From Chloroherpetonaceae bacterium (GTDB lineage: Bacteria > Bacteroidota > Chlorobiia > Chlorobiales > Thermochlorobacteraceae), in assembly GCA_025055975.1 (NCBI GenBank), contig JANWWM010000075.1:1-64000 (forward strand): a stretch of DNA of 64,000 bases, read 5' to 3'. Below, in pieces: positions 1 to 64,000 of this stretch. How positions within the stretch are numbered: the first letter of the stretch is position 1; the number at the start of each line of letters is the position of its first letter. The notes under the pieces are model-generated. The model saw nothing but the letters and a program-made list of their open reading frames with translations. It was not told the origin of the DNA and ran no database searches. The translations under genes were made by a program, and so were the position numbers.

Positions 1-1
1 G

Positions 2-109
2 GTTGGCGCGGTGGTGATGGAGACGCTGGATTTAATCGTAGAGCCGCGCAGTTTGGGCGTGTATCCGAATCCGCGCTCGCCTGAGATGCCAATGACGGAA
101 ATCGAGTAA
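2..109 (+). CDS. C-terminal end of an unidentified protein (partial)
   Basis: An open frame runs from the left edge to a TAA at 107-109, giving 35 codons ending in MPMTEIE. The tail is rich in Pro, Met and Glu and I do not recognise it. In many bacteria thrS precedes infC, but this tail does not look like a threonyl-tRNA synthetase end. It lies 24 bases before infC and on the same strand. Only the frame and stop support it. Confidence 0.45.
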   Translation, partial: VGAVVMETLDLIVEPRSLGVYPNPRSPEMPMTEIE

Positions 110-133
110 CTTGAAACCTGTCTTCCAAAACGA

Positions 134-778
134 ATGAGAGAGAACAAACGAGCCCACCGCATCAACGAGGACATTCGCATTCCCGAAGTGCGCGTCCTTT
201 TTCCCGAAGGCGACCAGCGCGTGATGAAAACGGGCGATGCGCTCCGCGAGGCGCGCAAACTCGGCTTGGATTTGATTGAAATTCAACCCAACGCGCAGCC
301 GCCCGTTTGCCGCATCGCCGATTATGGCAAGTTTCTTTACGAGTTGGAAAAGAAGGAAAAAGAAGCCAAGAAGAAAACGAAAACATCCGCGCTCAAAGAA
401 ATTCGGTTTCACCCGAACACCGACAAGCACGACTTTGATTTCAAAGCCAATCACGCCGAAGAGTTTTTGCGCAAGGGCGACAAAGTTCGCGCTACGGTCG
501 TCTTTCTCGGTCGCTCTATCGTCTATAAAGAGAGAGGATACGAACTTTTGCAACGCCTGACGCAACGGCTTTCGAACGTTGGCAGAGAGGAAGCGCCGCC
601 AAAGTTGGAAGGCAAGAACTTGTATGTGTTCTACGTGCCCGACAAGGCGAAAATCGAAGCGCTCGAAAAGAAGGAAGCGCAAGAACGCGCCGCCGCCGAA
701 GCCGCGCTCAAAGCCGAAGCCGAAGAACGCAAGAAAAAACAACAGGAACTCAACGCGCAACGCAACGCGACCGCATAA
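134..778 (+). CDS. infC: Translation initiation factor IF-3
   Basis: IF-3 binds the 30S subunit, prevents premature 50S joining and checks start-codon pairing. The 214-residue product has the N-domain opening ([14 protein letters not shown], about residues 9-22), the linker helix with [17 protein letters not shown] (about 62-80) and the C-domain ([15 protein letters not shown], then [14 protein letters not shown]). It is longer than the usual ~180 residues because of a charged Ala/Glu/Lys tail from about residue 170. The start is ATG, whereas many infC genes use AUU. No clear Shine-Dalgarno is seen; a TAACTTGA at 107-114 resembles a -7 element. First gene of infC-rpmI-rplT-pheS. Confidence 0.96.
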
Positions 779-816
779 ACGATTTTTCATCAACCAAATC
801 AGAAAGGAACATCACG

Positions 817-1011
817 ATGCCCAAAATGAAGAGAATGAGCTCCGCGAAAAAGCGCTTCAAAGCAACCGCAACGGGAAAAATCAAGCGCAAGAGGAGCGGA
901 ATGCGACACAATCTTGGCAAGAAGAGCGCCAGACGCAAACGCGCCCTGCAACGCGACGCGCTCGTCGCTCCAACGCACAAGCCAACCGTCAAAGAAATGT
1001 TGCTGATTTAA
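817..1011 (+). CDS. rpmI: 50S ribosomal protein L35
   Basis: Small basic ribosomal protein of the large subunit. The 64 residues match the family in size and pattern: MPKMKRMSSAKKRFKATATG at the start, then KRKRSGMRHNLGKKSARRKR. An AGAAAGGAAC stretch just upstream can serve as ribosome binding site. It sits 38 bases after infC and 42 before rplT, the standard bacterial order, so it is almost certainly cotranscribed with both. Confidence 0.96.
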   Translation: MPKMKRMSSAKKRFKATATGKIKRKRSGMRHNLGKKSARRKRALQRDALVAPTHKPTVKEMLLI

Positions 1012-1053
1012 TCCATCGTCGTTTTCAACGCAAAATTTTCAAGGAGACAAACC

Positions 1054-1401
1054 ATGCCACGCGCCAAAAACGCGGTCGCTTCGCGCGCGCGCCGCAAAAA
1101 AATCTTGAAACGCGCCAAAGGCTATTGGGGCGCGAGAGGAAACGTTCTGACGATAGCCAAGCATGCGGTCGACAAAGCGGCGCAATACGAGTATCGAGAC
1201 CGCCGAGTCAAAAAGCGCACGTTCCGCCAACTCTGGATCGCGCGCATCAACGCCGCCGCCCGCTTGCACGGCACGACGTATTCCAAACTCATCGCGGCGA
1301 TGAATCGCAAGAACATTGAAATCAACCGCAAATCGCTTGCGGAACTCGCCGTGAAAAATCCCGAAGCCTTCGCCGCCGTCGTCAAAGCGGCTCTCGCGTA
1401 A
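1054..1401 (+). CDS. rplT: 50S ribosomal protein L20
   Basis: L20 is a primary 23S rRNA-binding protein needed for early 50S assembly; in several bacteria it also represses the infC-rpmI-rplT operon. The 115-residue product has the family signatures [29 protein letters not shown] and [18 protein letters not shown] clear Shine-Dalgarno (AAGGAG) lies about 8 bases before the ATG. Length and order are standard. Whether autoregulation by a leader structure applies here cannot be told from the sequence. Confidence 0.97.
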
Positions 1402-1423
1402 TCGCGCCATTCGAAACCTAGCG

Positions 1424-1450
1424 AGCGAAGCGGCTTTCTGTCGCTTCGCT
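1424..1450 (+). promoter_or_regulatory. Hairpin between rplT and pheS
   Basis: A perfect 9-bp inverted repeat, AGCGAAGCG and CGCTTCGCT, with a 9-base loop lies between the rplT stop and the pheS start. It is followed by only TTTCG, so it is a poor intrinsic terminator. It could be a processing site, a weak attenuator, or a fragment of the dispersed repeat that shares the GAGCGAAGCGA core. The pairing is visible; the function is a guess. Confidence 0.35.
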
Positions 1451-1471
1451 TTCGCGTCCTCTGGAACGGCT

Positions 1472-2488
1472 ATGCAAGAATCCATCGCGCAACTCAAAGC
1501 GGAAATCGAAGCCTTCGAGATTTCCAGCAAAGAATCGCTCGAAGCCTATCGCCTGAAATATCTCGTCCGCAGGGGCGTTATTGCCGAGCTTTTCGATCAA
1601 ATCAAAAGCGTCCCGAAAGACGAAAAGCCCAAAATCGGCAAACTGCTCAACGAGCTGAAACAACTCGCCGAAGCCAAGTTCGAGACCGCCAAAACGCGAT
1701 TCGAGCAAAGCGTCGAGAGCGCGCCCGAAATTGACCTCACGCTTCCGGGTCGACGATTCTTCTTGGGTTCGGAGCACCCCGTCCAAAAAGTCTTGGGCGA
1801 CATGAAGCGCATCTTCTTCGCAATGGGATTTAGCGAGGCGACAGGCCCCGAAATCGAGCTTGACGATTACAACTTCACGAAACTCAATTTTCCCGACGAC
1901 CACCCCGCGCGCGATATGCAAGACACCTTCTTCATTCGCAAAGGCGATGGCGAAGACGTCGTTCTGCGCACCCACACGTCGCCCGTTCAAATTCGCGCCA
2001 TGCTCGCCCAAAAGCCGCCGCTTCGGCTCATTATGCCCGGCAAGGTCTATCGCAACGAAGCCGTCAGCGCCAGAAGCCTGTGCGTCTTTCATCAACTCGA
2101 AGGGCTGTATGTCGACAGGGGCGTAAGTTTCGCCGACCTCAAAGCCACGCTGTATTCCTTCGCCAAGCAGATGTTCGGCGGCGACGTGCGATTGCGTTTC
2201 CGCCCAAGTTTTTTCCCCTTCACCGAACCTTCGGCGGAAGTCGATATCACGTGCTATCTCTGCGGCGGCAAAGGCTGTCGCGTTTGCAAACAATCGGGCT
2301 GGCTTGAAATTTTGGGATGCGGAATGGTTCACCCCAACGTGCTTCGCAACTGCGGCATCGATCCCGACGAATTTTCGGGCTATGCGTGGGGAATGGGGAT
2401 TGAACGCGCGACGCTTCTTCGCTACGGCATCGCCGACATTCGCTATCTTCTGGAAAACGACGTTCGAATGCTCGAACAATTTGAGTAA
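1472..2488 (+). CDS. pheS: Phenylalanyl-tRNA synthetase alpha subunit
   Basis: Catalytic alpha subunit of the alpha2-beta2 class II synthetase that charges tRNA-Phe. The 338 residues have the usual N-terminal coiled coil (about 1-90), the class II core with [18 protein letters not shown] and [11 protein letters not shown] (about 125-155), the HQLEG segment, and motif 3 [14 protein letters not shown] near the C-terminus. Length is standard. The beta subunit gene pheT does not follow, so it must lie elsewhere. The TAA stop abuts the ATG of the next small gene directly, which suggests translational coupling. Confidence 0.96.
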
Positions 2489-2752
2489 ATGACGCTTCAC
2501 GACCGCATCGCCAAGTTGCTCTCGATCGTCCCCGATTTGCAGGCGTTTCAAACGCGCGATTACGACACGTTCTACGACGAAGCCGAGCGCACCTTGCACG
2601 TCGTCTTCGACAAAGAGCGCGACGCGGACGATAGTTACGACATCGAGCCGATCGATTTCATCGACGGCGACATTCTCATTCACACCGCGCAGGGCGACAT
2701 CGTTGGCTTTTCGATTTTGGAAACCGATCTCGGCAAAGATTCAAACCCCTGA
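2489..2752 (+). CDS. DUF2283-like small acidic protein
   Basis: An 87-residue acidic protein starting on the base after the pheS stop. The pattern YDEAERTLHVVF, a run of acids, then DGDILIHTAQGDIVGFSILE resembles DUF2283 proteins (YDxEADxLYI... DDGxxxxYDxxGxIVGIEIL). The function of that family is not established. Its last base overlaps the first base of the next ATG (TGATG), so it belongs to the pheS operon at least translationally. Family membership is from memory of the pattern. Confidence 0.6.
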   Translation: MTLHDRIAKLLSIVPDLQAFQTRDYDTFYDEAERTLHVVFDKERDADDSYDIEPIDFIDGDILIHTAQGDIVGFSILETDLGKDSNP

Positions 2753-3270
2753 TGCGCGACGTTTTCCTTGATCTTTCGCTCATCGAAAAGCAGGCGAAGG
2801 AAAAGGAATCCGAAAATCTCGCCTTCGCCAAGTTTCTCCGACGATTTCCGTCCAAAACGCTCGATGCGCTCGTCGAGCGACTGAACGCTCGCATCGAGCC
2901 GCTGATTGACTGCAAAGCGTGCGCGAATTGTTGCAAGCGTTTGCGCGCCGTCGCTTTGGAAACCGAACTGCCCGCGCTCGCCAACGCGAAAGGCGTTTCC
3001 GTCGAGGCGTTCAAGCAAACGTTCGTTCAGCCATACAAAGAAGGCTTCTATTTCAAGTCGTCGCCATGTCCGATGCTTCGCGCCGACAATCGATGCGAAA
3101 TTTACGACGCGCGTCCAGCGTGCTGCCGAACTTTTCCCAATCTGGTCGGCGAGCACTTCAAGTATCGCTTCAAAAGCGTGATGGAAAAGTATCCGATTTG
3201 TCCCATCGCGTTTCACGTGGTCGAGGCGTTGAAAACGGAACTCGATTTTCCGAAAAATTCCGACATTTGA
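2752..3270 (+). CDS. CxxCxxCC-type zinc/iron-chelating domain protein (YkgJ-like)
   Basis: A 172-residue cytoplasmic protein with the cluster CKACANCCKRL at about residues 54-64. Further Cys follow in PCPMLRADNRCEIYDARPACCRTFPN (about 103-128) and near YPICPI. This arrangement is typical of the YkgJ/CxxCxxCC family, thought to bind Zn2+ or an Fe-S cluster; no precise reaction is known. It starts inside the stop of the preceding gene. Lack of a signal peptide or membrane segment fits a cytosolic role. Confidence 0.85.
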   Translation: MRDVFLDLSLIEKQAKEKESENLAFAKFLRRFPSKTLDALVERLNARIEPLIDCKACANCCKRLRAVALETELPALANAKGVSVEAFKQTFVQPYKEGFYFKSSPCPMLRADNRCEIYDARPACCRTFPNLVGEHFKYRFKSVMEKYPICPIAFHVVEALKTELDFPKNSDI

Positions 3271-3292
3271 ATCAACCTTCGCTCTCTCAACG

Positions 3293-3706
3293 ATGAAACA
3301 ACTTATTGGACTTTTGTTCGTCGTTTTCATTGGGCTGTTCGTCTATTTCGCCTTCGTCAAGAAAGACGACTTCACGACGGAGCGCGCCAAAGACGAAGCC
3401 AGCAAAGCCATCGAGAAACTCAAAGACCTCGCGTCGCGCAAAGAGGAGTTGCTCAAAGCCGCCGAAGCGGAAATCCAAAACGTCGAGCGACAACTGGGCG
3501 AGATGAAACAACGCGCTTTGGCGCAAAAAGACAAAGCCGAAGAACTCAAAGAGAAAATTGAAGAGTTGAGCGCCAAGCGAGACGAGTTGAAACGCAAGGC
3601 GGAAGAGTTCAAAAAAGCGGGCGAGGATACGTTCAATCAACTCAAAACGGAAGTTGAACAAGCCTTGAAGCGATTGCAAGAAGCGGAGCGAGAGTCAAGC
3701 AAGTGA
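3293..3706 (+). CDS. Single-pass membrane protein with long coiled coil
   Basis: 137 residues. An N-terminal hydrophobic segment (about 4-21, LIGLLFVVFIGLFVYFAF) is followed by about 110 residues of almost unbroken charged heptads rich in Glu, Lys and Ala. The likely topology is an anchored helix projecting from the membrane; which side is not certain. No family is recognised. It starts 22 bases after the CxxCxxCC gene and ends 18 bases from the convergent mazG stop, with no obvious terminator between them. Confidence 0.6.
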   Translation: MKQLIGLLFVVFIGLFVYFAFVKKDDFTTERAKDEASKAIEKLKDLASRKEELLKAAEAEIQNVERQLGEMKQRALAQKDKAEELKEKIEELSAKRDELKRKAEEFKKAGEDTFNQLKTEVEQALKRLQEAERESSK

Positions 3707-3724
3707 GGCGGGGGGTTTGTCTTT

Positions 3725-4573
3725 TCAGACCGTCGCGCGCGAGTTTCGCTTCTTTTCGCGTCGCTTCGCGTTTTCCCAAAGCGCGTCCAATTCTTCCATT
3801 GAAAAGTCGCTCCACGCTTTTCCGCTCTTTGCGACCTCCGACTCCACGAATTGAAATCGCCTGATGAATTTTTCCGTCGTTTTGCGAAGCGCGTCTTCGG
3901 GGTTCACGCCGAGAAAGCGGCTCAAATTCACGAGCGTAAAGAGCGCGTCGCCGAGTTCTTCTTCGCGCGCTTTTCGGGTTTTGGCGCGGCGCAATTCATT
4001 GAGTTCTTCGCTCAATTTTTCCCAAACGCCCTCGTCGGTTTTCCAATCAAACGAAACGCCCGCGGCTTTTTCTTGAACGCGGTAGGCGCGCAAGAGTTCG
4101 GGCATCGCCCGCGGAACGCCGTCCAGAGCGGATTTGCGACCTTCCTTCATTTTGAGCTTCTCCCAATTCGCCTTCACGGCGGATTCGTCTTTGGCGATTG
4201 CGTCGCCAAACACGTGCGGATGTCGGAAAACGAGTTTCGTCGCGATCGCGTCCAAAACGTCGTCGATCGTGAACGCCTTGCGCTCCGCCGCCAAAACGCT
4301 CTGAAAACAGACATGCAGCAAAATGTCGCCAAGTTCCTTTTTGAGTTCGCTTTCGTTTTTGGCATCGATGGCGTGAATCATCTCATAGACTTCTTCGAGC
4401 GTGAGATGAACGAGCGAATCGGGCGTTTGCTCTCTGTCCCAAGGGCAATCGGTTCGCAGAAGCGAAACGATTTGAAACAGGCGCTCGAATTTCTCGCCCG
4501 TTTTTTTCGGAACGCGCTTTTCCAATCGGCGTTTGAGCGCGGACTTGTTCGTTTTCTCGTTGGATTTCGTCAT
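3725..4573 (-). CDS. mazG: Nucleoside triphosphate pyrophosphohydrolase MazG
   Basis: MazG hydrolyses (d)NTPs to NMP and pyrophosphate, a house-cleaning activity. The 282 residues carry two MazG domains. The first has LRTDCPWDREQTPDSL and the metal-binding LEEVYEMIHAI...ELKKELGD; the second has LSEELNELRRA...REEELGDALFTL. This is the full-length two-domain form. The open frame extends upstream, but the ATG at 4573 overlaps the rsmD stop (ATGA), which is the natural start. First of a compact minus-strand series whose neighbours overlap by four bases. Confidence 0.93.
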   Translation of the reverse strand: MTKSNEKTNKSALKRRLEKRVPKKTGEKFERLFQIVSLLRTDCPWDREQTPDSLVHLTLEEVYEMIHAIDAKNESELKKELGDILLHVCFQSVLAAERKAFTIDDVLDAIATKLVFRHPHVFGDAIAKDESAVKANWEKLKMKEGRKSALDGVPRAMPELLRAYRVQEKAAGVSFDWKTDEGVWEKLSEELNELRRAKTRKAREEELGDALFTLVNLSRFLGVNPEDALRKTTEKFIRRFQFVESEVAKSGKAWSDFSMEELDALWENAKRREKKRNSRATV

Positions 4574-5133
4574 ATCGATTGCGATTCGGGAACCTCGTCG
4601 AGAGCGAAGAAACTCACGACGGTCGAGCCGAAATTTTTTTGGAAGGCGAATCGCTCGCGTCCGTCGAACTTTTCCCTTTCGTGATGTTCCAAGATCAAGT
4701 AGCCATCCGGCAAGAGCAGATGGCGCTCGAAAATTTTTCGGAGAAACTTGTCGTAGAGCCGAAAATCGTAGGGCGGGTCGGCGAAGATGAGATGATAACG
4801 CTCGTTGGTTTCGGCGACGAAGCGCATCGCGTCCATCAGGCGCAGTTCGGCTTGGGATTCGACGTTCAAGAGTTGAATCGACTGCGCGATGTGGCGCGCC
4901 ACCTGCGGATTTTGCTCGACGAAGGTGACTTTTTGCGCGCCTCTGCTCAACGCCTCGAAGCCCAAGAGTCCGCTTCCCGCGAAACAATCGAGCGCGAGCG
5001 CGCCCTCGAAATCCATTCTCGCGCTCAACGTGTCGAAAATGGCTTGTCGCGCGCGGTCGGTTGTCGGGCGCACGAGGTTCGAGTTGATGGTTTTCAATCG
5101 ACGACCGCGAAATTTCCCCGCGATGATTCTCAT
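4570..5133 (-). CDS. rsmD: 16S rRNA (guanine(966)-N2)-methyltransferase RsmD
   Basis: Methylates G966 of 16S rRNA. The 187-residue product starts with MRIIAGKFRGRRLK, the conserved RsmD opening, which decides the start over a longer upstream frame. The SAM-binding motif DCFAGSGLLGFEALSRGA (about residues 49-66) and the catalytic FADPPYDF (about 120-127) are intact. It overlaps the stop of the glycosyltransferase gene upstream and the start of mazG downstream by four bases each (ATGA), suggesting coupled translation. Confidence 0.93.
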   Translation of the reverse strand: MRIIAGKFRGRRLKTINSNLVRPTTDRARQAIFDTLSARMDFEGALALDCFAGSGLLGFEALSRGAQKVTFVEQNPQVARHIAQSIQLLNVESQAELRLMDAMRFVAETNERYHLIFADPPYDFRLYDKFLRKIFERHLLLPDGYLILEHHEREKFDGRERFAFQKNFGSTVVSFFALDEVPESQSI

Positions 5134-5837
5134 TTGCCGCGATAAAATCGTTTGAGCCAATCGGGCGAGGCGCCGAGCTTGTAAAGCCCCACGACGCTCA
5201 CGTTGACGAGCATCTGCCAAAGGTAGCCGTTTTTCTCGAATCGTCGCGCCGACGTGATCACATGGGCGCGATCGACGAGAACGGGATTGGCGTAACGCGA
5301 CGCGCGTTCAAGAAATTCGACATCCTCCAAAAAATCTTGTTCGGCGAATTTGCCGACGCGCTCGAAAAATTCGCGTCGAGCGAAAATGCCCGAATCGCCG
5401 TAATGCGCGAGCGTCGAGTTGAGCTTCGTGAACGAAGCGTAAAACTCCGCGATGGGATTTTCGGAATCGAAACGCATGGCGAAATAGCCAAATTGCGCTT
5501 GAGGATCTCGAAGCGCGTTGGCGAGTTCGAGCAAGGCGTTTTCGCCAAGGGTCGTGTCGGCGTGCAAGAATAGCAGCGCGTCGCCGCTGGCGAAATGCGC
5601 GCCGCAGTTCATCTGTTTGGCGCGACCTCTTTCGGAGAGAAACATTCGGACGGGAAGCGAGTCGTTGGTCTCGAAAAACTCAACGACCTTTTCGGGCGTG
5701 CCGTCGGTCGAGCCGCCATCGACGACGAGCAGTTCGACTTCAAGCCCGTCGGGAAGGCGTTGCGCGGCGATGGATTCGAGCGTTTGCCCGATGCGAGCCG
5801 CTTCGTTCAAGATTGGAACGATGATGGAAATTTTCAC
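5130..5837 (-). CDS. Family 2 glycosyltransferase (TIGR04283-like)
   Basis: A 235-residue GT-A fold enzyme expected to transfer a sugar from an activated donor to an unknown acceptor. Motifs: IIVPILNEAARI at the N-terminus, LLVVDGGSTDGT (about 37-48), GRAKQMNCGA and LFLHADT with the metal-binding HAD, and FLEDVEFLER near residue 170. This combination matches the small TIGR04283 subgroup. The start is GTG, just downstream of the barrel gene. The acceptor cannot be inferred; the C-terminal hydrophobic stretch may bind the membrane. Confidence 0.85.
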   Translation of the reverse strand: MKISIIVPILNEAARIGQTLESIAAQRLPDGLEVELLVVDGGSTDGTPEKVVEFFETNDSLPVRMFLSERGRAKQMNCGAHFASGDALLFLHADTTLGENALLELANALRDPQAQFGYFAMRFDSENPIAEFYASFTKLNSTLAHYGDSGIFARREFFERVGKFAEQDFLEDVEFLERASRYANPVLVDRAHVITSARRFEKNGYLWQMLVNVSVVGLYKLGASPDWLKRFYRGK

Positions 5838-5840
5838 GCT

Positions 5841-7358
5841 TCAAAACGACACGTCGTTTTCAATCACGATTTGAAATTTGCCTTGCTGATTGAAGGCGAA
5901 ATCGAGCCGCGCCGTCGCTTCGTAGCCGCCGACGAACACGAGTCCGAAGCCGTAGCCGTATTTGTTCTTGCGAAAGTCGTAATGCGTTTGCCGAAGCCCG
6001 AAGACTTGCGAGCGCGGATTGTGCCACACGTTGCCCGCGTCCAAAAACGCCGTAACGAAAAGCCCATACTGAAAAATTTGAAATCGCTCGAAAGGAATGA
6101 AGTCGAGCTTCGCGGCTCGGAGCGGAATGGCGGGATAGCGCAATTCAATGGAGTTGAGTTGCAAATTGTCGCCCTCCAAAATTCTGTCCGTGTAACCGCG
6201 CAAGAGAATGTCGTATCCGAAAAAGATCCGTTGATGATTGGGCACGGGCGCGTTGAGCGCGAGAACGCTCAAATTGTAGAAGCCAAGCGAAAGGTCGCCC
6301 AAAATTTTTCGATAGACGCGAAAATCCAACTGTCCCCGCGTGATGTCGATTCGGTTCGAGCGATTGGGCAAGCCAACTTTGACGAGCCGAATCGAGAAAT
6401 AAATCCCGTCGGTCGCGCATTGATTGAAGTCCAATCGGCTGTGCGCATACGCCACCGAGAACGTTGGGAAGACATCCACGCCGTCGGGCGAGACGGTCGC
6501 GGAAGGATAGGTTTGCTTGACGTCTTGGCTCACGCGGAGCGACGTGTAGCCAACGCTTCCGCTCACGAAATCAAACGTGGAAAGGCGCTCGCTCGCGGAA
6601 ATCGACGCGCTGAACGTGCGCTGAACATACCTTGCCACTTTGCCCACGCGACCATCGAGCGCAAGGTTGTTCAAATCGCGCCAAAGGAGCGACATTCCCA
6701 AGCCGAGCCGCGTTTCGCTCCACAAATACGGCGTGAAATACGACAGGCGGAAAAATGGATCGAACCCCGCTCCGAAACTCAACGTGAGCCGATCTTTGTA
6801 GCCCGTCAAGTTCGTATGAAAGACGGCTATGCCCGCGTTCACGTTGGCTATCGTCGGTTTTTTGAACCACTGCGTTAGGCTCACGCCGCGCAGATCGAAA
6901 ATCGGTTGCGGAAAAATGAACCAACGTTCATACACCTCCACGAACACGAGCGTGTAAGGGCGACCCAGCTCGTCCGCTTTGCTTTGTCCGACTTCATAGA
7001 CCCACGTCAAAATCGTGTCGGAAGAGACGATTTTCACGGGCGAAAACGGCGCAAATCGCTTCGCCGACACGTTCACCAAATTGAACAGTTGCAAGTTGTA
7101 AGTGAGTTGTTGCGCGATGGTCAAGTTTTGAAGCGTAAGCGTGTCGCCCTCTTGAAACGGAAACTCTTGACGAATCACGAAGGGCTTGGTGTGTCCGTTG
7201 CCGACGATGAGAATCGTATCGACAATCGAGCCGCACGCTTCGAGCGTTTCCTCTTTGGCGAACATTCTGCCGATGTTGCTTTCTTTGAGTTGAGCGAAGA
7301 GCGGAAGCGGAATCGCAAGCAAAGTCAGAACCCGAATCGCCGCGCGAAGAACGAGCAT
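5841..7358 (-). CDS. Omp85-superfamily outer-membrane protein with a single POTRA-like domain
   Basis: 505 residues with a signal peptide (MLVLRAAIRVLTLLAIPLPLFAQ). One POTRA-like segment follows (about 45-115, VDTILIVGNGHTKPFVIRQEF), then a long alternating beta region ending in an aromatic residue (final Phe), as for an outer-membrane barrel. The L6-type motif LLRGYTDR (about 387-394) is diagnostic of Omp85 proteins. It is shorter than BamA, which is encoded separately at 49.5 kb, so this is likely a specialised Omp85 relative. It lies 3 bases from the glycosyltransferase gene and 15 from the CoA-binding gene. Confidence 0.75.
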   Translation of the reverse strand: MLVLRAAIRVLTLLAIPLPLFAQLKESNIGRMFAKEETLEACGSIVDTILIVGNGHTKPFVIRQEFPFQEGDTLTLQNLTIAQQLTYNLQLFNLVNVSAKRFAPFSPVKIVSSDTILTWVYEVGQSKADELGRPYTLVFVEVYERWFIFPQPIFDLRGVSLTQWFKKPTIANVNAGIAVFHTNLTGYKDRLTLSFGAGFDPFFRLSYFTPYLWSETRLGLGMSLLWRDLNNLALDGRVGKVARYVQRTFSASISASERLSTFDFVSGSVGYTSLRVSQDVKQTYPSATVSPDGVDVFPTFSVAYAHSRLDFNQCATDGIYFSIRLVKVGLPNRSNRIDITRGQLDFRVYRKILGDLSLGFYNLSVLALNAPVPNHQRIFFGYDILLRGYTDRILEGDNLQLNSIELRYPAIPLRAAKLDFIPFERFQIFQYGLFVTAFLDAGNVWHNPRSQVFGLRQTHYDFRKNKYGYGFGLVFVGGYEATARLDFAFNQQGKFQIVIENDVSF

Positions 7359-7373
7359 TGAGAGGGGGAAAGA

Positions 7374-7778
7374 TTACGTGAAATAGCGTTGATGCTCGAC
7401 GGCGATGCAACGATTCTGCACGACCGCCAAACCGCGTCGTCGCGCCGTTTCCATCGCCTCCTCGTTGGTGATGCCGAGCTGAAGCCAAATCGCTTTCGCG
7501 CCGATGGCGATGGCTTCATCGACGACGGGCGGCACGTCGGCAGGCTTGCGAAACACATTGACGATTTGCACTCTCGCTTTGAGCGCGTCGGGAAGGCTGA
7601 GCAAACTCGGATAACAGTCAAGCCCCAACACGCTCCGATGCGTCGGATTGATGGGAACGATCTCGTAGCCCGCTTCAAGCATATAGCGCGAAACGGCGTG
7701 GCTCGGCTTGTGGGGCTTGTCGGATATGCCCACGACGGCGATCGTCTTGAACGTCGACAGCAATTCGGGAATGGTCAT
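7374..7778 (-). CDS. CoA-binding domain protein (YccU-like)
   Basis: 134 residues forming a single Rossmann-type CoA-binding domain: TIAVVGISDKPHKPSHAVSRYM at the start, GYEIVPINP (about 37-45), then IWLQLGITNEEA and a C-terminal NRCIAVEH. This is the stand-alone form related to the N-terminal part of succinyl-CoA ligase alpha; its cellular role is not known. Sits 15 bases upstream of the Omp85-like gene in the same minus-strand run. Confidence 0.9.
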   Translation of the reverse strand: MTIPELLSTFKTIAVVGISDKPHKPSHAVSRYMLEAGYEIVPINPTHRSVLGLDCYPSLLSLPDALKARVQIVNVFRKPADVPPVVDEAIAIGAKAIWLQLGITNEEAMETARRRGLAVVQNRCIAVEHQRYFT

Positions 7779-7854
7779 CTCGCCAAAACGAAGTTGAACG
7801 CGAGGGCAAAGATAAAACTTCCGCTTTGAGCGGCGAGAGAAAAAGTTGAGGCGC

Positions 7855-8613
7855 TCATCTCGCGTCGTTCAAGCCCCAATCGTAATCGAGATATTCGATG
7901 TTGAACTCCTCGTTCAGAAGTTTCTGCTTCAGCTCTCCGTCGGCGTAGCGCGCGAGATACTTTTGCGTCGAACCTGCGGCTTTGACGAAATCGTCCTCAT
8001 ACCAATCGAAGATTTTGGAAAGGTAGAGCGTTTTGGAGGGCAGGTCGATGGCGTTGCGAAGCGTATCGTTCAAGAACGCTTTGGCTTGCTCGTCAAGTTG
8101 GGCGTTGAGTTTTTCGCCCACGTAGGCTTCGTTTCGGAGCGGCGGGCACGATATTGAAGCGCAATTCAAGGCGAAGTGCGCGCGCCATTCTCTGAACTTG
8201 CCGCGCAGAATCTCGTGCTCGATTTTGTCGAGCGACATTTTCTTTCCGCCAACGCTGAAAAATTCTCGCTTCCACGGACTATCGCCGAAGAACGCCGTCA
8301 GTTTGCCGAGCGCGCTGATGTCGGTGATGCTCTTGATGGGATAGTGGTCGGCGACGAGTTTGAGCGTAAAAGCGTTGTAGGCGTTGATCCAGAACGCGAT
8401 TTGTTCTTCGCGCGAGGCGAGTCGTTCAGGATTGGCTTCGGAGAGCGCTCGCAGATAAACGGGAAAATCCTTGTCGCGTTTGAGCGATTCGTAGTCGACG
8501 CGAAAGCCTTTGACGTGGCGTTTGAGAATCGCGTCGTAGAGGCTGTGGTCGAAAGATTGCGCGACGGCAAGTTCGGTCATTGCGAGAAGCGCGGAGACGA
8601 GCGCGAGTTTCAA
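7855..8613 (-). CDS. Exported DUF547 protein
   Basis: 252 residues with a cleavable signal peptide (about 1-18, ending AVAQ) and a DUF547 domain: VDYESLK (about 40), EQIAFWINAYNAFTLKLV (about 68-85), SPWKREFF, and FALNCASISCPPLR (about 146-159). The last stretch, with Asn-Cys and Ser-Cys-Pro, is the most conserved block of the family, suggesting a papain-like or metal site, but no reaction is proven. Eight bases separate it from the upstream lipoprotein gene, and it probably shares that gene's transcript with the cyclase. Confidence 0.85.
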   Translation of the reverse strand: MKLALVSALLAMTELAVAQSFDHSLYDAILKRHVKGFRVDYESLKRDKDFPVYLRALSEANPERLASREEQIAFWINAYNAFTLKLVADHYPIKSITDISALGKLTAFFGDSPWKREFFSVGGKKMSLDKIEHEILRGKFREWRAHFALNCASISCPPLRNEAYVGEKLNAQLDEQAKAFLNDTLRNAIDLPSKTLYLSKIFDWYEDDFVKAAGSTQKYLARYADGELKQKLLNEEFNIEYLDYDWGLNDAR

Positions 8614-8621
8614 GCGTCGGG

Positions 8622-9467
8622 TTAGTTGACGTCTTCGTTGAGTTTCAGGGCTTCGATTTTGTCGGCGGCGCGTTCCAAGTAGAGCGCCGTGTCTTTGTAG
8701 CTTCTTTCGAGCAGGCTGAAAAGCGAGTAGGCTTTCAGGTAATCCTTGCTCTCGAAGGCGCGTTTGGCGGCGGCGTAAATTTTCTCGCGTTCCGCGTCGG
8801 AGGTTGCCTCCTCCTTCTGCGTTTGCGCGGCTTTGGCGGCGAGTTTGCGTCGTTTGTCTTGCTCGGCTTTGAGCGTTTGAATTTGCGTCAGAACGCTATC
8901 AAGGTCGGGGCTGTAGGCGATAAGTCGCAGTCGTTCATAAACCTTTTGGGCTTTGACGTATTGCTTTCTTTTCAGGTAGTCTTGCCCCGTTTCTCGAATG
9001 GATTGAACTTCTTTTTCGATTTCGGCTTGATGCCGTTCGAGGAACTCCATTGCGGCGGTTTGGCTCGAGTCAAAGCGCAGGAGCAATTTGTAGTAGCCTG
9101 CCGCGTCGGCAACGCTTTTTCGAGCGAGGGCTTCTTGGGCGGCGCTTTGGTAGTAGGCGATGACATTCTGTTCGTATTGCTCGATTTCTTTGAGGCGTTG
9201 CGCGGCGAGCGTGTCTTGAAACTCTCGCGCGAGAAATTCAAAGTCTCGCTTCGCGTCTTCGAGATGCGGGCGGCTCGTCAAGCGTTTGGCGTCTTGGAAG
9301 CGTTGCGTTCCGCGTTCTCGAAGAATTTGGATTTTTTCGTCGCCCGAAAAGAGTTCCGCCCAACGCCAGTCGAGCGGTTTGGGCGCGGGCTTGACGCTCG
9401 CAACGGGCTTGGTCGATGAACATTGAGCCGCCAACGCGCACAAAAAGAGCGCGACGAGACGTTTCAT
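8622..9467 (-). CDS. Helical-repeat lipoprotein
   Basis: 281 residues. The N-terminus MKRLVALFLCALAAQC has a lipobox with Cys16 as the lipidation site. The rest is helical, with repeated segments of the TPR type (AAGYYKLLLRF, KAQKVYERLRLI, KDYLKAYSLFSLLERSY) and a charged Lys/Ala/Glu stretch at about 205-235. Likely a periplasmic protein-protein scaffold anchored in a membrane. Its start overlaps the cyclase stop by four bases (ATGA), linking it to cyclic-nucleotide signalling by position only. Confidence 0.7.
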   Translation of the reverse strand: MKRLVALFLCALAAQCSSTKPVASVKPAPKPLDWRWAELFSGDEKIQILRERGTQRFQDAKRLTSRPHLEDAKRDFEFLAREFQDTLAAQRLKEIEQYEQNVIAYYQSAAQEALARKSVADAAGYYKLLLRFDSSQTAAMEFLERHQAEIEKEVQSIRETGQDYLKRKQYVKAQKVYERLRLIAYSPDLDSVLTQIQTLKAEQDKRRKLAAKAAQTQKEEATSDAEREKIYAAAKRAFESKDYLKAYSLFSLLERSYKDTALYLERAADKIEALKLNEDVN

Positions 9468-10897
9468 TCCGCTTTGACGGTTTCGGGTTGATAGAGGACT
9501 TTGTAGAGATTCAACGCGGTTTGCTTGCCTTTGAGCGCGAGCGAAAAGGGCGCGCTGAGGGCGAACTCTTCCTCCGCGAGCTTGGCTTTGACGTTTTCGG
9601 AGATTAGAATTTCGTTTGCGCCCGCCGCGCTACACAGACGAGCGGCGGTGTTGACCGCGTCGCCGATGGACGTGTAGTCCATTCGGTCTCGACTGCCGAT
9701 GTTGCCCGTAACGACAAGCCCTTCGTTGATGCCGATTCCGATGCGCAGATTTTCGAAAACCTTTTCTCGCTTGACGAGAGCCGTCATCGCTTGCTGAATT
9801 TCGATTGCGGCGAGAATGGCGCGTTTTTCCTTTTCTTCGCCGCGAAACGCCGCCATCACTTCGTCGCCGACGAACTTGTCAATGTCGCCTCCGCGCTTCT
9901 TGATGATTTCGACTTGCAAGTTCAACAGCGCGTTGAGGTAGCGGACGACTTCGTCGGGCGAATGTTGTTCGGAGAACGTCGTAAAGCCGCGCACGTCGGA
10001 AAAGAGAAAGCACAACTCTTCGCGCGAGCCGCCAAGTTCGAGTTCGTCAGGTCGCTTTTGTTTGATTTGCTCGATGGTCGAGCTCGACACGTAACGCGCC
10101 ATCATCAAACGCTCTTTGACGGCGATGGTCATTTCGTTGAACGACGCGGTCAGTTCCGCGACCTCGTCTCTGCCTTTGACGGGCAGTTGATCGAATTTGC
10201 CTCGCGCCACTTCCTTCGTGGCAAGGTTAAGCTTCTTGATGCGTTGAATCAAAATCGCCGTGAGCAAACTGACCCCAAAGAGCGAAATCGCAAAGCCAAT
10301 CAAGCCGATGGCGAGGGTTTGTCCTTGCTTGCGCGCGATGAGCGCGTCGATGTGGTCGAGCGAAAACGCAAGACGACTGTATCCGAGAAAAATGGTTTTG
10401 TTCGCCGTTTTGTATTCGATTTTTTCCGTGAGAAAAACTTTGCCGCCCTCGATGAAGCTGGAATCGCCAGAGGCGACGAGACTCTCCCAAAGCAAACTAT
10501 CGACAGGCTCGCCGCTCAAATCGCGTTTTTCCCTGTCGCAGTAGGCGTAGTAGCGACGTTTGGCATCGACGAACATTATGGCTTCAAGCCCCTCGATGTC
10601 GGTCTCGAAAATTTGCTTGATGGTTTCTTGGAGCGCGATTCGCCCGCTTTCGCCAACCGACATCGCTTCCTCGCCGACCGTGTTGACGACGCGAAACAGC
10701 GTCTTGAAGTTTTTGTTTGAGAGGTCAATCAAGTCTTGCTCTTCCGATTTGAAGACGTTGAGGAGCACGTAGAGCAGAATGGCGATGAAGATGATCGAGA
10801 ACGAGACGCTGTATTTCTTTTGCAGCGTCAGTCGCGTGAATTTGGCAAACGCCGATTCCGTTTGGCTTTGAGCGTCGAGCGTGGTCGGTTCAAGCAT
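9464..10897 (-). CDS. Membrane-bound class III adenylate cyclase with HAMP domain
   Basis: 477 residues: TM1 (about 30-50), a periplasmic sensor (51-190), TM2 (194-218), HAMP (about 219-270) and a class III cyclase domain (290-465). Metal-binding Asp301 (FSDVRGF) and Asp345 (KFVGDE), purine-selecting Lys341 and Asp408, and transition-state Asn416 and Arg420 (DAVNTAAR) are all present. This predicts cAMP synthesis rather than cGMP. The extracytoplasmic region suggests control by an envelope signal. A TATATTTG element lies about 36 bases upstream on the minus strand. Heads the operon cyclase-lipoprotein-DUF547. Confidence 0.88.
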   Translation of the reverse strand: MLEPTTLDAQSQTESAFAKFTRLTLQKKYSVSFSIIFIAILLYVLLNVFKSEEQDLIDLSNKNFKTLFRVVNTVGEEAMSVGESGRIALQETIKQIFETDIEGLEAIMFVDAKRRYYAYCDREKRDLSGEPVDSLLWESLVASGDSSFIEGGKVFLTEKIEYKTANKTIFLGYSRLAFSLDHIDALIARKQGQTLAIGLIGFAISLFGVSLLTAILIQRIKKLNLATKEVARGKFDQLPVKGRDEVAELTASFNEMTIAVKERLMMARYVSSSTIEQIKQKRPDELELGGSREELCFLFSDVRGFTTFSEQHSPDEVVRYLNALLNLQVEIIKKRGGDIDKFVGDEVMAAFRGEEKEKRAILAAIEIQQAMTALVKREKVFENLRIGIGINEGLVVTGNIGSRDRMDYTSIGDAVNTAARLCSAAGANEILISENVKAKLAEEEFALSAPFSLALKGKQTALNLYKVLYQPETVKAE

Positions 10898-10932
10898 CGT
10901 TGGAGCGAGCGTTTGAGCGAACTTTCAAGCGG

Positions 10933-10940
10933 CAAATATA
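10933..10940 (-). promoter_or_regulatory. -7 element TATATTTG for the cyclase operon
   Basis: The minus strand reads TATATTTG, matching the TAnnTTTG -7 consensus known for Bacteroidota and Chlorobiota, about 36 bases before the cyclase ATG. A TTTTTG run lies further upstream but is not at ideal spacing. It shares a 105-base gap with the divergent fecR-like gene. Confidence 0.55.
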
Positions 10941-10964
10941 ACGTTTCGCAAAGCGCAAAAAGCG

Positions 10965-10972
10965 TAAATTGC
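10965..10972 (+). promoter_or_regulatory. Weak -7 element TAAATTGC for the FecR-domain gene
   Basis: TAAATTGC lies 30 bases before the ATG at 11003. It matches TAnnTTTG at 6 of the 8 positions (TA and the following TT are kept). It stands back to back with the minus-strand cyclase element, giving a compact divergent promoter region. Confidence 0.35.
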
Positions 10973-11002
10973 GCGTCGATTCATTCTTGCAACCACGCAT
11001 TT

Positions 11003-11764
11003 ATGCGAAAACTCCTAATCATTCCGCTTCTCGTTCATTCGCTTCCTCTTTTGGCTCAAACGGCTCTCGTCATTCAAGTCAAAGGCAAAGTGGAGCGAAC
11101 CGTTCAAAACAAGTGGGTCGAAGCCAAGCGCGCCGACACGCTTCGCGCGGGCGACAAGCTCAGAACCGCCAAGCAGGCGCAAGCCATCGCGCGTTTCGAA
11201 GACGGCTCGATTTTGCGCGTGAGCGAAGGCACGGAACTTGCGCTCGTCGCGCCGAAAGAAAAAAACGCGCGCGAAGTCAGCCTCGTCAAAGGGTTGCTCA
11301 CCTACGACGTCAAAGCCAATCCCGACGCGCCGTTCCGATTCAGGTCGCCAACGGCGGCGGCGGCAATCAAAGGCACGACAGGCTCGTTTGAAACCGACGG
11401 AAAAGCCACGAACTTCATCGTCGAGAACAGCGAAATCAAAAACGACGTCGCCGAGTTTGAAACCGAGCGCGGCGAGAAGAAAACGCTCGATGTCGGCGAA
11501 GTCGCCGTTCTCAATCGCGCAGGACGCTTGTCGATTCGGCAAATTTTCGAGGAGGAGCGTCGCGCCATTCAAAACGAGGTCAACGAGATGCGTCGCGTCG
11601 TCGAAGAAGAAATGCGCAAGATGAAAGAAGAAATGGAGCAAATGCGCCGCGACATTCAAGAGCAGATGCGAAACGAGCGCGACAGCGTCCAACAAGAAAT
11701 GGAAAGAATGAAAAAAGAAATGCGGAGGGAACGAGATGAGATTCGCAAACTCTTTGACCAATGA
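11003..11764 (+). CDS. Secreted FecR-domain protein with C-terminal coiled coil
   Basis: 253 residues: signal peptide (MRKLLIIPLLVHSLPLLAQ), a FecR domain (about 20-160; DTLRAGDKLRTAKQAQAIARF, GSILRVSEGTELAL, FRSPTAAAAIKGTTGSF), then an unbroken Glu/Arg/Met coiled coil to the end. FecR domains occur in sensors and anti-sigma partners and, as here, in exported proteins without a cytoplasmic part. The frame is open upstream, but the ATG at 11003 gives the signal peptide. Its last 29 bases overlap the histidine-kinase gene, so the two are translationally linked and may form a sensing pair. Confidence 0.8.
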   Translation: MRKLLIIPLLVHSLPLLAQTALVIQVKGKVERTVQNKWVEAKRADTLRAGDKLRTAKQAQAIARFEDGSILRVSEGTELALVAPKEKNAREVSLVKGLLTYDVKANPDAPFRFRSPTAAAAIKGTTGSFETDGKATNFIVENSEIKNDVAEFETERGEKKTLDVGEVAVLNRAGRLSIRQIFEEERRAIQNEVNEMRRVVEEEMRKMKEEMEQMRRDIQEQMRNERDSVQQEMERMKKEMRRERDEIRKLFDQ

Positions 11765-14285
11765 CTTCGCCAAGCTTCGCAGAGCGGCGACGACGATTCT
11801 TCTTCTTTTTCTGCTCGCGGTTTGCGCGGCGGGCGTTTCGCTCACGGCGGCGCGTTTGAATTGGGACGAAAGAACCCTTGCGAAAACGGACGCGGTCGTA
11901 TCCGTCAAGGGCGTTCCAATCAGGTCGAAGGCGCATCTTTCTTTTCTGTTGCGTCGCCTTGAACGCTCGGAGCCGCTTGACGTCGTGGTCGAACGTCCGC
12001 GCGAGCGAATCACCTATGCCGTCTCGTTCAAGGGCGACGAACAAATCGTCTCGCCCGTTGCGATTCAAGACACGGTCGTGGTTTCTCTCTTGGCGGGAGT
12101 CGAGCGATGTTTTGGCGCGTTTCGCATCGTCGGGGTTTTGGTGGCGTGTTTGATCGCGTTTGCTTGCGCCTTTTTCGCGCATCGCAAAAGCTCGGATGAC
12201 GACGCTTCGTTCAGCCTTGCCGTCGCGCTGATTGGCGTGATGATCGCTTCGGGTCAAGCGCGTTTTTCCGAGACGCCGCATTCGCTTGCGGCAGGAGTTC
12301 ATTTCGCGTTTCTTGCCGCGTTTGCGTTTTCGCCCGCGCTTTTCTTGCGTTGGAGCTTGCGTTTTCCAAAGCCCGCGTTTTCGTCGACGACGGCGACGAA
12401 TGTTTTGTTCTGGACGCTTCTCGCTCTCGGCGCGACGATGGTTTTCGTCTCGTTTCATCGGTTTCAGCAGGCGCTTGCGAAGCCGACGGGCGAAACGTTC
12501 AGAGCTTATTCCGTTTCGCTGAACGTCATTCGCGCCTTTTTCGCGCTTCTCGTTCTGACTTCGTTCTTGATTCTGGTTCGCCGATACGCGCAATCGGAAG
12601 CGGAGCACGATCGGCGTCGGTTGCGATGGGTCATCGTCGGAGCGACATTGAGCGCCCTGCCATTCATTTTCTTTTCGCTCCTTCCAAACGCGCTGATTGA
12701 CCGCGCTTTTTTGCCCGATGCGGTTGCCGTGGCGCTTGCCATTCTCGCCGCGTCAATGATGACCGTTGCCGCAACGCGCTACCGCTTGCTTGCCGTTGAG
12801 GCGCTATTCAACCGAAGTTTCGTCTTTTTTGGCGCGCTTCTTCTGCTCAGCTTGCTCTATGGCGCGACGCTGTTCTTGCTCTCGCAAATCTTCTCGTCGT
12901 CGGAGTCGTTTTCTCCATACATCGCCGCAGGGCTTGCGACGCTTATAACGCTGATTCTTTTTGAGCCGACGACAACGCTCGTCAAACGCTTCGCCGAATC
13001 TCGCGTTTTCAAAGCGGAGTTCAGCGCGCAAGAAGCCGAGCGCATTCTTTCCGCCGAAATTCAAGGAGCCAAAAGCGAGAAAGATCTTGTCACCAAAGTC
13101 GCCAAGAAACTCCGCGAGTGCTTGCCTGTCACGTCGGTTGCCGTCGCGCTGCGTTCCGACGACAAGAAGCTGAAACTTGCCGCTGGGGTCAATTTTAACG
13201 ACGGTGGTCAATCGTCGATTTCGCCCCCGCCGTTGCTCTCGGACTCGCGCCTCATTGCCCACAGCGAACAAATTGAAGACGGCGTGGAGCATCAACCGCT
13301 CGACGAAGCGGAATTTCGACCTTGGAACCCTGCGCTCGTCGTCCCTATCACGTCCGAACCGCGCGGAAAAACTTCGGTTTTGGGTTGCCTTCTTCTTGGG
13401 GAGAAAACGTCGCGGCTCGCGTTCAGCGCCGAAGAAGCGCGATGGCTTCAATCCATCGCTGGACAAACCGCGCTGATGCTGCTGCGACTGCGCGAGCAAC
13501 GCAAACTTGTACTCAAAGACGAAGAAAACAAGCGCCTGCGCGAACTCGCCGAGATTAGATTCCGTTTCGTCAACGCCGTCTCGCACGATCTTCGCACGCC
13601 GCTTGCCTCCATCAAATCTCTTGCTGATTTGCTCTCCAAAAACATTGGCGACGAGACGGCAAAACAGCATACCGAGCGCATCGCGCGCGCGAGCAATCGT
13701 CTTTCCAAAATGGTTGAAAACATCTTGAACTACGCGAAACTCGAAAAAGGAGAGATTTCATATCGCTTCGAGCCTCTGAACCTTTCCGACCTTGCGCAAG
13801 AGGTCGTCAAGTCTATGGATTGCCAACTCGAACTCGGCGGATTCGAAGTCAAACAAAGCTTTGCCGAAGAACCCTTGCCCATTCAAGCCGACAAAAATCT
13901 GCTTCCGCAAGCGATGTGGAATCTTGTTTCCAACGCGCTGAAGTATTCGGGCGAATCGAAAACGATTGAAGTTTCGACGCGCAAAGACGGCGACTGCGCG
14001 GTTTTTTCGGTCAAGGATTATGGCATCGGAATTTCGTCGGAAGACATCGATAAAATTTTCAAGCCGTTCTTTCGCTCTTCAAACGCGGAAGCCCAAGTTC
14101 CCAGCGGTTTCGGTTTGGGGCTTTGGATTGTCAAGCAAGTGGTGGAGATTCACGAAGGAGAAGTTCGCGTCAGGAGCGAGCTTGGAAAAGGAAGCGAGTT
14201 CGAGTTGCGTTTGCCATTGATGAATGGGGTTGAAAAACCCGCCTCTAACGCGCCTCGGCGGACAAAGGCAGGAAAATCCGAATGA
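11736..14285 (+). CDS. Large membrane sensor histidine kinase
   Basis: 849 residues. An N-terminal TM is followed by a periplasmic PDZ-like segment (about 45-110), a block of about eight hydrophobic helices (120-410), a GAF-like region (about 430-570), then HisKA with SHDLRTPLAS (His617) and HATPase_c with NALKY and DYGIGI (Asp761) and GFGLGL. All catalytic boxes look intact, so it should autophosphorylate. Strong Shine-Dalgarno GGAGGG sits 6 bases before the ATG. No response regulator is adjacent. The 29-base overlap with the FecR-domain gene suggests a shared envelope-sensing function. Confidence 0.88.
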   Translation: MRFANSLTNDFAKLRRAATTILLLFLLAVCAAGVSLTAARLNWDERTLAKTDAVVSVKGVPIRSKAHLSFLLRRLERSEPLDVVVERPRERITYAVSFKGDEQIVSPVAIQDTVVVSLLAGVERCFGAFRIVGVLVACLIAFACAFFAHRKSSDDDASFSLAVALIGVMIASGQARFSETPHSLAAGVHFAFLAAFAFSPALFLRWSLRFPKPAFSSTTATNVLFWTLLALGATMVFVSFHRFQQALAKPTGETFRAYSVSLNVIRAFFALLVLTSFLILVRRYAQSEAEHDRRRLRWVIVGATLSALPFIFFSLLPNALIDRAFLPDAVAVALAILAASMMTVAATRYRLLAVEALFNRSFVFFGALLLLSLLYGATLFLLSQIFSSSESFSPYIAAGLATLITLILFEPTTTLVKRFAESRVFKAEFSAQEAERILSAEIQGAKSEKDLVTKVAKKLRECLPVTSVAVALRSDDKKLKLAAGVNFNDGGQSSISPPPLLSDSRLIAHSEQIEDGVEHQPLDEAEFRPWNPALVVPITSEPRGKTSVLGCLLLGEKTSRLAFSAEEARWLQSIAGQTALMLLRLREQRKLVLKDEENKRLRELAEIRFRFVNAVSHDLRTPLASIKSLADLLSKNIGDETAKQHTERIARASNRLSKMVENILNYAKLEKGEISYRFEPLNLSDLAQEVVKSMDCQLELGGFEVKQSFAEEPLPIQADKNLLPQAMWNLVSNALKYSGESKTIEVSTRKDGDCAVFSVKDYGIGISSEDIDKIFKPFFRSSNAEAQVPSGFGLGLWIVKQVVEIHEGEVRVRSELGKGSEFELRLPLMNGVEKPASNAPRRTKAGKSE

Positions 14286-14331
14286 AATGGGTCGCTTTTG
14301 GAGCGGGGCGAAGAGTCGATTCGCTATTCGC

Positions 14332-14358
14332 GGATTCCTCGCTCGCGCTTGGAACGAC
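14332..14358. repeat. Copy of the dispersed GAATCC/ATTCCGAGCG repeat (inverted)
   Basis: The segment beginning GGATTCCTCGCTCG and ending TTGGAACGAC is an inverted copy of the intergenic repeat described at 26669-26830, where a nearly identical 27-base version occurs. It lies in the 151-base gap between the convergent kinase and lysA genes; the rest of that gap holds no other recognisable signal. Confidence 0.7.
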
Positions 14359-14436
14359 GAGGCAGAATGTCGGAGCGACAAGCGGCTTGGTCGGAACGAC
14401 AAAGCGACGTTGGCGCTCTGGCTTTGGCAACGCGCC

Positions 14437-15693
14437 CTAAATCTCTTCGTTCTGAATGAGTTGCTTATAGGTTTCGCGCCTGCGAATGAGTTTCGCTTTC
14501 TTGCCGCTAACCATCACTTCGGCGGCTCGCGGTCGGGCGTTGTAGTTGCTTGCCATCGTCGCGCCGTAAGCCCCGGCGGAAAAAATCGCCAATAGTTCGC
14601 CTTCCTTGACGTCGGGCATTTCCCTATCCAACGCGAAGAAATCTCCCGATTCGCACGCGCCGCCCACGACGTCGGCGATGATAATCTCGCGCTCTTTTCG
14701 CTCGACGGGCAAAATGTCGTGATACGCTTCGTAAAGCATCGGGCGCATCAGTTCCGTCATCGCCGCATCGACGATGACGAAGTTCTTTCCGCGATGATTC
14801 TGCTTGCGATACAACGCTTCGGTGAGAATGACCGACGCATTGCCCACGATGTAGCGCCCTGGTTCGAAGACGATTTGCGCCGATTGATTTTTCAGAAGCG
14901 GAATGAATTTTTCGGCGAAAACCTCGATGTCGGGCGCAGGTTGCGTTTGACGATACGTAATCGGAAATCCGCCGCCAACATCGAGGTATTTGACATCGAA
15001 GCCCTTGGACTCGGCAAGCGCCTTGACGCTCAACAGTTTGAACAGGGCTTCGAGGTAAGCTTGCGCGTCAAAAATTTGCGAGCCGATGTGCATCGCAAGC
15101 CCGACGAGCTTGACGTGTTTGAGCGTTGCGGCGAGCGACAAGGCTTCTTCGGCGAGCGCGTCATCAATGCCGAATTTTTTTTCGTCGTTGCCCGTCGTGA
15201 TGTAGGGGTGCGTTTCCGCGACGACGTTGGGATTGACGCGAATCGCGATCGGCGCGACGGTTTTGAGCGATTTCGCCGCTTCGTCGATCGCTCGCATTTC
15301 CGAAAACGACTCGACCTTCTGAAACAAAACTTTGGAGCGCAAGGCGAACTCGATTTCGTTTCTCGTTTTCGCCACGCCCGCAAAGATGATTTTTTTCGGC
15401 TTGGCGCCCGCTTCGAGAGCGCGGAAAAGTTCGCCGCCCGAATTGACATCGAAGCCGCATCCTTCTTGCGCCAGCGCGCGCAGCACGGCTAAGCTATAAT
15501 TGGCTTTGACGGAATAACACGTGAGGCGATTGAGCGGCTTGAAGGCTTTTTCAAAGCGACGATACTGCGCGACGATGGAGCTTTTGCTGGTTACATACAG
15601 CGGCGTTCCGAATTTCTCGGCAAGGTCGGCGAGTTTGACGTCTTCGCAATAGAGGTGGTCTTTCTTGTAGTAGAAAAACTCGTCGGTTGGCAC
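14437..15693 (-). CDS. lysA: Diaminopimelate decarboxylase
   Basis: PLP enzyme that converts meso-diaminopimelate to lysine in the last step of lysine synthesis. The 418 residues carry the PLP lysine in CYSVKANYS (about residue 63), GFDVNSGGEL, the AMHIGSQI block, DVGGGFPITY, EPGRYIVG and the C-terminal CESGDFFALDRE and SAGAYGATMASNYN (Cys and Tyr of the active site). The start is GTG at 15693. Transcribed toward the kinase gene and 76 bases downstream of the outer-membrane protein gene. Confidence 0.96.
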   Translation of the reverse strand: MPTDEFFYYKKDHLYCEDVKLADLAEKFGTPLYVTSKSSIVAQYRRFEKAFKPLNRLTCYSVKANYSLAVLRALAQEGCGFDVNSGGELFRALEAGAKPKKIIFAGVAKTRNEIEFALRSKVLFQKVESFSEMRAIDEAAKSLKTVAPIAIRVNPNVVAETHPYITTGNDEKKFGIDDALAEEALSLAATLKHVKLVGLAMHIGSQIFDAQAYLEALFKLLSVKALAESKGFDVKYLDVGGGFPITYRQTQPAPDIEVFAEKFIPLLKNQSAQIVFEPGRYIVGNASVILTEALYRKQNHRGKNFVIVDAAMTELMRPMLYEAYHDILPVERKEREIIIADVVGGACESGDFFALDREMPDVKEGELLAIFSAGAYGATMASNYNARPRAAEVMVSGKKAKLIRRRETYKQLIQNEEI

Positions 15694-15769
15694 TTGCGAT
15701 TTTGGCTTATGGCGTTCGCCCGTTTCGTTGGCGCGAAGTTACGAAAAGCGACGCGATCGCGCGCAGGCT

Positions 15770-17017
15770 CTATTCGATTTTTCTCTTCTGAAACCACAAC
15801 TCGCCCGCGTTCAGCGCGAAACGCAAGCGAAAAACGTTTTCCCTGACGAGATTTTTCTTCTCCGAACCGCGCATCGCCCACTCCACATTGACATCGAGAC
15901 GCGACAATTCGCCCGAAATGGGAAAGCCCACGCCCGCCGTGAAACCAATTTCGTCGATTCCAACGCCCGAAACGCGAAACGGGGTTTGGTAGTAATACGC
16001 CCCCGCGCGATAGGCGAGTCGGTCGAGCAATCGCGCGCGTCGATCGCGGTCGGGCTGTTTTTCCGCGCCGATTCCGACGCGAATCGAGTTGCGCGCCAAA
16101 CCGCTTTCGCCGAAGTATTGAAAGCGCGACCAATTTTGCGCCACGACATCAATGCCAAAGAGATGCTTTTCGCCGAAATACGCAACGCCTAACGCCAGCG
16201 ACGCAGGAAGCGCGACGTTGCTTGTCGGACTTTGGAGCGTGTCCGCAACGCCGTTGCCTCTGAGAAAATCGCGTCGCTCGCCGTCCAGAGTCGCCGCCGT
16301 CGTGAAGGACGCGCCCAGCGCGAGCGCGTCGGTCTGCGAAAACACGCGCGGTTTCGAGTAGGAAACGCCAAGCGTGAAACTTCTGCCCGACGCGCGCTCT
16401 TCGACGACGTTCTCGATTTGCGGCACGTCTGCGCCGTTGAGGAATGTCTCTCGCGTCCGTTCCATCGCGCCGAACAGCAGGTTCAGCGAGACCCCGATTC
16501 GCAACGTTCCTTTGAGGCGATGATGGCGCGGCGCAAACGCAATCGCCAGCGGCACGACGCTCAACCCGCCAATGCCGCGATATCGATGCTCAAAGGTTGC
16601 CGTGTCGGTTTCGGGCAATTCCAATCGTCCCATTTGGCGTTGGTTGTAATCGAGCCGCGAATATGGATACAGCCCCGTCGCAAAAACCGCTTTCCAAATC
16701 GGCACGGCAAAGCCCGCGCCGTTGAAACTCCCAAAGGCTTGAAAGGTCGAGCCGAGATTGCCTCTCGCCGCGTAGCCAACGTAGGACAAATCGCCCGCTA
16801 TGCGCGTCGAGCTAATCGCCGAGAGCGTCGCGGGATTGACGCGGTTGATGTAAAGCGGATGCGCGATCGCAACGCCCACATAGCCCATTCCGCTCGCTTG
16901 CGAACTTGGCAAATGCGATGGCTCGCCTACGCCAAGCGCCGAATAGAGCGAACCTTGCGCCAAAAGAAACGGCGCAACCGCAAAAGCTGAAATCAACGAA
17001 AGGAAAAATTTTTTCAC
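15770..17017 (-). CDS. Outer-membrane beta-barrel protein, OmpP1/FadL-like
   Basis: 415 residues with a signal peptide (MKKFFLSLISAFAVAPFLLAQ) and an almost entirely beta-rich remainder with regular alternation and many Gly, Tyr and Phe, as in FadL/PorV-type barrels of Bacteroidota and Chlorobiota. The early segment SALGVGEPSHLPSSQASGMG, followed by INRVNPATLS, is typical of that group (NPA box near the N-terminus). The substrate is unknown. The start is GTG. On the minus strand TATTTTTG (plus 17098-17105) could be its -7 element. Confidence 0.65.
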   Translation of the reverse strand: MKKFFLSLISAFAVAPFLLAQGSLYSALGVGEPSHLPSSQASGMGYVGVAIAHPLYINRVNPATLSAISSTRIAGDLSYVGYAARGNLGSTFQAFGSFNGAGFAVPIWKAVFATGLYPYSRLDYNQRQMGRLELPETDTATFEHRYRGIGGLSVVPLAIAFAPRHHRLKGTLRIGVSLNLLFGAMERTRETFLNGADVPQIENVVEERASGRSFTLGVSYSKPRVFSQTDALALGASFTTAATLDGERRDFLRGNGVADTLQSPTSNVALPASLALGVAYFGEKHLFGIDVVAQNWSRFQYFGESGLARNSIRVGIGAEKQPDRDRRARLLDRLAYRAGAYYYQTPFRVSGVGIDEIGFTAGVGFPISGELSRLDVNVEWAMRGSEKKNLVRENVFRLRFALNAGELWFQKRKIE

Positions 17018-17171
17018 GGCAAAAGAAAAGTTTGAGCGAACCCGTCTTGTCTCCGATGCCTAACCCCACCAACGCAATCGCTTGTTGAAACGGACGGCAA
17101 AAATAGCAAACCGAGCCTAATCATCTTTCGCTACGGCGTCTGTTTTAGCCGTCCAAACGGAAACGGTTTCG

Positions 17172-17179
17172 TAACTTTG
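17172..17179 (+). promoter_or_regulatory. -7 element TAACTTTG before ccmE
   Basis: TAACTTTG matches the TAnnTTTG -7 consensus exactly and lies 45 bases before the ccmE ATG. No TTG at ideal spacing is seen upstream, only TTTTA at about 17143-17147. It would drive ccmE, the retropepsin-like gene and ccmF. Confidence 0.5.
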
Positions 17180-17223
17180 TTCGGTTTGAAGAGCGAACCA
17201 AGAACCTAACATTCGTTCCGAAA

Positions 17224-17622
17224 ATGTCCGTCAAACCGAAGTTCGTCGTCGGGTTCGTCGTCATCGTCGCCGTGTTGGCTTGGCTTGGCTTCACGGCGCA
17301 AGAATGGGGCAACAGCGCGATTGGCTACGCCACCATTTCGGAAGCCGCGAAAAGCGGAAAACTGGCTTACATCAAAGGCTATTGGCTCAAAGAAGAACCC
17401 ACCGAAACCAATCGCAACGTGTTCACCTTTTACCTCAAAGACGAAGAGGGCAACGTCGCTCGCGTGATTTATCGCAACGGCAAGCCGAACAACTTCGAGC
17501 AAGCCACGAGCGTCGTCGTGCAAGGCAAATGCGAAAACGGCACGATTTACGCCAAAGACATTCTCGTCAAGTGCCCGTCGAAATACCAGTCCGAAAAGGC
17601 GGATAGCGAAAAGAAAATTTGA
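17224..17622 (+). CDS. ccmE: Cytochrome c maturation haem chaperone CcmE, CxxxY variant
   Basis: CcmE takes haem covalently and passes it to CcmF for attachment to apocytochrome c in the periplasm (System I). The 132 residues show an N-terminal TM anchor (about 6-23) and the OB-fold with YIKGYWLKEE, VFTFYLKDEEGNVARVIY and VVVQGKCENGTIYAKDILVKCPSKY. The haem site is Cys117-Pro-Ser-Lys-Tyr121, a CxxxY motif in place of the common HxxxY; such Cys variants are known from Desulfovibrio and archaea. ccmF follows after one small gene; ccmA, B, C, D and H are not in the window. Confidence 0.9.
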   Translation: MSVKPKFVVGFVVIVAVLAWLGFTAQEWGNSAIGYATISEAAKSGKLAYIKGYWLKEEPTETNRNVFTFYLKDEEGNVARVIYRNGKPNNFEQATSVVVQGKCENGTIYAKDILVKCPSKYQSEKADSEKKI

Positions 17623-17625
17623 ACG

Positions 17626-18001
17626 ATGGTTCTATGCCGAAACCTTTTGTTTGAAGGCGCGAAAGAGGCGCGCTCGCCCAGAACGCTCTTCGACAGCGGC
17701 GCGAGTTGCTCTTGCGTCCGCCAAGACGTCGCCGAGGCGCTGACGATTCTCATTCCGCCGAAAAATCCGCTCAAACTTTATGCGGCTTCCGAAGGACATT
17801 GCCTTGAAATTCTCTTCCGAGCGGCGCTTGATTTTTTACTACGAAGACGTCCGATTGAGCGACGAGTTTCTCGTCGCGCCAAGCCTTTCGGAAGAGGTCA
17901 TCATCGGCGCGTCGACGATGCAAAAGTGGCGCATCAAACTCAACTTCGAAGCCGATGCGATTGAAATTCCGCCAACCGCCAAAACCGCGATTTTGAAGTA
18001 A
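17626..18001 (+). pseudogene. Retropepsin-like aspartyl protease domain protein, frameshifted at a T6 run
   Basis: Two overlapping frames make one recognisable protein. The first (from ATG 17626) has the active-site motif LFDSGASCSCVRQDVAE; the second ends with RLSDEFLVAPSLSEE, GASTMQKWRIKLNFE and a TAA at 17999-18001. Removing one T from the six at 17832-17837 joins them as ALDFYYEDVRLSDEF, giving about 124 residues typical of small bacterial retropepsin-like (clan AA) proteins. As it stands the first frame runs into unrelated residues and stops after 17964. It could be a true mutation, a slippage site, or a sequencing error. Located between ccmE and ccmF. Confidence 0.75.
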
Positions 18002-18019
18002 CCGCAAGTCGTTCCCGAA

Positions 18020-20338
18020 ATGATGTCAACGCTGATGGAATTTTTCACGGGCAAGTTCGTAACGATCGTGGGCTTTTGCGCCGCGCTCGCCGCGACTTAC
18101 GCCTTCTTCCGCGCCGCCCAAAACGACGACGCAAAGCCCGTCTACGACGAGTGGCTCTCGCTCGCAAGAAAGAGTTTCTTCGTGATGATGATCGCCATCG
18201 TCGTCAATGGGTTTCATCTCCTCTATCTGATTCTCACGCACCAATTCCAATACAACTACGTCAAGCATTACTCCTCGACCGACCTCAACGTCTTCTACCT
18301 CATCTCCACGTTCTACGCGGGGCAGGAAGGCAGTTTTATGCTGTGGATGTTTTATGGCGGTCTCTTCGGATTGTTCTTGATGAAAACCGCGAAGGAATAC
18401 GAAGCACCCGTGATGACGGTTCTTTCGCTCTCGCAAGCGTTTTTGCTCTCAATGATTTTGGGCATCGATATGCCGTTCCTCAAAGATGGAATCGGAAGCG
18501 ACGTCTTCGCGCTCACGACGGGACCCGTTCCCGAAGAAGGCGACGGACTAAATCCGCTGTTGCAAAACCCTTGGATGGTGATTCACCCGCCGACGCTGTT
18601 CGTGGGCTTCGCTTCGCTCATCATTCCATACAGTTACGCCATTGCGGCGATGTGGAAAAACAAATACGACGATTGGATTCGCCCCGCGACGCCGTGGGTC
18701 TTGTTCAGCGCGGCGACGCTCGGCATTGGGATTATGATGGGCGGCTACTGGGCGTATAAAGTGCTCGGTTGGGGCGGCTATTGGGGCTGGGATCCCGTTG
18801 AAAATTCGTCGCTCGTGCCGTGGCTTTTGGTCGTGGCGCTCATTCATACGCTCATCGTGCAAAAGAAGAACGGCGCGCTCAAAAAAACGAATTTGCTTTT
18901 GGCGACGCTCGCGTTTAGCGCGGTGCTGTATAGTTCCTTCCTCACGCGCAGCGGCGTTTTGGCGGATACGTCGGTGCACTCCTTTACCGACTTGGGTTTA
19001 TACAATCAACTCTTGGCTTTCGTTTTGGTCTTCTTGGGGCTTGGAGTTGGTTTGCTCGTGATTCGTTTCAAGTCCATCAAAGTCGTCTCGCGCGACGAAT
19101 CGATTTACTCGCGGGAATTTTTCTTGCTTTGCGGGGCGGTCGTTTTGACGCTCATCGCGGGCGTGGTGGTTGCGGGCATTTCCACGCCCATCGTGGATTC
19201 GCTCCTAAATCGCCCCATCACGAAACTCGAACCCGATTTCTACAATGAAGTAACGCTTCCGCTCGCGGTTCTCATCGGGTTTCTGTCGGCGATTGGGCAA
19301 TCGATTTGGTGGACGAAAATCGATCGCGACAATCTCTTCAAAGCCTTGTGGCTTCCGTTTGCGCTCGCCCTCGTTTTCACGAGCGTTTTGATGCTTGCGG
19401 GAATGAAAGACGTCTCGATGATTTTGCTCGCGCTCGCCGCGTCGTTCTCGCTTTTCGCCAATGGGCAAGTTCTGCTCAAAGTCCTGAAAGGCAATCCGAA
19501 ATACGCGGGCGGCAGTCTGACCCACGTCGGCTTGGGCTTGATGTTGCTTGGCATCATCGGTTCGGCGAAATACGACCAAACGCAACATCTCGAATTGCCA
19601 AAAGGCAAAACCGTTCAAGCCTTCGGCAAAGAGATGACCTACGCGGGAATGCAAGACGTTGGCGGCGGCAAGAGCGGGTTCAAAATCGAGGTGCGCGACG
19701 GAAACAAGTCTTATGTCGCAATGCCGATAATGTATGAAACCAAGCGAATGACGGTGCAAAACCCCGACGTCGCGCATTATCTCACGAAGGATTTTTACAT
19801 CGCGCCCGTCAATGTGATGATTAAAGACAATCCGAATCAACTCATCTTGAAAAAGGGCGAATCGCAAACGCTTGAAGGCTACGTGGTGAAGTTCGTCAAC
19901 TTCAACATGGAAAAAAGCGTTCTGGGCGGCGGCGTTGACGGCAAAATCAAAGTCGTGGCGATTTTGGAGGTTTCGAAAGACGGCAAGACCGAAACCATCG
20001 AGCCTGTCTATCTCATTCAAGCGGGAAGCGCGCCCATAATCGAATACGCTTCGCTTCCAAGCGCGCCAAACGTGTCGTTTGCCATCACGCGCATCGATGC
20101 CACGAGCGGCAAAGTGATGGTCGAAGCCAAAGGACTCGGAACGAACTTCGAGCCGCAAGAAACGCTCATCGTCGAAGCGAGCGTTAAGCCTTTCATCAAC
20201 GTGCTTTGGCTCGGAACTTACGTGGTGGCGATTGGCTTCGTCGTCTCGATCTATCGTCGTTGGCAAGAACGCAAGTTAAAGGCGCGAAGCGCGCTCGTCG
20301 CCGAACCCATCGCCGATAAAAATCCCGTTGCGCTATGA
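18020..20338 (+). CDS. ccmF: Cytochrome c haem lyase subunit CcmF
   Basis: Multi-pass inner-membrane protein that receives haem from CcmE and, with CcmH, ligates it to CxxCH of apocytochromes. The 772 residues contain the early AGQEGSFMLW (about 100-109), the HPPTLFVGF His segment (about 189), the WWD haem-handling motif GWGGYWGWDPVENSS (250-264), at least ten further TMs, and a long periplasmic C-terminal part before a last TM (about 730-750). Length is somewhat above the E. coli protein. Linked to ccmE; ends in a four-base overlap with the DUF2452 gene. Confidence 0.93.
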   Translation: MMSTLMEFFTGKFVTIVGFCAALAATYAFFRAAQNDDAKPVYDEWLSLARKSFFVMMIAIVVNGFHLLYLILTHQFQYNYVKHYSSTDLNVFYLISTFYAGQEGSFMLWMFYGGLFGLFLMKTAKEYEAPVMTVLSLSQAFLLSMILGIDMPFLKDGIGSDVFALTTGPVPEEGDGLNPLLQNPWMVIHPPTLFVGFASLIIPYSYAIAAMWKNKYDDWIRPATPWVLFSAATLGIGIMMGGYWAYKVLGWGGYWGWDPVENSSLVPWLLVVALIHTLIVQKKNGALKKTNLLLATLAFSAVLYSSFLTRSGVLADTSVHSFTDLGLYNQLLAFVLVFLGLGVGLLVIRFKSIKVVSRDESIYSREFFLLCGAVVLTLIAGVVVAGISTPIVDSLLNRPITKLEPDFYNEVTLPLAVLIGFLSAIGQSIWWTKIDRDNLFKALWLPFALALVFTSVLMLAGMKDVSMILLALAASFSLFANGQVLLKVLKGNPKYAGGSLTHVGLGLMLLGIIGSAKYDQTQHLELPKGKTVQAFGKEMTYAGMQDVGGGKSGFKIEVRDGNKSYVAMPIMYETKRMTVQNPDVAHYLTKDFYIAPVNVMIKDNPNQLILKKGESQTLEGYVVKFVNFNMEKSVLGGGVDGKIKVVAILEVSKDGKTETIEPVYLIQAGSAPIIEYASLPSAPNVSFAITRIDATSGKVMVEAKGLGTNFEPQETLIVEASVKPFINVLWLGTYVVAIGFVVSIYRRWQERKLKARSALVAEPIADKNPVAL

Positions 20339-20823
20339 ACCCAAACGAAATCGACGTGTCCAAAATCAATTTGGACAAGATGAAAGAAAAAACGGCGGAA
20401 ACGCCCGGGCTTTTGCCTTACGCGCAGTCGGCGGGGAGCGCGGTCATCAAGCCCGAAGACGTCGGGAAAATCAAGGGTCGAGCGATGGCGGCGATGCGCG
20501 AGCAAACCGAGATGCAGATGTCGCAACTCTACGAGCAAATGCGCCTGCTCGCCGAACAAGCGCAAAAAATTCAACGGCGCGTCGAAATCTCGGAGCGCAT
20601 TTACGCCGTCAAAATGGGCTTCGAACCCATCATCGGAAAAACTTACTACCTCTATCGGCGCGAAAACGGCGAAGACTTCCTCTCGCTCATCGCGCCCGAC
20701 GAATGGGGCAACGGCAGAAAACTCGAGCACGTCGCCACCGTGAAACTGCTCGCCGACCACACTTGGGAAGTGCTCGACGAGCGATCGCTAAATGACGAAC
20801 CTCCTCAATCTCCTCGCAGATGA
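20335..20823 (+). CDS. DUF2452 family protein
   Basis: 162 residues matching DUF2452: LLPYAQSAGSAVIKPEDVGK and IKGRAMAAMREQTEMQMSQL (about 23-65), a helical stretch with QAQKIQRRVEISERIY (about 78-93), then GFEPIIGKTYYLYRRENG and DEWGN. The family is common in Bacteroidota and some eukaryotes and has no assigned function. It starts inside the ccmF stop (ATGA), so it is cotranslated with the cytochrome-maturation genes; whether it acts in haem delivery is unknown. No signal peptide, so cytoplasmic. Confidence 0.75.
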   Translation: MNPNEIDVSKINLDKMKEKTAETPGLLPYAQSAGSAVIKPEDVGKIKGRAMAAMREQTEMQMSQLYEQMRLLAEQAQKIQRRVEISERIYAVKMGFEPIIGKTYYLYRRENGEDFLSLIAPDEWGNGRKLEHVATVKLLADHTWEVLDERSLNDEPPQSPRR

Positions 20824-20909
20824 TCGCTTGAAGCAAAAAGGCGAAACGCAAACGGAGTTTCGCTTCGCCCGGAATGGCGATGAGACGCTTGGCGCGAACA
20901 AGCGTCCAG

Positions 20910-20937
20910 GTCATTCTGAACGAAGCGAAGGATCCGC
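20910..20937. repeat. Copy of the dispersed repeat (direct)
   Basis: The segment beginning GTCATTCTGAACGAAGCG and ending GGATCCGC belongs to the intergenic repeat family. The sequence after it (GCAAGCAAGAGCGTTCAATTC) also matches the copy near 26800, so the unit is about 60 bases. It lies in the 175-base gap between the convergent DUF2452 and mdh genes. Confidence 0.7.
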
Positions 20938-20998
20938 TGCGCGCAAGCAAGAGCGTTCAATTCGCTCGATAATCTCAATCCGCGATTCGCGGCGCAAC

Positions 20999-21973
<975 letters not shown>

Positions 21974-22004
21974 TTACGAACTGCGTTAAATGGCGAAACT
22001 TTTT

Positions 22005-22898
22005 TCAAACCGCCAAGCGATTCGTCCAGAGACGCGAAGCGTCTGGCGCAACGTCAATCTGCCCCGTCCGATGAAGCCACTCGTTGAGCGCGTCCCAATG
22101 CTCCTTGGCAAGAGCGAAGTCGTAGGTGAAGCATGCGGTCGTCGCGTCGTAAATGGCGTTGAGCGTCGCGTCGTCGCTGGCGACGTTGGCGCGCTTGTCG
22201 TAGATGCGTTTTGATTCTTCGGGAAATTGCCGAATGAAATCGATGCTGCGCCGCAAAATTTTGAGCGTTTGTTTCAAGTCCGTCTCGCGCTGTTCCAAAA
22301 TCTTCGGCGACGTCACGAGAATCAGTTGGCAAAAGTCGGGAATGCCCCAATCTTTGAGCGCGAAAAACTCCGCCTCCAAACCTCGATGGCGCGCTTCGAT
22401 GATTTCAAAGTTGTAAAAAATCAGCGTCGCCATGTCGGCTTTGTCTTCGGCGAGCGCGTTGGTATGATAAAACCCGTTGTTGACGGGCGTGAGCGGGGCG
22501 TTTTTTTCTCCGCCGTCGGCTTCAATCATGGAGCGCGCGATGGCTAACCCGCCAAGACCTGGCGCGCCCGGATACTGCAAACGTTTGCCCGCCATGTCGC
22601 GCGGTCTTGAAATGCCTTTGTTTTTGAGATACATCACGCCGCCATTCGTGTGCAAAAATCGCGCAAACCCGACGATTGATTTTCCTTTCGCCGCGTCAAG
22701 CGATAGATGGATGGGTTCGGTGATGGCTATGTCCATCTTGCCGCTCTCGATCGCGTCCATCGCGTCAAGATGCTCTTTTGGCTCGATGAGTTCGAGCGCC
22801 AGCCCAGCGTCTTTGAACCAACCTTTTTCTTCGGCGATGAGAAACGGCGCGTGGTCTGGGTTTAAGAACCACTCGAGTCCGATTCGGAGAGCGTTCAT
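22005..22898 (-). CDS. THI5/NMT1-like substrate-binding-fold protein without signal peptide
   Basis: 297 residues starting MNALRIGLEWFLNPDHAPFL, followed by EEKGWFKDAGLALELIEP, GKMDIAITEP and a two-lobe periplasmic-binding fold typical of the NMT1/THI5 family (thiamine-pyrimidine precursors, sulfonates). No signal peptide or lipobox precedes it, unusual for a transport binding protein, and no ABC permease is adjacent. It lacks the CCCFC box of yeast Thi5, so a Thi5-type HMP-phosphate synthase role is not shown. It could bind a pyrimidine or act as a cytoplasmic enzyme. ATG at 22898 chosen because it opens the conserved region. Confidence 0.65.
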   Translation of the reverse strand: MNALRIGLEWFLNPDHAPFLIAEEKGWFKDAGLALELIEPKEHLDAMDAIESGKMDIAITEPIHLSLDAAKGKSIVGFARFLHTNGGVMYLKNKGISRPRDMAGKRLQYPGAPGLGGLAIARSMIEADGGEKNAPLTPVNNGFYHTNALAEDKADMATLIFYNFEIIEARHRGLEAEFFALKDWGIPDFCQLILVTSPKILEQRETDLKQTLKILRRSIDFIRQFPEESKRIYDKRANVASDDATLNAIYDATTACFTYDFALAKEHWDALNEWLHRTGQIDVAPDASRLWTNRLAV

Positions 22899-23051
22899 TT
22901 TTGCGAGCTTGCAGAATTCGTCGCAAGATAGCAAAAGGCGCGCGAGCGTTCAATGCGCGTAGCGGCGCTATCTTCAAGCCAAATCTTTCGTCGCGGGCAA
23001 CCGCGCTGGTCGCGTCGTGAGCGCAGAGACGGTTTGTCGCTTTTCGGGCGT

Positions 23052-23170
23052 TTCATTCCGAGCGTTTGCGTCATCATTCCGAGCGTAGCGTTTTTCGTCG
23101 TTGCGAGCGTTTTTCATTTTTCTCGTCATTCCGAGCGAAGCGAGGAATCCATTGAATTGCGAATTTCGCG
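23052..23170. repeat. Cluster of dispersed-repeat copies in the 22899-23253 gap
   Basis: This 355-base gap between the divergent THI5-like and hisC genes holds partial copies (TTCATTCCGAGCG at about 23052 and ATCATTCCGAGCGTAGCG at about 23074) and one full copy at 23125-23170, starting GTCATTCCGAGCGAAGCG and running into GGAATCCATTGAATTGCG. I see no RNA gene or small ORF with a ribosome binding site in the rest of the gap. Confidence 0.7.
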
Positions 23171-23253
23171 TCGCCAGTGGCGATGGAACGCTCTGGCTTC
23201 GCTGAACCGCGTTATGTCGTAATTTGCCAACGCAACCCAATTCATCGTTGCGA

Positions 23254-24348
23254 ATGAAAACCAAGAAACGCTACGAACAAGACTTTTTGGAAAACATCGC
23301 TCCCGCCACGCGCCAAATGTCGCCTTACATGGTCGAGGGCGGACAGGAAGCGGAGGTCAAACTCAATCAAAACGAAAATCCCTACGACCTTCCCGACGCG
23401 CTCAAACGCGACATTCTCGAAGAGTTCCGCAAAGAATGTTGGAATCGCTATCCCGACGTGTTCCCAAACCAAGCGATTGAACGCTACGCCCGCTTTCTCG
23501 GCGTGCCCAAAGAATGCGTGATAATGGGCAACGGCTCCAACGAACTGATTTACGCCATCGGGCTTGCCACGCTGCGCCGAAACGCATCGATGCTCATTCC
23601 CTCGCCGTCGTTCTCGCTGTACGAAAAAGTCGCCACGCTGCTTGAAGCCGACGTGATAAAGGTCGCCATGACCGACGCGCTTGAATTTCAGGTTGATGAA
23701 ATTCTCGAAGAAGCCGAGCGGTCTCGACCCAATCTCATCGCGCTTTGCGCGCCGAACAATCCGACCTCGAAATCTCTCGCTCTCGAGGACATTGAAGACA
23801 TCGTCGCTCATTCTCGCGCCATCGTGCTGGTCGATGAAGCCTACATTGAGTTTTCCAAACGGCGTTCCGCTCTGGAATTGCTCGATCGATACTCGAACCT
23901 CGTCGTCTTGCGCACGTTCTCGAAAGCCTTTGGGCTTGCGGGTTTGCGGATTGGGTTTGCCATCGCCAACCCCGCGCTCGCGGCGGAACTCTTGAAGCCG
24001 AAAATTCCCTTCGCCAGCAATCGCCTCGCGGAGATCGCCTTGATAAAACTTCTCGACAATTACCACGTCGTTCAAAACGCCGTCGCGTCCATTCTGCGCG
24101 AGCGAGAGCGGCTCTACGACGAATTGAGGAAAATCGACGCGATAAAAACTCACGAGAGCGACGCGAACTTTCTCATCATCGAGCTTGAAAATCCGACGCG
24201 AGTCTTCAAAGCGTTGAAAGCCAGAGGCGTTTTGGTTCGAAACGTGTCGAGCTATCCGCTGATGGAAAAATGCTTGCGGGTCAATGTGGGAACGCGAGAA
24301 GAAAACGATCGCTTTTTAGCCGCGCTGAAAGAGACCCTCGCGGGTTAA
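23254..24348 (+). CDS. hisC: Histidinol-phosphate aminotransferase
   Basis: PLP aminotransferase of histidine biosynthesis (imidazole-acetol phosphate to histidinol phosphate). The 364 residues show VKLNQNENPYDLP, RYPDVFPNQ, GNGSNELIY, IPSPSFSLY, CAPNNPTS, VDEAYIEF and the PLP-lysine motif RTFSKAFGLAGLRIGF (about 219-234), all typical of HisC. Related aminotransferases can act on tyrosine or phenylalanine, so substrate is inferred. ATG at 23254 is preferred over an upstream TTG. Its stop overlaps that of the convergent propeller gene by four bases. Confidence 0.9.
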   Translation: MKTKKRYEQDFLENIAPATRQMSPYMVEGGQEAEVKLNQNENPYDLPDALKRDILEEFRKECWNRYPDVFPNQAIERYARFLGVPKECVIMGNGSNELIYAIGLATLRRNASMLIPSPSFSLYEKVATLLEADVIKVAMTDALEFQVDEILEEAERSRPNLIALCAPNNPTSKSLALEDIEDIVAHSRAIVLVDEAYIEFSKRRSALELLDRYSNLVVLRTFSKAFGLAGLRIGFAIANPALAAELLKPKIPFASNRLAEIALIKLLDNYHVVQNAVASILRERERLYDELRKIDAIKTHESDANFLIIELENPTRVFKALKARGVLVRNVSSYPLMEKCLRVNVGTREENDRFLAALKETLAG

Positions 24349-25334
24349 GGCGACTCCAACGCGAGCGCGGCAATCGGAACGGCGACGAGTTTCTTTTCCG
24401 CAAGCAGATACAGTTCGCTTGCCGTAACGCCAACGTCGACAAGCCGTCCCGCGCCATCGCCGACGAGCGCGGAAACGCTTTCCGCCGAGAGTTTCCCGAC
24501 GAGACGAAAGCCGCTTTGTTGCGTCGCGTCGAACACGAACACTTCTCCGCCATCGACGGCAAGAAGCCACTCGCTCAGTCTCTTTTCGCCGTTTGGCAAC
24601 GATCGAGCCACTTCTCCCGACGCGAGCGCCGACGGCGTTTTGAGCAAGCCCTTGCCGACCTGCGCGACGAAGTTTCCAAACAGGTCATAAACGAACAAGC
24701 ATTTCGCGCCTTCGTCGGAGACGAACACTTTGCCCGATTTCGTGGCTTGCAGTCGATTCGGTTCGATCAAGCGACCCGCGCCGCTGTTGAACCCGCCGAA
24801 GATGAACTGAATCGGATTTTGTCGTTGCTGCTGTTGCGAGGCGAAGGCGAAGGGATTGATGCGCAGAGCTTGCTGTTGCGCTTCATCGAGCAAAAACAAG
24901 TCGCCTTGCGGAGAAACGGAAACGCTGATGGGTCGCCACACTTGCGAAGAGAGAGAGCCGGAAACTTCCGTCGCCACTTGCGCCGATGCGTCGGGACGAT
25001 ACTGCAACAGCGCGACGAAATTCAAGTAGCGGTCGAAATGCGAAATGCGTTGATTGCCGCGATCGGCGACATAGACGTTCACGCCGTCGGTCGCAAGGTC
25101 TTTCGGCGCATCGAAGCCTTCGCGCTGAACGCCGAACCCGCCAATGTTGGCGAGGATTTTGCCTTTTGAGTCGAGACGCAAAATTTTGTTCGTCGCGCCT
25201 TCAATCACGTAACACTCGTTGAGCGATGGATTCACGGCGAGCGCGATTGCCTTTTGAAACGAGGCGACCAAGCGCGTCTCTTGCGCGAACGAAAGCGCGG
25301 GAAAAAGAAGCAAAGCGAAAACGACGCGCCTCAT
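24345..25334 (-). CDS. Exported NHL-like beta-propeller protein
   Basis: 329 residues with a signal peptide (MRRVVFALLLFPALSFAQ). Repeated propeller blades follow, of the NHL type: NKILRLDSKGKILANIGGFG, FDAPKDLATDGVNVYVADRG, NQRISHFDRYLNFVALL and GKVFVSDEGAKCLFVYDLFG. Such proteins usually serve as periplasmic binding scaffolds; no enzyme signature is seen. The frame is open further upstream, but the ATG at 25334 overlaps the transglycosylase stop (ATGA) and gives the signal peptide. Probably the second gene of a transglycosylase-propeller operon. Confidence 0.75.
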   Translation of the reverse strand: MRRVVFALLLFPALSFAQETRLVASFQKAIALAVNPSLNECYVIEGATNKILRLDSKGKILANIGGFGVQREGFDAPKDLATDGVNVYVADRGNQRISHFDRYLNFVALLQYRPDASAQVATEVSGSLSSQVWRPISVSVSPQGDLFLLDEAQQQALRINPFAFASQQQQRQNPIQFIFGGFNSGAGRLIEPNRLQATKSGKVFVSDEGAKCLFVYDLFGNFVAQVGKGLLKTPSALASGEVARSLPNGEKRLSEWLLAVDGGEVFVFDATQQSGFRLVGKLSAESVSALVGDGAGRLVDVGVTASELYLLAEKKLVAVPIAALALESP

Positions 25335-26338
25335 TTTTCGACCAAGCCGCTTGTCGTGTCGGGAGTTGAAAAGGCGATATACTCCGAAGTCGGAATCGAG
25401 CCGCCGTTTTTCGGAAGCAGAATTTTGAATCCCCTCGCGGGCGGTTGCGGCAAAGAGCGACCGCGAATCCAAGGATTCAGATACTTCACGGCTTTGAAGC
25501 TCGCGCCTTGCTCGATTGCCCACTGCGCCAAGTCGGGAATGGGTTTTTCGACGATGACGGTTCTCGTCTCGATGGGGCGATACGGCGCGACGGCTTCGTA
25601 ACCATACTTCGCGGGATTTTGCATGCACTCCTTGATGGCGGCGATGCGAAACACATAGCGCGACGTTTCGCGGTTGAGCCAAAGGTCGTAATAGTTTTTC
25701 GTTTGTTGGAAGTTCATCTCTCCCGAAACGCCACCCATTCCCATGTTGTAGCTTGCCGCCACGACCGCCCAATTTCCGAATCGCTTGTAGGCTTGGGTCA
25801 GATACTTGATGGCGACGTCGGTCGCCAGCTCGAAGTTGTAGCGCTCATCGACCTCGTCGTTCACGATGAGACCGTATTCGCGTCCCGTAACGGGCATGAT
25901 TTGCCAAATGCCCGCCGCGCCCGCGGGCGAGCGCAAATCCATCAATTTGCTTTCGGCGACGGCGAGATACTTGATGTCGTCGGGCAAGCCCGCCTCGGCA
26001 AGTTTCTTTTCGATGTGGGGAAAAAAACGACCTGCGCGTTTGAGATACATTATCATTTGGGCGCGGTCGTTGACGTTGATGAGAAATTCTCGCTCGAAGC
26101 GTTCAAAGACTTCCGCGTCTTCAAGCGGGACGCGCTCGCCGAAAAGATAGACCGAATCGCTCGGATTGAAGTTATAGTAAAATTCTGGCGGTCGAGGAGG
26201 CGCGAAATGTCGCGTCGTGTCGCGCTCAATGGCGGGCAAAGCCTCGCCGCTACGGTAATTGAACAACCCAACGAGCGCCGTGACAATCGCGGAAGCGAAA
26301 GCGACGGAGAGCAGAAACTTCAAGCGAGACCTTTCCAT
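25331..26338 (-). CDS. Membrane-anchored lytic transglycosylase (MltD-like)
   Basis: Cleaves the MurNAc-GlcNAc bond of peptidoglycan, forming 1,6-anhydro ends. 335 residues: an N-terminal signal-anchor (about 8-27), a linker, and an SLT domain with catalytic Glu in AVAESKLMDLRSPAGAAGIW (about residue 130), QIMPVTGREYGL, AIKYLTQAYKRFGNW and AASYNMGMGGV. The C-terminal region lacks recognisable LysM repeats. Neighbouring mreB and the tiny membrane proteins hint at a cell-shape context. Translationally coupled to the propeller gene. Confidence 0.88.
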   Translation of the reverse strand: MERSRLKFLLSVAFASAIVTALVGLFNYRSGEALPAIERDTTRHFAPPRPPEFYYNFNPSDSVYLFGERVPLEDAEVFERFEREFLINVNDRAQMIMYLKRAGRFFPHIEKKLAEAGLPDDIKYLAVAESKLMDLRSPAGAAGIWQIMPVTGREYGLIVNDEVDERYNFELATDVAIKYLTQAYKRFGNWAVVAASYNMGMGGVSGEMNFQQTKNYYDLWLNRETSRYVFRIAAIKECMQNPAKYGYEAVAPYRPIETRTVIVEKPIPDLAQWAIEQGASFKAVKYLNPWIRGRSLPQPPARGFKILLPKNGGSIPTSEYIAFSTPDTTSGLVEK

Positions 26339-26397
26339 TCAAAATTGCGTTTTCGTTAACTCATAACTCCGCTCAAAGAGATGACGGGCGAAAATCT

Positions 26398-26405
26398 TAT
26401 ATTTG
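26398..26405 (+). promoter_or_regulatory. -7 element TATATTTG before the tiny membrane gene
   Basis: TATATTTG matches the TAnnTTTG -7 consensus exactly and lies 49 bases upstream of the ATG at 26454. No TTG at ideal spacing is evident. Its presence supports the adjacent tiny ORF being a gene. Confidence 0.5.
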
Positions 26406-26453
26406 CGTCCCGCAAATTTGGTTCTTTTTCATTAAAACTAACGTCTCAGGAGT

Positions 26454-26567
26454 ATGAACAGAACGCGACATGCGCGGAAATCTGCTGCCATCGTATCCAA
26501 AAAAGACTTTTTTGAAATCATCGTTCTTGCTATCGTGGTTTTTATATGGGCGTTCATCGGGTTCTGA
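26454..26567 (+). CDS. Tiny single-pass membrane protein (37 aa)
   Basis: A 37-codon ORF from ATG 26454 to TGA 26565-26567. The first 18 residues are basic (MNRTRHARKSAAIVSKKD), followed by a single hydrophobic helix (FEIIVLAIVVFIWAFIGF). An AGGAG precedes the start, though only one base away, closer than ideal. A consensus TATATTTG element lies upstream. Layout (basic N-terminus, acidic D-x-x-E just before the helix) resembles the 44-residue protein at 26992. No family is recognised; candidates include a small subunit of a membrane complex. Confidence 0.55.
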   Translation: MNRTRHARKSAAIVSKKDFFEIIVLAIVVFIWAFIGF

Positions 26568-26668
26568 ACCCTGCGACATTCGCCCCCTTTTTCTCTTGCG
26601 TTGCTGCCAAAAATCGCGCTCGATGCGCCTGAAATCGCTTGACGCGGACGCGCGAACCTGCAGCGCGT

Positions 26669-26830
26669 CGTTCTGAACGGAGCGAGGAAGCCATCTGCGC
26701 GCCCTTGCGGATTCCTCGCTCGCGCTTGGAACGACAAAGAAAAACGCTCGGCGCGACAAAGCCCCCAGTCATTCTGAGCGGAGCGAAGAATCCATTTTCG
26801 CGCGAGCAAGAATGTTCAATTCGCAATTCA
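26669..26830. repeat. Cluster of at least three dispersed-repeat copies in the 26568-26991 gap
   Basis: The 424-base gap between the two tiny genes is mostly repeat. Copies: 26669-26692 (direct, TTCTGAACGGAGCGAGG core), 26709-26735 (inverted, GGATTCCTCGCTCG to TTGGAACGAC, almost identical to that at 14332), and 26768-26830 (direct, ATTCTGAGCGGAGCGAAG, then GAGCAAGAATGTTCAATTCG). A further inverted partial copy starts near 26855. Opposed copies could fold into a long hairpin. Nothing else is recognisable in the gap before the promoter at 26946. Confidence 0.75.
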
Positions 26831-26945
26831 CAGCCTCAAATTCTACGGTTCGCAGATTCCTCGCTCAAGCATAGAGCGTTAGCCATAAAACTTTTCTTGA
26901 CGAAAACTTAACGATAGTTTAACCGACCGCCAATCAAGGCGTGGT

Positions 26946-26953
26946 TAACTTTG
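26946..26953 (+). promoter_or_regulatory. -7 element TAACTTTG before the 44-aa membrane gene
   Basis: TAACTTTG is an exact TAnnTTTG match, identical to the element before ccmE, and lies 39 bases before the ATG at 26992. A TTTAA at about 26918 sits roughly 24 bases upstream, longer than the usual spacing. Confidence 0.5.
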
Positions 26954-26991
26954 CGTTGCCAAAGCAAACTACCTGCGGAGGAAGACGAACA

Positions 26992-27126
26992 ATGTGGTCG
27001 AAAATGCGCGTGAAAGCCTCGCGTTTCGTGGCGGAAAAGCGGCTGAGCCGCGAAGACATGATTGAAGCCTTGATGCTTTTTGCCGCCGTTCTGATGTTCG
27101 TGACGGCGAACAGTTGCCAATTCTGA
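26992..27126 (+). CDS. Small single-pass membrane protein (44 aa)
   Basis: 44 residues. The strong Shine-Dalgarno GGAGGAAG at 26977-26984 is well spaced from ATG 26992, which decides the start over an upstream in-frame GTG at 26941. The basic N-terminal half (VKASRFVAEKRLSRED) is followed by one hydrophobic helix (ALMLFAAVLMFVTANSC). The boundary pattern D-x-x-E before the helix is shared with the 37-residue protein upstream. It converges on mreB, six bases from its stop. No known family is recognised. Confidence 0.65.
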   Translation: MWSKMRVKASRFVAEKRLSREDMIEALMLFAAVLMFVTANSCQF

Positions 27127-27132
27127 CGCGAG

Positions 27133-28158
27133 TCATCGCTTCGTTTTTACCAAGACGTTTTTGTATTTCTCCAAGTTCTCCAAAATTTTGCCCGTGCCGC
27201 GCACGACGGCGGTTAGCGGGTCTTCGGCAACATAGACGGGCAACTTGGTTTCCTCGCTGATGCGCTTGTCAAGCCCTTTGATGAGCGCGCCTCCGCCCGT
27301 GAGCATAATGCCCCTGTCCAAAATGTCGGCGGAAAGTTCGGGCGGCGTCGCCTCCAAGCAGCGACGCACGGCGTTGACGATTTGGCTAATTGGTTCGGCG
27401 ATGGCTTCGCGGATTTCGGGCGAACTTACGTCGCGTTGTTCGGGCAAACTGGTTACCAAGTTCCTGCCTTTGACGGTGGCGATGAGTTCTTCTTCGAGTT
27501 CGTAGGCGGAGCCGATTTTGATTTTGATTTCTTCCGCCGTGCGCTCGCCGATGGCAAGGTTGTAGGTTTTGCGGAAGTGTTGCAAAATGGCGTTGGTGAT
27601 TTCATTGCCCGCGACCCTGATGGATTCGCCCGCCGCAATGCCTGAAAGCGAAATGACGGCGATGTCGGTCGTGCCGCCGCCAATGTCGACGACCATATTG
27701 CCGAAGGGCGCATCGACATCGAGTCCCATTCCAACCGCCGCCGCCATCGGTTCGGCGACGAGATAGACTTCCTTCGCGCCCGCATGTTCGGCGCTGTCGC
27801 GCACGGCGCGTTTCTCGACCTCCGTGATGCCCGACGGAATGCCAATCACCATTCGGCGAATTGACGACGAAAAATCTTTGAGCACCTTTCGGATAAGCCC
27901 TTTGATGAGTTCTTCGGCGGCTTCATAGTCGGCGATGACGCCGTCGGCAAGCGGCTTGATGGTGATGATGTCGCGGTGCGTTTTCTCATGCATTTGTCGC
28001 GCTTCGTTGCCGAGCGCGACCACTTTGCGCGTCGAGCGATCCAGCGCGACGATGGACGGCTCGTTCAGCACGATGCCCTTCCCTCTCACGAACACGAGCG
28101 TGTTCGCCGTTCCCAAATCGATCGCAATGTCTTTGGACAAAAAGTCGAAGAACGCCAT
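27133..28158 (-). CDS. mreB: Rod-shape-determining actin homologue MreB
   Basis: Bacterial actin that forms membrane-bound filaments guiding lateral-wall peptidoglycan synthesis. The 341 residues begin MAFFDFLSKDIAIDLGTANT and carry the actin-fold phosphate loops (DLGTANTLVF, VVDIGGGTTDIAVISL), AEPMAAAVG and LTGGGALIKGLD. The open frame extends 52 codons upstream, but the conserved opening fixes ATG 28158. A minus-strand TATCTTTG (plus 28233-28240) is a good -7 element. mreC/mreD do not follow; the next genes are the tiny membrane ORFs on the other strand. Confidence 0.96.
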   Translation of the reverse strand: MAFFDFLSKDIAIDLGTANTLVFVRGKGIVLNEPSIVALDRSTRKVVALGNEARQMHEKTHRDIITIKPLADGVIADYEAAEELIKGLIRKVLKDFSSSIRRMVIGIPSGITEVEKRAVRDSAEHAGAKEVYLVAEPMAAAVGMGLDVDAPFGNMVVDIGGGTTDIAVISLSGIAAGESIRVAGNEITNAILQHFRKTYNLAIGERTAEEIKIKIGSAYELEEELIATVKGRNLVTSLPEQRDVSSPEIREAIAEPISQIVNAVRRCLEATPPELSADILDRGIMLTGGGALIKGLDKRISEETKLPVYVAEDPLTAVVRGTGKILENLEKYKNVLVKTKR

Positions 28159-28232
28159 TGAAGAGAAAGAGTTGAAAATTTGAGACGCGAACTTGAAGAC
28201 GAGCGCGGCGGAGCGCGCCAATTTTGGCGGCG

Positions 28233-28240
28233 CAAAGATA
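28233..28240 (-). promoter_or_regulatory. -7 element TATCTTTG for mreB
   Basis: On the minus strand this reads TATCTTTG, an exact TAnnTTTG match, about 75 bases upstream of the mreB ATG. It stands opposite the purD element at 28284, so the 167-base gap is a divergent promoter region. Confidence 0.5.
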
Positions 28241-28283
28241 TGAAAATCCAACGTGAAAACGGACTTTCGAGGGCGATTTTGCG

Positions 28284-28291
28284 TATATTCG
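28284..28291 (+). promoter_or_regulatory. -7 element TATATTCG for purD
   Basis: TATATTCG fits the looser TAnnTTyG form seen at other plus-strand genes here and lies 35 bases before the purD ATG. A TTTC lies upstream at shorter than ideal spacing (about 15). Confidence 0.4.
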
Positions 28292-28325
28292 GCGGCTTTT
28301 TCCGACGCTTTCAAACTCGCCGCGA

Positions 28326-29642
28326 ATGAACGTGCTCGTCATCGGAAGCGGCGCGAGAGAACACGCGATCGCTTGGTCGATTCTGAAAGATCCTCGCGTT
28401 CAAAAACTGTACCTTGCGCCTGGAAACGGCGGCGCGCGCGAACTTGGCGCGATCGCCGAGCGCGCTCCCATCAAAGCGACCGACATCGACGCGCTTCTTG
28501 CCTTCGCCAAAACCAAACGCATCGACCTGACCGTCGTCGGTCCTGAACAGCCGCTCGAACTTGGCGTCGTCAATCGCTTCCAAGCCGAAGGGCTGAACAT
28601 CATCGGTCCGACCAAAGAAGCGGCGCGGCTCGAAACGAGCAAAGCCTTCGCCAAAGCGTTTATGCGGCGACATCGGATTCCGACGGCGGCGTTTGAGACG
28701 TTTGCGAATCATGACGAAGCAAAAGCCTTCGTCGAGCGGCAAACCAAATTCCCAATCGTCGTCAAAGCGAGCGGACTTGCGGCGGGCAAAGGCGTCGTGA
28801 TTGCGACGAGCAAAAGCGACGCGCTCGAAGCGCTGCGCGCGATGTTCGAACAGCGCCTGTTCGGCGACGCGGGAAGCGAAGTCGTCATCGAGGAATTTCT
28901 GCAAGGCGAAGAAGCCAGCGTCTTCGTCATAACCGACGGGGAGCATTACAAGCTCTTGCCAACGGCGCAAGACCACAAACGCATCGGCGAGGGCGACACG
29001 GGCAAGAACACGGGCGGAATGGGCGCGTATTCGCCCGCGCCCATCGTTACGCCCGACGTGATGCGCAACATTGAGCGCCATATCATTCAACCCACGCTGC
29101 GCGCGATGCGCGAGGAAGGAACGCCTTACCGCGGCTTTCTCTACGTCGGCTTGATGATTTGCGAGGGCGAGCCAAAAGTCGTCGAGTTCAACGCTCGGCT
29201 TGGCGACCCCGAAGCGCAGGTCGTTTTGCCGCTTCTTGAAACCAGCCTGCTCGAAATCCTCCTCGCCACGCTCGACGGTCGATTGCGAGAGCTCGAGGTG
29301 AAAATCGCCGACAAATGCGCCGCAACGGTCGTGATGGCTTCAAAGGGCTATCCCGACCAATGCGAAACGGGAAAACTCATCACGGGGCAATGCCACTTCG
29401 AACTGGCGTGCTACGCTGGCGCAAGAGACGACGTGATGATTTTTCACGCGGGCACGACGTTCGAAAATGGCAAACTCTACTCGAATGGCGGGCGCGTGTT
29501 GTCCGTTACCGCCGTCGCTTCTTCGCTTGAAGAATGCTTGGCGCGATGCTACGACGCCATCTCGCAAATTCATTTCGAAGGCGCCTATTACAGGCGCGAC
29601 ATTGGTTGGCGAGCGTTGCGAAATCTTCAAACCCAACGATGA
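28326..29642 (+). CDS. purD: Phosphoribosylamine-glycine ligase
   Basis: ATP-grasp enzyme of purine synthesis joining phosphoribosylamine and glycine (GAR synthetase). The 438 residues show MNVLVIGSGAREHAIAWSI, LAPGNGGARELG, TVVGPEQPLELGVV, the ATP-grasp loop VVKASGLAAGKGVVIA, PTAQDHKRIGEGDTGKNTGG, GAYSPAPIV, the VEFNARLGDPEAQVVLP Mg/ATP site and a C-terminal YSNGGRVLSVTA. Length is standard. Its stop overlaps the sirtuin ATG by four bases (ATGA). Confidence 0.96.
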   Translation: MNVLVIGSGAREHAIAWSILKDPRVQKLYLAPGNGGARELGAIAERAPIKATDIDALLAFAKTKRIDLTVVGPEQPLELGVVNRFQAEGLNIIGPTKEAARLETSKAFAKAFMRRHRIPTAAFETFANHDEAKAFVERQTKFPIVVKASGLAAGKGVVIATSKSDALEALRAMFEQRLFGDAGSEVVIEEFLQGEEASVFVITDGEHYKLLPTAQDHKRIGEGDTGKNTGGMGAYSPAPIVTPDVMRNIERHIIQPTLRAMREEGTPYRGFLYVGLMICEGEPKVVEFNARLGDPEAQVVLPLLETSLLEILLATLDGRLRELEVKIADKCAATVVMASKGYPDQCETGKLITGQCHFELACYAGARDDVMIFHAGTTFENGKLYSNGGRVLSVTAVASSLEECLARCYDAISQIHFEGAYYRRDIGWRALRNLQTQR

Positions 29643-30367
29643 AAAAACGCATCGTCGTCTTCAGCGGCGCGGGACTTTCCGCCGAGAGCGGCATCCCGAC
29701 GTTCAGAGCCAGCGATGGCTTGTGGGAAAACCATCGCGTCGAAGACGTTGCTTCGCCTGAGGGTTGGGCGCGCAATCCGAAACTCGTCTTGGAATTTTAC
29801 GCCATGCGCTTCGAGAAAATCCGCGAAGTCGAGCCGAACCCCGCGCATTACGCCATCGCATCGCTTCAAGAGGGCTTCGAGGTCATCAACATCACGCAGA
29901 ACATCGACAACCTTTTGGAGCGAGCGGGGTGCGACAACGTTTGGCACTTGCACGGACGCATCGATCGGCAAAAGTGCGAGCGGCATTACGACATTTTTGG
30001 TTTCCGAGACGGCTACTTCAACTGCGATTTCAAGTCCGAGATCTCGATGCCCGTGCGTTGGGGCGACAAGTGTCCGAAGTGCGGCGCGCAGTTGCGCCCC
30101 GACGTCGTTTGGTTCGGCGAAAGCGTCGATATGCGGCGCGAATACTTGGAAGAACTCATCGATACGGCGAGCGTTTTCATTGGCGTGGGCACGTCGGCGC
30201 AAGTTTATCCCGCCGCAGGATTGCTCTCCTTGTTTGCGGAAACCGAGCGCAAATTTTTCATTGATCCTCGCCCCGCCTACGAAGCCTTGCGCGGCTTTGA
30301 AGTGATTGAAGCGACGGCGGCGACCGCGCTGCCGAAACTCGCGCAAGAATTGAGGCACCTGGCGTAG
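29639..30367 (+). CDS. cobB: NAD-dependent protein deacylase (sirtuin, class III-like)
   Basis: Removes acyl groups from lysines using NAD+, producing O-acyl-ADP-ribose. 242 residues: GAGLSAESGIPTFR (10-23), QNIDNL (87-92), catalytic His105 in HLHG, WFGES and GVGTSAQVYPAAG. Tyr54-x-x-Arg57 (FYAMR) is the pair that in CobB/SIRT5 favours succinyl and malonyl groups. The first zinc pair is not CxxC: Cys113-x-x-His116 is followed by Cys129, and then Cys145-x-x-Cys148 (CPKC). The ATG at 29639 overlaps the purD stop; an upstream frame extension is rejected. Confidence 0.9.
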   Translation: MKKRIVVFSGAGLSAESGIPTFRASDGLWENHRVEDVASPEGWARNPKLVLEFYAMRFEKIREVEPNPAHYAIASLQEGFEVINITQNIDNLLERAGCDNVWHLHGRIDRQKCERHYDIFGFRDGYFNCDFKSEISMPVRWGDKCPKCGAQLRPDVVWFGESVDMRREYLEELIDTASVFIGVGTSAQVYPAAGLLSLFAETERKFFIDPRPAYEALRGFEVIEATAATALPKLAQELRHLA

Positions 30368-30377
30368 CGCGTTCTCG

Positions 30378-30409
30378 TTGCGAGAAAAAAACGCGAAAAC
30401 GTAAATTCG
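30378..30409 (+). promoter_or_regulatory. TTG-N21-TAAATTCG promoter before the degenerate kinase gene
   Basis: TTG at 30378-30380 and TAAATTCG at 30402-30409, spaced 21 bases, form a good -33/-7 pair of the Bacteroidota/Chlorobiota type. It lies just downstream of the sirtuin stop and 63 bases before the ATG at 30473. Confidence 0.5.
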
Positions 30410-30472
30410 CTCTACCTCGTCGTCTGCTGCCACCCATTGCAAAACACGCATCAACAAAATAACGTCGTTGAT

Positions 30473-31852
30473 ATGCGTCGCACGGAATACGCCGTTCTTA
30501 TCGTCGATGACAACGACGAGGATGTTGCCCTATTGCAACGTTTTCTCTCGCGCAGCCCGATTCCGATTCGCTCCGTTTCGCTGGCGCAAACGGGAAACGA
30601 GGCGTTGGACAAGATCCGCTCGGAACGACCTGACTTTCTAATCGTCGGAGAGACGTTTGTTGATATGAGCGGCGACGAATTTCTCCGACATCTGTCGCAA
30701 ACGACGCCGCTCGATGCGATGCCCGTCTTGTGCCTTGTGAGCAACGATGCGTCAATCGCGGCGCAGGTCTCTCGCGCGCATCGGTTCGAGGTCGTCAAAA
30801 AAACGATGCTCACGCCCGAAAAACTGCGCGACGCGATGGCGGAAAGCATTGAGCGCGTCGAACTGCGCCAAGCCCGAAACCGCGCCGAAACGCTCTTCGC
30901 GCTTCTTTCGGAAAACATCTCTCACCCAATCGCTCTCACCGACGCGGAAGGCGTTTTGATAGCCGCGAACAAATCTTACCTCTCGCTGTTTCGTCTCGAT
31001 GAATCGAGCGTCGGTCAAAAACTCGGCGCGCCAAACTACGACGAGATTTTTCGCTCGTCCGAACATCAAGCCGAAGCGCGCGAAATCTTGCGCGACGGCG
31101 CGGGGAACGAGATTCGCGCGAAAGTCAAGCGGCTTTTCGTCGAGGAAGGGGGCAAGCGCGTCTTGATGCTCACGATTCTCGAAACCGCGCTCGACGACGA
31201 GCCAGACGCTTCAGACGCGCCAACGAGCGAACCCGCGGAGCGCGAGACGAACGTGCTCCGCAAATTTGAGCGCGACATTAAGGACGCGATTCAAACCGCT
31301 TCCATCATTTTGCGCGCCAAAACCAAGCGTCCCGACAAGAAAAATTTGGACGAGCTGCTCCAAGAGCATCGTCAATATCTGCGTTTCGTCGCTCTCGCCG
31401 CCGAATGCGCCACGCCATCGGATTCGAGTTCGACCATCAACCTCGGACGCTACGCCCAAGAAATTGTCAAGTGGTTCGAGAAGTCGCCCCTGATGCGCGA
31501 AGGGATTTCGTTCAGATGCGAATGCGACGAGGTTTGGGTCGAGCTTGGCGAAAGCGCGCTCGTCGGTTTCATTTTGAGCGAACTGATTTCAAACGCGCTT
31601 CAGCACGCTTTCAAAGGTCGTGGCGGCGTGGTTACGGTCGCAGTCGCCAAAGAAAAAGATCAAGCCGTCAGCGTCGTCGTGAGCGACAACGGCGTGGGCT
31701 TGCCCGCAAAGGTCGATAAGCCTTTTCGGACCGTCGGCTTGTTGGTCGTGAGCAGTCTCGTCAAAAGATTGGAAGGCAAGCTGGAAATCAAACGTCACTT
31801 GGGCACGAGCATTCGCGTCGTTTTTCCGCAGAAAAATCCGCGCGGCGCCTAA
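30473..31852 (+). CDS. Receiver-PAS-histidine-kinase-like protein lacking phospho-acceptors
   Basis: 459 residues: a receiver domain (6-122), a PAS domain (about 140-215), a helical dimerisation segment (262-300) and an HATPase_c domain (about 345-455). The receiver keeps Asp12/Asp13 (VDDNDED) and Lys109/110 but has Gly59 (DFLIVGE) where the phosphorylated Asp should be. The helix aligned with HisKA_2 (KFERDIKDAIQTAS) has no His. The ATPase has ELISNALQHAF and DNGVGL, so nucleotide binding may persist. It is probably a regulatory pseudo two-component protein, by alignment by eye. ATG at 30473 preferred to a TTG at 30437. Confidence 0.75.
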   Translation: MRRTEYAVLIVDDNDEDVALLQRFLSRSPIPIRSVSLAQTGNEALDKIRSERPDFLIVGETFVDMSGDEFLRHLSQTTPLDAMPVLCLVSNDASIAAQVSRAHRFEVVKKTMLTPEKLRDAMAESIERVELRQARNRAETLFALLSENISHPIALTDAEGVLIAANKSYLSLFRLDESSVGQKLGAPNYDEIFRSSEHQAEAREILRDGAGNEIRAKVKRLFVEEGGKRVLMLTILETALDDEPDASDAPTSEPAERETNVLRKFERDIKDAIQTASIILRAKTKRPDKKNLDELLQEHRQYLRFVALAAECATPSDSSSTINLGRYAQEIVKWFEKSPLMREGISFRCECDEVWVELGESALVGFILSELISNALQHAFKGRGGVVTVAVAKEKDQAVSVVVSDNGVGLPAKVDKPFRTVGLLVVSSLVKRLEGKLEIKRHLGTSIRVVFPQKNPRGA

Positions 31853-31855
31853 ACG

Positions 31856-31884
31856 AAAAAGTCGCCCGCGAGGGCGACTTTTTT
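31856..31884. terminator. Bidirectional intrinsic terminator
   Basis: A 7-bp stem GTCGCCC/GGGCGAC (31861-31867 and 31872-31878) with a GCGA loop is flanked by A5 and T6, extending the pairing to 12 bp. It stands between the convergent pseudo-kinase and desaturase-type genes and can end transcripts from both sides. This is the clearest terminator in the window. Confidence 0.9.
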
Positions 31885-31901
31885 CATGGTTGGGCAAATT
31901 T

Positions 31902-32732
31902 TCACGCTTGCGTTTGCGCGCTTTTTTTGAACGGGCGAAACGCCGCAGCGTGTTGAAGCGCGTAGATTTTCGTCTCGTTCCACAAGCGTTGCCAGAGCGG
32001 CAAATCGGGCGCGCTAAGCGGATACGCATTGTCGGTTAGACCGTAGGCTTTTGGCTTTTCGCCTTTCGGCAAATACGCCGTGCCGAACATCCAATCCCAA
32101 AACGCCAACTTCGTCGCAAAGTTGATGCTATTCCCCTTCGCTTTGGAGTGATGCCAACGATGCATTTCGGGTCCGTTGATCACGTATTGAAGCCAACCCG
32201 ATTTGACATCGATGTTGGAGTGAATGTACATTCCCCAAACCGCGTCAATCATTCCCTTGATGACGACGACTTCGGGCGCGGCGCCAAGCAGAATGATCGG
32301 CGCGAACTCAATGGTTTGATTGATGAGAATTTCAAGCGCGTGCGAGCGCGAGCCTGAAATCCAATCCACTTCTCGCGGCGAGTGGTGCGCTTCGTGCAAA
32401 CGATACAGCCACTTGTTGCGGTGCATCCAGCGATGAAACAGGTAAATGTAGAGGTCGTGCGTAACGAGAAAGAAAACGACTTGCGCCCAGATGGGCCAAG
32501 CCGAAACGATCTGCAAACGCGAGAGCCCCGAACGCTCGTCGATCCAATGAATGAAGCCGAAAATCACCCACGCCAAAACATAACTTTGCAAAAAGGTGTA
32601 GAGAAACAAATCGCTGAAAAATCCCTCGTGAAACAAGCGTTGACCCTTCGTGTATGGAAACAGTCGTTCCAACGCGATGAACAGCAACGCCGATCCAACG
32701 ATGACGACGGGCGAGAGAATTTCCAATGGCAT
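31902..32732 (-). CDS. Sterol desaturase / fatty acid hydroxylase superfamily protein
   Basis: 276 residues with about four TMs and the di-iron histidine boxes of this superfamily: HDLYIYLFHRWMHRNKWLY (about 89-107), HEAHHSP (about 111-117) and MHRWHHSKAKGNS near residue 195. These membrane enzymes hydroxylate or desaturate lipids (carotenoid, sterol, hopanoid or fatty acid) using O2. Substrate unknown; its presence suggests some oxygen use. Monocistronic by appearance, ending at the shared terminator. Confidence 0.88.
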   Translation of the reverse strand: MPLEILSPVVIVGSALLFIALERLFPYTKGQRLFHEGFFSDLFLYTFLQSYVLAWVIFGFIHWIDERSGLSRLQIVSAWPIWAQVVFFLVTHDLYIYLFHRWMHRNKWLYRLHEAHHSPREVDWISGSRSHALEILINQTIEFAPIILLGAAPEVVVIKGMIDAVWGMYIHSNIDVKSGWLQYVINGPEMHRWHHSKAKGNSINFATKLAFWDWMFGTAYLPKGEKPKAYGLTDNAYPLSAPDLPLWQRLWNETKIYALQHAAAFRPFKKSAQTQA

Positions 32733-32852
32733 AGCGAAACGCTTGGATTGGTTTTAGGTGATTTAAGGTTGAACGGTTGAACAAATTTTGAAAAATCGTC
32801 CGCGAACTTCGGATTGTCAACTGCGAATCGAACGCTCTCGCTTCTCCGAACT

Positions 32853-33016
32853 GGATTCTTCGCTCCGTTCAGAATGACAATTTCGCTTCGTTCAAGAATG
32901 ACAAGGCTTTGCCGTCATTCCGAGCGTGGCGAGGAATCCACGAATTGCGAACTGTCAATTGCGAATTGACCGCGCTCGTCTCTCCGAACTGGATTCTTCG
33001 CTCCGTTCAGACTCAC
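32853..33016. repeat. Inverted and direct dispersed-repeat copies in the 32733-33045 gap
   Basis: The 313-base gap contains an inverted copy at 32853-32878 (GGATTCTTCGCTCCGTTC, then AGAATGAC), a direct copy at 32914-32940 (GTCATTCCGAGCGTGGCGAG, then GAATCCA) and a second inverted copy from 32991. The first and third share about 50 bases of context (CTCCGAACTGGATTCTTC), so a longer unit has been duplicated. I see no other feature in the gap. Confidence 0.75.
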
Positions 33017-33045
33017 ATAGAGGCTCAACGACTTGACATCGTTCT

Positions 33046-33936
33046 TCAAGTTGCGGAGACCGTCGATTGAACGCGACGAAGTTTTTTGCGCGGACCGAGT
33101 TCGGATTCATAGACGCGCTTGACCCCGTCGCCCAACGCTTTTTCGATGTCTCGAATGTTTCGGACGAGACGTTCCATGCCGCCGATTTCGACCGAGGCGG
33201 CTTGGTCGGTGCCCCACATCGCGCGGTCGAGCGTGATGTGTCGCTCGACAAACGTCGCGCCCAACGCCACCGCCGCCCATGTCGTCGCCAAGCCCGTTTC
33301 GTGCCCCGAATAGCCAATCGGACACATCGGATATTTCGCTTTGAGCGTTTGAATCATTCGCAAGTTCAGTTCTTCGGGAGGGCAGGGGTAGGTTGAGGTC
33401 GCATGCGCAATCAAGAGGTTATCCGTTCCGACGGCTTCGACGGCGGCTTCGATTTCTTCCATCGTCGACATTCCCGTCGAGATGATGAGCGGGCGACCCG
33501 TCGCTTTTTTCTTTTTCAAAAGGTCGATGTCCGTCAGCGACGCGGAAGCGGCTTTGTAGCACGGCGGATTGAATTGCTCCATAAAATCGACCGATGGCTC
33601 GTCCCAACACGACGCGAACCACAGGATTCCTTTTTCCTTGCAGTAGCGATCGATTTCGGCGTATTCGTCTTTGCCAAACTCGACCTTGTGGCGATACTCG
33701 ATGTAGGTCATTCGTCCCCACGGCGTTTCGCGCTCGATGTGCCATTGGTCTTTGGGGACGCAGATTTCGGGCGTGCGTTTTTGGAACTTGACCGCGTCGC
33801 AACCCGCGTGGACGGCACCGTCGATCATCTTCTTGGCGATTTCAAGCGAGCCGTTGTGATTGATGCCGATTTCGGCGATGATGAAAACGGGCTGACCGTC
33901 GCCAACGAGTTTGTGTCCGATTTTAACGTGAGCCAT
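33046..33936 (-). CDS. NeuB-family nonulosonate synthase without SAF domain
   Basis: Condenses phosphoenolpyruvate with a hexosamine or its phosphate to make a nine-carbon sialic-type sugar. 296 residues: VFIIAEIGINHNG (metal/PEP site, about 18-30), CDAVKFQKR, GILWFASCWDEPSVDF, KAASASLTDIDL, IISTGMSTMEEIEAAV and GYSGHETGLATTWAAVALGA followed by ERHITLD. The family is usually ~340-350 residues with a C-terminal antifreeze-like SAF domain; here the protein ends after the barrel. Neighbouring KdsC-like phosphatase fits a phosphate-bearing product. Which sugar is made is unknown. ATG at 33936 preferred to the TTG two codons upstream. Confidence 0.85.
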   Translation of the reverse strand: MAHVKIGHKLVGDGQPVFIIAEIGINHNGSLEIAKKMIDGAVHAGCDAVKFQKRTPEICVPKDQWHIERETPWGRMTYIEYRHKVEFGKDEYAEIDRYCKEKGILWFASCWDEPSVDFMEQFNPPCYKAASASLTDIDLLKKKKATGRPLIISTGMSTMEEIEAAVEAVGTDNLLIAHATSTYPCPPEELNLRMIQTLKAKYPMCPIGYSGHETGLATTWAAVALGATFVERHITLDRAMWGTDQAASVEIGGMERLVRNIRDIEKALGDGVKRVYESELGPRKKLRRVQSTVSAT

Positions 33937-33972
33937 TGTCAAAGGTTTTCGTTTGCGAAAAAATCCGATGGT

Positions 33973-34518
33973 TTAACGAGACGAGCGCGGCGAAAGTTTT
34001 GCGTCGCGGTGCGCCAAAATCCATTCGGCGAAGTCGCGGAAGGCGCCGTATCCGCCGTTGGCTTTGGCTTTGTAATGCACGGCTTTTTGCACGAGCGGCA
34101 TGGCGTCGTTTGGACATGCGGTCAAGCCCGCCTTTTTGATTTCGGCGATGATGTCGAGGTCGTTGTAATCGTCGCCGATGTAGGCTAGTTGCGCCGTCGT
34201 TAGTCCCGTTTCGCGCAGAATGTCGTCCAACTTGGCGCGTTTGTCTTTCACGCCAAGGTAAAGATACGGCATTTTGAGCTTTTCCGCTCGTTTCTGAACG
34301 CTTCCCGAAAGTTCACCCGTGATGATGGCGGTTTCGATGCCCGCGTTGCGCAAGCGTTCCACGCCCATTCCGTCGCGGATTGAGAATCGTTTGAGTTCTT
34401 CGCCTCGGTCGGAGTAATAAACGCCCGTGTCGGTCAGCACGCCGTCGTTGTCGGCGAGCACGAGTTTGAGGGCGTTGGCGCGTTTTCGAAGTTCCTTCTT
34501 TGAGAGCGATTTCGGCAA
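33973..34518 (-). CDS. KdsC-like HAD phosphatase
   Basis: 181 residues of the KdsC/NeuA C-terminal HAD family, which removes phosphate from Kdo-8-P or a sialic acid-9-P. Motifs: nucleophile Asp in VLADNDGVLTDTGVYYSDRG (about 20-39), ITGELSGSV (motif II), DKRAKLDDIL and GDDYNDLDII (motif III). The 36-base spacing to the NeuB-like gene suggests the two act in sequence on the same sugar. The start is TTG one base after the stop of the upstream gene; no ATG gives a full domain. Confidence 0.85.
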   Translation of the reverse strand: MPKSLSKKELRKRANALKLVLADNDGVLTDTGVYYSDRGEELKRFSIRDGMGVERLRNAGIETAIITGELSGSVQKRAEKLKMPYLYLGVKDKRAKLDDILRETGLTTAQLAYIGDDYNDLDIIAEIKKAGLTACPNDAMPLVQKAVHYKAKANGGYGAFRDFAEWILAHRDAKLSPRSSR

Positions 34519-34519
34519 G

Positions 34520-34972
34520 TTACTTGATGAAATTTTGGAGTTCTCGTTTGCGCTGGTCGGGCGAAAAGTTTTGCGGATAGAGCGTCTCTTCGTCCAGCAT
34601 CGCCCACAGCGATTTGCCCGCCAAAAAGCCGAGCGCGCCGCCCGCGATGGAAGGAATCAAAACATAAGGTTCGGGCGAACTTGCCAAATTAACCAATGCC
34701 CAAATCGCGCCGAAAACCGCGCCGACGAAGAAGCCCGCCGTCGCGCCCAATCCGCCCACGACGAGCGTTCCCGCAAGGCGCGGCTTGCGCTCGATGCGAC
34801 GAATGGAATCGAACCCAAACGCTGCGACGCTCCCCGACGAACGGCAGAGAAGCGAATCGCCTGAAAGCGAGAGCGCTTCGCAGTCGCGCTCGCTCTGGTT
34901 GGCGAGAGAAATTACGTAGCGATGAGCGCACGCCATTTCAAAAAAGCAGAGCAACAAAATCGCTCGTCTCAT
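34520..34972 (-). CDS. Putative lipoprotein with glycine-rich hydrophobic segment
   Basis: 150 residues. The N-terminus MRRAILLLCFFEMACAH could be a lipoprotein signal with Cys15, although the -3/-1 residues are not classical. A Gly/Ala-rich hydrophobic region at about 66-120 (AGTLVVGGLGATAGFFVGAV, then GGALGFLAGKSL) resembles glycine-zipper proteins that sit in membranes. No enzyme motif is seen. It precedes the KdsC-like gene by one base, so it is part of the same transcript, but a sugar-pathway role is not evident. Confidence 0.55.
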   Translation of the reverse strand: MRRAILLLCFFEMACAHRYVISLANQSERDCEALSLSGDSLLCRSSGSVAAFGFDSIRRIERKPRLAGTLVVGGLGATAGFFVGAVFGAIWALVNLASSPEPYVLIPSIAGGALGFLAGKSLWAMLDEETLYPQNFSPDQRKRELQNFIK

Positions 34973-35005
34973 AGCGGCTGAAGTTGGGCGCGAAGTTACG
35001 CAATT

Positions 35006-36337
35006 TCATTGCGCGAGCAAGCCGCGCTCGTCGACTTTGAGCAAAAGCGGCTTGTCGTTGCTGGTTCCCGTGACAATAAAGCCGCCATCGATGGTTTCCT
35101 GAATCGTCAGTCCGATGTCGTCGAAGGTCGTGCCGTGAGTGATTTCCCAAATCAAGTTTCCCTGCGGCGTCATTTTGGCGATGTAGACGTCTCTGCCGCC
35201 GGGCGCGGGGGAGCGAATGCCGTTCTGAGCGATTTTTTCCGTGCTCGCGCCCACGAAGACGAAGTTGCCGTCCCGCGCCAACGCGAACTGCGAAAAGAAA
35301 CGCGAGGGCACGTTGGGAATCACGACGCGGCGCAAAACGCCGTTTAGCGAGGCATTGACGAAGAGCAAGTAGAGCGAGGCGTTGCTTCGACCAAAAACGG
35401 CGAATGTGCCGTCGGACATTGGCAAAATCGATAGCGCTTCGTCCGCCGTGTTGAGTTTGCCTTGATAGGAGACGGATTGGTCGAGCACGTCGCCTGCGGG
35501 GTAAAGCGCGTCGTAGAGGAAACTTGCGGTCGAGTCGCCCGTCGCGTTCAGGCGCAGAAGGTAGAGGTCGGGCGCGACGAGGCGACGAACGCCCGCCTTG
35601 ACGAAGTCGTAAATCGGCGTGTAAAAGCCTGCCAAGATCGCGTCCGCGCCGACGCTCGCGCCGCCGTTGAAGCCAATGTCCGCGCTCGGCGTGTTCGAAA
35701 GCGAGCCTAACGAGCGAATGCGACGCGCAAAAATCGCGTTGCCGTTTGCGTCGATGGCGGCGACATAGCCATCGTTGATGAAAAGCGACGATTGCGCCGA
35801 GACGACGCGCCGCGTTTGCCCATAAAGAAGCGCGTTCCCGTTCGCTTGGCGAATCGCTCCCGCGAAGCGCAAACTGCGCGGCGCGTCGCTGAACGAGCGC
35901 GCCCAGAGCGTTCCGCCCAGCGAATCGATTTTAATCGCGTAGCCGCTCGTTTGATTCGGTCCCGAAAAGACCGAGCCAACGGCGATGAAATCGCGCTCGC
36001 CCGACGGCACGATGGCGGCGAACGTTTCGATCGAATCGGCGTAGAGCCTTGCCCAACGAGTTCCGCCCACCGCGTTGGTTCGTATCGCAAACGCGGTTCG
36101 CGGCGCGCCCGGTCGTTCCAATTCGCCGACGAACAGCAGATCGCCGCTCGGCAACGAGAGGGCGTTGCGCATCGCGCCGCTCGACAGCAGAATCGTGGCG
36201 TTCCCGACGCGAATCGAGTCCAAGCGTCGAATGAACGTGGCTTGCGAAGCGAATTTGTTTGGCTCGCGCGGAGCGGCGGGATTCTTGCAACTGGCGACGA
36301 CGGTTGCGCAAAGCGTCGCCAAAAGAAACCATCGCAT
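35006..36337 (-). CDS. Large beta-propeller-type lipoprotein
   Basis: 443 residues. Signal MRWFLLATLCATVVASC with lipidation Cys17. The body is made of repeated blades with GGTRWARLYADSIETF, GYAIKIDSLGGTLWARSF, DGYVAAIDANGNAIFARRI and DVYIAKMTPQGNLIWE, ending DGGFIVTGTSNDKPLLLKVD, a pattern common in Chlorobiota/Bacteroidota surface propeller proteins. Probably anchored to a membrane and used for binding; no catalytic residues recognised. The open frame extends upstream, but the ATG at 36337 fits the lipobox. Confidence 0.7.
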   Translation of the reverse strand: MRWFLLATLCATVVASCKNPAAPREPNKFASQATFIRRLDSIRVGNATILLSSGAMRNALSLPSGDLLFVGELERPGAPRTAFAIRTNAVGGTRWARLYADSIETFAAIVPSGERDFIAVGSVFSGPNQTSGYAIKIDSLGGTLWARSFSDAPRSLRFAGAIRQANGNALLYGQTRRVVSAQSSLFINDGYVAAIDANGNAIFARRIRSLGSLSNTPSADIGFNGGASVGADAILAGFYTPIYDFVKAGVRRLVAPDLYLLRLNATGDSTASFLYDALYPAGDVLDQSVSYQGKLNTADEALSILPMSDGTFAVFGRSNASLYLLFVNASLNGVLRRVVIPNVPSRFFSQFALARDGNFVFVGASTEKIAQNGIRSPAPGGRDVYIAKMTPQGNLIWEITHGTTFDDIGLTIQETIDGGFIVTGTSNDKPLLLKVDERGLLAQ

Positions 36338-36506
36338 CGTTGAGAGGTGACGTTTGAAGTTTCGGATTTCGTCGCGTTTCCGCCCTCGCTCTGCGGTTAC
36401 GCTTCGTTTTTTGGCTTTGGCGAAGTTAGGTCGCGTTGGCAAACTCGTCAAATCTCGCCCGCGCGGAAGTCGTCTTGTCGCGCCGAGCGCCAGCGCGGGC
36501 TTTTTC

Positions 36507-36537
36507 TTGCGCCTTGCCGACGCTCGCCGTAACTTCG
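36507..36537 (+). promoter_or_regulatory. TTG-N20-TAACTTCG promoter before the glycosyltransferase fusion
   Basis: TTG at 36507-36509 and TAACTTCG at 36530-36537, 20 bases apart, make a near-consensus -33/-7 pair 58 bases before the ATG at 36595. It lies in the 257-base divergent gap with the propeller lipoprotein; the rest of that gap shows nothing else recognisable. Confidence 0.5.
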
Positions 36538-36594
36538 ATTCGCTCGTTTTCGCGGCGCGAATCCGACGCAGAACGCAATGGAGAATCGCTCTCA

Positions 36595-38535
36595 ATGACG
36601 CTCTCGGTCGTCATCGTCAGTTACAACGTCAAAGACTTTTTGGAACAATGTCTCTGCTCCGTCCAAAAAGCGATGCGCAACATTGACGGCGAAATTTTCG
36701 TGGTCGACAACGCCTCCGTCGATGGCACGCAATCGATGCTCAAAGCCAAGTTCAGCCTTCCGAACGTTCATCTCATCTTCAACGAAAAAAATCTCGGTTT
36801 TGCGAAAGCCAACAATCAAGCCTTGCGCTTGTGCAACGGCAGGTTCGTGCTCGTCTTGAATCCCGACACGCTCTTGCAAGAAGACACGCTCGAAAAGATG
36901 ATTGCGTTTATGGAGACGGATTCCAGCATCGGCGCGGCGGGGTGCAAGGTGCTCAACGCCGATGGGTCGTTTCAACTCTCGTGTCGGCGCAGTTTCCCAA
37001 GTCCCGAAGTGTCCTTCTACAAAATCGTCGGGCTTTCGGCGCTCTTTCCGAAGAGCCGTCGCTTCGCGCGATACAATCTCACCTACCTTTCGACCGAAGA
37101 AACCTACGAAGTCGATGCGCTGATGGGCGCGTTTATGTTTTTGCGGCGCGAAGTGTTGGAGACGGTCGGGCTGTTCGACGAGGCGTTTTTTATGTATGGC
37201 GAGGATTTGGATTGGTGCTATCGCATCAAGCGAGCGGGTTGGAAAATCTATTACTACCCTGGCACGCAAATCATTCACTACAAGGGCGAGAGCGCGAAGA
37301 AAATGAGCTTCAACTACGTGATTCAGTTCTACGAGGCGATGCTGATTTTCGCGCGCAAATACTACTCCTCGTCGAAGTGGTTCGAGGCGATTTTGATCGT
37401 TGGGATTTGCGCCAGAGCCTCGTTGGCGTTTTTGCGTCGGGCGTTGGTTCGTCTGCACGCGCCGCTTCTCGACGCGCTGTGCGTGGCGGTCGCTTGTTTG
37501 ATTGGCTTCAAGTGGAAGTTCAAGGAGTATCCCGAAGCCTTTTTGGAGATTGCGTTGCCCGTTTATGTGGCGGTTCAGACGGCGGCGTTTGCGTCGTTTG
37601 GGCAGTATCGGGAGGGGTATCGTTATTCGCTGAAAAAACTTTTTCCCGCGTTGCTCGTTGGGTTCGCGCTCTCTTCGACGTTCAACTTTTTTTTCAAGGC
37701 GGTGGCGTTTTCGCGGGCGGGGCTTGGATTTTCGTATCTGACGCTTTTCGGCTTGGCGTTTGGGTGGCGCATCGTGGCGCGGCTCATCGTTCAGCGCAGT
37801 TTCAGCGGCGCGTTTGAGCCGCGCAAGCGCGTGGCGATCGTGGGCGCGGACGAGTTCTCGCAAAGCGTCGCCGAAAAACTTGCGCGCGAGGTCGGCAAAA
37901 ACTACGACATCGTCGGCTTCATCGAGACGCGAGAATCCGAAGCGTCTCGTTTGCCTGCGGGCAGCGTTTTGGGAAAAATGGAGAACATCGGCGAAATCGC
38001 GCGCGTCAATCGCCTCGATGAACTCGTCTTCGTTTCGCCTTCGCTCACCAACGCCGACGTGTTGAGCGCCATAACGCGATGCGACGGCAGAGCGATGGAC
38101 TTCAAAATCGTGCCGCAAGGAATGGACGTGATGATTGGCAAAGGCGCCATCGACGAGCTGGCTTCAAGCGTGCCGCTCGCCGACGTGGAGTTCAATCTCT
38201 CGCGCAAATCGCGCCAACTCGGCAAGCGCCTTTTCGACCTTGCGATTCTGCCGCTGATGGCGGCGCTTTCGCCCGCGATGCATCTTGCGGGACGAAAGGA
38301 AATTTTCCGCTCGCTCTGGGACGTTCTCAAAGGCGAAAAAACTTGGATTGGCGCGGCGGAATCCATCGACGGCTATTCCAAGAGCGGCGTGTTCGTCGGC
38401 AAAGCGGGCGTGTGGAGCCTGTGGTCGATTCAGAAAAATCGGAGCGTCGACAAAGAAACGCTCGACATCTTCTACGCCAAAAATTCCTCGCTCGGCTTGG
38501 ACATCGAGCTGCTCGCCAAAGCCTTGTTTCGTTGA
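36595..38535 (+). CDS. GT2 glycosyltransferase fused to a Rossmann and truncated sugar-transferase-like domain
   Basis: 646 residues. Domain 1 (1-~260): GT2 of the rhamnosyltransferase type (SVVIVSYNVKDFLEQCL, VVDNASVDGT, FNEKNLGFAKANNQAL, LVLNPDTLL, GEDLDWCYRIKRAGW). Then several TMs (about 255-400), a CoA-binding_3-like Rossmann domain (about 408-525, KRVAIVGADEF), and a C-terminal part (about 542-646) with KRLFDLAI and a tail (KNRSVDKETLDIFYAKNSSL) recalling polyprenyl-phosphate sugar transferases but with the catalytic middle missing. Likely builds a surface polysaccharide at the inner membrane. ATG at 36595 opens the conserved domain; an ABC exporter follows 35 bases downstream. Confidence 0.82.
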   Translation: MTLSVVIVSYNVKDFLEQCLCSVQKAMRNIDGEIFVVDNASVDGTQSMLKAKFSLPNVHLIFNEKNLGFAKANNQALRLCNGRFVLVLNPDTLLQEDTLEKMIAFMETDSSIGAAGCKVLNADGSFQLSCRRSFPSPEVSFYKIVGLSALFPKSRRFARYNLTYLSTEETYEVDALMGAFMFLRREVLETVGLFDEAFFMYGEDLDWCYRIKRAGWKIYYYPGTQIIHYKGESAKKMSFNYVIQFYEAMLIFARKYYSSSKWFEAILIVGICARASLAFLRRALVRLHAPLLDALCVAVACLIGFKWKFKEYPEAFLEIALPVYVAVQTAAFASFGQYREGYRYSLKKLFPALLVGFALSSTFNFFFKAVAFSRAGLGFSYLTLFGLAFGWRIVARLIVQRSFSGAFEPRKRVAIVGADEFSQSVAEKLAREVGKNYDIVGFIETRESEASRLPAGSVLGKMENIGEIARVNRLDELVFVSPSLTNADVLSAITRCDGRAMDFKIVPQGMDVMIGKGAIDELASSVPLADVEFNLSRKSRQLGKRLFDLAILPLMAALSPAMHLAGRKEIFRSLWDVLKGEKTWIGAAESIDGYSKSGVFVGKAGVWSLWSIQKNRSVDKETLDIFYAKNSSLGLDIELLAKALFR

Positions 38536-38570
38536 ATTCGTCGTATCTTGTCAAGGAAAACGAACGATTG

Positions 38571-40373
38571 ATGCCACGATACGCGCGCGCTTCACGAGAG
38601 GATTTGCCGTCGCCGAAACTCTCCATAGAATCCCTGCGCCATGCGGCGGAGCTTTTGCGCTACGTGTCGCCCTACAAAACGAAGTTCGCTTTCGCTCTTT
38701 TGGCGCTGCTCTGTTCGAGCCTTCTCGGACTGATTTTTCCCTACATCACGGGCAAATTGGTCGACGGCGCGATCGCGGGAAGAGGCGAAGGCGTTTTCGG
38801 CGACATTGACTCCATCGCGCTCGTCTTGGTTTTGTCGCTGGCGCTGCAAGCCTTGCTGTCGTTTTTGCAATCGGTTTGGTTCGCGGAAGTGGGCGAAAAG
38901 AGCCTTGCGGACTTGCGCAAAGACGCCTATCGCGTCATCATCGCGCTCCCGATGTCGTTTTTTGCGAGTCGGCGCGTCGGAGAACTCACCAGTCGCATCG
39001 CGTCCGATTTGGGTCAAATTCAAGACGTGCTCACGACGACGCTCGCGCAACTGTTGCGCCAAACGGCGATTCTCGTCGGCGGCGTGGTCTTGATTTTTTT
39101 CACCTCGCCGCAACTTTCCGTCGTGATGCTCGCCTCGTTCCCGATTCTCATCGTCGTGGCGGTTCTCTTCGGCAGAAAAATCCGCAAGTTCTCGCGCGAG
39201 GCGCAAGACAAACTCGCCGACGCGAACACCATCGTCGAAGAAACCTTGCAAGGCATCGCCAACGTGAAAGCCTTTGCCAACGAGGGCTTCGAGATTCGTC
39301 GCTATCGGCAGAGCATCGACCTTTTTTTGAGAACCGTTTTGAGAGGCGCGGCGTATCGCGGGGCGTTCCTTTCGTTCATCATTTTTGGCTTGTTCGGCGC
39401 GATTGTGTTGGTGCTGTGGGTCGGGGCGAAAATCGTGCAGGCGGGCGGCTTGACGATTGGCGAACTGACGTCGTTCATTCTCTACGCGACCTTCGTGGGC
39501 GCGGCGATGGGCGGTTTCGCCGAACTGTATAGCCAAGTTCAAAAGGCGTTGGGCGCGACGGAGCGCGTCAGAGAAATTTTGCGCGAAACGCCCGAACCGA
39601 TTGAGCTAAACCCCAAACCCACGTCGCGGATTCGCGGCGACGTGAAGTTTGAAAACGTCGTGTTTAGTTACCCATCGCGCAAAGAAATCAAGGCGCTCAA
39701 AGGCGTATCCTTCGAAGCCAAAGCGGGCGAGCGCGTCGCCTTCGTCGGCAAAAGCGGCGCGGGCAAATCCACCATCGTTTCGCTCTTGCTCCAATTCTAC
39801 AAGCCCGACGCGGGGCGCATCTTGATCGACGGCAAAGACGCAAACGAGTATCCCCTCTCCGAACTGCGAAGTCAGATGGCGCTCGTGCCGCAAGACGTGA
39901 CGCTCTTCGGCGGCACGATTTACGACAACATCGCCTACGGCAACCCCAACGCCACCGAAGCCGAAGTCATCGAAGCCGCTAAGAAAGCCCACGCGCAAGA
40001 GTTCATCGAGAGTTTTCCCGACGGTTATCAAACCATCGTCGGCGAGCGCGGCGTGAAACTGTCGGGCGGGCAGCGTCAGCGCGTCGCCATTGCGCGAGCC
40101 ATTCTCAAAAATCCCGCCATTCTGATTTTGGACGAAGCCACCAGCTCGCTCGATTCCGAATCCGAAAAGCTCGTTCAAGAAGCGCTCGAAACCTTGATGC
40201 GCGGACGCACGTCGTTCATCATCGCGCATCGGCTCTCGACGGTGCGGACGGCGGACAAAATCATCGTCGTGCAAAGCGGAGAGGTCGTCGAAACGGGCAC
40301 GCACGAGGAACTCATCGAGCGCGAAAACGGCGTGTATCGAATGCTCTCGGAGTTGCAGTTCGATTTGAGTTAG
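38571..40373 (+). CDS. ABC transporter, fused membrane and ATPase domains (MsbA-like)
   Basis: 600 residues, half-transporter with six TMs (about 30-320) and an ATPase domain (about 360-600): Walker A FVGKSGAGKST, Q-loop LVPQDVTLF, signature LSGGQRQRVAIARA, Walker B ILILDEATSSLD and His-loop IIAHRLSTV. Dimers of this type export lipid-linked sugars, lipid A or lipids. Position 35 bases after the glycosyltransferase fusion supports a lipid or glycan cargo. ATG at 38571 follows an AAGGA ribosome binding site; upstream in-frame codons overlap the previous gene and are not used. Confidence 0.9.
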   Translation: MPRYARASREDLPSPKLSIESLRHAAELLRYVSPYKTKFAFALLALLCSSLLGLIFPYITGKLVDGAIAGRGEGVFGDIDSIALVLVLSLALQALLSFLQSVWFAEVGEKSLADLRKDAYRVIIALPMSFFASRRVGELTSRIASDLGQIQDVLTTTLAQLLRQTAILVGGVVLIFFTSPQLSVVMLASFPILIVVAVLFGRKIRKFSREAQDKLADANTIVEETLQGIANVKAFANEGFEIRRYRQSIDLFLRTVLRGAAYRGAFLSFIIFGLFGAIVLVLWVGAKIVQAGGLTIGELTSFILYATFVGAAMGGFAELYSQVQKALGATERVREILRETPEPIELNPKPTSRIRGDVKFENVVFSYPSRKEIKALKGVSFEAKAGERVAFVGKSGAGKSTIVSLLLQFYKPDAGRILIDGKDANEYPLSELRSQMALVPQDVTLFGGTIYDNIAYGNPNATEAEVIEAAKKAHAQEFIESFPDGYQTIVGERGVKLSGGQRQRVAIARAILKNPAILILDEATSSLDSESEKLVQEALETLMRGRTSFIIAHRLSTVRTADKIIVVQSGEVVETGTHEELIERENGVYRMLSELQFDLS

Positions 40374-40385
40374 ATGAAGCCGACG

Positions 40386-40503
40386 CTTCGTTCAGAATGA
40401 CGTCAGCGCGCCGTTTTCGTTCAGAATGACGGCGTCAAGCGTTTGCGTTTGTCGTTCCGAGCGTTTTTCCCCGTTTGTCATTCCGAGCGCAAGCGAGGAA
40501 TCC
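40386..40503. repeat. Dispersed-repeat copies between the ABC gene and ruvB
   Basis: Two half-copies (TTCGTTCAGAATGACG) at about 40387 and 40417, then a full direct copy at 40477-40503 (GTCATTCCGAGCGCAAGCG, then AGGAATCC), and a partial inverted one (GGAATCTTCGCTCCG) near 40515. They fill most of the 208-base gap between convergent genes. Confidence 0.7.
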
Positions 40504-40581
40504 ATAAACGACTGCGGAATCTTCGCTCCGTTAGATGACCTTTTGCAACGGGCGAGCGTTCATTCCACGCGCGTCGTCGCG

Positions 40582-41610
40582 CTACGACAGCGCATCGAAC
40601 AAGCTTTCCGAACTTTTGGGCTTTTGGAGGTTGAAACGCTTGTAGGCAAGGTCGGTCGCCAAGCGTCCGCGCGGGGTGCGCATCAAGTAGCCTTCTTGAA
40701 TCAGATACGGCTCGTAGACTTCCTCGATGGTGTCGGGTTCTTCGCCGACGGCGACGGCGAGCGAAGACAGTCCGACAGGCGCGCCGCCGAATTTTTCCAT
40801 CAGCGCCAGCAAGATGCGCTTGTCCATTTCGTCCAAGCCGTATTCGTCGATTTCGAGGGCGGCGAGCGCGGTGCGAGCGACTTCGAGCGTGATGACGTTT
40901 GAACCTCCTACCTGCGCGAAATCGCGGGCGCGTCGGAGCAAGCGATTGGCGATGCGCGGCGTGCCGCGAGAGCGACGAGCGATTTCAAACGCGCCGTCTT
41001 TTTCGATCTCAACGCCCAAAATGCGCGCCGAGCGGAGAATGATGCGCTCGAGCAAATCCGCCGCGTAGTAATCGAGCCTCGACGAAATGCCGAAACGCGC
41101 GCGCAACGGCGCCGTGAGCAAACCCGCTCGCGTCGTCGCTCCAACCAACGTGAATTGCGGAATCGCAATTTGCACGCTGCGCGCCGACGGACCCGAATCA
41201 ATCATAATGTCAATCTTGAAATCCTCCATCGCGGAGTAGAGATACTCTTCCACGACGGGATTGAGGCGATGAATTTCATCGATGAACAGCACGTCGCCTT
41301 TTTCCAGATTGGTGAGCAAGCCCGCAAGGTCGCCCGGCTTGTCCAACACGGGACCCGACGTGGCTTTGATGTTCGCGCCCATTTCGTTGGCGATGATGTA
41401 GGCGAGCGTCGTTTTGCCAAGACCCGGCGGACCCGAAAGGAGCACGTGGTCGAGCGCCTCGCCGCGTCCTTTCGCCGCCTGAATGAAGACGCGCAAATTG
41501 TCGACGATTTTTTGCTGACCCGTGAAATCCTCGAAGCGAACGGGGCGAAGTTTTTCCTCGAACTGCGCTTCGGCGTTGTTTTTCGTCTTGGCTAAACTTT
41601 CGTTTCTCAC
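40582..41610 (-). CDS. ruvB: Holliday junction branch-migration ATPase RuvB
   Basis: Hexameric AAA+ motor that drives branch migration with RuvA in recombination repair. The 342 residues have Walker [15 protein letters not shown] (about 58-71), Walker [13 protein letters not shown], sensor 1 [11 protein letters not shown], the arginine finger region [28 protein letters not shown] and the C-terminal winged helix ending [13 protein letters not shown]. Start GTG at 41610. ruvA and ruvC are not in the window. Confidence 0.96.
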
Positions 41611-41659
41611 GAGCGTTTCGGATATTTTTTCAATTTACTCCAATTCATCGAGAGCGGCA

Positions 41660-42670
41660 ATGAAACGCGCCTTTTGGTTGATGGCGATCGCGCTTTTCGC
41701 GCCCGTTCTTCGCGGGCAACTTTTTCCCGCCAAGCAAGGCGGCAAGTGGGGCTACATTGATAGGAACGGCGCGCTCGTCATTGCGCCGAAGTTCGATGAC
41801 GCGCGAGGCTTTTCGGAGGGACGCGCCGCCGTCAAAATCGGCGACAAGTGGGGCTACATCGACGAGTCGGGCAACCTCGTCATTCAAGCGCGCTTTTCCA
41901 ACGCCGAACCCTTTTCGCAAGGCTTTGCCGCCGTTCAGACCAAAGATTTCATCGCGGGAACGTCCGCCTCGTTCATTCGCCCCAACGGCGAGGCGCTCAC
42001 GAGCGAAACCTTCACGGAAACAGGCTCTTTCTCCGAGGGCGTGGCGTGGTTCAAAATCGCCGACCGCAGCAAAGTCATCTTGCGCCAACGCTACGGCTTC
42101 ATTGATGCGACGGGCAAGGTCGTCGTTCAGCCCGTTTTGGAACGCGCCTTCAACTTCTCGCAAGGACTCGCCGCCGTTCAGTTCGACGACAAGTTTGGCT
42201 TCATTCGCCTCTCGAACGTCATCAACGATTCGGTTCAAACGTTCGCCATCGCGCCGAAGTATCGCTTCGCAGGCTCGTTCTCGGACGGTTTGGCTCGCGT
42301 GAGAACGAAAGACAAATGGGGCTACATCGATTCGAGCGGCGCGCTCGTCATCGCCGAGCGATTCGACGCGGCGAGCGATTTTAGCGAAGGCTTGGCGAAA
42401 GTTCGCGTCGGCGAAAAATTCGGCTTCATTGATCGACGTGGCGAGGTCGTCATCGCGTTGGAATTTGAATCGGCGGGCGATTTCAGCGAAGGCTTGGCGT
42501 GGGTTTGCAAGAACGGAAAGTTTTTCTACATCGATCGCGAGGGCAAACCCGTCATTGACATCGGGCTGACGGGCGCGAGCAGTTTCAAGAACGGACTGGC
42601 GCTCGTGAGCGCGGGCTCCAAGCAAGGCTACATCAACAAAGAAGGCAAATTCGTCTTTGAATTCAAGTGA
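41660..42670 (+). CDS. Exported WG-repeat (beta-propeller-like) protein
   Basis: 336 residues with a signal peptide (MKRAFWLMAIALFAPVLRGQ). Seven to eight WG repeats follow, each about 50 residues with the core G-K-W-G-Y-I-D-x-x-G-x-L-V-I (KQGGKWGYIDRNGALVI, KIGDKWGYIDESGNLVI, KDKWGYIDSSGALVI, GEKFGFIDRRGEVVI). WG repeats are thought to form binding surfaces; no enzymatic role is known. Its TGA overlaps the ATG of the macro-domain gene by one base. Confidence 0.88.
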   Translation: MKRAFWLMAIALFAPVLRGQLFPAKQGGKWGYIDRNGALVIAPKFDDARGFSEGRAAVKIGDKWGYIDESGNLVIQARFSNAEPFSQGFAAVQTKDFIAGTSASFIRPNGEALTSETFTETGSFSEGVAWFKIADRSKVILRQRYGFIDATGKVVVQPVLERAFNFSQGLAAVQFDDKFGFIRLSNVINDSVQTFAIAPKYRFAGSFSDGLARVRTKDKWGYIDSSGALVIAERFDAASDFSEGLAKVRVGEKFGFIDRRGEVVIALEFESAGDFSEGLAWVCKNGKFFYIDREGKPVIDIGLTGASSFKNGLALVSAGSKQGYINKEGKFVFEFK

Positions 42671-43218
42671 TGGAGATTCTCGTCAAGCAAGGCGACATCA
42701 CCGAAGAGCGCGTCGATGCCATCGTCAACGCGGCGAATTCGTCGCTGATGGGCGGCGGCGGCGTTGATGGCGCGATTCATCGCAAGGGCGGACCGAAAAT
42801 TCTCGAGGAGTGCCGAAAAATCCGCGAGCGAGAGCCATACAAAAACGGACTGCCAACGGGCGAAGCCGTCCACACGAGCGGCGGCAACTTGCCGTGTCGA
42901 TACGTGATTCACGCGGTCGGACCCGTTTGGCAGGGCGGGTCGGCGGGCGAAGCCCAATCGCTTCGAAACGCTTATCTCAACTCGCTCAAACTTGCCGAAT
43001 CGCTCGGCGCGAAAAGCGTCGCGTTTCCGAACATCAGCACGGGCGCTTTCGGCTATCCGAAAGACGAAGCGGCGAAGATCGCCATTCAAGCCGCAAGGGA
43101 TTACGCGCATTCGCCCACGCGCATCGAACGCGTCGTTTTCGTGTGCTTCGATGAGGAAAATCTGCGGCTCTATCGCCAACTGCTTTCGGCTTCGTCGCCA
43201 AAAGACGACGCGCGTTGA
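42670..43218 (+). CDS. Macro-domain protein, O-acetyl-ADP-ribose deacetylase-like
   Basis: 182 residues: an entire macro domain of the MacroD/YmdB type, which hydrolyses O-acetyl-ADP-ribose and mono-ADP-ribose esters. Motifs: VKQGDITEERVDAIVNAANS (about 5-24), the loop MGGGGVDGAIHRKGG (about 28-42), HAVGPVW and the phosphate-binding FPNISTGAFGYP (about 119-130). Overlaps the WG-repeat gene stop (TGATG) and ends next to the convergent reductase stop. The sirtuin at 29.6 kb would make its substrate. Confidence 0.92.
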   Translation: MEILVKQGDITEERVDAIVNAANSSLMGGGGVDGAIHRKGGPKILEECRKIREREPYKNGLPTGEAVHTSGGNLPCRYVIHAVGPVWQGGSAGEAQSLRNAYLNSLKLAESLGAKSVAFPNISTGAFGYPKDEAAKIAIQAARDYAHSPTRIERVVFVCFDEENLRLYRQLLSASSPKDDAR

Positions 43219-44457
43219 TTAGCGTCCCAACAAGAGTTTGACGTAGAACGACGGCTTGCTCAATTCCCTGCGGAGTTCCAAGTCGTCGAACATGCAGGAA
43301 ATCGTCTCGGAAAGCGTTGGACTGTTCCGCGCTCGATTGACGACGAAGTTGAACAGGGCGGGAAAGTTCGCCAAGCGTTGCAACGTGTGGCTGAGCCACA
43401 GTTCGCTTCCCAATTTTTGATAGACGCGCTCGTCGTATCGCTTCAAGAACTCGCGCGAAAACTCTCGTTGGGCGAGGCTTTCGGCGGCGACTTCGGCGGC
43501 GAGTTTGCCCGACTTCATCGCGTTGCCGATGCCCTCGCCCGAAAAGGGGTCGATAAGCGATGCCGCGTCGCCCGCGAGCATAAAGCGCTCGCCTGAAAGG
43601 GCGCGTCGCTTCGAGCCGAGCGGCAAGCCGTAACCTTTGACGCCATTGACCATCGTGGCGCGTTTGAAGCGCGGCGCGATGTCGGGGTGGGTTTCGATGA
43701 TTCGGGCGAGCAATTTTTTCAAGTCCAATCGCTTTTTCTTGACGACGCGCGACAGCACGCCCAAGCCCACGTTGGCGTAGCCGTTGGGCAGAGGAAAAAT
43801 CCAGAAGTAGCCGGGCAAAAGTTCGCGCAAGAAGTGCAGTTCGATGAAGTTTTGCTCGCGCATTCCCGAAACGCCTTTGTAGTAGGCGCGAAGTCCCGCG
43901 CAGAAGTGCGCGTCTTCGGGTTTGAACGTGGCGAGCGTTCGAGTCGTAACGCCGTTTGCGCCGTCGGCGCCGATGAGCAACGCGGCGGTCAGCGTTCCGC
44001 GATTCGTTTTGACCGCTACGCTCTCCTGCCCGATTTGAACCGACTCGGCGAGGGTTTCTTCCAAGAGCGACACGTTTGGGAGCGACTTGACTTCCGACGC
44101 GAGAAAGTTGTCGAAGTCCATTCGCCTTGAAATGAAGCCCGGCGGTTCGGCAACGGTTGCGCGCGGGGATTTGAAGGGCACGTCCAGATGCTTGCCGTTT
44201 GGCGCGACGAAGCGAATGCCATAGGAGCCGAGTTTTTCGGGAAAGGCTTGAAAGCGCTCGTAGAGCGCGGGCGACAGCGCTTTGAGCGTCGAGACGACGT
44301 TGCCGCTCAAAGCGTCGCCGCAGATTTTGTCGCGCGGAAACTTGGCTTTGTCGAGAACGCCGATTCGGAACGCGCCTTTTTGGGCGAGAGCGATCGCCGC
44401 GCTCGCGCCCGCTGGTCCGCACCCCACGATGAGCGCGTCAAAATTCAGTTCAGGCAT
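43219..44457 (-). CDS. FAD-dependent geranylgeranyl reductase family protein
   Basis: 412 residues: N-terminal FAD-binding DALIVGCGPAGASAAIALAQ (about 6-25), the KICGDALSG segment (about 43-51), the GADGANGVTTR loop, the second FAD motif GERFMLAGDAASLIDPFSGE with GIGNAMKSGKLAA, and a helical C-terminus. This is the GG-reductase (TIGR02032) family, which saturates isoprenoid chains of lipids, quinones or chlorophylls. Chlorophyll use cannot be claimed because no pigment genes are nearby. ATG at 44457 chosen over an upstream TTG; 42 bases after topA. Confidence 0.82.
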   Translation of the reverse strand: MPELNFDALIVGCGPAGASAAIALAQKGAFRIGVLDKAKFPRDKICGDALSGNVVSTLKALSPALYERFQAFPEKLGSYGIRFVAPNGKHLDVPFKSPRATVAEPPGFISRRMDFDNFLASEVKSLPNVSLLEETLAESVQIGQESVAVKTNRGTLTAALLIGADGANGVTTRTLATFKPEDAHFCAGLRAYYKGVSGMREQNFIELHFLRELLPGYFWIFPLPNGYANVGLGVLSRVVKKKRLDLKKLLARIIETHPDIAPRFKRATMVNGVKGYGLPLGSKRRALSGERFMLAGDAASLIDPFSGEGIGNAMKSGKLAAEVAAESLAQREFSREFLKRYDERVYQKLGSELWLSHTLQRLANFPALFNFVVNRARNSPTLSETISCMFDDLELRRELSKPSFYVKLLLGR

Positions 44458-44499
44458 GCCATTCAAGCGGATGAACGTTGCGCGAAAACGCGATGGAAA

Positions 44500-46980
44500 T
44501 CAAAACGGCGCGTCGTCGCCAACGGAACTTTCAACGCCGACGGGCGCGCCCGATTCGTTTTGAAGCGCGACCAAATCATCAAGCTTCGCGTTCAAATCCA
44601 ACGGCGAGCCATCGAGCAGTTTGAGTTCGACGGGCGGATGCCGTTTCGAGTGTTCTTGATGCATCGCCTCGAATTTTCGCTGCGCGTCTTCGCCCATCTC
44701 TTCGCCGATTTGCTTCCACGAGCGCGCGCCGCGACATTTCGGAAAGCGCGTGCAACTGAGCCACAAGCCGCGTTTGCCGTCGCGCAAATACATTGGCGCG
44801 TCGCATTTCGGACATCGCGCGTCGGTTTCGAGCGGCGGCGTTTTCGGCGGCGCGACGCGACCGTTTTTGTCGAGGTTCAAAATCGCGTCGCAATCGGGGT
44901 AGTTCGAGCACGCCAAAAACCTGCCAAATTTGCCGTTGCGGACGAGCATTCGCCCCGTCTCGCATTTGTAACATCGAATTCCCGTCTCTTGCGGCGCGGC
45001 TTTTTTGAGCGAGAGCGATTTGGCGTTGTCGCACTTCGGATAGCGCGAGCACGAAAGAAATTTGCCCGACTTCGTCCACTTGACGAGCATTCTGCCCTTG
45101 CCGCACTTGTCGCAGACGTCGCCGCCCTCTTTGAACGGCAGAATTGGGTCTTTGGAGCGCGCTTGCAGCGCCGCTTCAAACGGCAGATAAAAATCGTTTA
45201 AGAGTTTTTCGTAGTCGGTTTCGCCCGACGCGACCTTGTCCAAATCGGCTTCCATTTTCGCCGTGAAATCCGTGTTGAACAGTTCGGCGAAATTGGCGAC
45301 GAGAATTTTGCACACGTCTCTGCCGAGTTCCGTCGGGAACAAGCGACGATTGCGATTCTCGACATAGCCGCGCTCGACGAGCGTCGAGAGAATCGTGGCG
45401 TAGGTGGACGGGCGACCGATGCCGTAGTTGTCGAGTTCTTTGACGAGGCTGGCTTCGGTGTAACGAGCGGGCGGCTTGGTGAAATGTTGATTCGGCTTGA
45501 CGTCGGCAAGTTTCATCGGGTCGTTTTCGGCGAGGCTTTTTGGCAGAATCGCGCCGCGTTCTTCTTCGCCGTCGTCTTCTTTGGTGGATTTGCGTTCTTC
45601 GTAATCCAACTCGCGCGCGTCGCCATAAACTTTGAGGAAGCCTTCGAACAGAACGACGCTCCCCGTGGCGCGAAAGAGAAATTCGCCATTGTCGTCGCCG
45701 ATGTCGACGCTGGTTTGTTCGAACTCCGCCGCCGCCATCTGCGAGGCAAGAAAGCGCTTCCAAACGAGTTCGTAAAGTTTGAACTGATCTTTGGCGAGGA
45801 ATTTTTCGATGGCTTTCGGCAGGCGGTCGACGCTCGTGGGTCTGATGGCTTCGTGCGCGTCTTGCGCCGTTTCGGCGGTTTTGAACTGCGTCGCCGTTTC
45901 GGGAACGAACTCTTTGCCGAAGTGGCGGCTGATGAAGTCTCGCGCTTCGGCTTGGGCTTCTTTGCTGACGCGCTTCGAGTCGGTTCGCATATAGGTAATC
46001 AAGCCGACCGCGCCTTCGCCGCCAAGCTCGATGCCTTCGTAGAGTTGTTGCGCCAGACGCATCGTTTGCTTGGAGCCGAAGCCGAGTTGATTCGAGGCGG
46101 CTTGTTGCAGAAGCGACGTCGTAAACGGCGGAGGCGGATTGCGTCGAACCTTGCGCTTTTTGATTTCAAGAATCGAGTAGAGCCGCGCCTTGATTTTTTC
46201 CGCGACGGCTTTCGCGTCGGCTTCGTTGGAAAGCTCAAAATCCTTGCCGTTGATTTTGACCAACTTGGCGGTTACGACGTCGCCGCTTTTGGCGACGAAA
46301 TCGGCGTAAATCGACCAATACTCTTTGGGCTTGAAGGCTTCGATTTCGTCTTCGCGCTCGCAGACGAGGCGCAGGGCGACCGACTGCACGCGCCCCGCCG
46401 ATAGCCCGTGCAAGACCGTGTCCCAAAGGAACGGGCTAACCTTGTAGCCGACGATTTTGTCCAACGCCTGTCGCGCTTGTTGGGAACGAACAAGCTTGTA
46501 ATCGATGTCGCGCGGATGTTGAATCGCCTCGCGCACGGCTTTTTCGGTGATTTCGTTGAAGACGGCGCGGCGAATGGGCTTGCGCGCCTCTTGCACCTCG
46601 TTGGCGATGTGCCAAGCGATCGCTTCGCCCTCGCGGTCAGGGTCGGTCGCCAGAAAAATCTCGCTCGATTCTTTGGCGAGCTTTTTCATTTCGCGCACGA
46701 CTTTCTCTTTGCCCTCGATGATTTCGTAATGCGGCTCGTAATGACGCTCGAAATCAAGCCCGATTTCTTTTCTCGGCAAATCTTTGATGTGCCCCATTGA
46801 TGCGAAAACGGCGTAATCCTTGCCGAGATATTTGTTGATGGTTTTCGCCTTCGCGGGCGATTCGACAATCACCAACCGCTTGCCTTTTGCCGAAGCGGTC
46901 GCCGTCTCCGCGCCTTTCGAGGCGGAGCCGCCCTCGCGTTTTGGTTCAGCAGGTTTGGAGGAACTCTTTTTCGTTGCCAT
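44500..46980 (-). CDS. topA: DNA topoisomerase I
   Basis: Type IA topoisomerase that relaxes negative supercoils. The 826 residues have a Lys/Ser-rich N-terminal extension (1-30), the Toprim domain (RLVIVESPAKAKTINKYLGK, AIAWHIANE), the catalytic tyrosine in LITYMRTDSKRVS, the ARYTEASLVKELDNYGIGRP block and three C4 zinc ribbons (CDKCGKGRMLVKW..., CYKCETGRMLVRN..., CPKCDAPMYLRDG...). The third ribbon is followed by an acidic tail. Length is typical. ATG at 46980 preferred over an upstream TTG. Confidence 0.95.
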   Translation of the reverse strand: MATKKSSSKPAEPKREGGSASKGAETATASAKGKRLVIVESPAKAKTINKYLGKDYAVFASMGHIKDLPRKEIGLDFERHYEPHYEIIEGKEKVVREMKKLAKESSEIFLATDPDREGEAIAWHIANEVQEARKPIRRAVFNEITEKAVREAIQHPRDIDYKLVRSQQARQALDKIVGYKVSPFLWDTVLHGLSAGRVQSVALRLVCEREDEIEAFKPKEYWSIYADFVAKSGDVVTAKLVKINGKDFELSNEADAKAVAEKIKARLYSILEIKKRKVRRNPPPPFTTSLLQQAASNQLGFGSKQTMRLAQQLYEGIELGGEGAVGLITYMRTDSKRVSKEAQAEARDFISRHFGKEFVPETATQFKTAETAQDAHEAIRPTSVDRLPKAIEKFLAKDQFKLYELVWKRFLASQMAAAEFEQTSVDIGDDNGEFLFRATGSVVLFEGFLKVYGDARELDYEERKSTKEDDGEEERGAILPKSLAENDPMKLADVKPNQHFTKPPARYTEASLVKELDNYGIGRPSTYATILSTLVERGYVENRNRRLFPTELGRDVCKILVANFAELFNTDFTAKMEADLDKVASGETDYEKLLNDFYLPFEAALQARSKDPILPFKEGGDVCDKCGKGRMLVKWTKSGKFLSCSRYPKCDNAKSLSLKKAAPQETGIRCYKCETGRMLVRNGKFGRFLACSNYPDCDAILNLDKNGRVAPPKTPPLETDARCPKCDAPMYLRDGKRGLWLSCTRFPKCRGARSWKQIGEEMGEDAQRKFEAMHQEHSKRHPPVELKLLDGSPLDLNAKLDDLVALQNESGAPVGVESSVGDDAPF

Positions 46981-47124
46981 ATCGCGCAAATGTTCGTTTT
47001 GAATTCAGCGTCGTCGTTGGCGATGAAACGTCGTTTTGCGGACTTTTGGTCATCGTTTCGTTTTTGAGGGTTGCAAAAAAAGCGAAGCGAAGGGAAAAAA
47101 CAAATTCGCCATCGCAGACCTTGC

Positions 47125-47181
47125 CCCTGACCCTTCTCCTTTGCGAAGGAGAGAAGAACGATTCTGACGCGATCGGAATCG
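47125..47181. repeat. Second dispersed repeat, copy 1, in the 46981-47371 gap
   Basis: This 391-base gap between topA and sucC contains a palindromic unit (CTTCTCCTTTGCGAAGGAGA, then GAACGATTCTGACGCG) whose reverse complement recurs with changes at 56219-56274. The stem CTTCTCCTT/AAGGAGA is self-complementary. It is joined to an inverted copy of the other repeat at 47191-47217. No gene is seen in the gap apart from the sucC promoter. Confidence 0.6.
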
Positions 47182-47190
47182 GGGCGAGGC

Positions 47191-47217
47191 GGATTCTCGC
47201 TTCGTCGGAATGACGAG
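47191..47217. repeat. Dispersed-repeat copy (inverted) before sucC
   Basis: The segment GGATTCTCGCTTCGTCGG followed by AATGACGAG is an inverted, diverged copy of the common intergenic repeat, immediately downstream of the second repeat type. Confidence 0.6.
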
Positions 47218-47328
47218 CGATTCAACTTGGGCAAGAACGCTCAAAATCACGAACAACGTTTGCCTCACGACGCGGGTTGCTCCAACGCAGCCCGAAGAGC
47301 ATAGAGCGGAAGTGCGGGAATTTTGCTA

Positions 47329-47336
47329 TACTTTCG
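47329..47336 (+). promoter_or_regulatory. -7-like element TACTTTCG before sucC
   Basis: TACTTTCG (within TATACTTTCG) lies 36 bases before the sucC ATG and fits the looser TAnnTTyG form. No TTG at ideal spacing upstream. Confidence 0.35.
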
Positions 47337-47371
47337 CTCGTCTTTTTCGGCAATCATTCTCGCAAAAACCA

Positions 47372-48550
47372 ATGAACATCCACGAGCATCAAGGCAAAGA
47401 GATACTCAAAAAATTCAACGTCGCCGTGCCGAAAGGCGTCGTTTGTTTTTCGGCGGAGGAAGCCAAAACGGCGGCGGAAACGATGCTTTCCGAGCAGGGC
47501 GGCGGCGTGGTCGTCGTCAAGGCGCAAATTCACGCGGGCGGCAGAGGCAAAGCGGGCGGCGTGAAGGTCGTTAGAACCGCCGACGAAGCCTTCGCCTACG
47601 CGCAAAAAATGCTTGGCTCGACGCTCGTTACGCACCAAACGGGACCCGAAGGCAGAATCGTGCGCCGACTGCTCGTCGAGGAAGGAATGAACATCGAGCG
47701 CGAACTTTATCTCGGCGTCACGCTCGACCGAGCCGTCTCCAAAAACGTGCTCATGGTCTCCACCGAAGGCGGAATGGACATTGAAGCCGTCGCCGAACAT
47801 TCGCCCGAAAAAATCTTGAAGATTCACATCGACCCGTTGCTTGGTCTTCAGCCTTATCAAGCCCGTCAAGCCGCGTTTTTCCTGCAACTTTCGGGCGAGC
47901 AGTTCAAAAACGGCGTTCAGTTCATTATGGCGCTCTACGAGGCATATGTCAAGTCGGATTGCTCGCTTGCGGAAATCAATCCGCTCGTGGTAACGAAGGA
48001 AGGCAAAGTCGTCGCGCTCGATGCGAAAATCAATTTCGACGACAACGCGCTCTTCCGCCACCCCGAATACGCCGAACTGCGCGACATCACCGAAGAAGAT
48101 CCGCTCGAAGTCGAAGCCTCGAAATCAAACTTGAACTACGTGCGTTTGGACGGCAACGTGGGGTGCATGGTCAATGGCGCGGGGCTTGCGATGGCGACGA
48201 TGGACATCATTCAACTTGCGGGCGGCAAACCCGCCAACTTCCTCGATGTCGGCGGCGGCGCGAGCGCCAAAACCGTCGAGGCGGGCTTTCGAATCATCTT
48301 GGCGGACAAGAACGTCAAGGCGATTTTGATCAACATCTTCGGCGGCATCGTGCGGTGCGATCGCGTCGCGTCGGGCGTGATTGAGGCGGCGAAGAACGTT
48401 GGTTTGCCCGTGCCCGTCATCGTGCGCCTTGAAGGCACCAACGCCGACCTTGCGCAAAAAATGCTCGACGAATCGGGGTTGAACCTCATCTCCGCGCAAG
48501 GCTTCAAGGACGCGGCGGAAAAGGTTACCAAAGCCCTCGCCACGCGATAG
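47372..48550 (+). CDS. sucC: Succinyl-CoA synthetase beta subunit (ADP/GDP-forming)
   Basis: Beta subunit of succinate-CoA ligase, linking succinyl-CoA, succinate and nucleotide phosphate. The 392 residues begin [20 protein letters not shown] and carry the ATP-grasp elements [60 protein letters not shown] and the CoA-ligase [13 protein letters not shown] and [15 protein letters not shown]. Standard length. The open frame extends upstream but the conserved opening fixes ATG 47372. sucD is not adjacent. Confidence 0.95.
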
Positions 48551-48588
48551 TTTCCGAGCGGCTGGCTTCGAGGGGGCGGAGCGGGCGG

Positions 48589-48620
48589 TTTGAATTTTGA
48601 ACGACGAAACGGTAAATTCC
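48589..48620 (+). promoter_or_regulatory. TTTG-N20-TAAATTCC promoter for uppS-bamA
   Basis: TTTG at 48589-48592 and TAAATTCC at 48613-48620, exactly 20 bases apart, form one of the best -33/-7 pairs in the window. It lies 27 bases before the uppS ATG, within the 96-base gap after sucC. Confidence 0.5.
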
Positions 48621-48646
48621 GCGACTTTTCGCTCAAACGCAAAAGA

Positions 48647-49513
48647 ATGGAGACGCTGACGAAACCGACCGTGATTCGCGCAAAAAACGCGCTTGCCGCA
48701 AAGACGCAGGAAACGGAGCAAGCCGACGACGCTCAAATCCAAGCCGCGCTCAAAGCCAGCGGCGCGATTCCCGAACACATCGCCATCATTATGGACGGCA
48801 ACGGACGCTGGGCGGCGCGACGCGGCGAAATGCGCGTCTCGGGGCACAACGCGGGCGTGCAATCCGTGCGCGACACCGTCGAAGCCTGCGCTCAACTCGG
48901 CGTGAAATACCTCACCCTGTATGCCTTCTCCACCGAAAACTGGAAACGCCCGAAAAGCGAAGTCTCCGCCTTGATGCAATTGCTCATTCAAGCCTTGCGC
49001 AAGGAGACCAAAACGCTGCACGAGAACGACATCAAGCTCAACGCCATCGGCAACATCTTCGCGCTGCCGCCCAACGTGCGCAAGGAACTGCAAGAAGCGA
49101 TGGAACTGACGCGCCACAACGCGCGAATGACGCTCTCGCTCGCGCTCTCATACAGCGGTCGATGGGAAATCATGCAAGCCACCAAACGCATCGCCGAAGA
49201 AGTCAAGGCGGGACGCTTGAACCCCGACGACATCACCGACGAAGTCTTCGAGCGTCATCTTGCCACTTACGGCATGCCGCACCCCGACTTGCTCATTCGC
49301 ACGAGCGGCGAATTTCGCATCAGCAATTTCCTCTTGTGGCAACTGGCTTACACCGAGATTCACATCACCGATTGCTACTGGCCCGACTTTCGGCGCGACA
49401 AACTCTACGAAGCCATCCGCGACTTCCAACGCCGAGAGCGTCGCTTCGGAATGACGAGCGAACAACTTGCCGCCCTGACCAATCCGCTGCATCAAGCGAA
49501 CCCGCAATGCTGA
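48647..49513 (+). CDS. uppS: Undecaprenyl diphosphate synthase
   Basis: cis-Prenyltransferase making the C55 lipid carrier for peptidoglycan and surface glycans. The 288 residues show AIIMDGNGRWAARRGEMRVS (catalytic Asp, about 46-65), GHNAGVQSVRD, LTLYAFSTENWKRP, SYSGRWEI, PDLLIRTSGEFRISNFLLWQ and the end block TEIHITDCYWPDF. There is a 40-residue N-terminal extension compared with E. coli. ATG at 48647. It overlaps the bamA start by seven bases, so carrier synthesis and outer-membrane assembly are co-expressed. Confidence 0.95.
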   Translation: METLTKPTVIRAKNALAAKTQETEQADDAQIQAALKASGAIPEHIAIIMDGNGRWAARRGEMRVSGHNAGVQSVRDTVEACAQLGVKYLTLYAFSTENWKRPKSEVSALMQLLIQALRKETKTLHENDIKLNAIGNIFALPPNVRKELQEAMELTRHNARMTLSLALSYSGRWEIMQATKRIAEEVKAGRLNPDDITDEVFERHLATYGMPHPDLLIRTSGEFRISNFLLWQLAYTEIHITDCYWPDFRRDKLYEAIRDFQRRERRFGMTSEQLAALTNPLHQANPQC

Positions 49514-52002
49514 ACGCCTCTTTCGTCAGCCAAGTTGCGCGCGTCGCGTTCATAGAAACGCCGCGCCGTTTGGCGCTCGGAACGTTGCTTGCGTTTCTGT
49601 TCGCCCATGCCGCGCCAACGCTCCTTGCGCAAGACGAACCCGACGACGAAAAAACCAAAATCCAACTCGATTTCTCCGAACCCGCCAAATACAAGGTGCT
49701 TGGCATTTCCGTCGTCGGAAATTCCTCAATCTCCGAAAAAGACATTCTCGCCCGTTTCCCGATTCAAGTCGGGCAAGACGTCACGATCCCCGGCAACGAA
49801 CTCGCCGACGCCATCAAACGCCTGTGGAAACAAAAGCTGTTCAGCGACATTCGCGTCGAGATTGACCGCAAAACCTTCGATGGCGTGTTCCTTTCCATCA
49901 AGGTCAAAGAGTATCCCGTGCTCTCTCAAATCGTCTTCGAAGGCAACGCCGAATTCGACGAGGAAGAACTCTTGAAAAAAGCGGAACTGACGCGCGGCGC
50001 GACCATCACCGACCAAATGATTTACCTCGCCCGACAGCGCTTGCTCAAATTCTACGAGGAAGAAGGCTACCTGCTTTGCGACATCGATTACGAACTGCGC
50101 GAAACCAAGAAAGGACGCGCCACGCTCTTTTTCCGAATCAAAGAAAACGACCGCGTCATCATCGAGCGCATCAACTTTGTCGGCAACAAAGCCTTCGAAA
50201 AAGGCGAACTTCTGGGCGAACTCGAAGACACCAAACAACTCAACTTCTGGCGACGCATTTTTTCAAAGCCCATTTTAGACCGCAAGAAATACGAAAACGA
50301 CAAGGAAAAACTCATCGCCTTCTACCGCGAAAACGGTTACCGTGACGCTTATTTCGTCCGCGATTCCATCTACTACTCGCCCGACAAGCGTCGTTTGCAT
50401 CTGACGATTTTCCTCCACGAAGGTCCGAAATATGTCCTGCGCAACGTTCAGTGGGAAGGCAATTCGCTTTATAGCGACGCGGAACTGTCGGCGGTCTTCG
50501 GATTCAAGAAGGGCGATGTCTACAACGAGAAAAAAATCATGGAACGCCTCACCTACTCGCCCGAAGGCGGCGACATTGGCTCGCTCTACCAAGACCGCGG
50601 CTACCTCACGTTTCGCGCCGACAAAGAAGAAATCGTCGTCGAAGGCGATTCGATCGACCTCAAAATTTTCATCGCCGAGGGCAAGCAGTTTCGCATTCGC
50701 AACGTCAACATCGCGGGCAACACGAAAACCAAAGACCGCGTCATTCGGCGCGAACTTTACACCGTGCCCGGCGACCTATATAGCCGCGACAACATCATTC
50801 GCTCCATTCGCCAAATCGCGCAACTCAACTACTTCGACCAAGAAAAAATCACGCCCGACATTCAGCCCAAAAGCGACGACGAAGTCGACATCACTTACAA
50901 CGTGATTGAAAAATCCACCGACACGTTCAACGCCTCCGCGGGCTACAGCGGCGCGATTGGCTTTACGGGCGCGCTGGGGCTGACGTTCAACAACTTCTCG
51001 ATTCAAGACGTCACGAAGCGCGAAGCCTACGCGCCCCTGCCGCACGGCGACGGACAACGGCTCGATTTTCAGTGGCAATTTGGTCGATTCAACTTTCAAA
51101 CCCTCTCGCTTTCCTTTACGGAGCCTTGGGCGTTTGGCACGCCGACGTCGCTCGGATTCAGCGTTTTCGACACGCGCCAAAACTTTGGGCAAGAGCTGCG
51201 CCAAACGGGCATTTCGCTTTCCGTCGGTCGCCGCCTCACGTTCCCCGATGACTACTTTCGCATCGATTACACCTTCCGATTTCAACGCAACCGCGTCGGC
51301 GCGTCGGAGGGGCTGTTCCGACAGAGCCTCTTCTTCGTAACCGCCGACGAATACAGCGTCATTCAGGTCATTTCGCGCAACAGCACCGACAATCCGATTT
51401 ATCCGCGTCGCGGAAGCGATTTTTCGTTCTCGACGCAACTGTCGGGCGGACCGCTTCCGGGCAACGTGGATTTTCTCAAACTCAACTTGCGCGCGAGTTG
51501 GTTCTCGCAACTGGCGGGCGACTTGACGCTAATGACGAGCGCGGACTTTGGCGCGCTCGATGCCATCGGCGACCGACGAAGCAACATTCCCGCCATCAAC
51601 TTCTTCTATATGGGCGGAAGCGGCATCTCGTTCTTGCCTACGATTCCGCTGCGCGGCTATCCCGACCAAGGCGTAGGCGTGTTCGATCCGAGTCTGCGCA
51701 TCTACACGGGCAATTTCTACGCGAAGTTCCAAACCGAACTGCGTTATCCGATTAGCCTCAATCCGCAAGCGACCGTCTACGCGCTCGCGTTTGCCGAAGC
51801 GGGCAACATTTATCAAAACGCCGCTCGCGCCAACTTCGCCGACCTCAAACGCGCCGTTGGGTTTGGCGTGCGCGTTTTCCTGCCCATCGTCGGTTTGATT
51901 GGGCTTGACTACGGCTTCGGACTCGACCCCGTGCCCTCCGTGCCCGGTCGTCCGAATCAAGGCTGGAACTTCATCTTCACCTTTGGGCAATTTGCGCGAT
52001 AG
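49507..52002 (+). CDS. bamA: Outer-membrane protein assembly factor BamA
   Basis: Central Omp85 insertase for outer-membrane beta-barrels. The 831 residues have a signal region (to about 37, ending TLLAQ), five POTRA domains (about 55-450; e.g. YKVLGISVVGNSSISEKDIL, VIIERINFVGNKAFEKGELL, FRIRNVNIAGNTKTKDRVIR) and a 16-strand barrel with the L6 motif LRGYPDQGVGVF (about 716-727) and terminal aromatic pattern FIFTFGQF. Length is standard. The open frame extends far upstream inside uppS; the ATG at 49507 is the sensible start. Confidence 0.95.
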   Translation: MLNASFVSQVARVAFIETPRRLALGTLLAFLFAHAAPTLLAQDEPDDEKTKIQLDFSEPAKYKVLGISVVGNSSISEKDILARFPIQVGQDVTIPGNELADAIKRLWKQKLFSDIRVEIDRKTFDGVFLSIKVKEYPVLSQIVFEGNAEFDEEELLKKAELTRGATITDQMIYLARQRLLKFYEEEGYLLCDIDYELRETKKGRATLFFRIKENDRVIIERINFVGNKAFEKGELLGELEDTKQLNFWRRIFSKPILDRKKYENDKEKLIAFYRENGYRDAYFVRDSIYYSPDKRRLHLTIFLHEGPKYVLRNVQWEGNSLYSDAELSAVFGFKKGDVYNEKKIMERLTYSPEGGDIGSLYQDRGYLTFRADKEEIVVEGDSIDLKIFIAEGKQFRIRNVNIAGNTKTKDRVIRRELYTVPGDLYSRDNIIRSIRQIAQLNYFDQEKITPDIQPKSDDEVDITYNVIEKSTDTFNASAGYSGAIGFTGALGLTFNNFSIQDVTKREAYAPLPHGDGQRLDFQWQFGRFNFQTLSLSFTEPWAFGTPTSLGFSVFDTRQNFGQELRQTGISLSVGRRLTFPDDYFRIDYTFRFQRNRVGASEGLFRQSLFFVTADEYSVIQVISRNSTDNPIYPRRGSDFSFSTQLSGGPLPGNVDFLKLNLRASWFSQLAGDLTLMTSADFGALDAIGDRRSNIPAINFFYMGGSGISFLPTIPLRGYPDQGVGVFDPSLRIYTGNFYAKFQTELRYPISLNPQATVYALAFAEAGNIYQNAARANFADLKRAVGFGVRVFLPIVGLIGLDYGFGLDPVPSVPGRPNQGWNFIFTFGQFAR

Positions 52003-52053
52003 CGATTTATCCCCCTCGCCAAGCAAAGAACCGACAAGCCTACGCAGACTCGC

Positions 52054-52085
52054 TTGAACTTGACCAATTCAGGCGAGTATATTCA
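52054..52085 (+). promoter_or_regulatory. TTG-N21-TATATTCA promoter before recQ
   Basis: TTG at 52054-52056 and TATATTCA at 52078-52085, 21 bases apart, form a -33/-7 pair about 61 bases before the recQ TTG start, in the gap after bamA. Confidence 0.45.
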
Positions 52086-52145
52086 TCGCTCAAACGTTTC
52101 AAAGCGATTTTGCCTTTGAAACTCACAATCCAACGACGTTGAACG

Positions 52146-53939
52146 TTGTCAAGCCTGACGCAACAAGCCGCCGCGCCGACGCGCTCTGCCGAAGACGACG
52201 CCTTGATAGCGAAAGCGCGACGCTTGCTCCAATACCTGTTCGGCTACGAATCGTTCCGAGGCGAGCAAGAGCGCGTGATTCTGTCGTTGCTCAAAGGCAA
52301 CGACACGCTGGCGATTATGCCGACGGGACAAGGCAAATCGCTCTGCTACCAAATCCCCGCGCAGATGTTTTCGGGACTGACGCTCGTCGTTTCGCCGCTC
52401 ATCGCGTTGATGAAAGACCAAGTCGACTCGCTCAAAGCCATCGGGTATCCCGCCGCCGCCATCAACAGCCAAACGAGTTTGGGCGCGGTTCAACGCGCGA
52501 TGCTTGAAATTTATCAAGGCAAGTTGAAGCTCCTGTTCGTCGCCCCTGAACGCTTGGAGACGCGCAGTTTCGTTTCGGCGATGCAAGGCGTGGAGATTTC
52601 GCTCGTCGCCGTCGATGAAGCGCATTGCATTTCCGAATGGGGCTACGACTTTCGCCCAAGTTATCAGCGCATCGCCGAAGGCATCGAAGCCATCTCGCCC
52701 CAAAAACGCCCGATTATGCTCGCGCTCACGGCGACGGCGACGGAAGAAGTCATCGAGGACATTCAAACCTTTCTAAAACTTCAATCGCCCAACGTCATCG
52801 TTGGCGGTTTCGAGCGCCCGAATCTTTCGCTGTCGGTTTTCGCGTTGGAAAACAAGCGACAGAAACTTTTGCAGATTTTGAACGCCGTCAAAGGTTCGGC
52901 GATGGTCTATGCGATGAGCCGAAAACTCGCCGAAGAAACGGCGCGATTTCTTCAACAACATCGCATACAAGCCATTCACTACCACGCGGGACTTCCCGAC
53001 GAAGAGCGATCGCGAATTCAGGAGGCGTTTTTTCGAAACGAGTATCGCGTCGTGTGCGCCACGAATGCGTTTGGAATGGGCGTGAACAAACCCGACGTGC
53101 GCGTCGTGGTTCATCTCGAATTGCCCGAAACGCTCGAAGCCTACTATCAAGAAGCGGGCAGAGCGGGACGCGACGGCAAGAAAAGTTACGCCGTCTTGCT
53201 TTATTCGCCGCGCGACCTTGAAAAAGGCGATTACCTGCTTTCGCAATCCTACCCGAGCAAGGAAGAGATCGAAGCCGCTTACGACGAACTCCGCAAACGC
53301 TTGGGCAGAAGCGAGACGGGCGCGCTCACGTTGGAGCGACAAGACGCGCTCGACGCTCTGCAAGCCCGATTCGGCAAAGCCTTCGGGAGCGTCAAGTTGG
53401 ATGCCGCGCTGGACATTCTCGCAAACGCGAACATCATCGAACATCTGCGAAACGACGGCGAGACGGAGACGCTGAAAATTCTCGTCCACCGAGACGCCAT
53501 CGAGGAGTGGATTCGCGGCAGTCGAAGCGAAACGCAACGCAAGGTTTTCGAGCAAGTCTTGCGCTCGTTTGGAGGCGAGTGCTTTTCGAGCGAGGTTCAA
53601 TTCTCGCTGTCGCAATTCGCTTTCAAGGCGGGCGTAGACGCGAAAGCCGCGCTGAACGTCTTTCGGGAATGGAATCAGTCGGGCTTGGCGGAGTTTCGGT
53701 CGGGCGAACTCGTTTCGGTCGTCGTGCTCGCGCCGAATCTCAACCCGAAGAAGTTGCCCATCGACTGGGCGCGACTTGAAAAACGCCGAAAGGTCGCCGA
53801 GAAAAAGTTTCGAAGCGTCAAGAACTACGTGCGCTACGCGAGGTGTCGGCGCAATTACATCTTGGATTACTTTGGGGAAACGCGATACTCGGAAAAATGC
53901 GGCATTTGCGACAACTGCTTGGGGCGACACGAAAAATGA
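52146..53939 (+). CDS. recQ: ATP-dependent DNA helicase RecQ
   Basis: 3'-5' SF2 helicase for recombination repair and fork processing. The 597 residues have IMPTGQGKSLCYQIP (Walker A), VVSPLIALMKDQVD, the VDEAHCISEWGYDFRPSY box, LTATATEEV, ATNAFGMGVNKPDV, QEAGRAGRDGK and the RQC zinc site with CRRNYILDYFGE and CGICDNCLG at the very C-terminus. There is no HRDC domain. The start is TTG at 52146; the first in-frame ATG would remove the Q motif. Confidence 0.93.
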   Translation: MSSLTQQAAAPTRSAEDDALIAKARRLLQYLFGYESFRGEQERVILSLLKGNDTLAIMPTGQGKSLCYQIPAQMFSGLTLVVSPLIALMKDQVDSLKAIGYPAAAINSQTSLGAVQRAMLEIYQGKLKLLFVAPERLETRSFVSAMQGVEISLVAVDEAHCISEWGYDFRPSYQRIAEGIEAISPQKRPIMLALTATATEEVIEDIQTFLKLQSPNVIVGGFERPNLSLSVFALENKRQKLLQILNAVKGSAMVYAMSRKLAEETARFLQQHRIQAIHYHAGLPDEERSRIQEAFFRNEYRVVCATNAFGMGVNKPDVRVVVHLELPETLEAYYQEAGRAGRDGKKSYAVLLYSPRDLEKGDYLLSQSYPSKEEIEAAYDELRKRLGRSETGALTLERQDALDALQARFGKAFGSVKLDAALDILANANIIEHLRNDGETETLKILVHRDAIEEWIRGSRSETQRKVFEQVLRSFGGECFSSEVQFSLSQFAFKAGVDAKAALNVFREWNQSGLAEFRSGELVSVVVLAPNLNPKKLPIDWARLEKRRKVAEKKFRSVKNYVRYARCRRNYILDYFGETRYSEKCGICDNCLGRHEK

Positions 53940-53940
53940 A

Positions 53941-53963
53941 AGGGCGGACTATGCGTCCGCCCT
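53941..53963. terminator. Hairpin terminator between convergent recQ and acs
   Basis: A perfect 9-bp stem AGGGCGGAC/GTCCGCCCT with a 5-base loop. On the minus strand the stem is followed by TTTCATTTTTC, so it most likely ends the acs transcript. On the plus strand there is no T run after it. Confidence 0.8.
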
Positions 53964-53979
53964 CCTCGCTCTCGATGGG

Positions 53980-56022
53980 CTACTCTTCCTCTTCTTGCTG
54001 ACGGAGTTTTTCGAGCGCGCCAAAATCTTCGAGCGTCGTGGTGTCGCCCTTGATGTCGCCGCCCGCGGCAAGTTCGCGCAGAAGTCGGCGCATGATTTTG
54101 CCGCTGCGAGTTTTCGGCAGAGCCGCCGCGAAGCGTATTTCGTCGGGCTTGGCGATGGAGCCAATCTCTTTGGCGACGTGTTCGCGCAGGCTTTCCTTCA
54201 ACGCTTGATTGCCTTCGAAGCCGTCTTTGAGCGTAACGAACGCGACGAGCGCGTTGCCTTTGAGTTCGTCGGGACGCGAGACGACGGCGGCTTCGGCGAC
54301 CGCGCTGTGCGCCACGAGCGCCGATTCGACTTCCGCCGTGCCCAAGCGATGCCCTGAAACATTGACGACGTCATCGACGCGACCCATCACCCAGATGTAA
54401 CCGTCCTTGTCGCGTCGCGCGCCATCGCCCGTGAAATACATTCCCGGAATTTCCGACCAATACGTTTTCTCGTAGCGCGCGTTGTCGCCATAAATCGTGC
54501 GAAGCATCGAGGGCCACGGACGCTTGATGACGAGAAAGCCGCCTTCGTCGGCTTTGCAAGGCGTGCCGTCTTTATGCACCACATCGACAACGATGCCAGG
54601 AAGCGGGCGCGTCGCCGTGCCCGGCTTCAAGGGCGTTGCGCCTGGAAGCGGCGAAATCATAATGCCGCCCGTTTCGGTTTGCCACCACGTATCGACGATG
54701 GGACACTTTTTTCTGCCCACCACGTTGTAATACCACATCCACGCTTCGGGGTTGATGGGTTCGCCAACCGAGCCAAGCAAGCGAAGCGTCGAGAGATTGT
54801 GCTTCGTTACCCACTCGTCGCCTGCGCGAATGAACGAGCGAATCGCCGTCGGCGCGGTGTAGAGAATCGTTACGCGGTGGCGTTCAATCATATCCCACAA
54901 GCGTCCCCAGTTCGGGTAATTGACCGCGCCTTCATACATCAAGACCGTCGCGCCGTTGATGAGCGGACCATAGACGAGATACGAGTGCCCCGTGATCCAG
55001 CCCACGTCGGCGGTGCAGAAATAGACGTCGTCGTCTTTGATATCGAAGACGAGCTTGTGCGAATTGGCGGCATGAACCATATAGCCGCCCGTCGTATGCA
55101 GAATGCCTTTGGGTTTGCCCGTCGAGCCTGACGTGTAGAGAATGAAGAGCGGACTTTCGGAATCCATTTTTTCGGCGGGGCAATTGTCGGAAGCCAAGTC
55201 CATCAACTCGTGCCACCAATGGTCGCGCCCTTCAACCATGTGAATTTGCGCTTTGGTGCGTTGATAGACGATGACGTTTTCGACCGATGGCGCGTTGACG
55301 AGGGCTTCATCGACGACGGCTTTCAGATTGAGCGCGTTGCCGCGTCGGAACACGCCGTCGGCGGTGATGACGAGCTTGGCGTGCGCGTCGTTGATGCGAT
55401 CGGCGACGGCTTGCGCCGAGAACCCGCCAAAGATGACGCTATGCACCGCGCCAATGCGCGCGCAGGCAAGAACGGCGATGACGAGTTCGGGCGTCATTCC
55501 CATGTAAATCGCCACGCGGTCGCCTTTTTGCACGCCGCGTTTTTTGAGCGCGTTGCCGAGTTTGCAAACCTCGCGGTGCAATTGTTGATAGGTCAGAACG
55601 CGCTGATCGCCCGGCTCGCCCTCCCAGATGATGGCGGCTTTGTTCTTGCGCCAAGTCGTCAGGTGCCTATCGAGCGCGTTGTAGCAGATGTTCGTTTGTC
55701 CGCCCACGAACCACTTGGCGTAGGGCAATTTCCACTCCAAGACTTTTTTCCACTTCTTGAACCAATGGAAATTTTCAGCGACGCTCGCCCAATACTTTTC
55801 GGGATTTTTTTCGGCGAAGGCGTAGAGTTTTTCATACTCCGCCATCGATTTGACGTGCGCGTTTTTGGAAAACTGCGCGCTGGGTTTGAAGACTCGCTTT
55901 TCTTTCAGCACGGAACGAATCGCGCCATCGGATTGCGGCGCTTGTCCATTCGCGCTGGCTTTCGCCGATGATTTCGCCGTCGAGCTCGTCTTTGCGGGTT
56001 TCTTCTTTGCTGCGGTTGCCAT
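53980..56022 (-). CDS. acs: Acetyl-CoA synthetase
   Basis: AMP-forming ligase activating acetate to acetyl-CoA. The 680 residues have a Lys/Ala/Ser-rich extension (1-35), then [19 protein letters not shown], the phosphate loop [72 protein letters not shown] and the end motif [17 protein letters not shown]. Lys in PKTRSGK is the site that acetylation blocks and CobB-type sirtuins restore in other bacteria. Ends at the hairpin after recQ. Confidence 0.96.
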
Positions 56023-56218
56023 AGCGTTGGAAGTTTAGTTGATGGATGCTGCGGCGCGTAGGTCTTTGGAAACGCCAAGCCTCCAAGACGAGAGCGATTT
56101 TAAGCGTTCAGGCTTGAATTTCAAACGGGCGGCGTTGCGAAATTGGCGCGGTAGCGTCGCCGATTGCGGTCATTTTGGACGATTGAAAGCGCAGGGGGAA
56201 ACCGAGACCTTGCCACGT

Positions 56219-56274
56219 TCTCGTCGCGTCGGAATCGTTCCTCTTTCCTTCTGCGGAAGGAGAGGGGGCTGGGA
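56219..56274. repeat. Second dispersed repeat, copy 2
   Basis: Reverse-complement relative of the unit at 47125: CGCGTCGGAATCGTTCC and CTTTCCTTCTGCGGAAGGAG contain the same hairpin (CCTTCTGCGGAAGG) and flanking GAACGATTCCGACGCG on the other strand. It lies in the 284-base gap between acs and the M16 peptidase gene; nothing else is seen there. Confidence 0.55.
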
Positions 56275-56306
56275 AAAAGCGATGGCTTTCGGAATGAACG
56301 ACTCGC

Positions 56307-59222
56307 TCAATTGGCGGTCTTTTGTTCCTCGCCAAAAAGTTCGGAGAGCGTCAGTTTTTTCAACTTGCCCAGTTTTTCCAACGTCTTCATATCGAGCGCG
56401 GATTCGTCGCCGATGACGAGGAAAGCGTATTTGCGATTCTGAAAATGTTTGGCGTGAAAGGCTTTGAGATCGGAGAGCGCGATGGTTTTGGATTTTTCGT
56501 AAACGTCTCTTCGCAGGTCGTAATCCAATCCCAACTTCTTCGCTTCCTCGAATTCATACAACACGTCGGCTTTCACGATGCGCTCGGTCTGAAGTTGCGA
56601 AACGACGGCGGCGCGCGCCGAATTGAACAGCGGTTCGGCTTCGGGCATTTTGGCGTTGAGTTCCATCATTCCCTCGATGGCTTCTTTGAGCTTGTCGGCT
56701 TGCGCGCCGATGTAGCAGACGACGTAGTGCGAGCGATCTTTGCGCAAGGGCGATTGAAAAAACGCAAAGGTCGAATACGCGAGCGCGCGCGATTCGCGCA
56801 GTTCTTGAAAGACCACGCTCGACATTCCCGACCCGTAATACTCGTTGAAAAAGCGCGCCATCACGGCAAGTTCGGGATTGTATTTCTCGTCTTTCGCCAA
56901 AAACAAAATTTCCGCCTGCTTCATATCGTAGTTGACGAAATAGACCTGATTTTCATCAATGGGCAATTCGGGAAATTCGCGGTTCGGCAAAACGGGTCGT
57001 CGCGCGTCGGGCGCGCGATGCAATCGACTCAAAGTCTCGACGAGTTTTTCTTTCGTCATCGGACCGTAGAAGAGAACGCGGTGTTCGTAGCTCGGAAGCG
57101 AGCGAAGGAGCGCGACCATCTCATCGGGCGACAGCGCTCTCAACTCCGACTCGGAGAGAACATACGTAAAGGGCGACGTCTTGCCGTATTTGGCGTAACT
57201 TGCCATCGCGCGATTGAGAATGACGTTTTTGTTGAGTTTTTGATTCGCGCGCGATTTCAAAACGTCCTCCACGAGATTCGCAAGCGCGGTCGGGTTGGGT
57301 TGCGCGTCGGCAAGGAGCGACTCGAGGAGTTCGAGCGCTTTGGCGAAATTTTCTTGCAAGCCCGACAAGCGCACGTAGATTTCGTCTTCCGAAGCGGAAA
57401 CGCTGAACGAACAGCCGAGCTTGTAGAACTCCTCCTTGATTTGATTGGGCGAGAACTGGCTCGTGCCAAGATATTCCAAGTAGGGAAGCGCGACGGCGAG
57501 TTTGCGCTCCGCCGCCGTTCCCATGTCCCAAACGAAACTCATCTCGAAAAGCTCGTTTTCCTCGTTCCGCTTGAAGAAGATCGGCACGCCGTTGCGCGTC
57601 GAGAGTTCCGCGATGTCGCGCTTGAAATCCACGAAAACAGGCTCAATGGGCGGCGCGGGTTTTTCCAAAATCGCCTTCACGAAGGGCGACATCGCCTCGC
57701 GGTTGACCTGAACGGGCGTAATGGGCGGCTTGGTTACCTTTTGAACCGTCGTGTCCGTTCCGACGCGCTTGAAGATGACGACATAGTTGTTCTTGTATCG
57801 CTTCTTGGCGAAATCCATCACGTCTTTCTTCGTGATTTTCGAGAGACGATCGATTTGAGCCACGTAATCCCTCCACTCTTGAAACGACGCGAAGGCGGTT
57901 ACGAAAGCCATCGCGCGCGCGGCGTTGGATTCGTATTGCTTGGCGCGTTGGAGTTTCAAATCCGTAACCACGGCTTGCAAGAGCCAATCGGGAAAATTGC
58001 CTTGTTTGAGATTCTCGATTTCGCCAAGAATGAGGTCTCTAACTTCTTCGAGCGACTGTCCTTGGCGCGGCTGTCCGCTGAATTGATGCACGGAATAATC
58101 CGTCAAAATCATCGGACTGCTTCCCGCGTTCAAGACTTTTTGACTTTGATTCAGATTCAGGTCAATCAGTCCCGCCGTGCCGTTGGAAAGAAGCATGTCG
58201 CACATCGTCAGCATGTCCGCGTCCCTCGTTCCAACGCCGCCAAAGCGAAAGCCAATCGTTACGGATTCCGCGTCGGGTCCATGCACGTTTTTCACGATGG
58301 GGGCTTTGATGTCGTCTTCTTTTGGCGGATTGAATTTCGGAACGGGCTTGGGCTGAAAGCCGCCAAACTTCGCATCGATGAGTTTGATGGCTTCGTCGGG
58401 GTCGAAGTCGCCCGAAAGGCAAATCGCCATGTTGTTCGGCACGTAGTAGGCGTTGTAGTAATCAATCACGGCGGAGATGGAGGGATTTTTCAGGTGCTCG
58501 ATCGTGCCGATGGTGGTTTGCGTGCCGTATTGATGTTTCTTGAAAAGATTGGCGTAGAGTTCGTAGAAAACTTTGCGAGCGTCGCTATCGAGCGTGCGGT
58601 TTTTTTCTTCATAGACGACTTCCAACTCGGTGTGAAAAAGGCGCATCACGGGATTGCGAAAACGCTCGGCTTCGACTTCGAGCCACTTTTCCAATTGGTT
58701 GGAGGGAATGTCGTTGACATACACGGTTTGCTCGAAGGACGTGAAGGCGTTTGTGCCTTTCGCGCCCATTGCGGCGAGCATTTTGTCGTATTCGTTGGCG
58801 ATGGCGAATTTGGACGCGAGGAACGAAAGGCTATCGATTTGGCGATAGAGTTCGGCGCGTTTGTCGGGCTCGACGGCGCGCTTATAGACGTCGTAGAGGC
58901 GAATGACTTGGTCGAGATAGAGTTTTTCTTGCGCCGCGTCGGTCGTGCCGAATCTATCCGTGCCTTTGAAGAGCATGTGTTCGAGGTAGTGCGCCAGCCC
59001 CGTCGCGTCGGCGGGGTCGTGTTTGCTTCCCGCGCGCACCACGATGTAGGTTTGAATGCGCGGCTCGTTTTTGTAGACGGTCATATAGACCTTCAAGCCG
59101 TTTTTGAGCGTGTAGATGCGGGCTTTCAGGGGGTCGTTGGGAACGGTCTCGAACTTGTAACCATCGGCGAGCGCGCCAAACGAAACGCATAAAAAGAAAG
59201 CGAGAGAAACGATCGTTTTCAT
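56307..59222 (-). CDS. M16-family zinc metallopeptidase, double length (pitrilysin type)
   Basis: 971 residues with a signal peptide (MKTIVSLAFFLCVSFGALAD). The inverted zinc motif HxxEH is at His78-Tyr-Leu-Glu81-His82 (GLAHYLEHMLFKGT), with the distal Glu in TELEVVYEEKNR. The second half repeats the fold without the zinc site (DMGTAAERKLAVALPYLEYL), as in pitrilysin-type proteases that degrade peptides in the periplasm. A minus-strand TAGTTTTG (plus 59253-59260) is a near-perfect -7 element. Single-gene unit. Confidence 0.9.
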   Translation of the reverse strand: MKTIVSLAFFLCVSFGALADGYKFETVPNDPLKARIYTLKNGLKVYMTVYKNEPRIQTYIVVRAGSKHDPADATGLAHYLEHMLFKGTDRFGTTDAAQEKLYLDQVIRLYDVYKRAVEPDKRAELYRQIDSLSFLASKFAIANEYDKMLAAMGAKGTNAFTSFEQTVYVNDIPSNQLEKWLEVEAERFRNPVMRLFHTELEVVYEEKNRTLDSDARKVFYELYANLFKKHQYGTQTTIGTIEHLKNPSISAVIDYYNAYYVPNNMAICLSGDFDPDEAIKLIDAKFGGFQPKPVPKFNPPKEDDIKAPIVKNVHGPDAESVTIGFRFGGVGTRDADMLTMCDMLLSNGTAGLIDLNLNQSQKVLNAGSSPMILTDYSVHQFSGQPRQGQSLEEVRDLILGEIENLKQGNFPDWLLQAVVTDLKLQRAKQYESNAARAMAFVTAFASFQEWRDYVAQIDRLSKITKKDVMDFAKKRYKNNYVVIFKRVGTDTTVQKVTKPPITPVQVNREAMSPFVKAILEKPAPPIEPVFVDFKRDIAELSTRNGVPIFFKRNEENELFEMSFVWDMGTAAERKLAVALPYLEYLGTSQFSPNQIKEEFYKLGCSFSVSASEDEIYVRLSGLQENFAKALELLESLLADAQPNPTALANLVEDVLKSRANQKLNKNVILNRAMASYAKYGKTSPFTYVLSESELRALSPDEMVALLRSLPSYEHRVLFYGPMTKEKLVETLSRLHRAPDARRPVLPNREFPELPIDENQVYFVNYDMKQAEILFLAKDEKYNPELAVMARFFNEYYGSGMSSVVFQELRESRALAYSTFAFFQSPLRKDRSHYVVCYIGAQADKLKEAIEGMMELNAKMPEAEPLFNSARAAVVSQLQTERIVKADVLYEFEEAKKLGLDYDLRRDVYEKSKTIALSDLKAFHAKHFQNRKYAFLVIGDESALDMKTLEKLGKLKKLTLSELFGEEQKTAN

Positions 59223-59252
59223 CGTGGTTTGAAATCGTGATTTGGAAAGACG

Positions 59253-59260
59253 CAAAACTA
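59253..59260 (-). promoter_or_regulatory. -7 element TAGTTTTG for the M16 peptidase
   Basis: On the minus strand this reads TAGTTTTG, an exact TAnnTTTG match, about 31 bases upstream of the peptidase ATG. Confidence 0.5.
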
Positions 59261-59347
59261 TTCAAGTTTGCTCCCAATCGCAAAAAAATCTTCTGACGAC
59301 ATGCGTTGGCGACGAGTTTGCGCGGGAGCGATGTTCGACGGAATTCG

Positions 59348-59355
59348 TATCTTTG
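59348..59355 (+). promoter_or_regulatory. -7 element TATCTTTG for the binding-protein gene
   Basis: TATCTTTG is an exact TAnnTTTG match 31 bases before the ATG at 59386; TTTG at 59317 is 27 bases upstream, longer than the usual spacing. Confidence 0.5.
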
Positions 59356-59385
59356 TCGCCGTTTGATTATTCATTCATTAACGAT

Positions 59386-60330
59386 ATGCGTCATTTCCGA
59401 CCGCTGTTGCTTCTTGTCGCCTTGCCGTTCTTTTTGGGTTGCGAGTCGAAGCCGTCGCTTCCGAAAATCGGCTATGCGCAGATGTTTCTCGACCCAACGC
59501 TCGACAAAGCCAAGCAAGGCTTCTACGACGCGCTCAAAGCGGGCGGTTTCGAGAACGGCAAAAACGTGGAAATCATCGAGCGCAACGCGCAAGGCGACAA
59601 CGCGACGCTCAACCAATCCATCGAGTATTTCATCGCGCAGAAGGTCGCGCTGATTGCGACCAATCCGACGGTCGCCACGATCGCCGCCGTTCAGCGAACC
59701 AAAGACATCCCGATTTGCATGATGGTGTCGCCGCGTCCCGATTTGGCGGGCTTGACGGATTCAAACGGCAATCCGCCGCCGAATCTGTCGGGCGCGTTTG
59801 AAACGCTCGATTACATCGATGCCAGCGTCGCGCTCATCAAGCAAGCGTTCCCAAACGCCAAGCGCGTCGGCACGATTTACAACAGCAGCGAACCCAACGC
59901 CGTCAACGCGCTGGGACGCTTGCGCAAGATGTGTCAAACTTTGGGATTGGAACTCGTCGAAGCGGGCGCGGTCTCGTCCAACGAAACCCAACAAGTCGCC
60001 ATGTCGCTTCTGAGCCGCGGCATCGACGTGTTCTTCGCTCTGCCCGACAACGTGATTTTCGCCAGCTTCGAGACGATTTACCAAACCTTTATGCCCAAGA
60101 AAATCCCGATCGTTTCCAGCGAGGCGGGGTTGGTCGAGCGCGGCGCGCTGATGGCATATGGCGCGGATTTCTACGAGTGGGGCAAATTGGCGGGCGAACA
60201 AGCCGTGCGCATCTTGAAAGGCGAAAAACACGTGCCGCCCGTCGAAATCGCGGTTCGCAAGCGCGTCTATAACGAAAAAACCGCGCGCGAACTCGGCTTG
60301 TCCGTCCCAAACGCCTTTGAAAAGATTTAG
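59386..60330 (+). CDS. ABC-type substrate-binding lipoprotein (TrpX/COG2984-like)
   Basis: 314 residues. The lipoprotein signal MRHFRPLLLLVALPFFLGC gives Cys19 as anchor. The fold is that of the TrpX/COG2984 binding proteins: GYAQMFLDPTLDKAKQGFYD, ERNAQGDNATLNQSIEYFIA, ATNPTVATIAAV, VGTIYNSSEPNAV and PIVSSEAGLVERGALMAYGA, close to known tryptophan/amino-acid importers. Usually a permease and ATPase follow, but none does here, so it is an orphan or a sensor. The upstream frame is open; ATG 59386 fits the lipobox. Confidence 0.82.
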   Translation: MRHFRPLLLLVALPFFLGCESKPSLPKIGYAQMFLDPTLDKAKQGFYDALKAGGFENGKNVEIIERNAQGDNATLNQSIEYFIAQKVALIATNPTVATIAAVQRTKDIPICMMVSPRPDLAGLTDSNGNPPPNLSGAFETLDYIDASVALIKQAFPNAKRVGTIYNSSEPNAVNALGRLRKMCQTLGLELVEAGAVSSNETQQVAMSLLSRGIDVFFALPDNVIFASFETIYQTFMPKKIPIVSSEAGLVERGALMAYGADFYEWGKLAGEQAVRILKGEKHVPPVEIAVRKRVYNEKTARELGLSVPNAFEKI

Positions 60331-60359
60331 TCTTTCTGATTTCTTCGAGCAAATTTCCT

Positions 60360-60367
60360 TACTTTTG
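60360..60367 (+). promoter_or_regulatory. -7 element TACTTTTG for the GalT-like operon
   Basis: TACTTTTG is an exact TAnnTTTG match 48 bases before the ATG at 60415. Confidence 0.5.
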
Positions 60368-60414
60368 GGCGAGAAGAACGCTCAGCCAAGAAAACGCAGT
60401 AAGGAGTTTGCGGC

Positions 60415-61818
60415 ATGCATTTGTTCTATTTCAATCAACCGGCGATGATAGGAACCAAAAAAGTGTTCACCGAAGATACGACGGGCAATTTGCCTTCGCT
60501 GCGCTACGACGCTTACTACCATCAAATGCCCGACGGCACGGTCAAGCAAATCAATCCCTTCACGGGCACGGAGGTTTGGGCGGTGCCAGGTCGCGGCAAC
60601 AAACCCATCGACAACGACATTCCCAAAACCGCTCAACGCATTGAAACCAAAGACAAAGAAGACTACTGCTCCTTCTGCGAAACGCGCTACTTCGAAACGC
60701 CGCCCGAAAAATCTCGCGTGATTCGCAAAGACGGCGCATGGCAAGCGCTGAATTGGCTTCCCGCCTCGCAATACTTCGATTCGACCGCCGAATTTCGCCG
60801 CGTGGGCAACCTCTTTGAAATCGTCTCGCTCGATTATTGGAAGAAGAACTACAACTTCCGAATGACGAAAAAGCAACTCGAATGGAAAGAGCGATACCTC
60901 TCGGAAACCGACGGCTTGAAGCACGTCTTGAACGTCATCGACTACAAACTTTCGCGCTTGGGCAGAACCGCCGAGGAAATCAAATCGTTGAGCGTCGATG
61001 AAAAGCTCGCTATGGCGGACGCTTTCTTTGGCGGAAGTCACGAGCTTATCATCGCCAGCCGACACTACAAGCGCGGCGCGCAATACGATTGCGAACTGTT
61101 TAGTTCGGGCGAGATGACCCCCGAAGAACATTTCCAATACTACCTCGCCACGATCGATGCCCTCAAAGACATTTACGCCAACAATCGCTACGTGCGCTAC
61201 GTGAGCGTGTTTCAAAATTGGCTCAAGCCCGCGGGCGCGTCGTTTGACCACATTCACAAGCAGCTCGTCGGGCTTGATTCGTGGTCGATTTCCATTGAGT
61301 CTCAAATTCAAATGGTGCGCCGAAGCCCCAACATTTTCAACGAATACGGTCCGAACATGGCGGCGCACTACAATCTCGTCTTCGCCGAAAACGATTATGC
61401 CATCGCCTATGCCTCGATTGGTCAGCGCTATCCGACGCTGGCGATTTACTCCAAATCCATTCACTCGCGTCCGCAAGAGCATGCGCTCGAAGAGGTCAAA
61501 GGCTTGAGCGATTTGGTGCATGCGTGCCATGTGGCGATGGGCAGTCAAATTTCCTGCAACGAGGAGTGGTATTACACGCCAATCGATTCGGTCTACAATA
61601 TGCCGTGGAAGGTGCTCATCAAGTGGCGCATCAACACGCCCGCGGGGTTCGAGGGAAACACGAACATCTACATCAATCCCGTTAGCCCGGTTGAACTGCG
61701 CGACAAGATGGTGCCTCGCCTTTACGAAGTTCGCAATCAAGGTTTGATTGCGTCTGGGATTTCCATCGCGGAAGAGTGTCCGTGCAAGCCCAATTCGTTG
61801 AAGTATTACCTGCGCTGA
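60415..61818 (+). CDS. GalT-like (DUF4921-type) nucleotidyltransferase-fold protein
   Basis: 467 residues. An N-terminal zinc-like CSFCETR (about 84-90), and in the middle GASFDHIHKQLVG with the HxHxQ (His-Ile-His-Lys-Gln) motif of the HIT/galactose-1-phosphate uridylyltransferase superfamily, in which the second His is the uridylylated nucleophile. Later Cys in SCNEEW and EECPCKP. It is longer than classical GalT and matches the DUF4921-like group of unproven reaction. The head of an operon with a putative esterase and a flippase suggests sugar-nucleotide or glycan metabolism. Confidence 0.75.
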   Translation: MHLFYFNQPAMIGTKKVFTEDTTGNLPSLRYDAYYHQMPDGTVKQINPFTGTEVWAVPGRGNKPIDNDIPKTAQRIETKDKEDYCSFCETRYFETPPEKSRVIRKDGAWQALNWLPASQYFDSTAEFRRVGNLFEIVSLDYWKKNYNFRMTKKQLEWKERYLSETDGLKHVLNVIDYKLSRLGRTAEEIKSLSVDEKLAMADAFFGGSHELIIASRHYKRGAQYDCELFSSGEMTPEEHFQYYLATIDALKDIYANNRYVRYVSVFQNWLKPAGASFDHIHKQLVGLDSWSISIESQIQMVRRSPNIFNEYGPNMAAHYNLVFAENDYAIAYASIGQRYPTLAIYSKSIHSRPQEHALEEVKGLSDLVHACHVAMGSQISCNEEWYYTPIDSVYNMPWKVLIKWRINTPAGFEGNTNIYINPVSPVELRDKMVPRLYEVRNQGLIASGISIAEECPCKPNSLKYYLR

Positions 61819-61821
61819 GTC

Positions 61822-62532
61822 GTGAATCCCGTCGTTCTGCTTGCGGGCGTTGGGCTTTGGAGCGCGCTCTACGAGGAAATGAAGCGCAACCTCGCGTCTG
61901 ACGGGCGATTCTCCGAAAAAATTTTCATCGTTCCGCTCACGCCGCTCGATTGGGTCGGGTTTCCGCCCTCGCCAGAACGCTCGACGAACCGCGTGATGCG
62001 TCGCCTCCACGAAACCATAGCGCGCGTCGAGACGCTCTTTCCAAACGAGCCGATTACGCTCGTCGCGCATAGCGGCGGCGGCACGGTCGCGCTCATCTAT
62101 CTTTTGGGCGAGAATTTTCAAGGCGATGCGTATTCCAACGCGAGCGTGCAGCGGCTCGTCGCGCTGGGCACGCCGTTTCGGAGCGTCGAGAAGTTCGCCA
62201 AAATCAAGACCGATTTCATCGCCGAGCGTTTGACGCCGAGATTTTTCGACAAGGTCGAGGTGATTTCGGTCGCTAGTTCGTTTCGCAAGGGCGACCCAAA
62301 CGGCGACTTGCGAGAGCGATTGGCGTTTGAGCTTTACCGCAACACGTTTGGCGACGGCAAGTCCGATGGCGATGGCGTCGTGCCCATTGAAGCGTGCCAT
62401 CTGGACGGGGCGACGAACGTCGTTATCAAGGGCGCGGAACATTTGCCCGCGCCATTTGCGAATTGGTATGGGGCGACGCGAGCCGTCGCGCAGTGGAAAG
62501 CCTATCTGTTGCAAACCGAACCTCGCGCTTGA
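61822..62532 (+). CDS. Alpha/beta-hydrolase (lipase-like)
   Basis: 236 residues of the alpha/beta-hydrolase fold: an early VVLLAGVGLWSALYEEM, nucleophile elbow LVAHSGGGTVALIYL with Ser in H-S-G-G-G (about residue 76), then ALGTPFRSVEKF, an Asp in DGDGVVPIEACH and His in IKGAEHLPAPF, giving a full Ser-Asp-His set. No signal peptide, so cytoplasmic. Substrate unknown; possibly a lipid-linked or acylated sugar given its neighbours. Start GTG three bases after the GalT-like stop; it overlaps the flippase start. Confidence 0.75.
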   Translation: MNPVVLLAGVGLWSALYEEMKRNLASDGRFSEKIFIVPLTPLDWVGFPPSPERSTNRVMRRLHETIARVETLFPNEPITLVAHSGGGTVALIYLLGENFQGDAYSNASVQRLVALGTPFRSVEKFAKIKTDFIAERLTPRFFDKVEVISVASSFRKGDPNGDLRERLAFELYRNTFGDGKSDGDGVVPIEACHLDGATNVVIKGAEHLPAPFANWYGATRAVAQWKAYLLQTEPRA

Positions 62533-63878
62533 ACAACCTGCGTCTTCGCTATCTTTCGTCGGTTCTTTCTCGCTTCGGCGATTTGAAAAACGTCTTGACG
62601 CTCATCGTTCCGAAAGCCTTTGGCTTGGCGGCGAACATAGCGAGCACGATTTTGATCGTGCGCGGCTTGAGCGTGGAAGACGTGGGCGCCTACACGCTCA
62701 TCGCGGGGTATTATCTGTCCATCTTGTTTCTATCGGATCTGGGCGTCAACCTGACGATTTTGCGTTATGCGTCAAAAGCCGCGAGCGTCGACGAGAGCCT
62801 GTTGCGCCTTGTGATGAGATGGGGCTGTCGGCTAAAATTGACGGCAACGACGCTGACAACGGCGTTTTTTCTGCTGTTGTCGCCCATTGTCGCCGAGTCT
62901 TGGGGAATCGTTCAGCATCTTTCTCTTTTGCAAGTCGGATTGCTGATTGGCTTTTTGAGCAACTTCCCCGCGATTCCCATCATCTACTTTCAAGCAAAGC
63001 AAGCGTTCAAAACCGTCGGCTACTTGCAATTTCTCCAATCGTTCTTCGCGCTTCTCCCGATAGCGTGTTTGTCTTTGATCTCGATGTGGACGTTGCATTC
63101 GGTAATCGTGGCGACGCTCGCGGGTTTTTTGATGACGGTCATCGTCGCGTTTGCCAAACTTCCGCTGTCGGCATGGTGGAGCAAAGAAGAGTTCTCGTTG
63201 GCGCTGCGCCATCCTCGAACGATTTGGCAACCTTCTTCCGAACTGAACGTTTTGAAAACGAAGACGGATACGCTCTCGCCAACGCAGTATCTTTTGTTTG
63301 TCGCGCCTTCGGCTTTGTTTTACTCTATGCTTGCCCGCGTCGACATTTGGACGATGGGTCTGTTCCTTTCGCGGTCGGAGATTGCGCTCTATGGGGTGGC
63401 GCAGCGCGTCGCCTCGCCTTTGGTAGCCTTGACGGAAGCGGTCGATAACTCAATTTCTCCCGTCGCCTCCGCCACTGTCGGCAAGGAAAAAACCAAGCGA
63501 TTTCTCTTCTCCTCTTTGAAAACGACGGGGATTTTTTCCGTTTTGGCAGCCGCTTACGCCCTCGTAGCTCCGCGATTTCTGCCGTTTCTTTTCGGACAGG
63601 CATATAGCGAGGCGGCGTTGCCAACGAGTTTGCTTTGCATGCGCTTCGTTTTCACGATCGCTTGCGCGCCGTTCATTTGGCTGTCCTACAATTTCGACTT
63701 CGCCAAAGTTCAATGGGCGTTTCGCTTGTGTCAGCTCGTTCTGGTAACGGTTCTCAACCTCGCTCTGCTTTCGTTGATTCGCGTCTATGCGCCCGTATTG
63801 GCTTGGAACGCATCGGAAATGTTTTGGCTCGCAAGCGTCGCCGCCTTTTTGCTCCTTCGGCTGCGCAAAGACGATTAA
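62529..63878 (+). CDS. Polysaccharide flippase (MATE/MVF-type)
   Basis: 449 residues with about twelve TMs. The opening VLTLIVPKAFGLAANIASTI and RGLSVEDVGAYTLIAGYYL are typical of Wzx-like oligosaccharide flippases, as is the later LARVDIWTMGLFLSRSEIAL with its membrane-embedded charges. It would move a lipid-linked glycan across the inner membrane. Start TTG at 62529 overlapping the esterase stop (TTGA); the longer upstream frame runs through that gene and is rejected. Confidence 0.82.
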   Translation: MNNLRLRYLSSVLSRFGDLKNVLTLIVPKAFGLAANIASTILIVRGLSVEDVGAYTLIAGYYLSILFLSDLGVNLTILRYASKAASVDESLLRLVMRWGCRLKLTATTLTTAFFLLLSPIVAESWGIVQHLSLLQVGLLIGFLSNFPAIPIIYFQAKQAFKTVGYLQFLQSFFALLPIACLSLISMWTLHSVIVATLAGFLMTVIVAFAKLPLSAWWSKEEFSLALRHPRTIWQPSSELNVLKTKTDTLSPTQYLLFVAPSALFYSMLARVDIWTMGLFLSRSEIALYGVAQRVASPLVALTEAVDNSISPVASATVGKEKTKRFLFSSLKTTGIFSVLAAAYALVAPRFLPFLFGQAYSEAALPTSLLCMRFVFTIACAPFIWLSYNFDFAKVQWAFRLCQLVLVTVLNLALLSLIRVYAPVLAWNASEMFWLASVAAFLLLRLRKDD

Positions 63879-64000
63879 CGAAGAGTCGCGCTTTTTCGAT
63901 TGACGCTCTCGTATAGGCTTAGCGCGGCTTTCAACAAACGACCTTTGACTTTTGAATACATCGGCATTTTCCTGACGAATGACTTTACGGGGTTTTCGTT
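63875..64000 (-). CDS. C-terminal end of an unidentified protein (partial)
   Basis: On the minus strand an open frame enters from the right edge and ends at TAA (plus 63875-63877), leaving 41 residues with MPMYSKVKGRLLKAALSLYE followed by SVNRKSATLR. It overlaps the flippase stop by four bases, a plausible convergent arrangement. Basic and helical; too little is visible to name a family. Confidence 0.4.
   Translation of the reverse strand, partial: NENPVKSFVRKMPMYSKVKGRLLKAALSLYESVNRKSATLR

Follow-up and report, generated by a model that had tools for sequence, protein, structure and literature searches.

Two very short reading frames lie next to each other at this locus, between a lytic transglycosylase gene and mreB, and the question is whether they are genes, whether they share an origin, and when and for what their products might be used. 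Within the window (the whole 64,000-nucleotide stretch that was analysed), ORF A (26454-26567, + strand) encodes a tiny single-helix membrane protein of 37 amino acids, MNRTRHARKSAAIVSKKDFFEIIVLAIVVFIWAFIGF, as judged by conservation, profiles, constraint and AlphaFold2. ORF B (26992-27126, + strand) encodes a paralogue of 44 amino acids, MWSKMRVKASRFVAEKRLSREDMIEALMLFAAVLMFVTANSCQF, an assignment drawn from conservation, profiles and constraint. The basic N-terminus, the D-x-x-E motif and the single hydrophobic helix that an earlier note on this DNA had described were found in both proteins. The net charge ahead of the motif is +6 in ORF A and +5 in ORF B, the motif reads DFFE and DMIE, respectively, and it is followed by 16 and 19 mostly hydrophobic residues up to the stop codon. 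AlphaFold2 modelled ORF A as one helix spanning residues 5-36, with a pLDDT of about 90 in the membrane part. An alternative GTG start for ORF B at position 26941, giving 61 amino acids, was dismissed since conservation is seen only from the ATG onward.

To examine whether the two ORFs are maintained as genes in this genome, a member of Chlorobiales of the Thermochlorobacteraceae type, we compared them among the species of the same genus (genus g1). Both are present in the same order in all three other species, with 61-70% identity, and their substitutions concentrate at codon position 3. The pN/pS values within the genus are 0.08-0.27 for A and 0.03-0.50 for B in the true frame, against 1.0-3.9 and 0.5-3.4, respectively, in shifted frames. 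Thus both reading frames, whose conservation in related genomes had been taken as a deciding point in the earlier note, are conserved and constrained. As far as sequence comparison can tell, ORF A and ORF B are real genes, kept in place by the three sister species under purifying selection. Their short length and the absence of a family annotation might suggest spurious ORFs, but the codon-level constraint and profile matches spanning three families make this extremely improbable. It is plausible that gene callers would pass over ORF A, as the earlier note supposed.

The search of relatives for conserved tiny ORFs, which had been proposed as a check, revealed a family of 17 members, distributed over three families of Chlorobiales and present in 11 of the 12 non-Chlorobiaceae genomes of this order (G000-G005, G007-G010 and G012). 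The A profile picked up the A-type proteins of genus g3, and further members were found in other families by reading the strand opposite the mreB 3' end. A joint profile gives the 17 members E-values of 1e-10 to 1e-16, scores that are high by construction, as the profile was built from these same members; the family is independently supported by its shared location next to mreB, by the constraint and by the cross-profile test. All 17 members fit one design of 33-44 amino acids: the first 14-21 residues form a basic N-terminus, a Ser/Thr helix cap is usually present, and the D-x-x-E motif leads into a hydrophobic C-terminal tail of 15-19 residues. The D and E of the motif are invariant in every member. 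Genus g1, G009 and G010 have two copies each. The A and B profiles align to each other with an hhalign probability of 93.9% (E 1.6e-7), and in a decoy test that kept composition and the two polar/hydrophobic halves, B members fell in the top 0.6% and A members in the top 2%. By these profile comparisons ORF A and ORF B are homologous to each other, paralogues of one family, which strengthens the earlier description of two tiny membrane proteins of similar design.

No convincing match to the joint profile came from G006, from the Chlorobiaceae genomes or from a 297-genome sample of the phylum. Matches in the wider phylum (L104, L106 and L108) were dropped, as they had no fitting start codon or were not tiny proteins. 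On the evidence of these searches the family is confined, among the genomes sampled, to green sulfur bacteria of the Chloroherpeton/Thermochlorobacter side. This side of Chlorobiales comprises the gliding, flexing forms (PMC9318685), a coincidence that is suggestive, the distribution correlating with many other traits too. Searches of Pfam, NCBIfam, PHROGs, PADLOC and PDB gave no match to the tiny proteins, and in the literature, within an incomplete coverage, we found no account of tiny proteins of this lineage or of the family, its distribution or a phosphate link. With these data, a lineage whose tiny genes are hardly studied gains a microprotein family that is conserved and lacks annotation.

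Analysis of the upstream regions confirmed a consensus -7 element before each ORF. The exact TAnnTTTG is found at 26398-26405 (+ strand; TATATTTG) for ORF A and at 26946-26953 (+ strand; TAACTTTG) for ORF B, and both elements are conserved in relatives. A -7-like element lies 52-90 nt before A in all seven species of genera g1 and g3, five of them with the exact TAnnTTTG, and TAACTTTG is located 46-54 nt before B in the four g1 species. The intergenic DNA of the window holds six TAnnTTTG sites against 1.0 +/- 1.0 expected (the highest of 300 simulations reached 5), an enrichment which indicates that the motif is meaningful in this genome. The strong ribosome-binding site noted earlier for ORF B, GGAGGAAG (26977-26984, + strand, 7 nt before the start codon), is present in this genome and weaker in the sister species, which carry GGAG or GGAA. 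The two ORFs do flank a cluster of repeats here, as had been observed. The window holds seven copies of the dispersed repeat GAGCGnAGCGArGAAnCC against 0.34 expected (20918, 23133, 26675, 26776, 32853, 32922 and 32991), and those at 26675 and 26776 lie between A and B in an insertion (26640-26880, unstranded). This insertion is unrelated to the system and was seen in no other genome compared. Rfam and tRNA scans of the window found nothing.

A second signal distinguishes the two promoters. Tandem direct repeats with an 11-bp period, resembling a Pho box, were found upstream of the B promoter at 26886-26923 (+ strand), where a degenerate repeat is followed by TTGAC, TTAAC and TTAAC. A perfect array of three TTRAC repeats with this period precedes B in all four g1 species (G000-G003) and in G010, which belongs to another family, and was reached in 0 of 1000 shuffles for each of these five genomes. 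The distance from the array to TAACTTTG is a constant 21 nt in the four g1 species. G004 has a partial array that 21 of 1000 shuffles matched, no array was found upstream of B in G009 and G012, and none precedes A in any species. Scored over both strands of the entire window, the B array is the best four-repeat site (18 of 20); the top scores for other periods are lower. In genome scans the array is rare and exceeds a control with the pattern reversed. This genome has 11 sites against 1 in the control, and 13 other genomes have 9 exact matches against 0; with one mismatch allowed, the counts are 10 against 5 in G001, 8 against 3 in G003 and 4 against 5 in G009.

In an alignment fold, the B promoter region (26908-26960 and its equivalents in L002-L004) also forms a covarying dyad of 21 pairs, four of them with double changes. 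TTAAC half-sites on the other strand face the B array and overlap the -7 element, constituting an inverted half-array. The dyad could be read as an RNA hairpin, as it covaries, yet it lies upstream of the presumed transcript start; for this reason the facing half-arrays are tentatively preferred. The TTAACNNNNGGTTAACTTTG dyad was also tried as a genome-wide operator and gave a good match at the B promoter alone, and the direct-repeat model was adopted instead.

Some of the other sites of the array may be connected with phosphate. The array is strong before the pst operon of G010; at one of the pstS genes of G009 its third repeat is degenerate, and the pstS genes of genus g1 have no more than two weak TTAA repeats. 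It also lies before orthologous TonB receptors in G000, G001, G003, G004, G008 and G010, and in G009 between a TonB receptor and a divergent gene. These receptors carry the domains PF07715, PF13715 and PF14905 and the gene after them encodes a secreted protein that belongs to no known family. Another array precedes a T9SS choice-of-anchor I protein. The receptor and the following secreted protein resemble the Flavobacterium johnsoniae pair Fjoh_0545-0546 of the phoBR operon, which is strongly induced by phosphate depletion (PMC8115612). Cyanobacterial SphR boxes consist of CTTAACCT with an 11-bp period in at least 3 copies, and E. coli Pho boxes end 10 bp before the -10 element (PMC1906773).

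As in the Pho regulon (PhoB/PhoP/SphR), ORF B has tandem TTAAC repeats with an 11-bp period upstream of the -7 element, as in the CTTAACCT boxes, and it shares its array with the pst and TonB-receptor promoters of its relatives. It differs in the wider spacing between array and -7 element, which exceeds that of the TonB receptor by one period (21 nt, or 10 + 11, compared with about 9-10 nt for the TonB and pst promoters), and in the inverted half-array that overlaps the -7 element. OmpR-type regulators other than PhoB also bind direct repeats of such kind. Based on the pst and TonB sites and on the likeness to the F. johnsoniae pair and to the SphR boxes, we consider it likely that the array is a Pho box, which suggests a TTAAC-type Pho box for Chlorobiales. 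The earlier reading made no link to phosphate; the putative Pho-type operator of B points to phosphate limitation.

Taken as a whole, the data are explained best, with somewhat better than even confidence, by A and B being paralogous one-helix accessory subunits, A used routinely and B added at low phosphate. ORF A, with its TAnnTTTG promoter and no Pho box, would be made routinely, and ORF B, whose TAnnTTTG promoter carries the PhoB-type TTAAC array, would probably be induced by phosphate starvation. The basic N-terminus predicts an N-in topology, which would place D-x-x-E at the presumed cytoplasmic face of the membrane. Each of the two may be a small accessory subunit whose helix docks on a larger protein of the inner membrane, the D/E pair contacting that protein at the membrane surface, and B may substitute for A, or add to it, when phosphate is short. 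More tentatively, and rather doubtful as it stands, the two 40-residue proteins could constitute a subunit-exchange switch, one constitutive and the other phosphate-induced, that re-tunes an inner-membrane complex of the Chloroherpeton/Thermochlorobacter lineage during phosphate starvation. The family offers invariant residues and a likely inducing condition as testable handles on function.

Judging only by size and design, membership of a membrane complex, one of the roles proposed in the earlier note, is still the most likely kind of role. Small accessory proteins of the membrane have precedents: CydX, AcrZ, KdpF, MgtS and CcoQ have 30-50 residues, one helix and no enzymatic domain, and are often missed in annotation. 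A and B are likewise tiny, single-helix and devoid of an enzymatic domain. They differ from these proteins in showing no similarity to them in Pfam, NCBIfam and PDB searches and in forming a paralogous pair whose D-x-x-E, presumed to lie at the membrane face, is invariant, and the tiny A/B family itself was not found described in the sources searched. In SecE/Sec61-gamma, a polar basic segment and a Ser plus acidic cap precede a single C-terminal helix. A and B share this layout by design only; they are shorter, have no profile similarity and no W-P motif, and are a paralogous pair. PscE and PscF of the green sulfur reaction centre are single-helix small proteins of Chlorobiales; reaction-centre subunits of this type were ruled out, since the family is absent from Chlorobiaceae, where the reaction centre is present, and no PDB chain matched.

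The gene neighbourhood was compared among the genomes that carry the family. The usual order is bshA (identified by TIGR03999), tiny A, tiny B and, facing them, mreB. In the window, mreB occupies 27133-28158 (- strand) and the lytic transglycosylase, with an SLT domain, lies divergently at 25331-26338 (- strand). The tiny ORFs had been described as upstream of mreB; instead they lie downstream of it and convergent with it, an arrangement found in G000-G004, G009, G010 and G012. Linkage to mreB is not constant, as in genus g3 (G005, G007 and G008) a single A-type gene precedes an ABC ATPase away from mreB, near bshA in two of the three genomes. Of the two neighbours named earlier, mreB is thus conserved except in genus g3, and the transglycosylase adjoins in genus g1 only. 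The comparison indicates that in non-Chlorobiaceae Chlorobiales the tiny genes are inherited vertically beside mreB, and usually bshA too. Considering the genus g3 exception and the restriction of the transglycosylase to g1, gene position is put down to descent, and none of the neighbours is kept consistently enough to be named as the partner.

These arrangements bear on the alternatives to the accessory-subunit reading. As regulators or subunits of the MreB elongation machinery, A and B would bind MreB or RodA/PBP2 from the membrane, a reading favoured by the convergent position next to mreB in the genomes listed above and by the transglycosylase adjoining in genus g1. However, convergent genes are not co-transcribed, vertical descent alone predicts a shared position, the A gene is separated from mreB in G005, G007 and G008, and both Chlorobiaceae and G006 have mreB without any family member. 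Given the genus g3 gene apart from mreB, position lends weak support to the earlier idea of regulators of wall machinery, and we regard the MreB reading as unlikely. Still less probable is a role in bacillithiol metabolism, with the tiny proteins serving BshA as membrane accessories. In G004, G008, G009, G010 and G012, bshA does precede them on the same strand by 55-140 nt, and in G005 it is one gene removed, but the linkage is broken in genus g1 and G007, a similar glycosyltransferase gene (bshA-type by position) directly adjoins mreB in the Chlorobiaceae, where the tiny genes are missing, and BshA itself should be a soluble metabolic enzyme.

The size, the one hydrophobic helix and the tandem copies would also fit type I toxin-like small hydrophobic peptides under antisense RNA control. 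Against this stand the fixed locus, the vertical inheritance and the strict D/E conservation, and no exact antisense TAnnTTTG was found. Folding of the 5' regions is not unusual (z -0.13 and +1.84) and gives no sign of a hidden start site, and Pfam, NCBIfam, PHROGs and PADLOC gave no match, making this reading quite improbable, if slightly less so than the one involving BshA.

We also detected other regulatory features in these genomes. The TonB receptor and secreted protein pair lies behind a conserved TTAAC array across the order (L168:2465-6990, L186:5471-10163 and L171:9465-13681) and represents a candidate phosphate-uptake locus of Chlorobiales. In the pst operon of G010 (L188:4479-4640), a terminator-like hairpin, AAAGGGACGC..GCGTCCCTTTTT, is located between the array with TATCTTTG and pstS, suggestive of a short leader RNA. 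In genus g1, TTGAC repeats with an 11-bp period form a second type of array between a DUF6175 protein and divergent genes (L173:6447-6458, L130, L123 and L183), and a different OmpR-type regulator may use it. Near the locus, positions 30437-31852 of the window encode a protein that reads, from its sequence only, as response-regulator/histidine-kinase-like.
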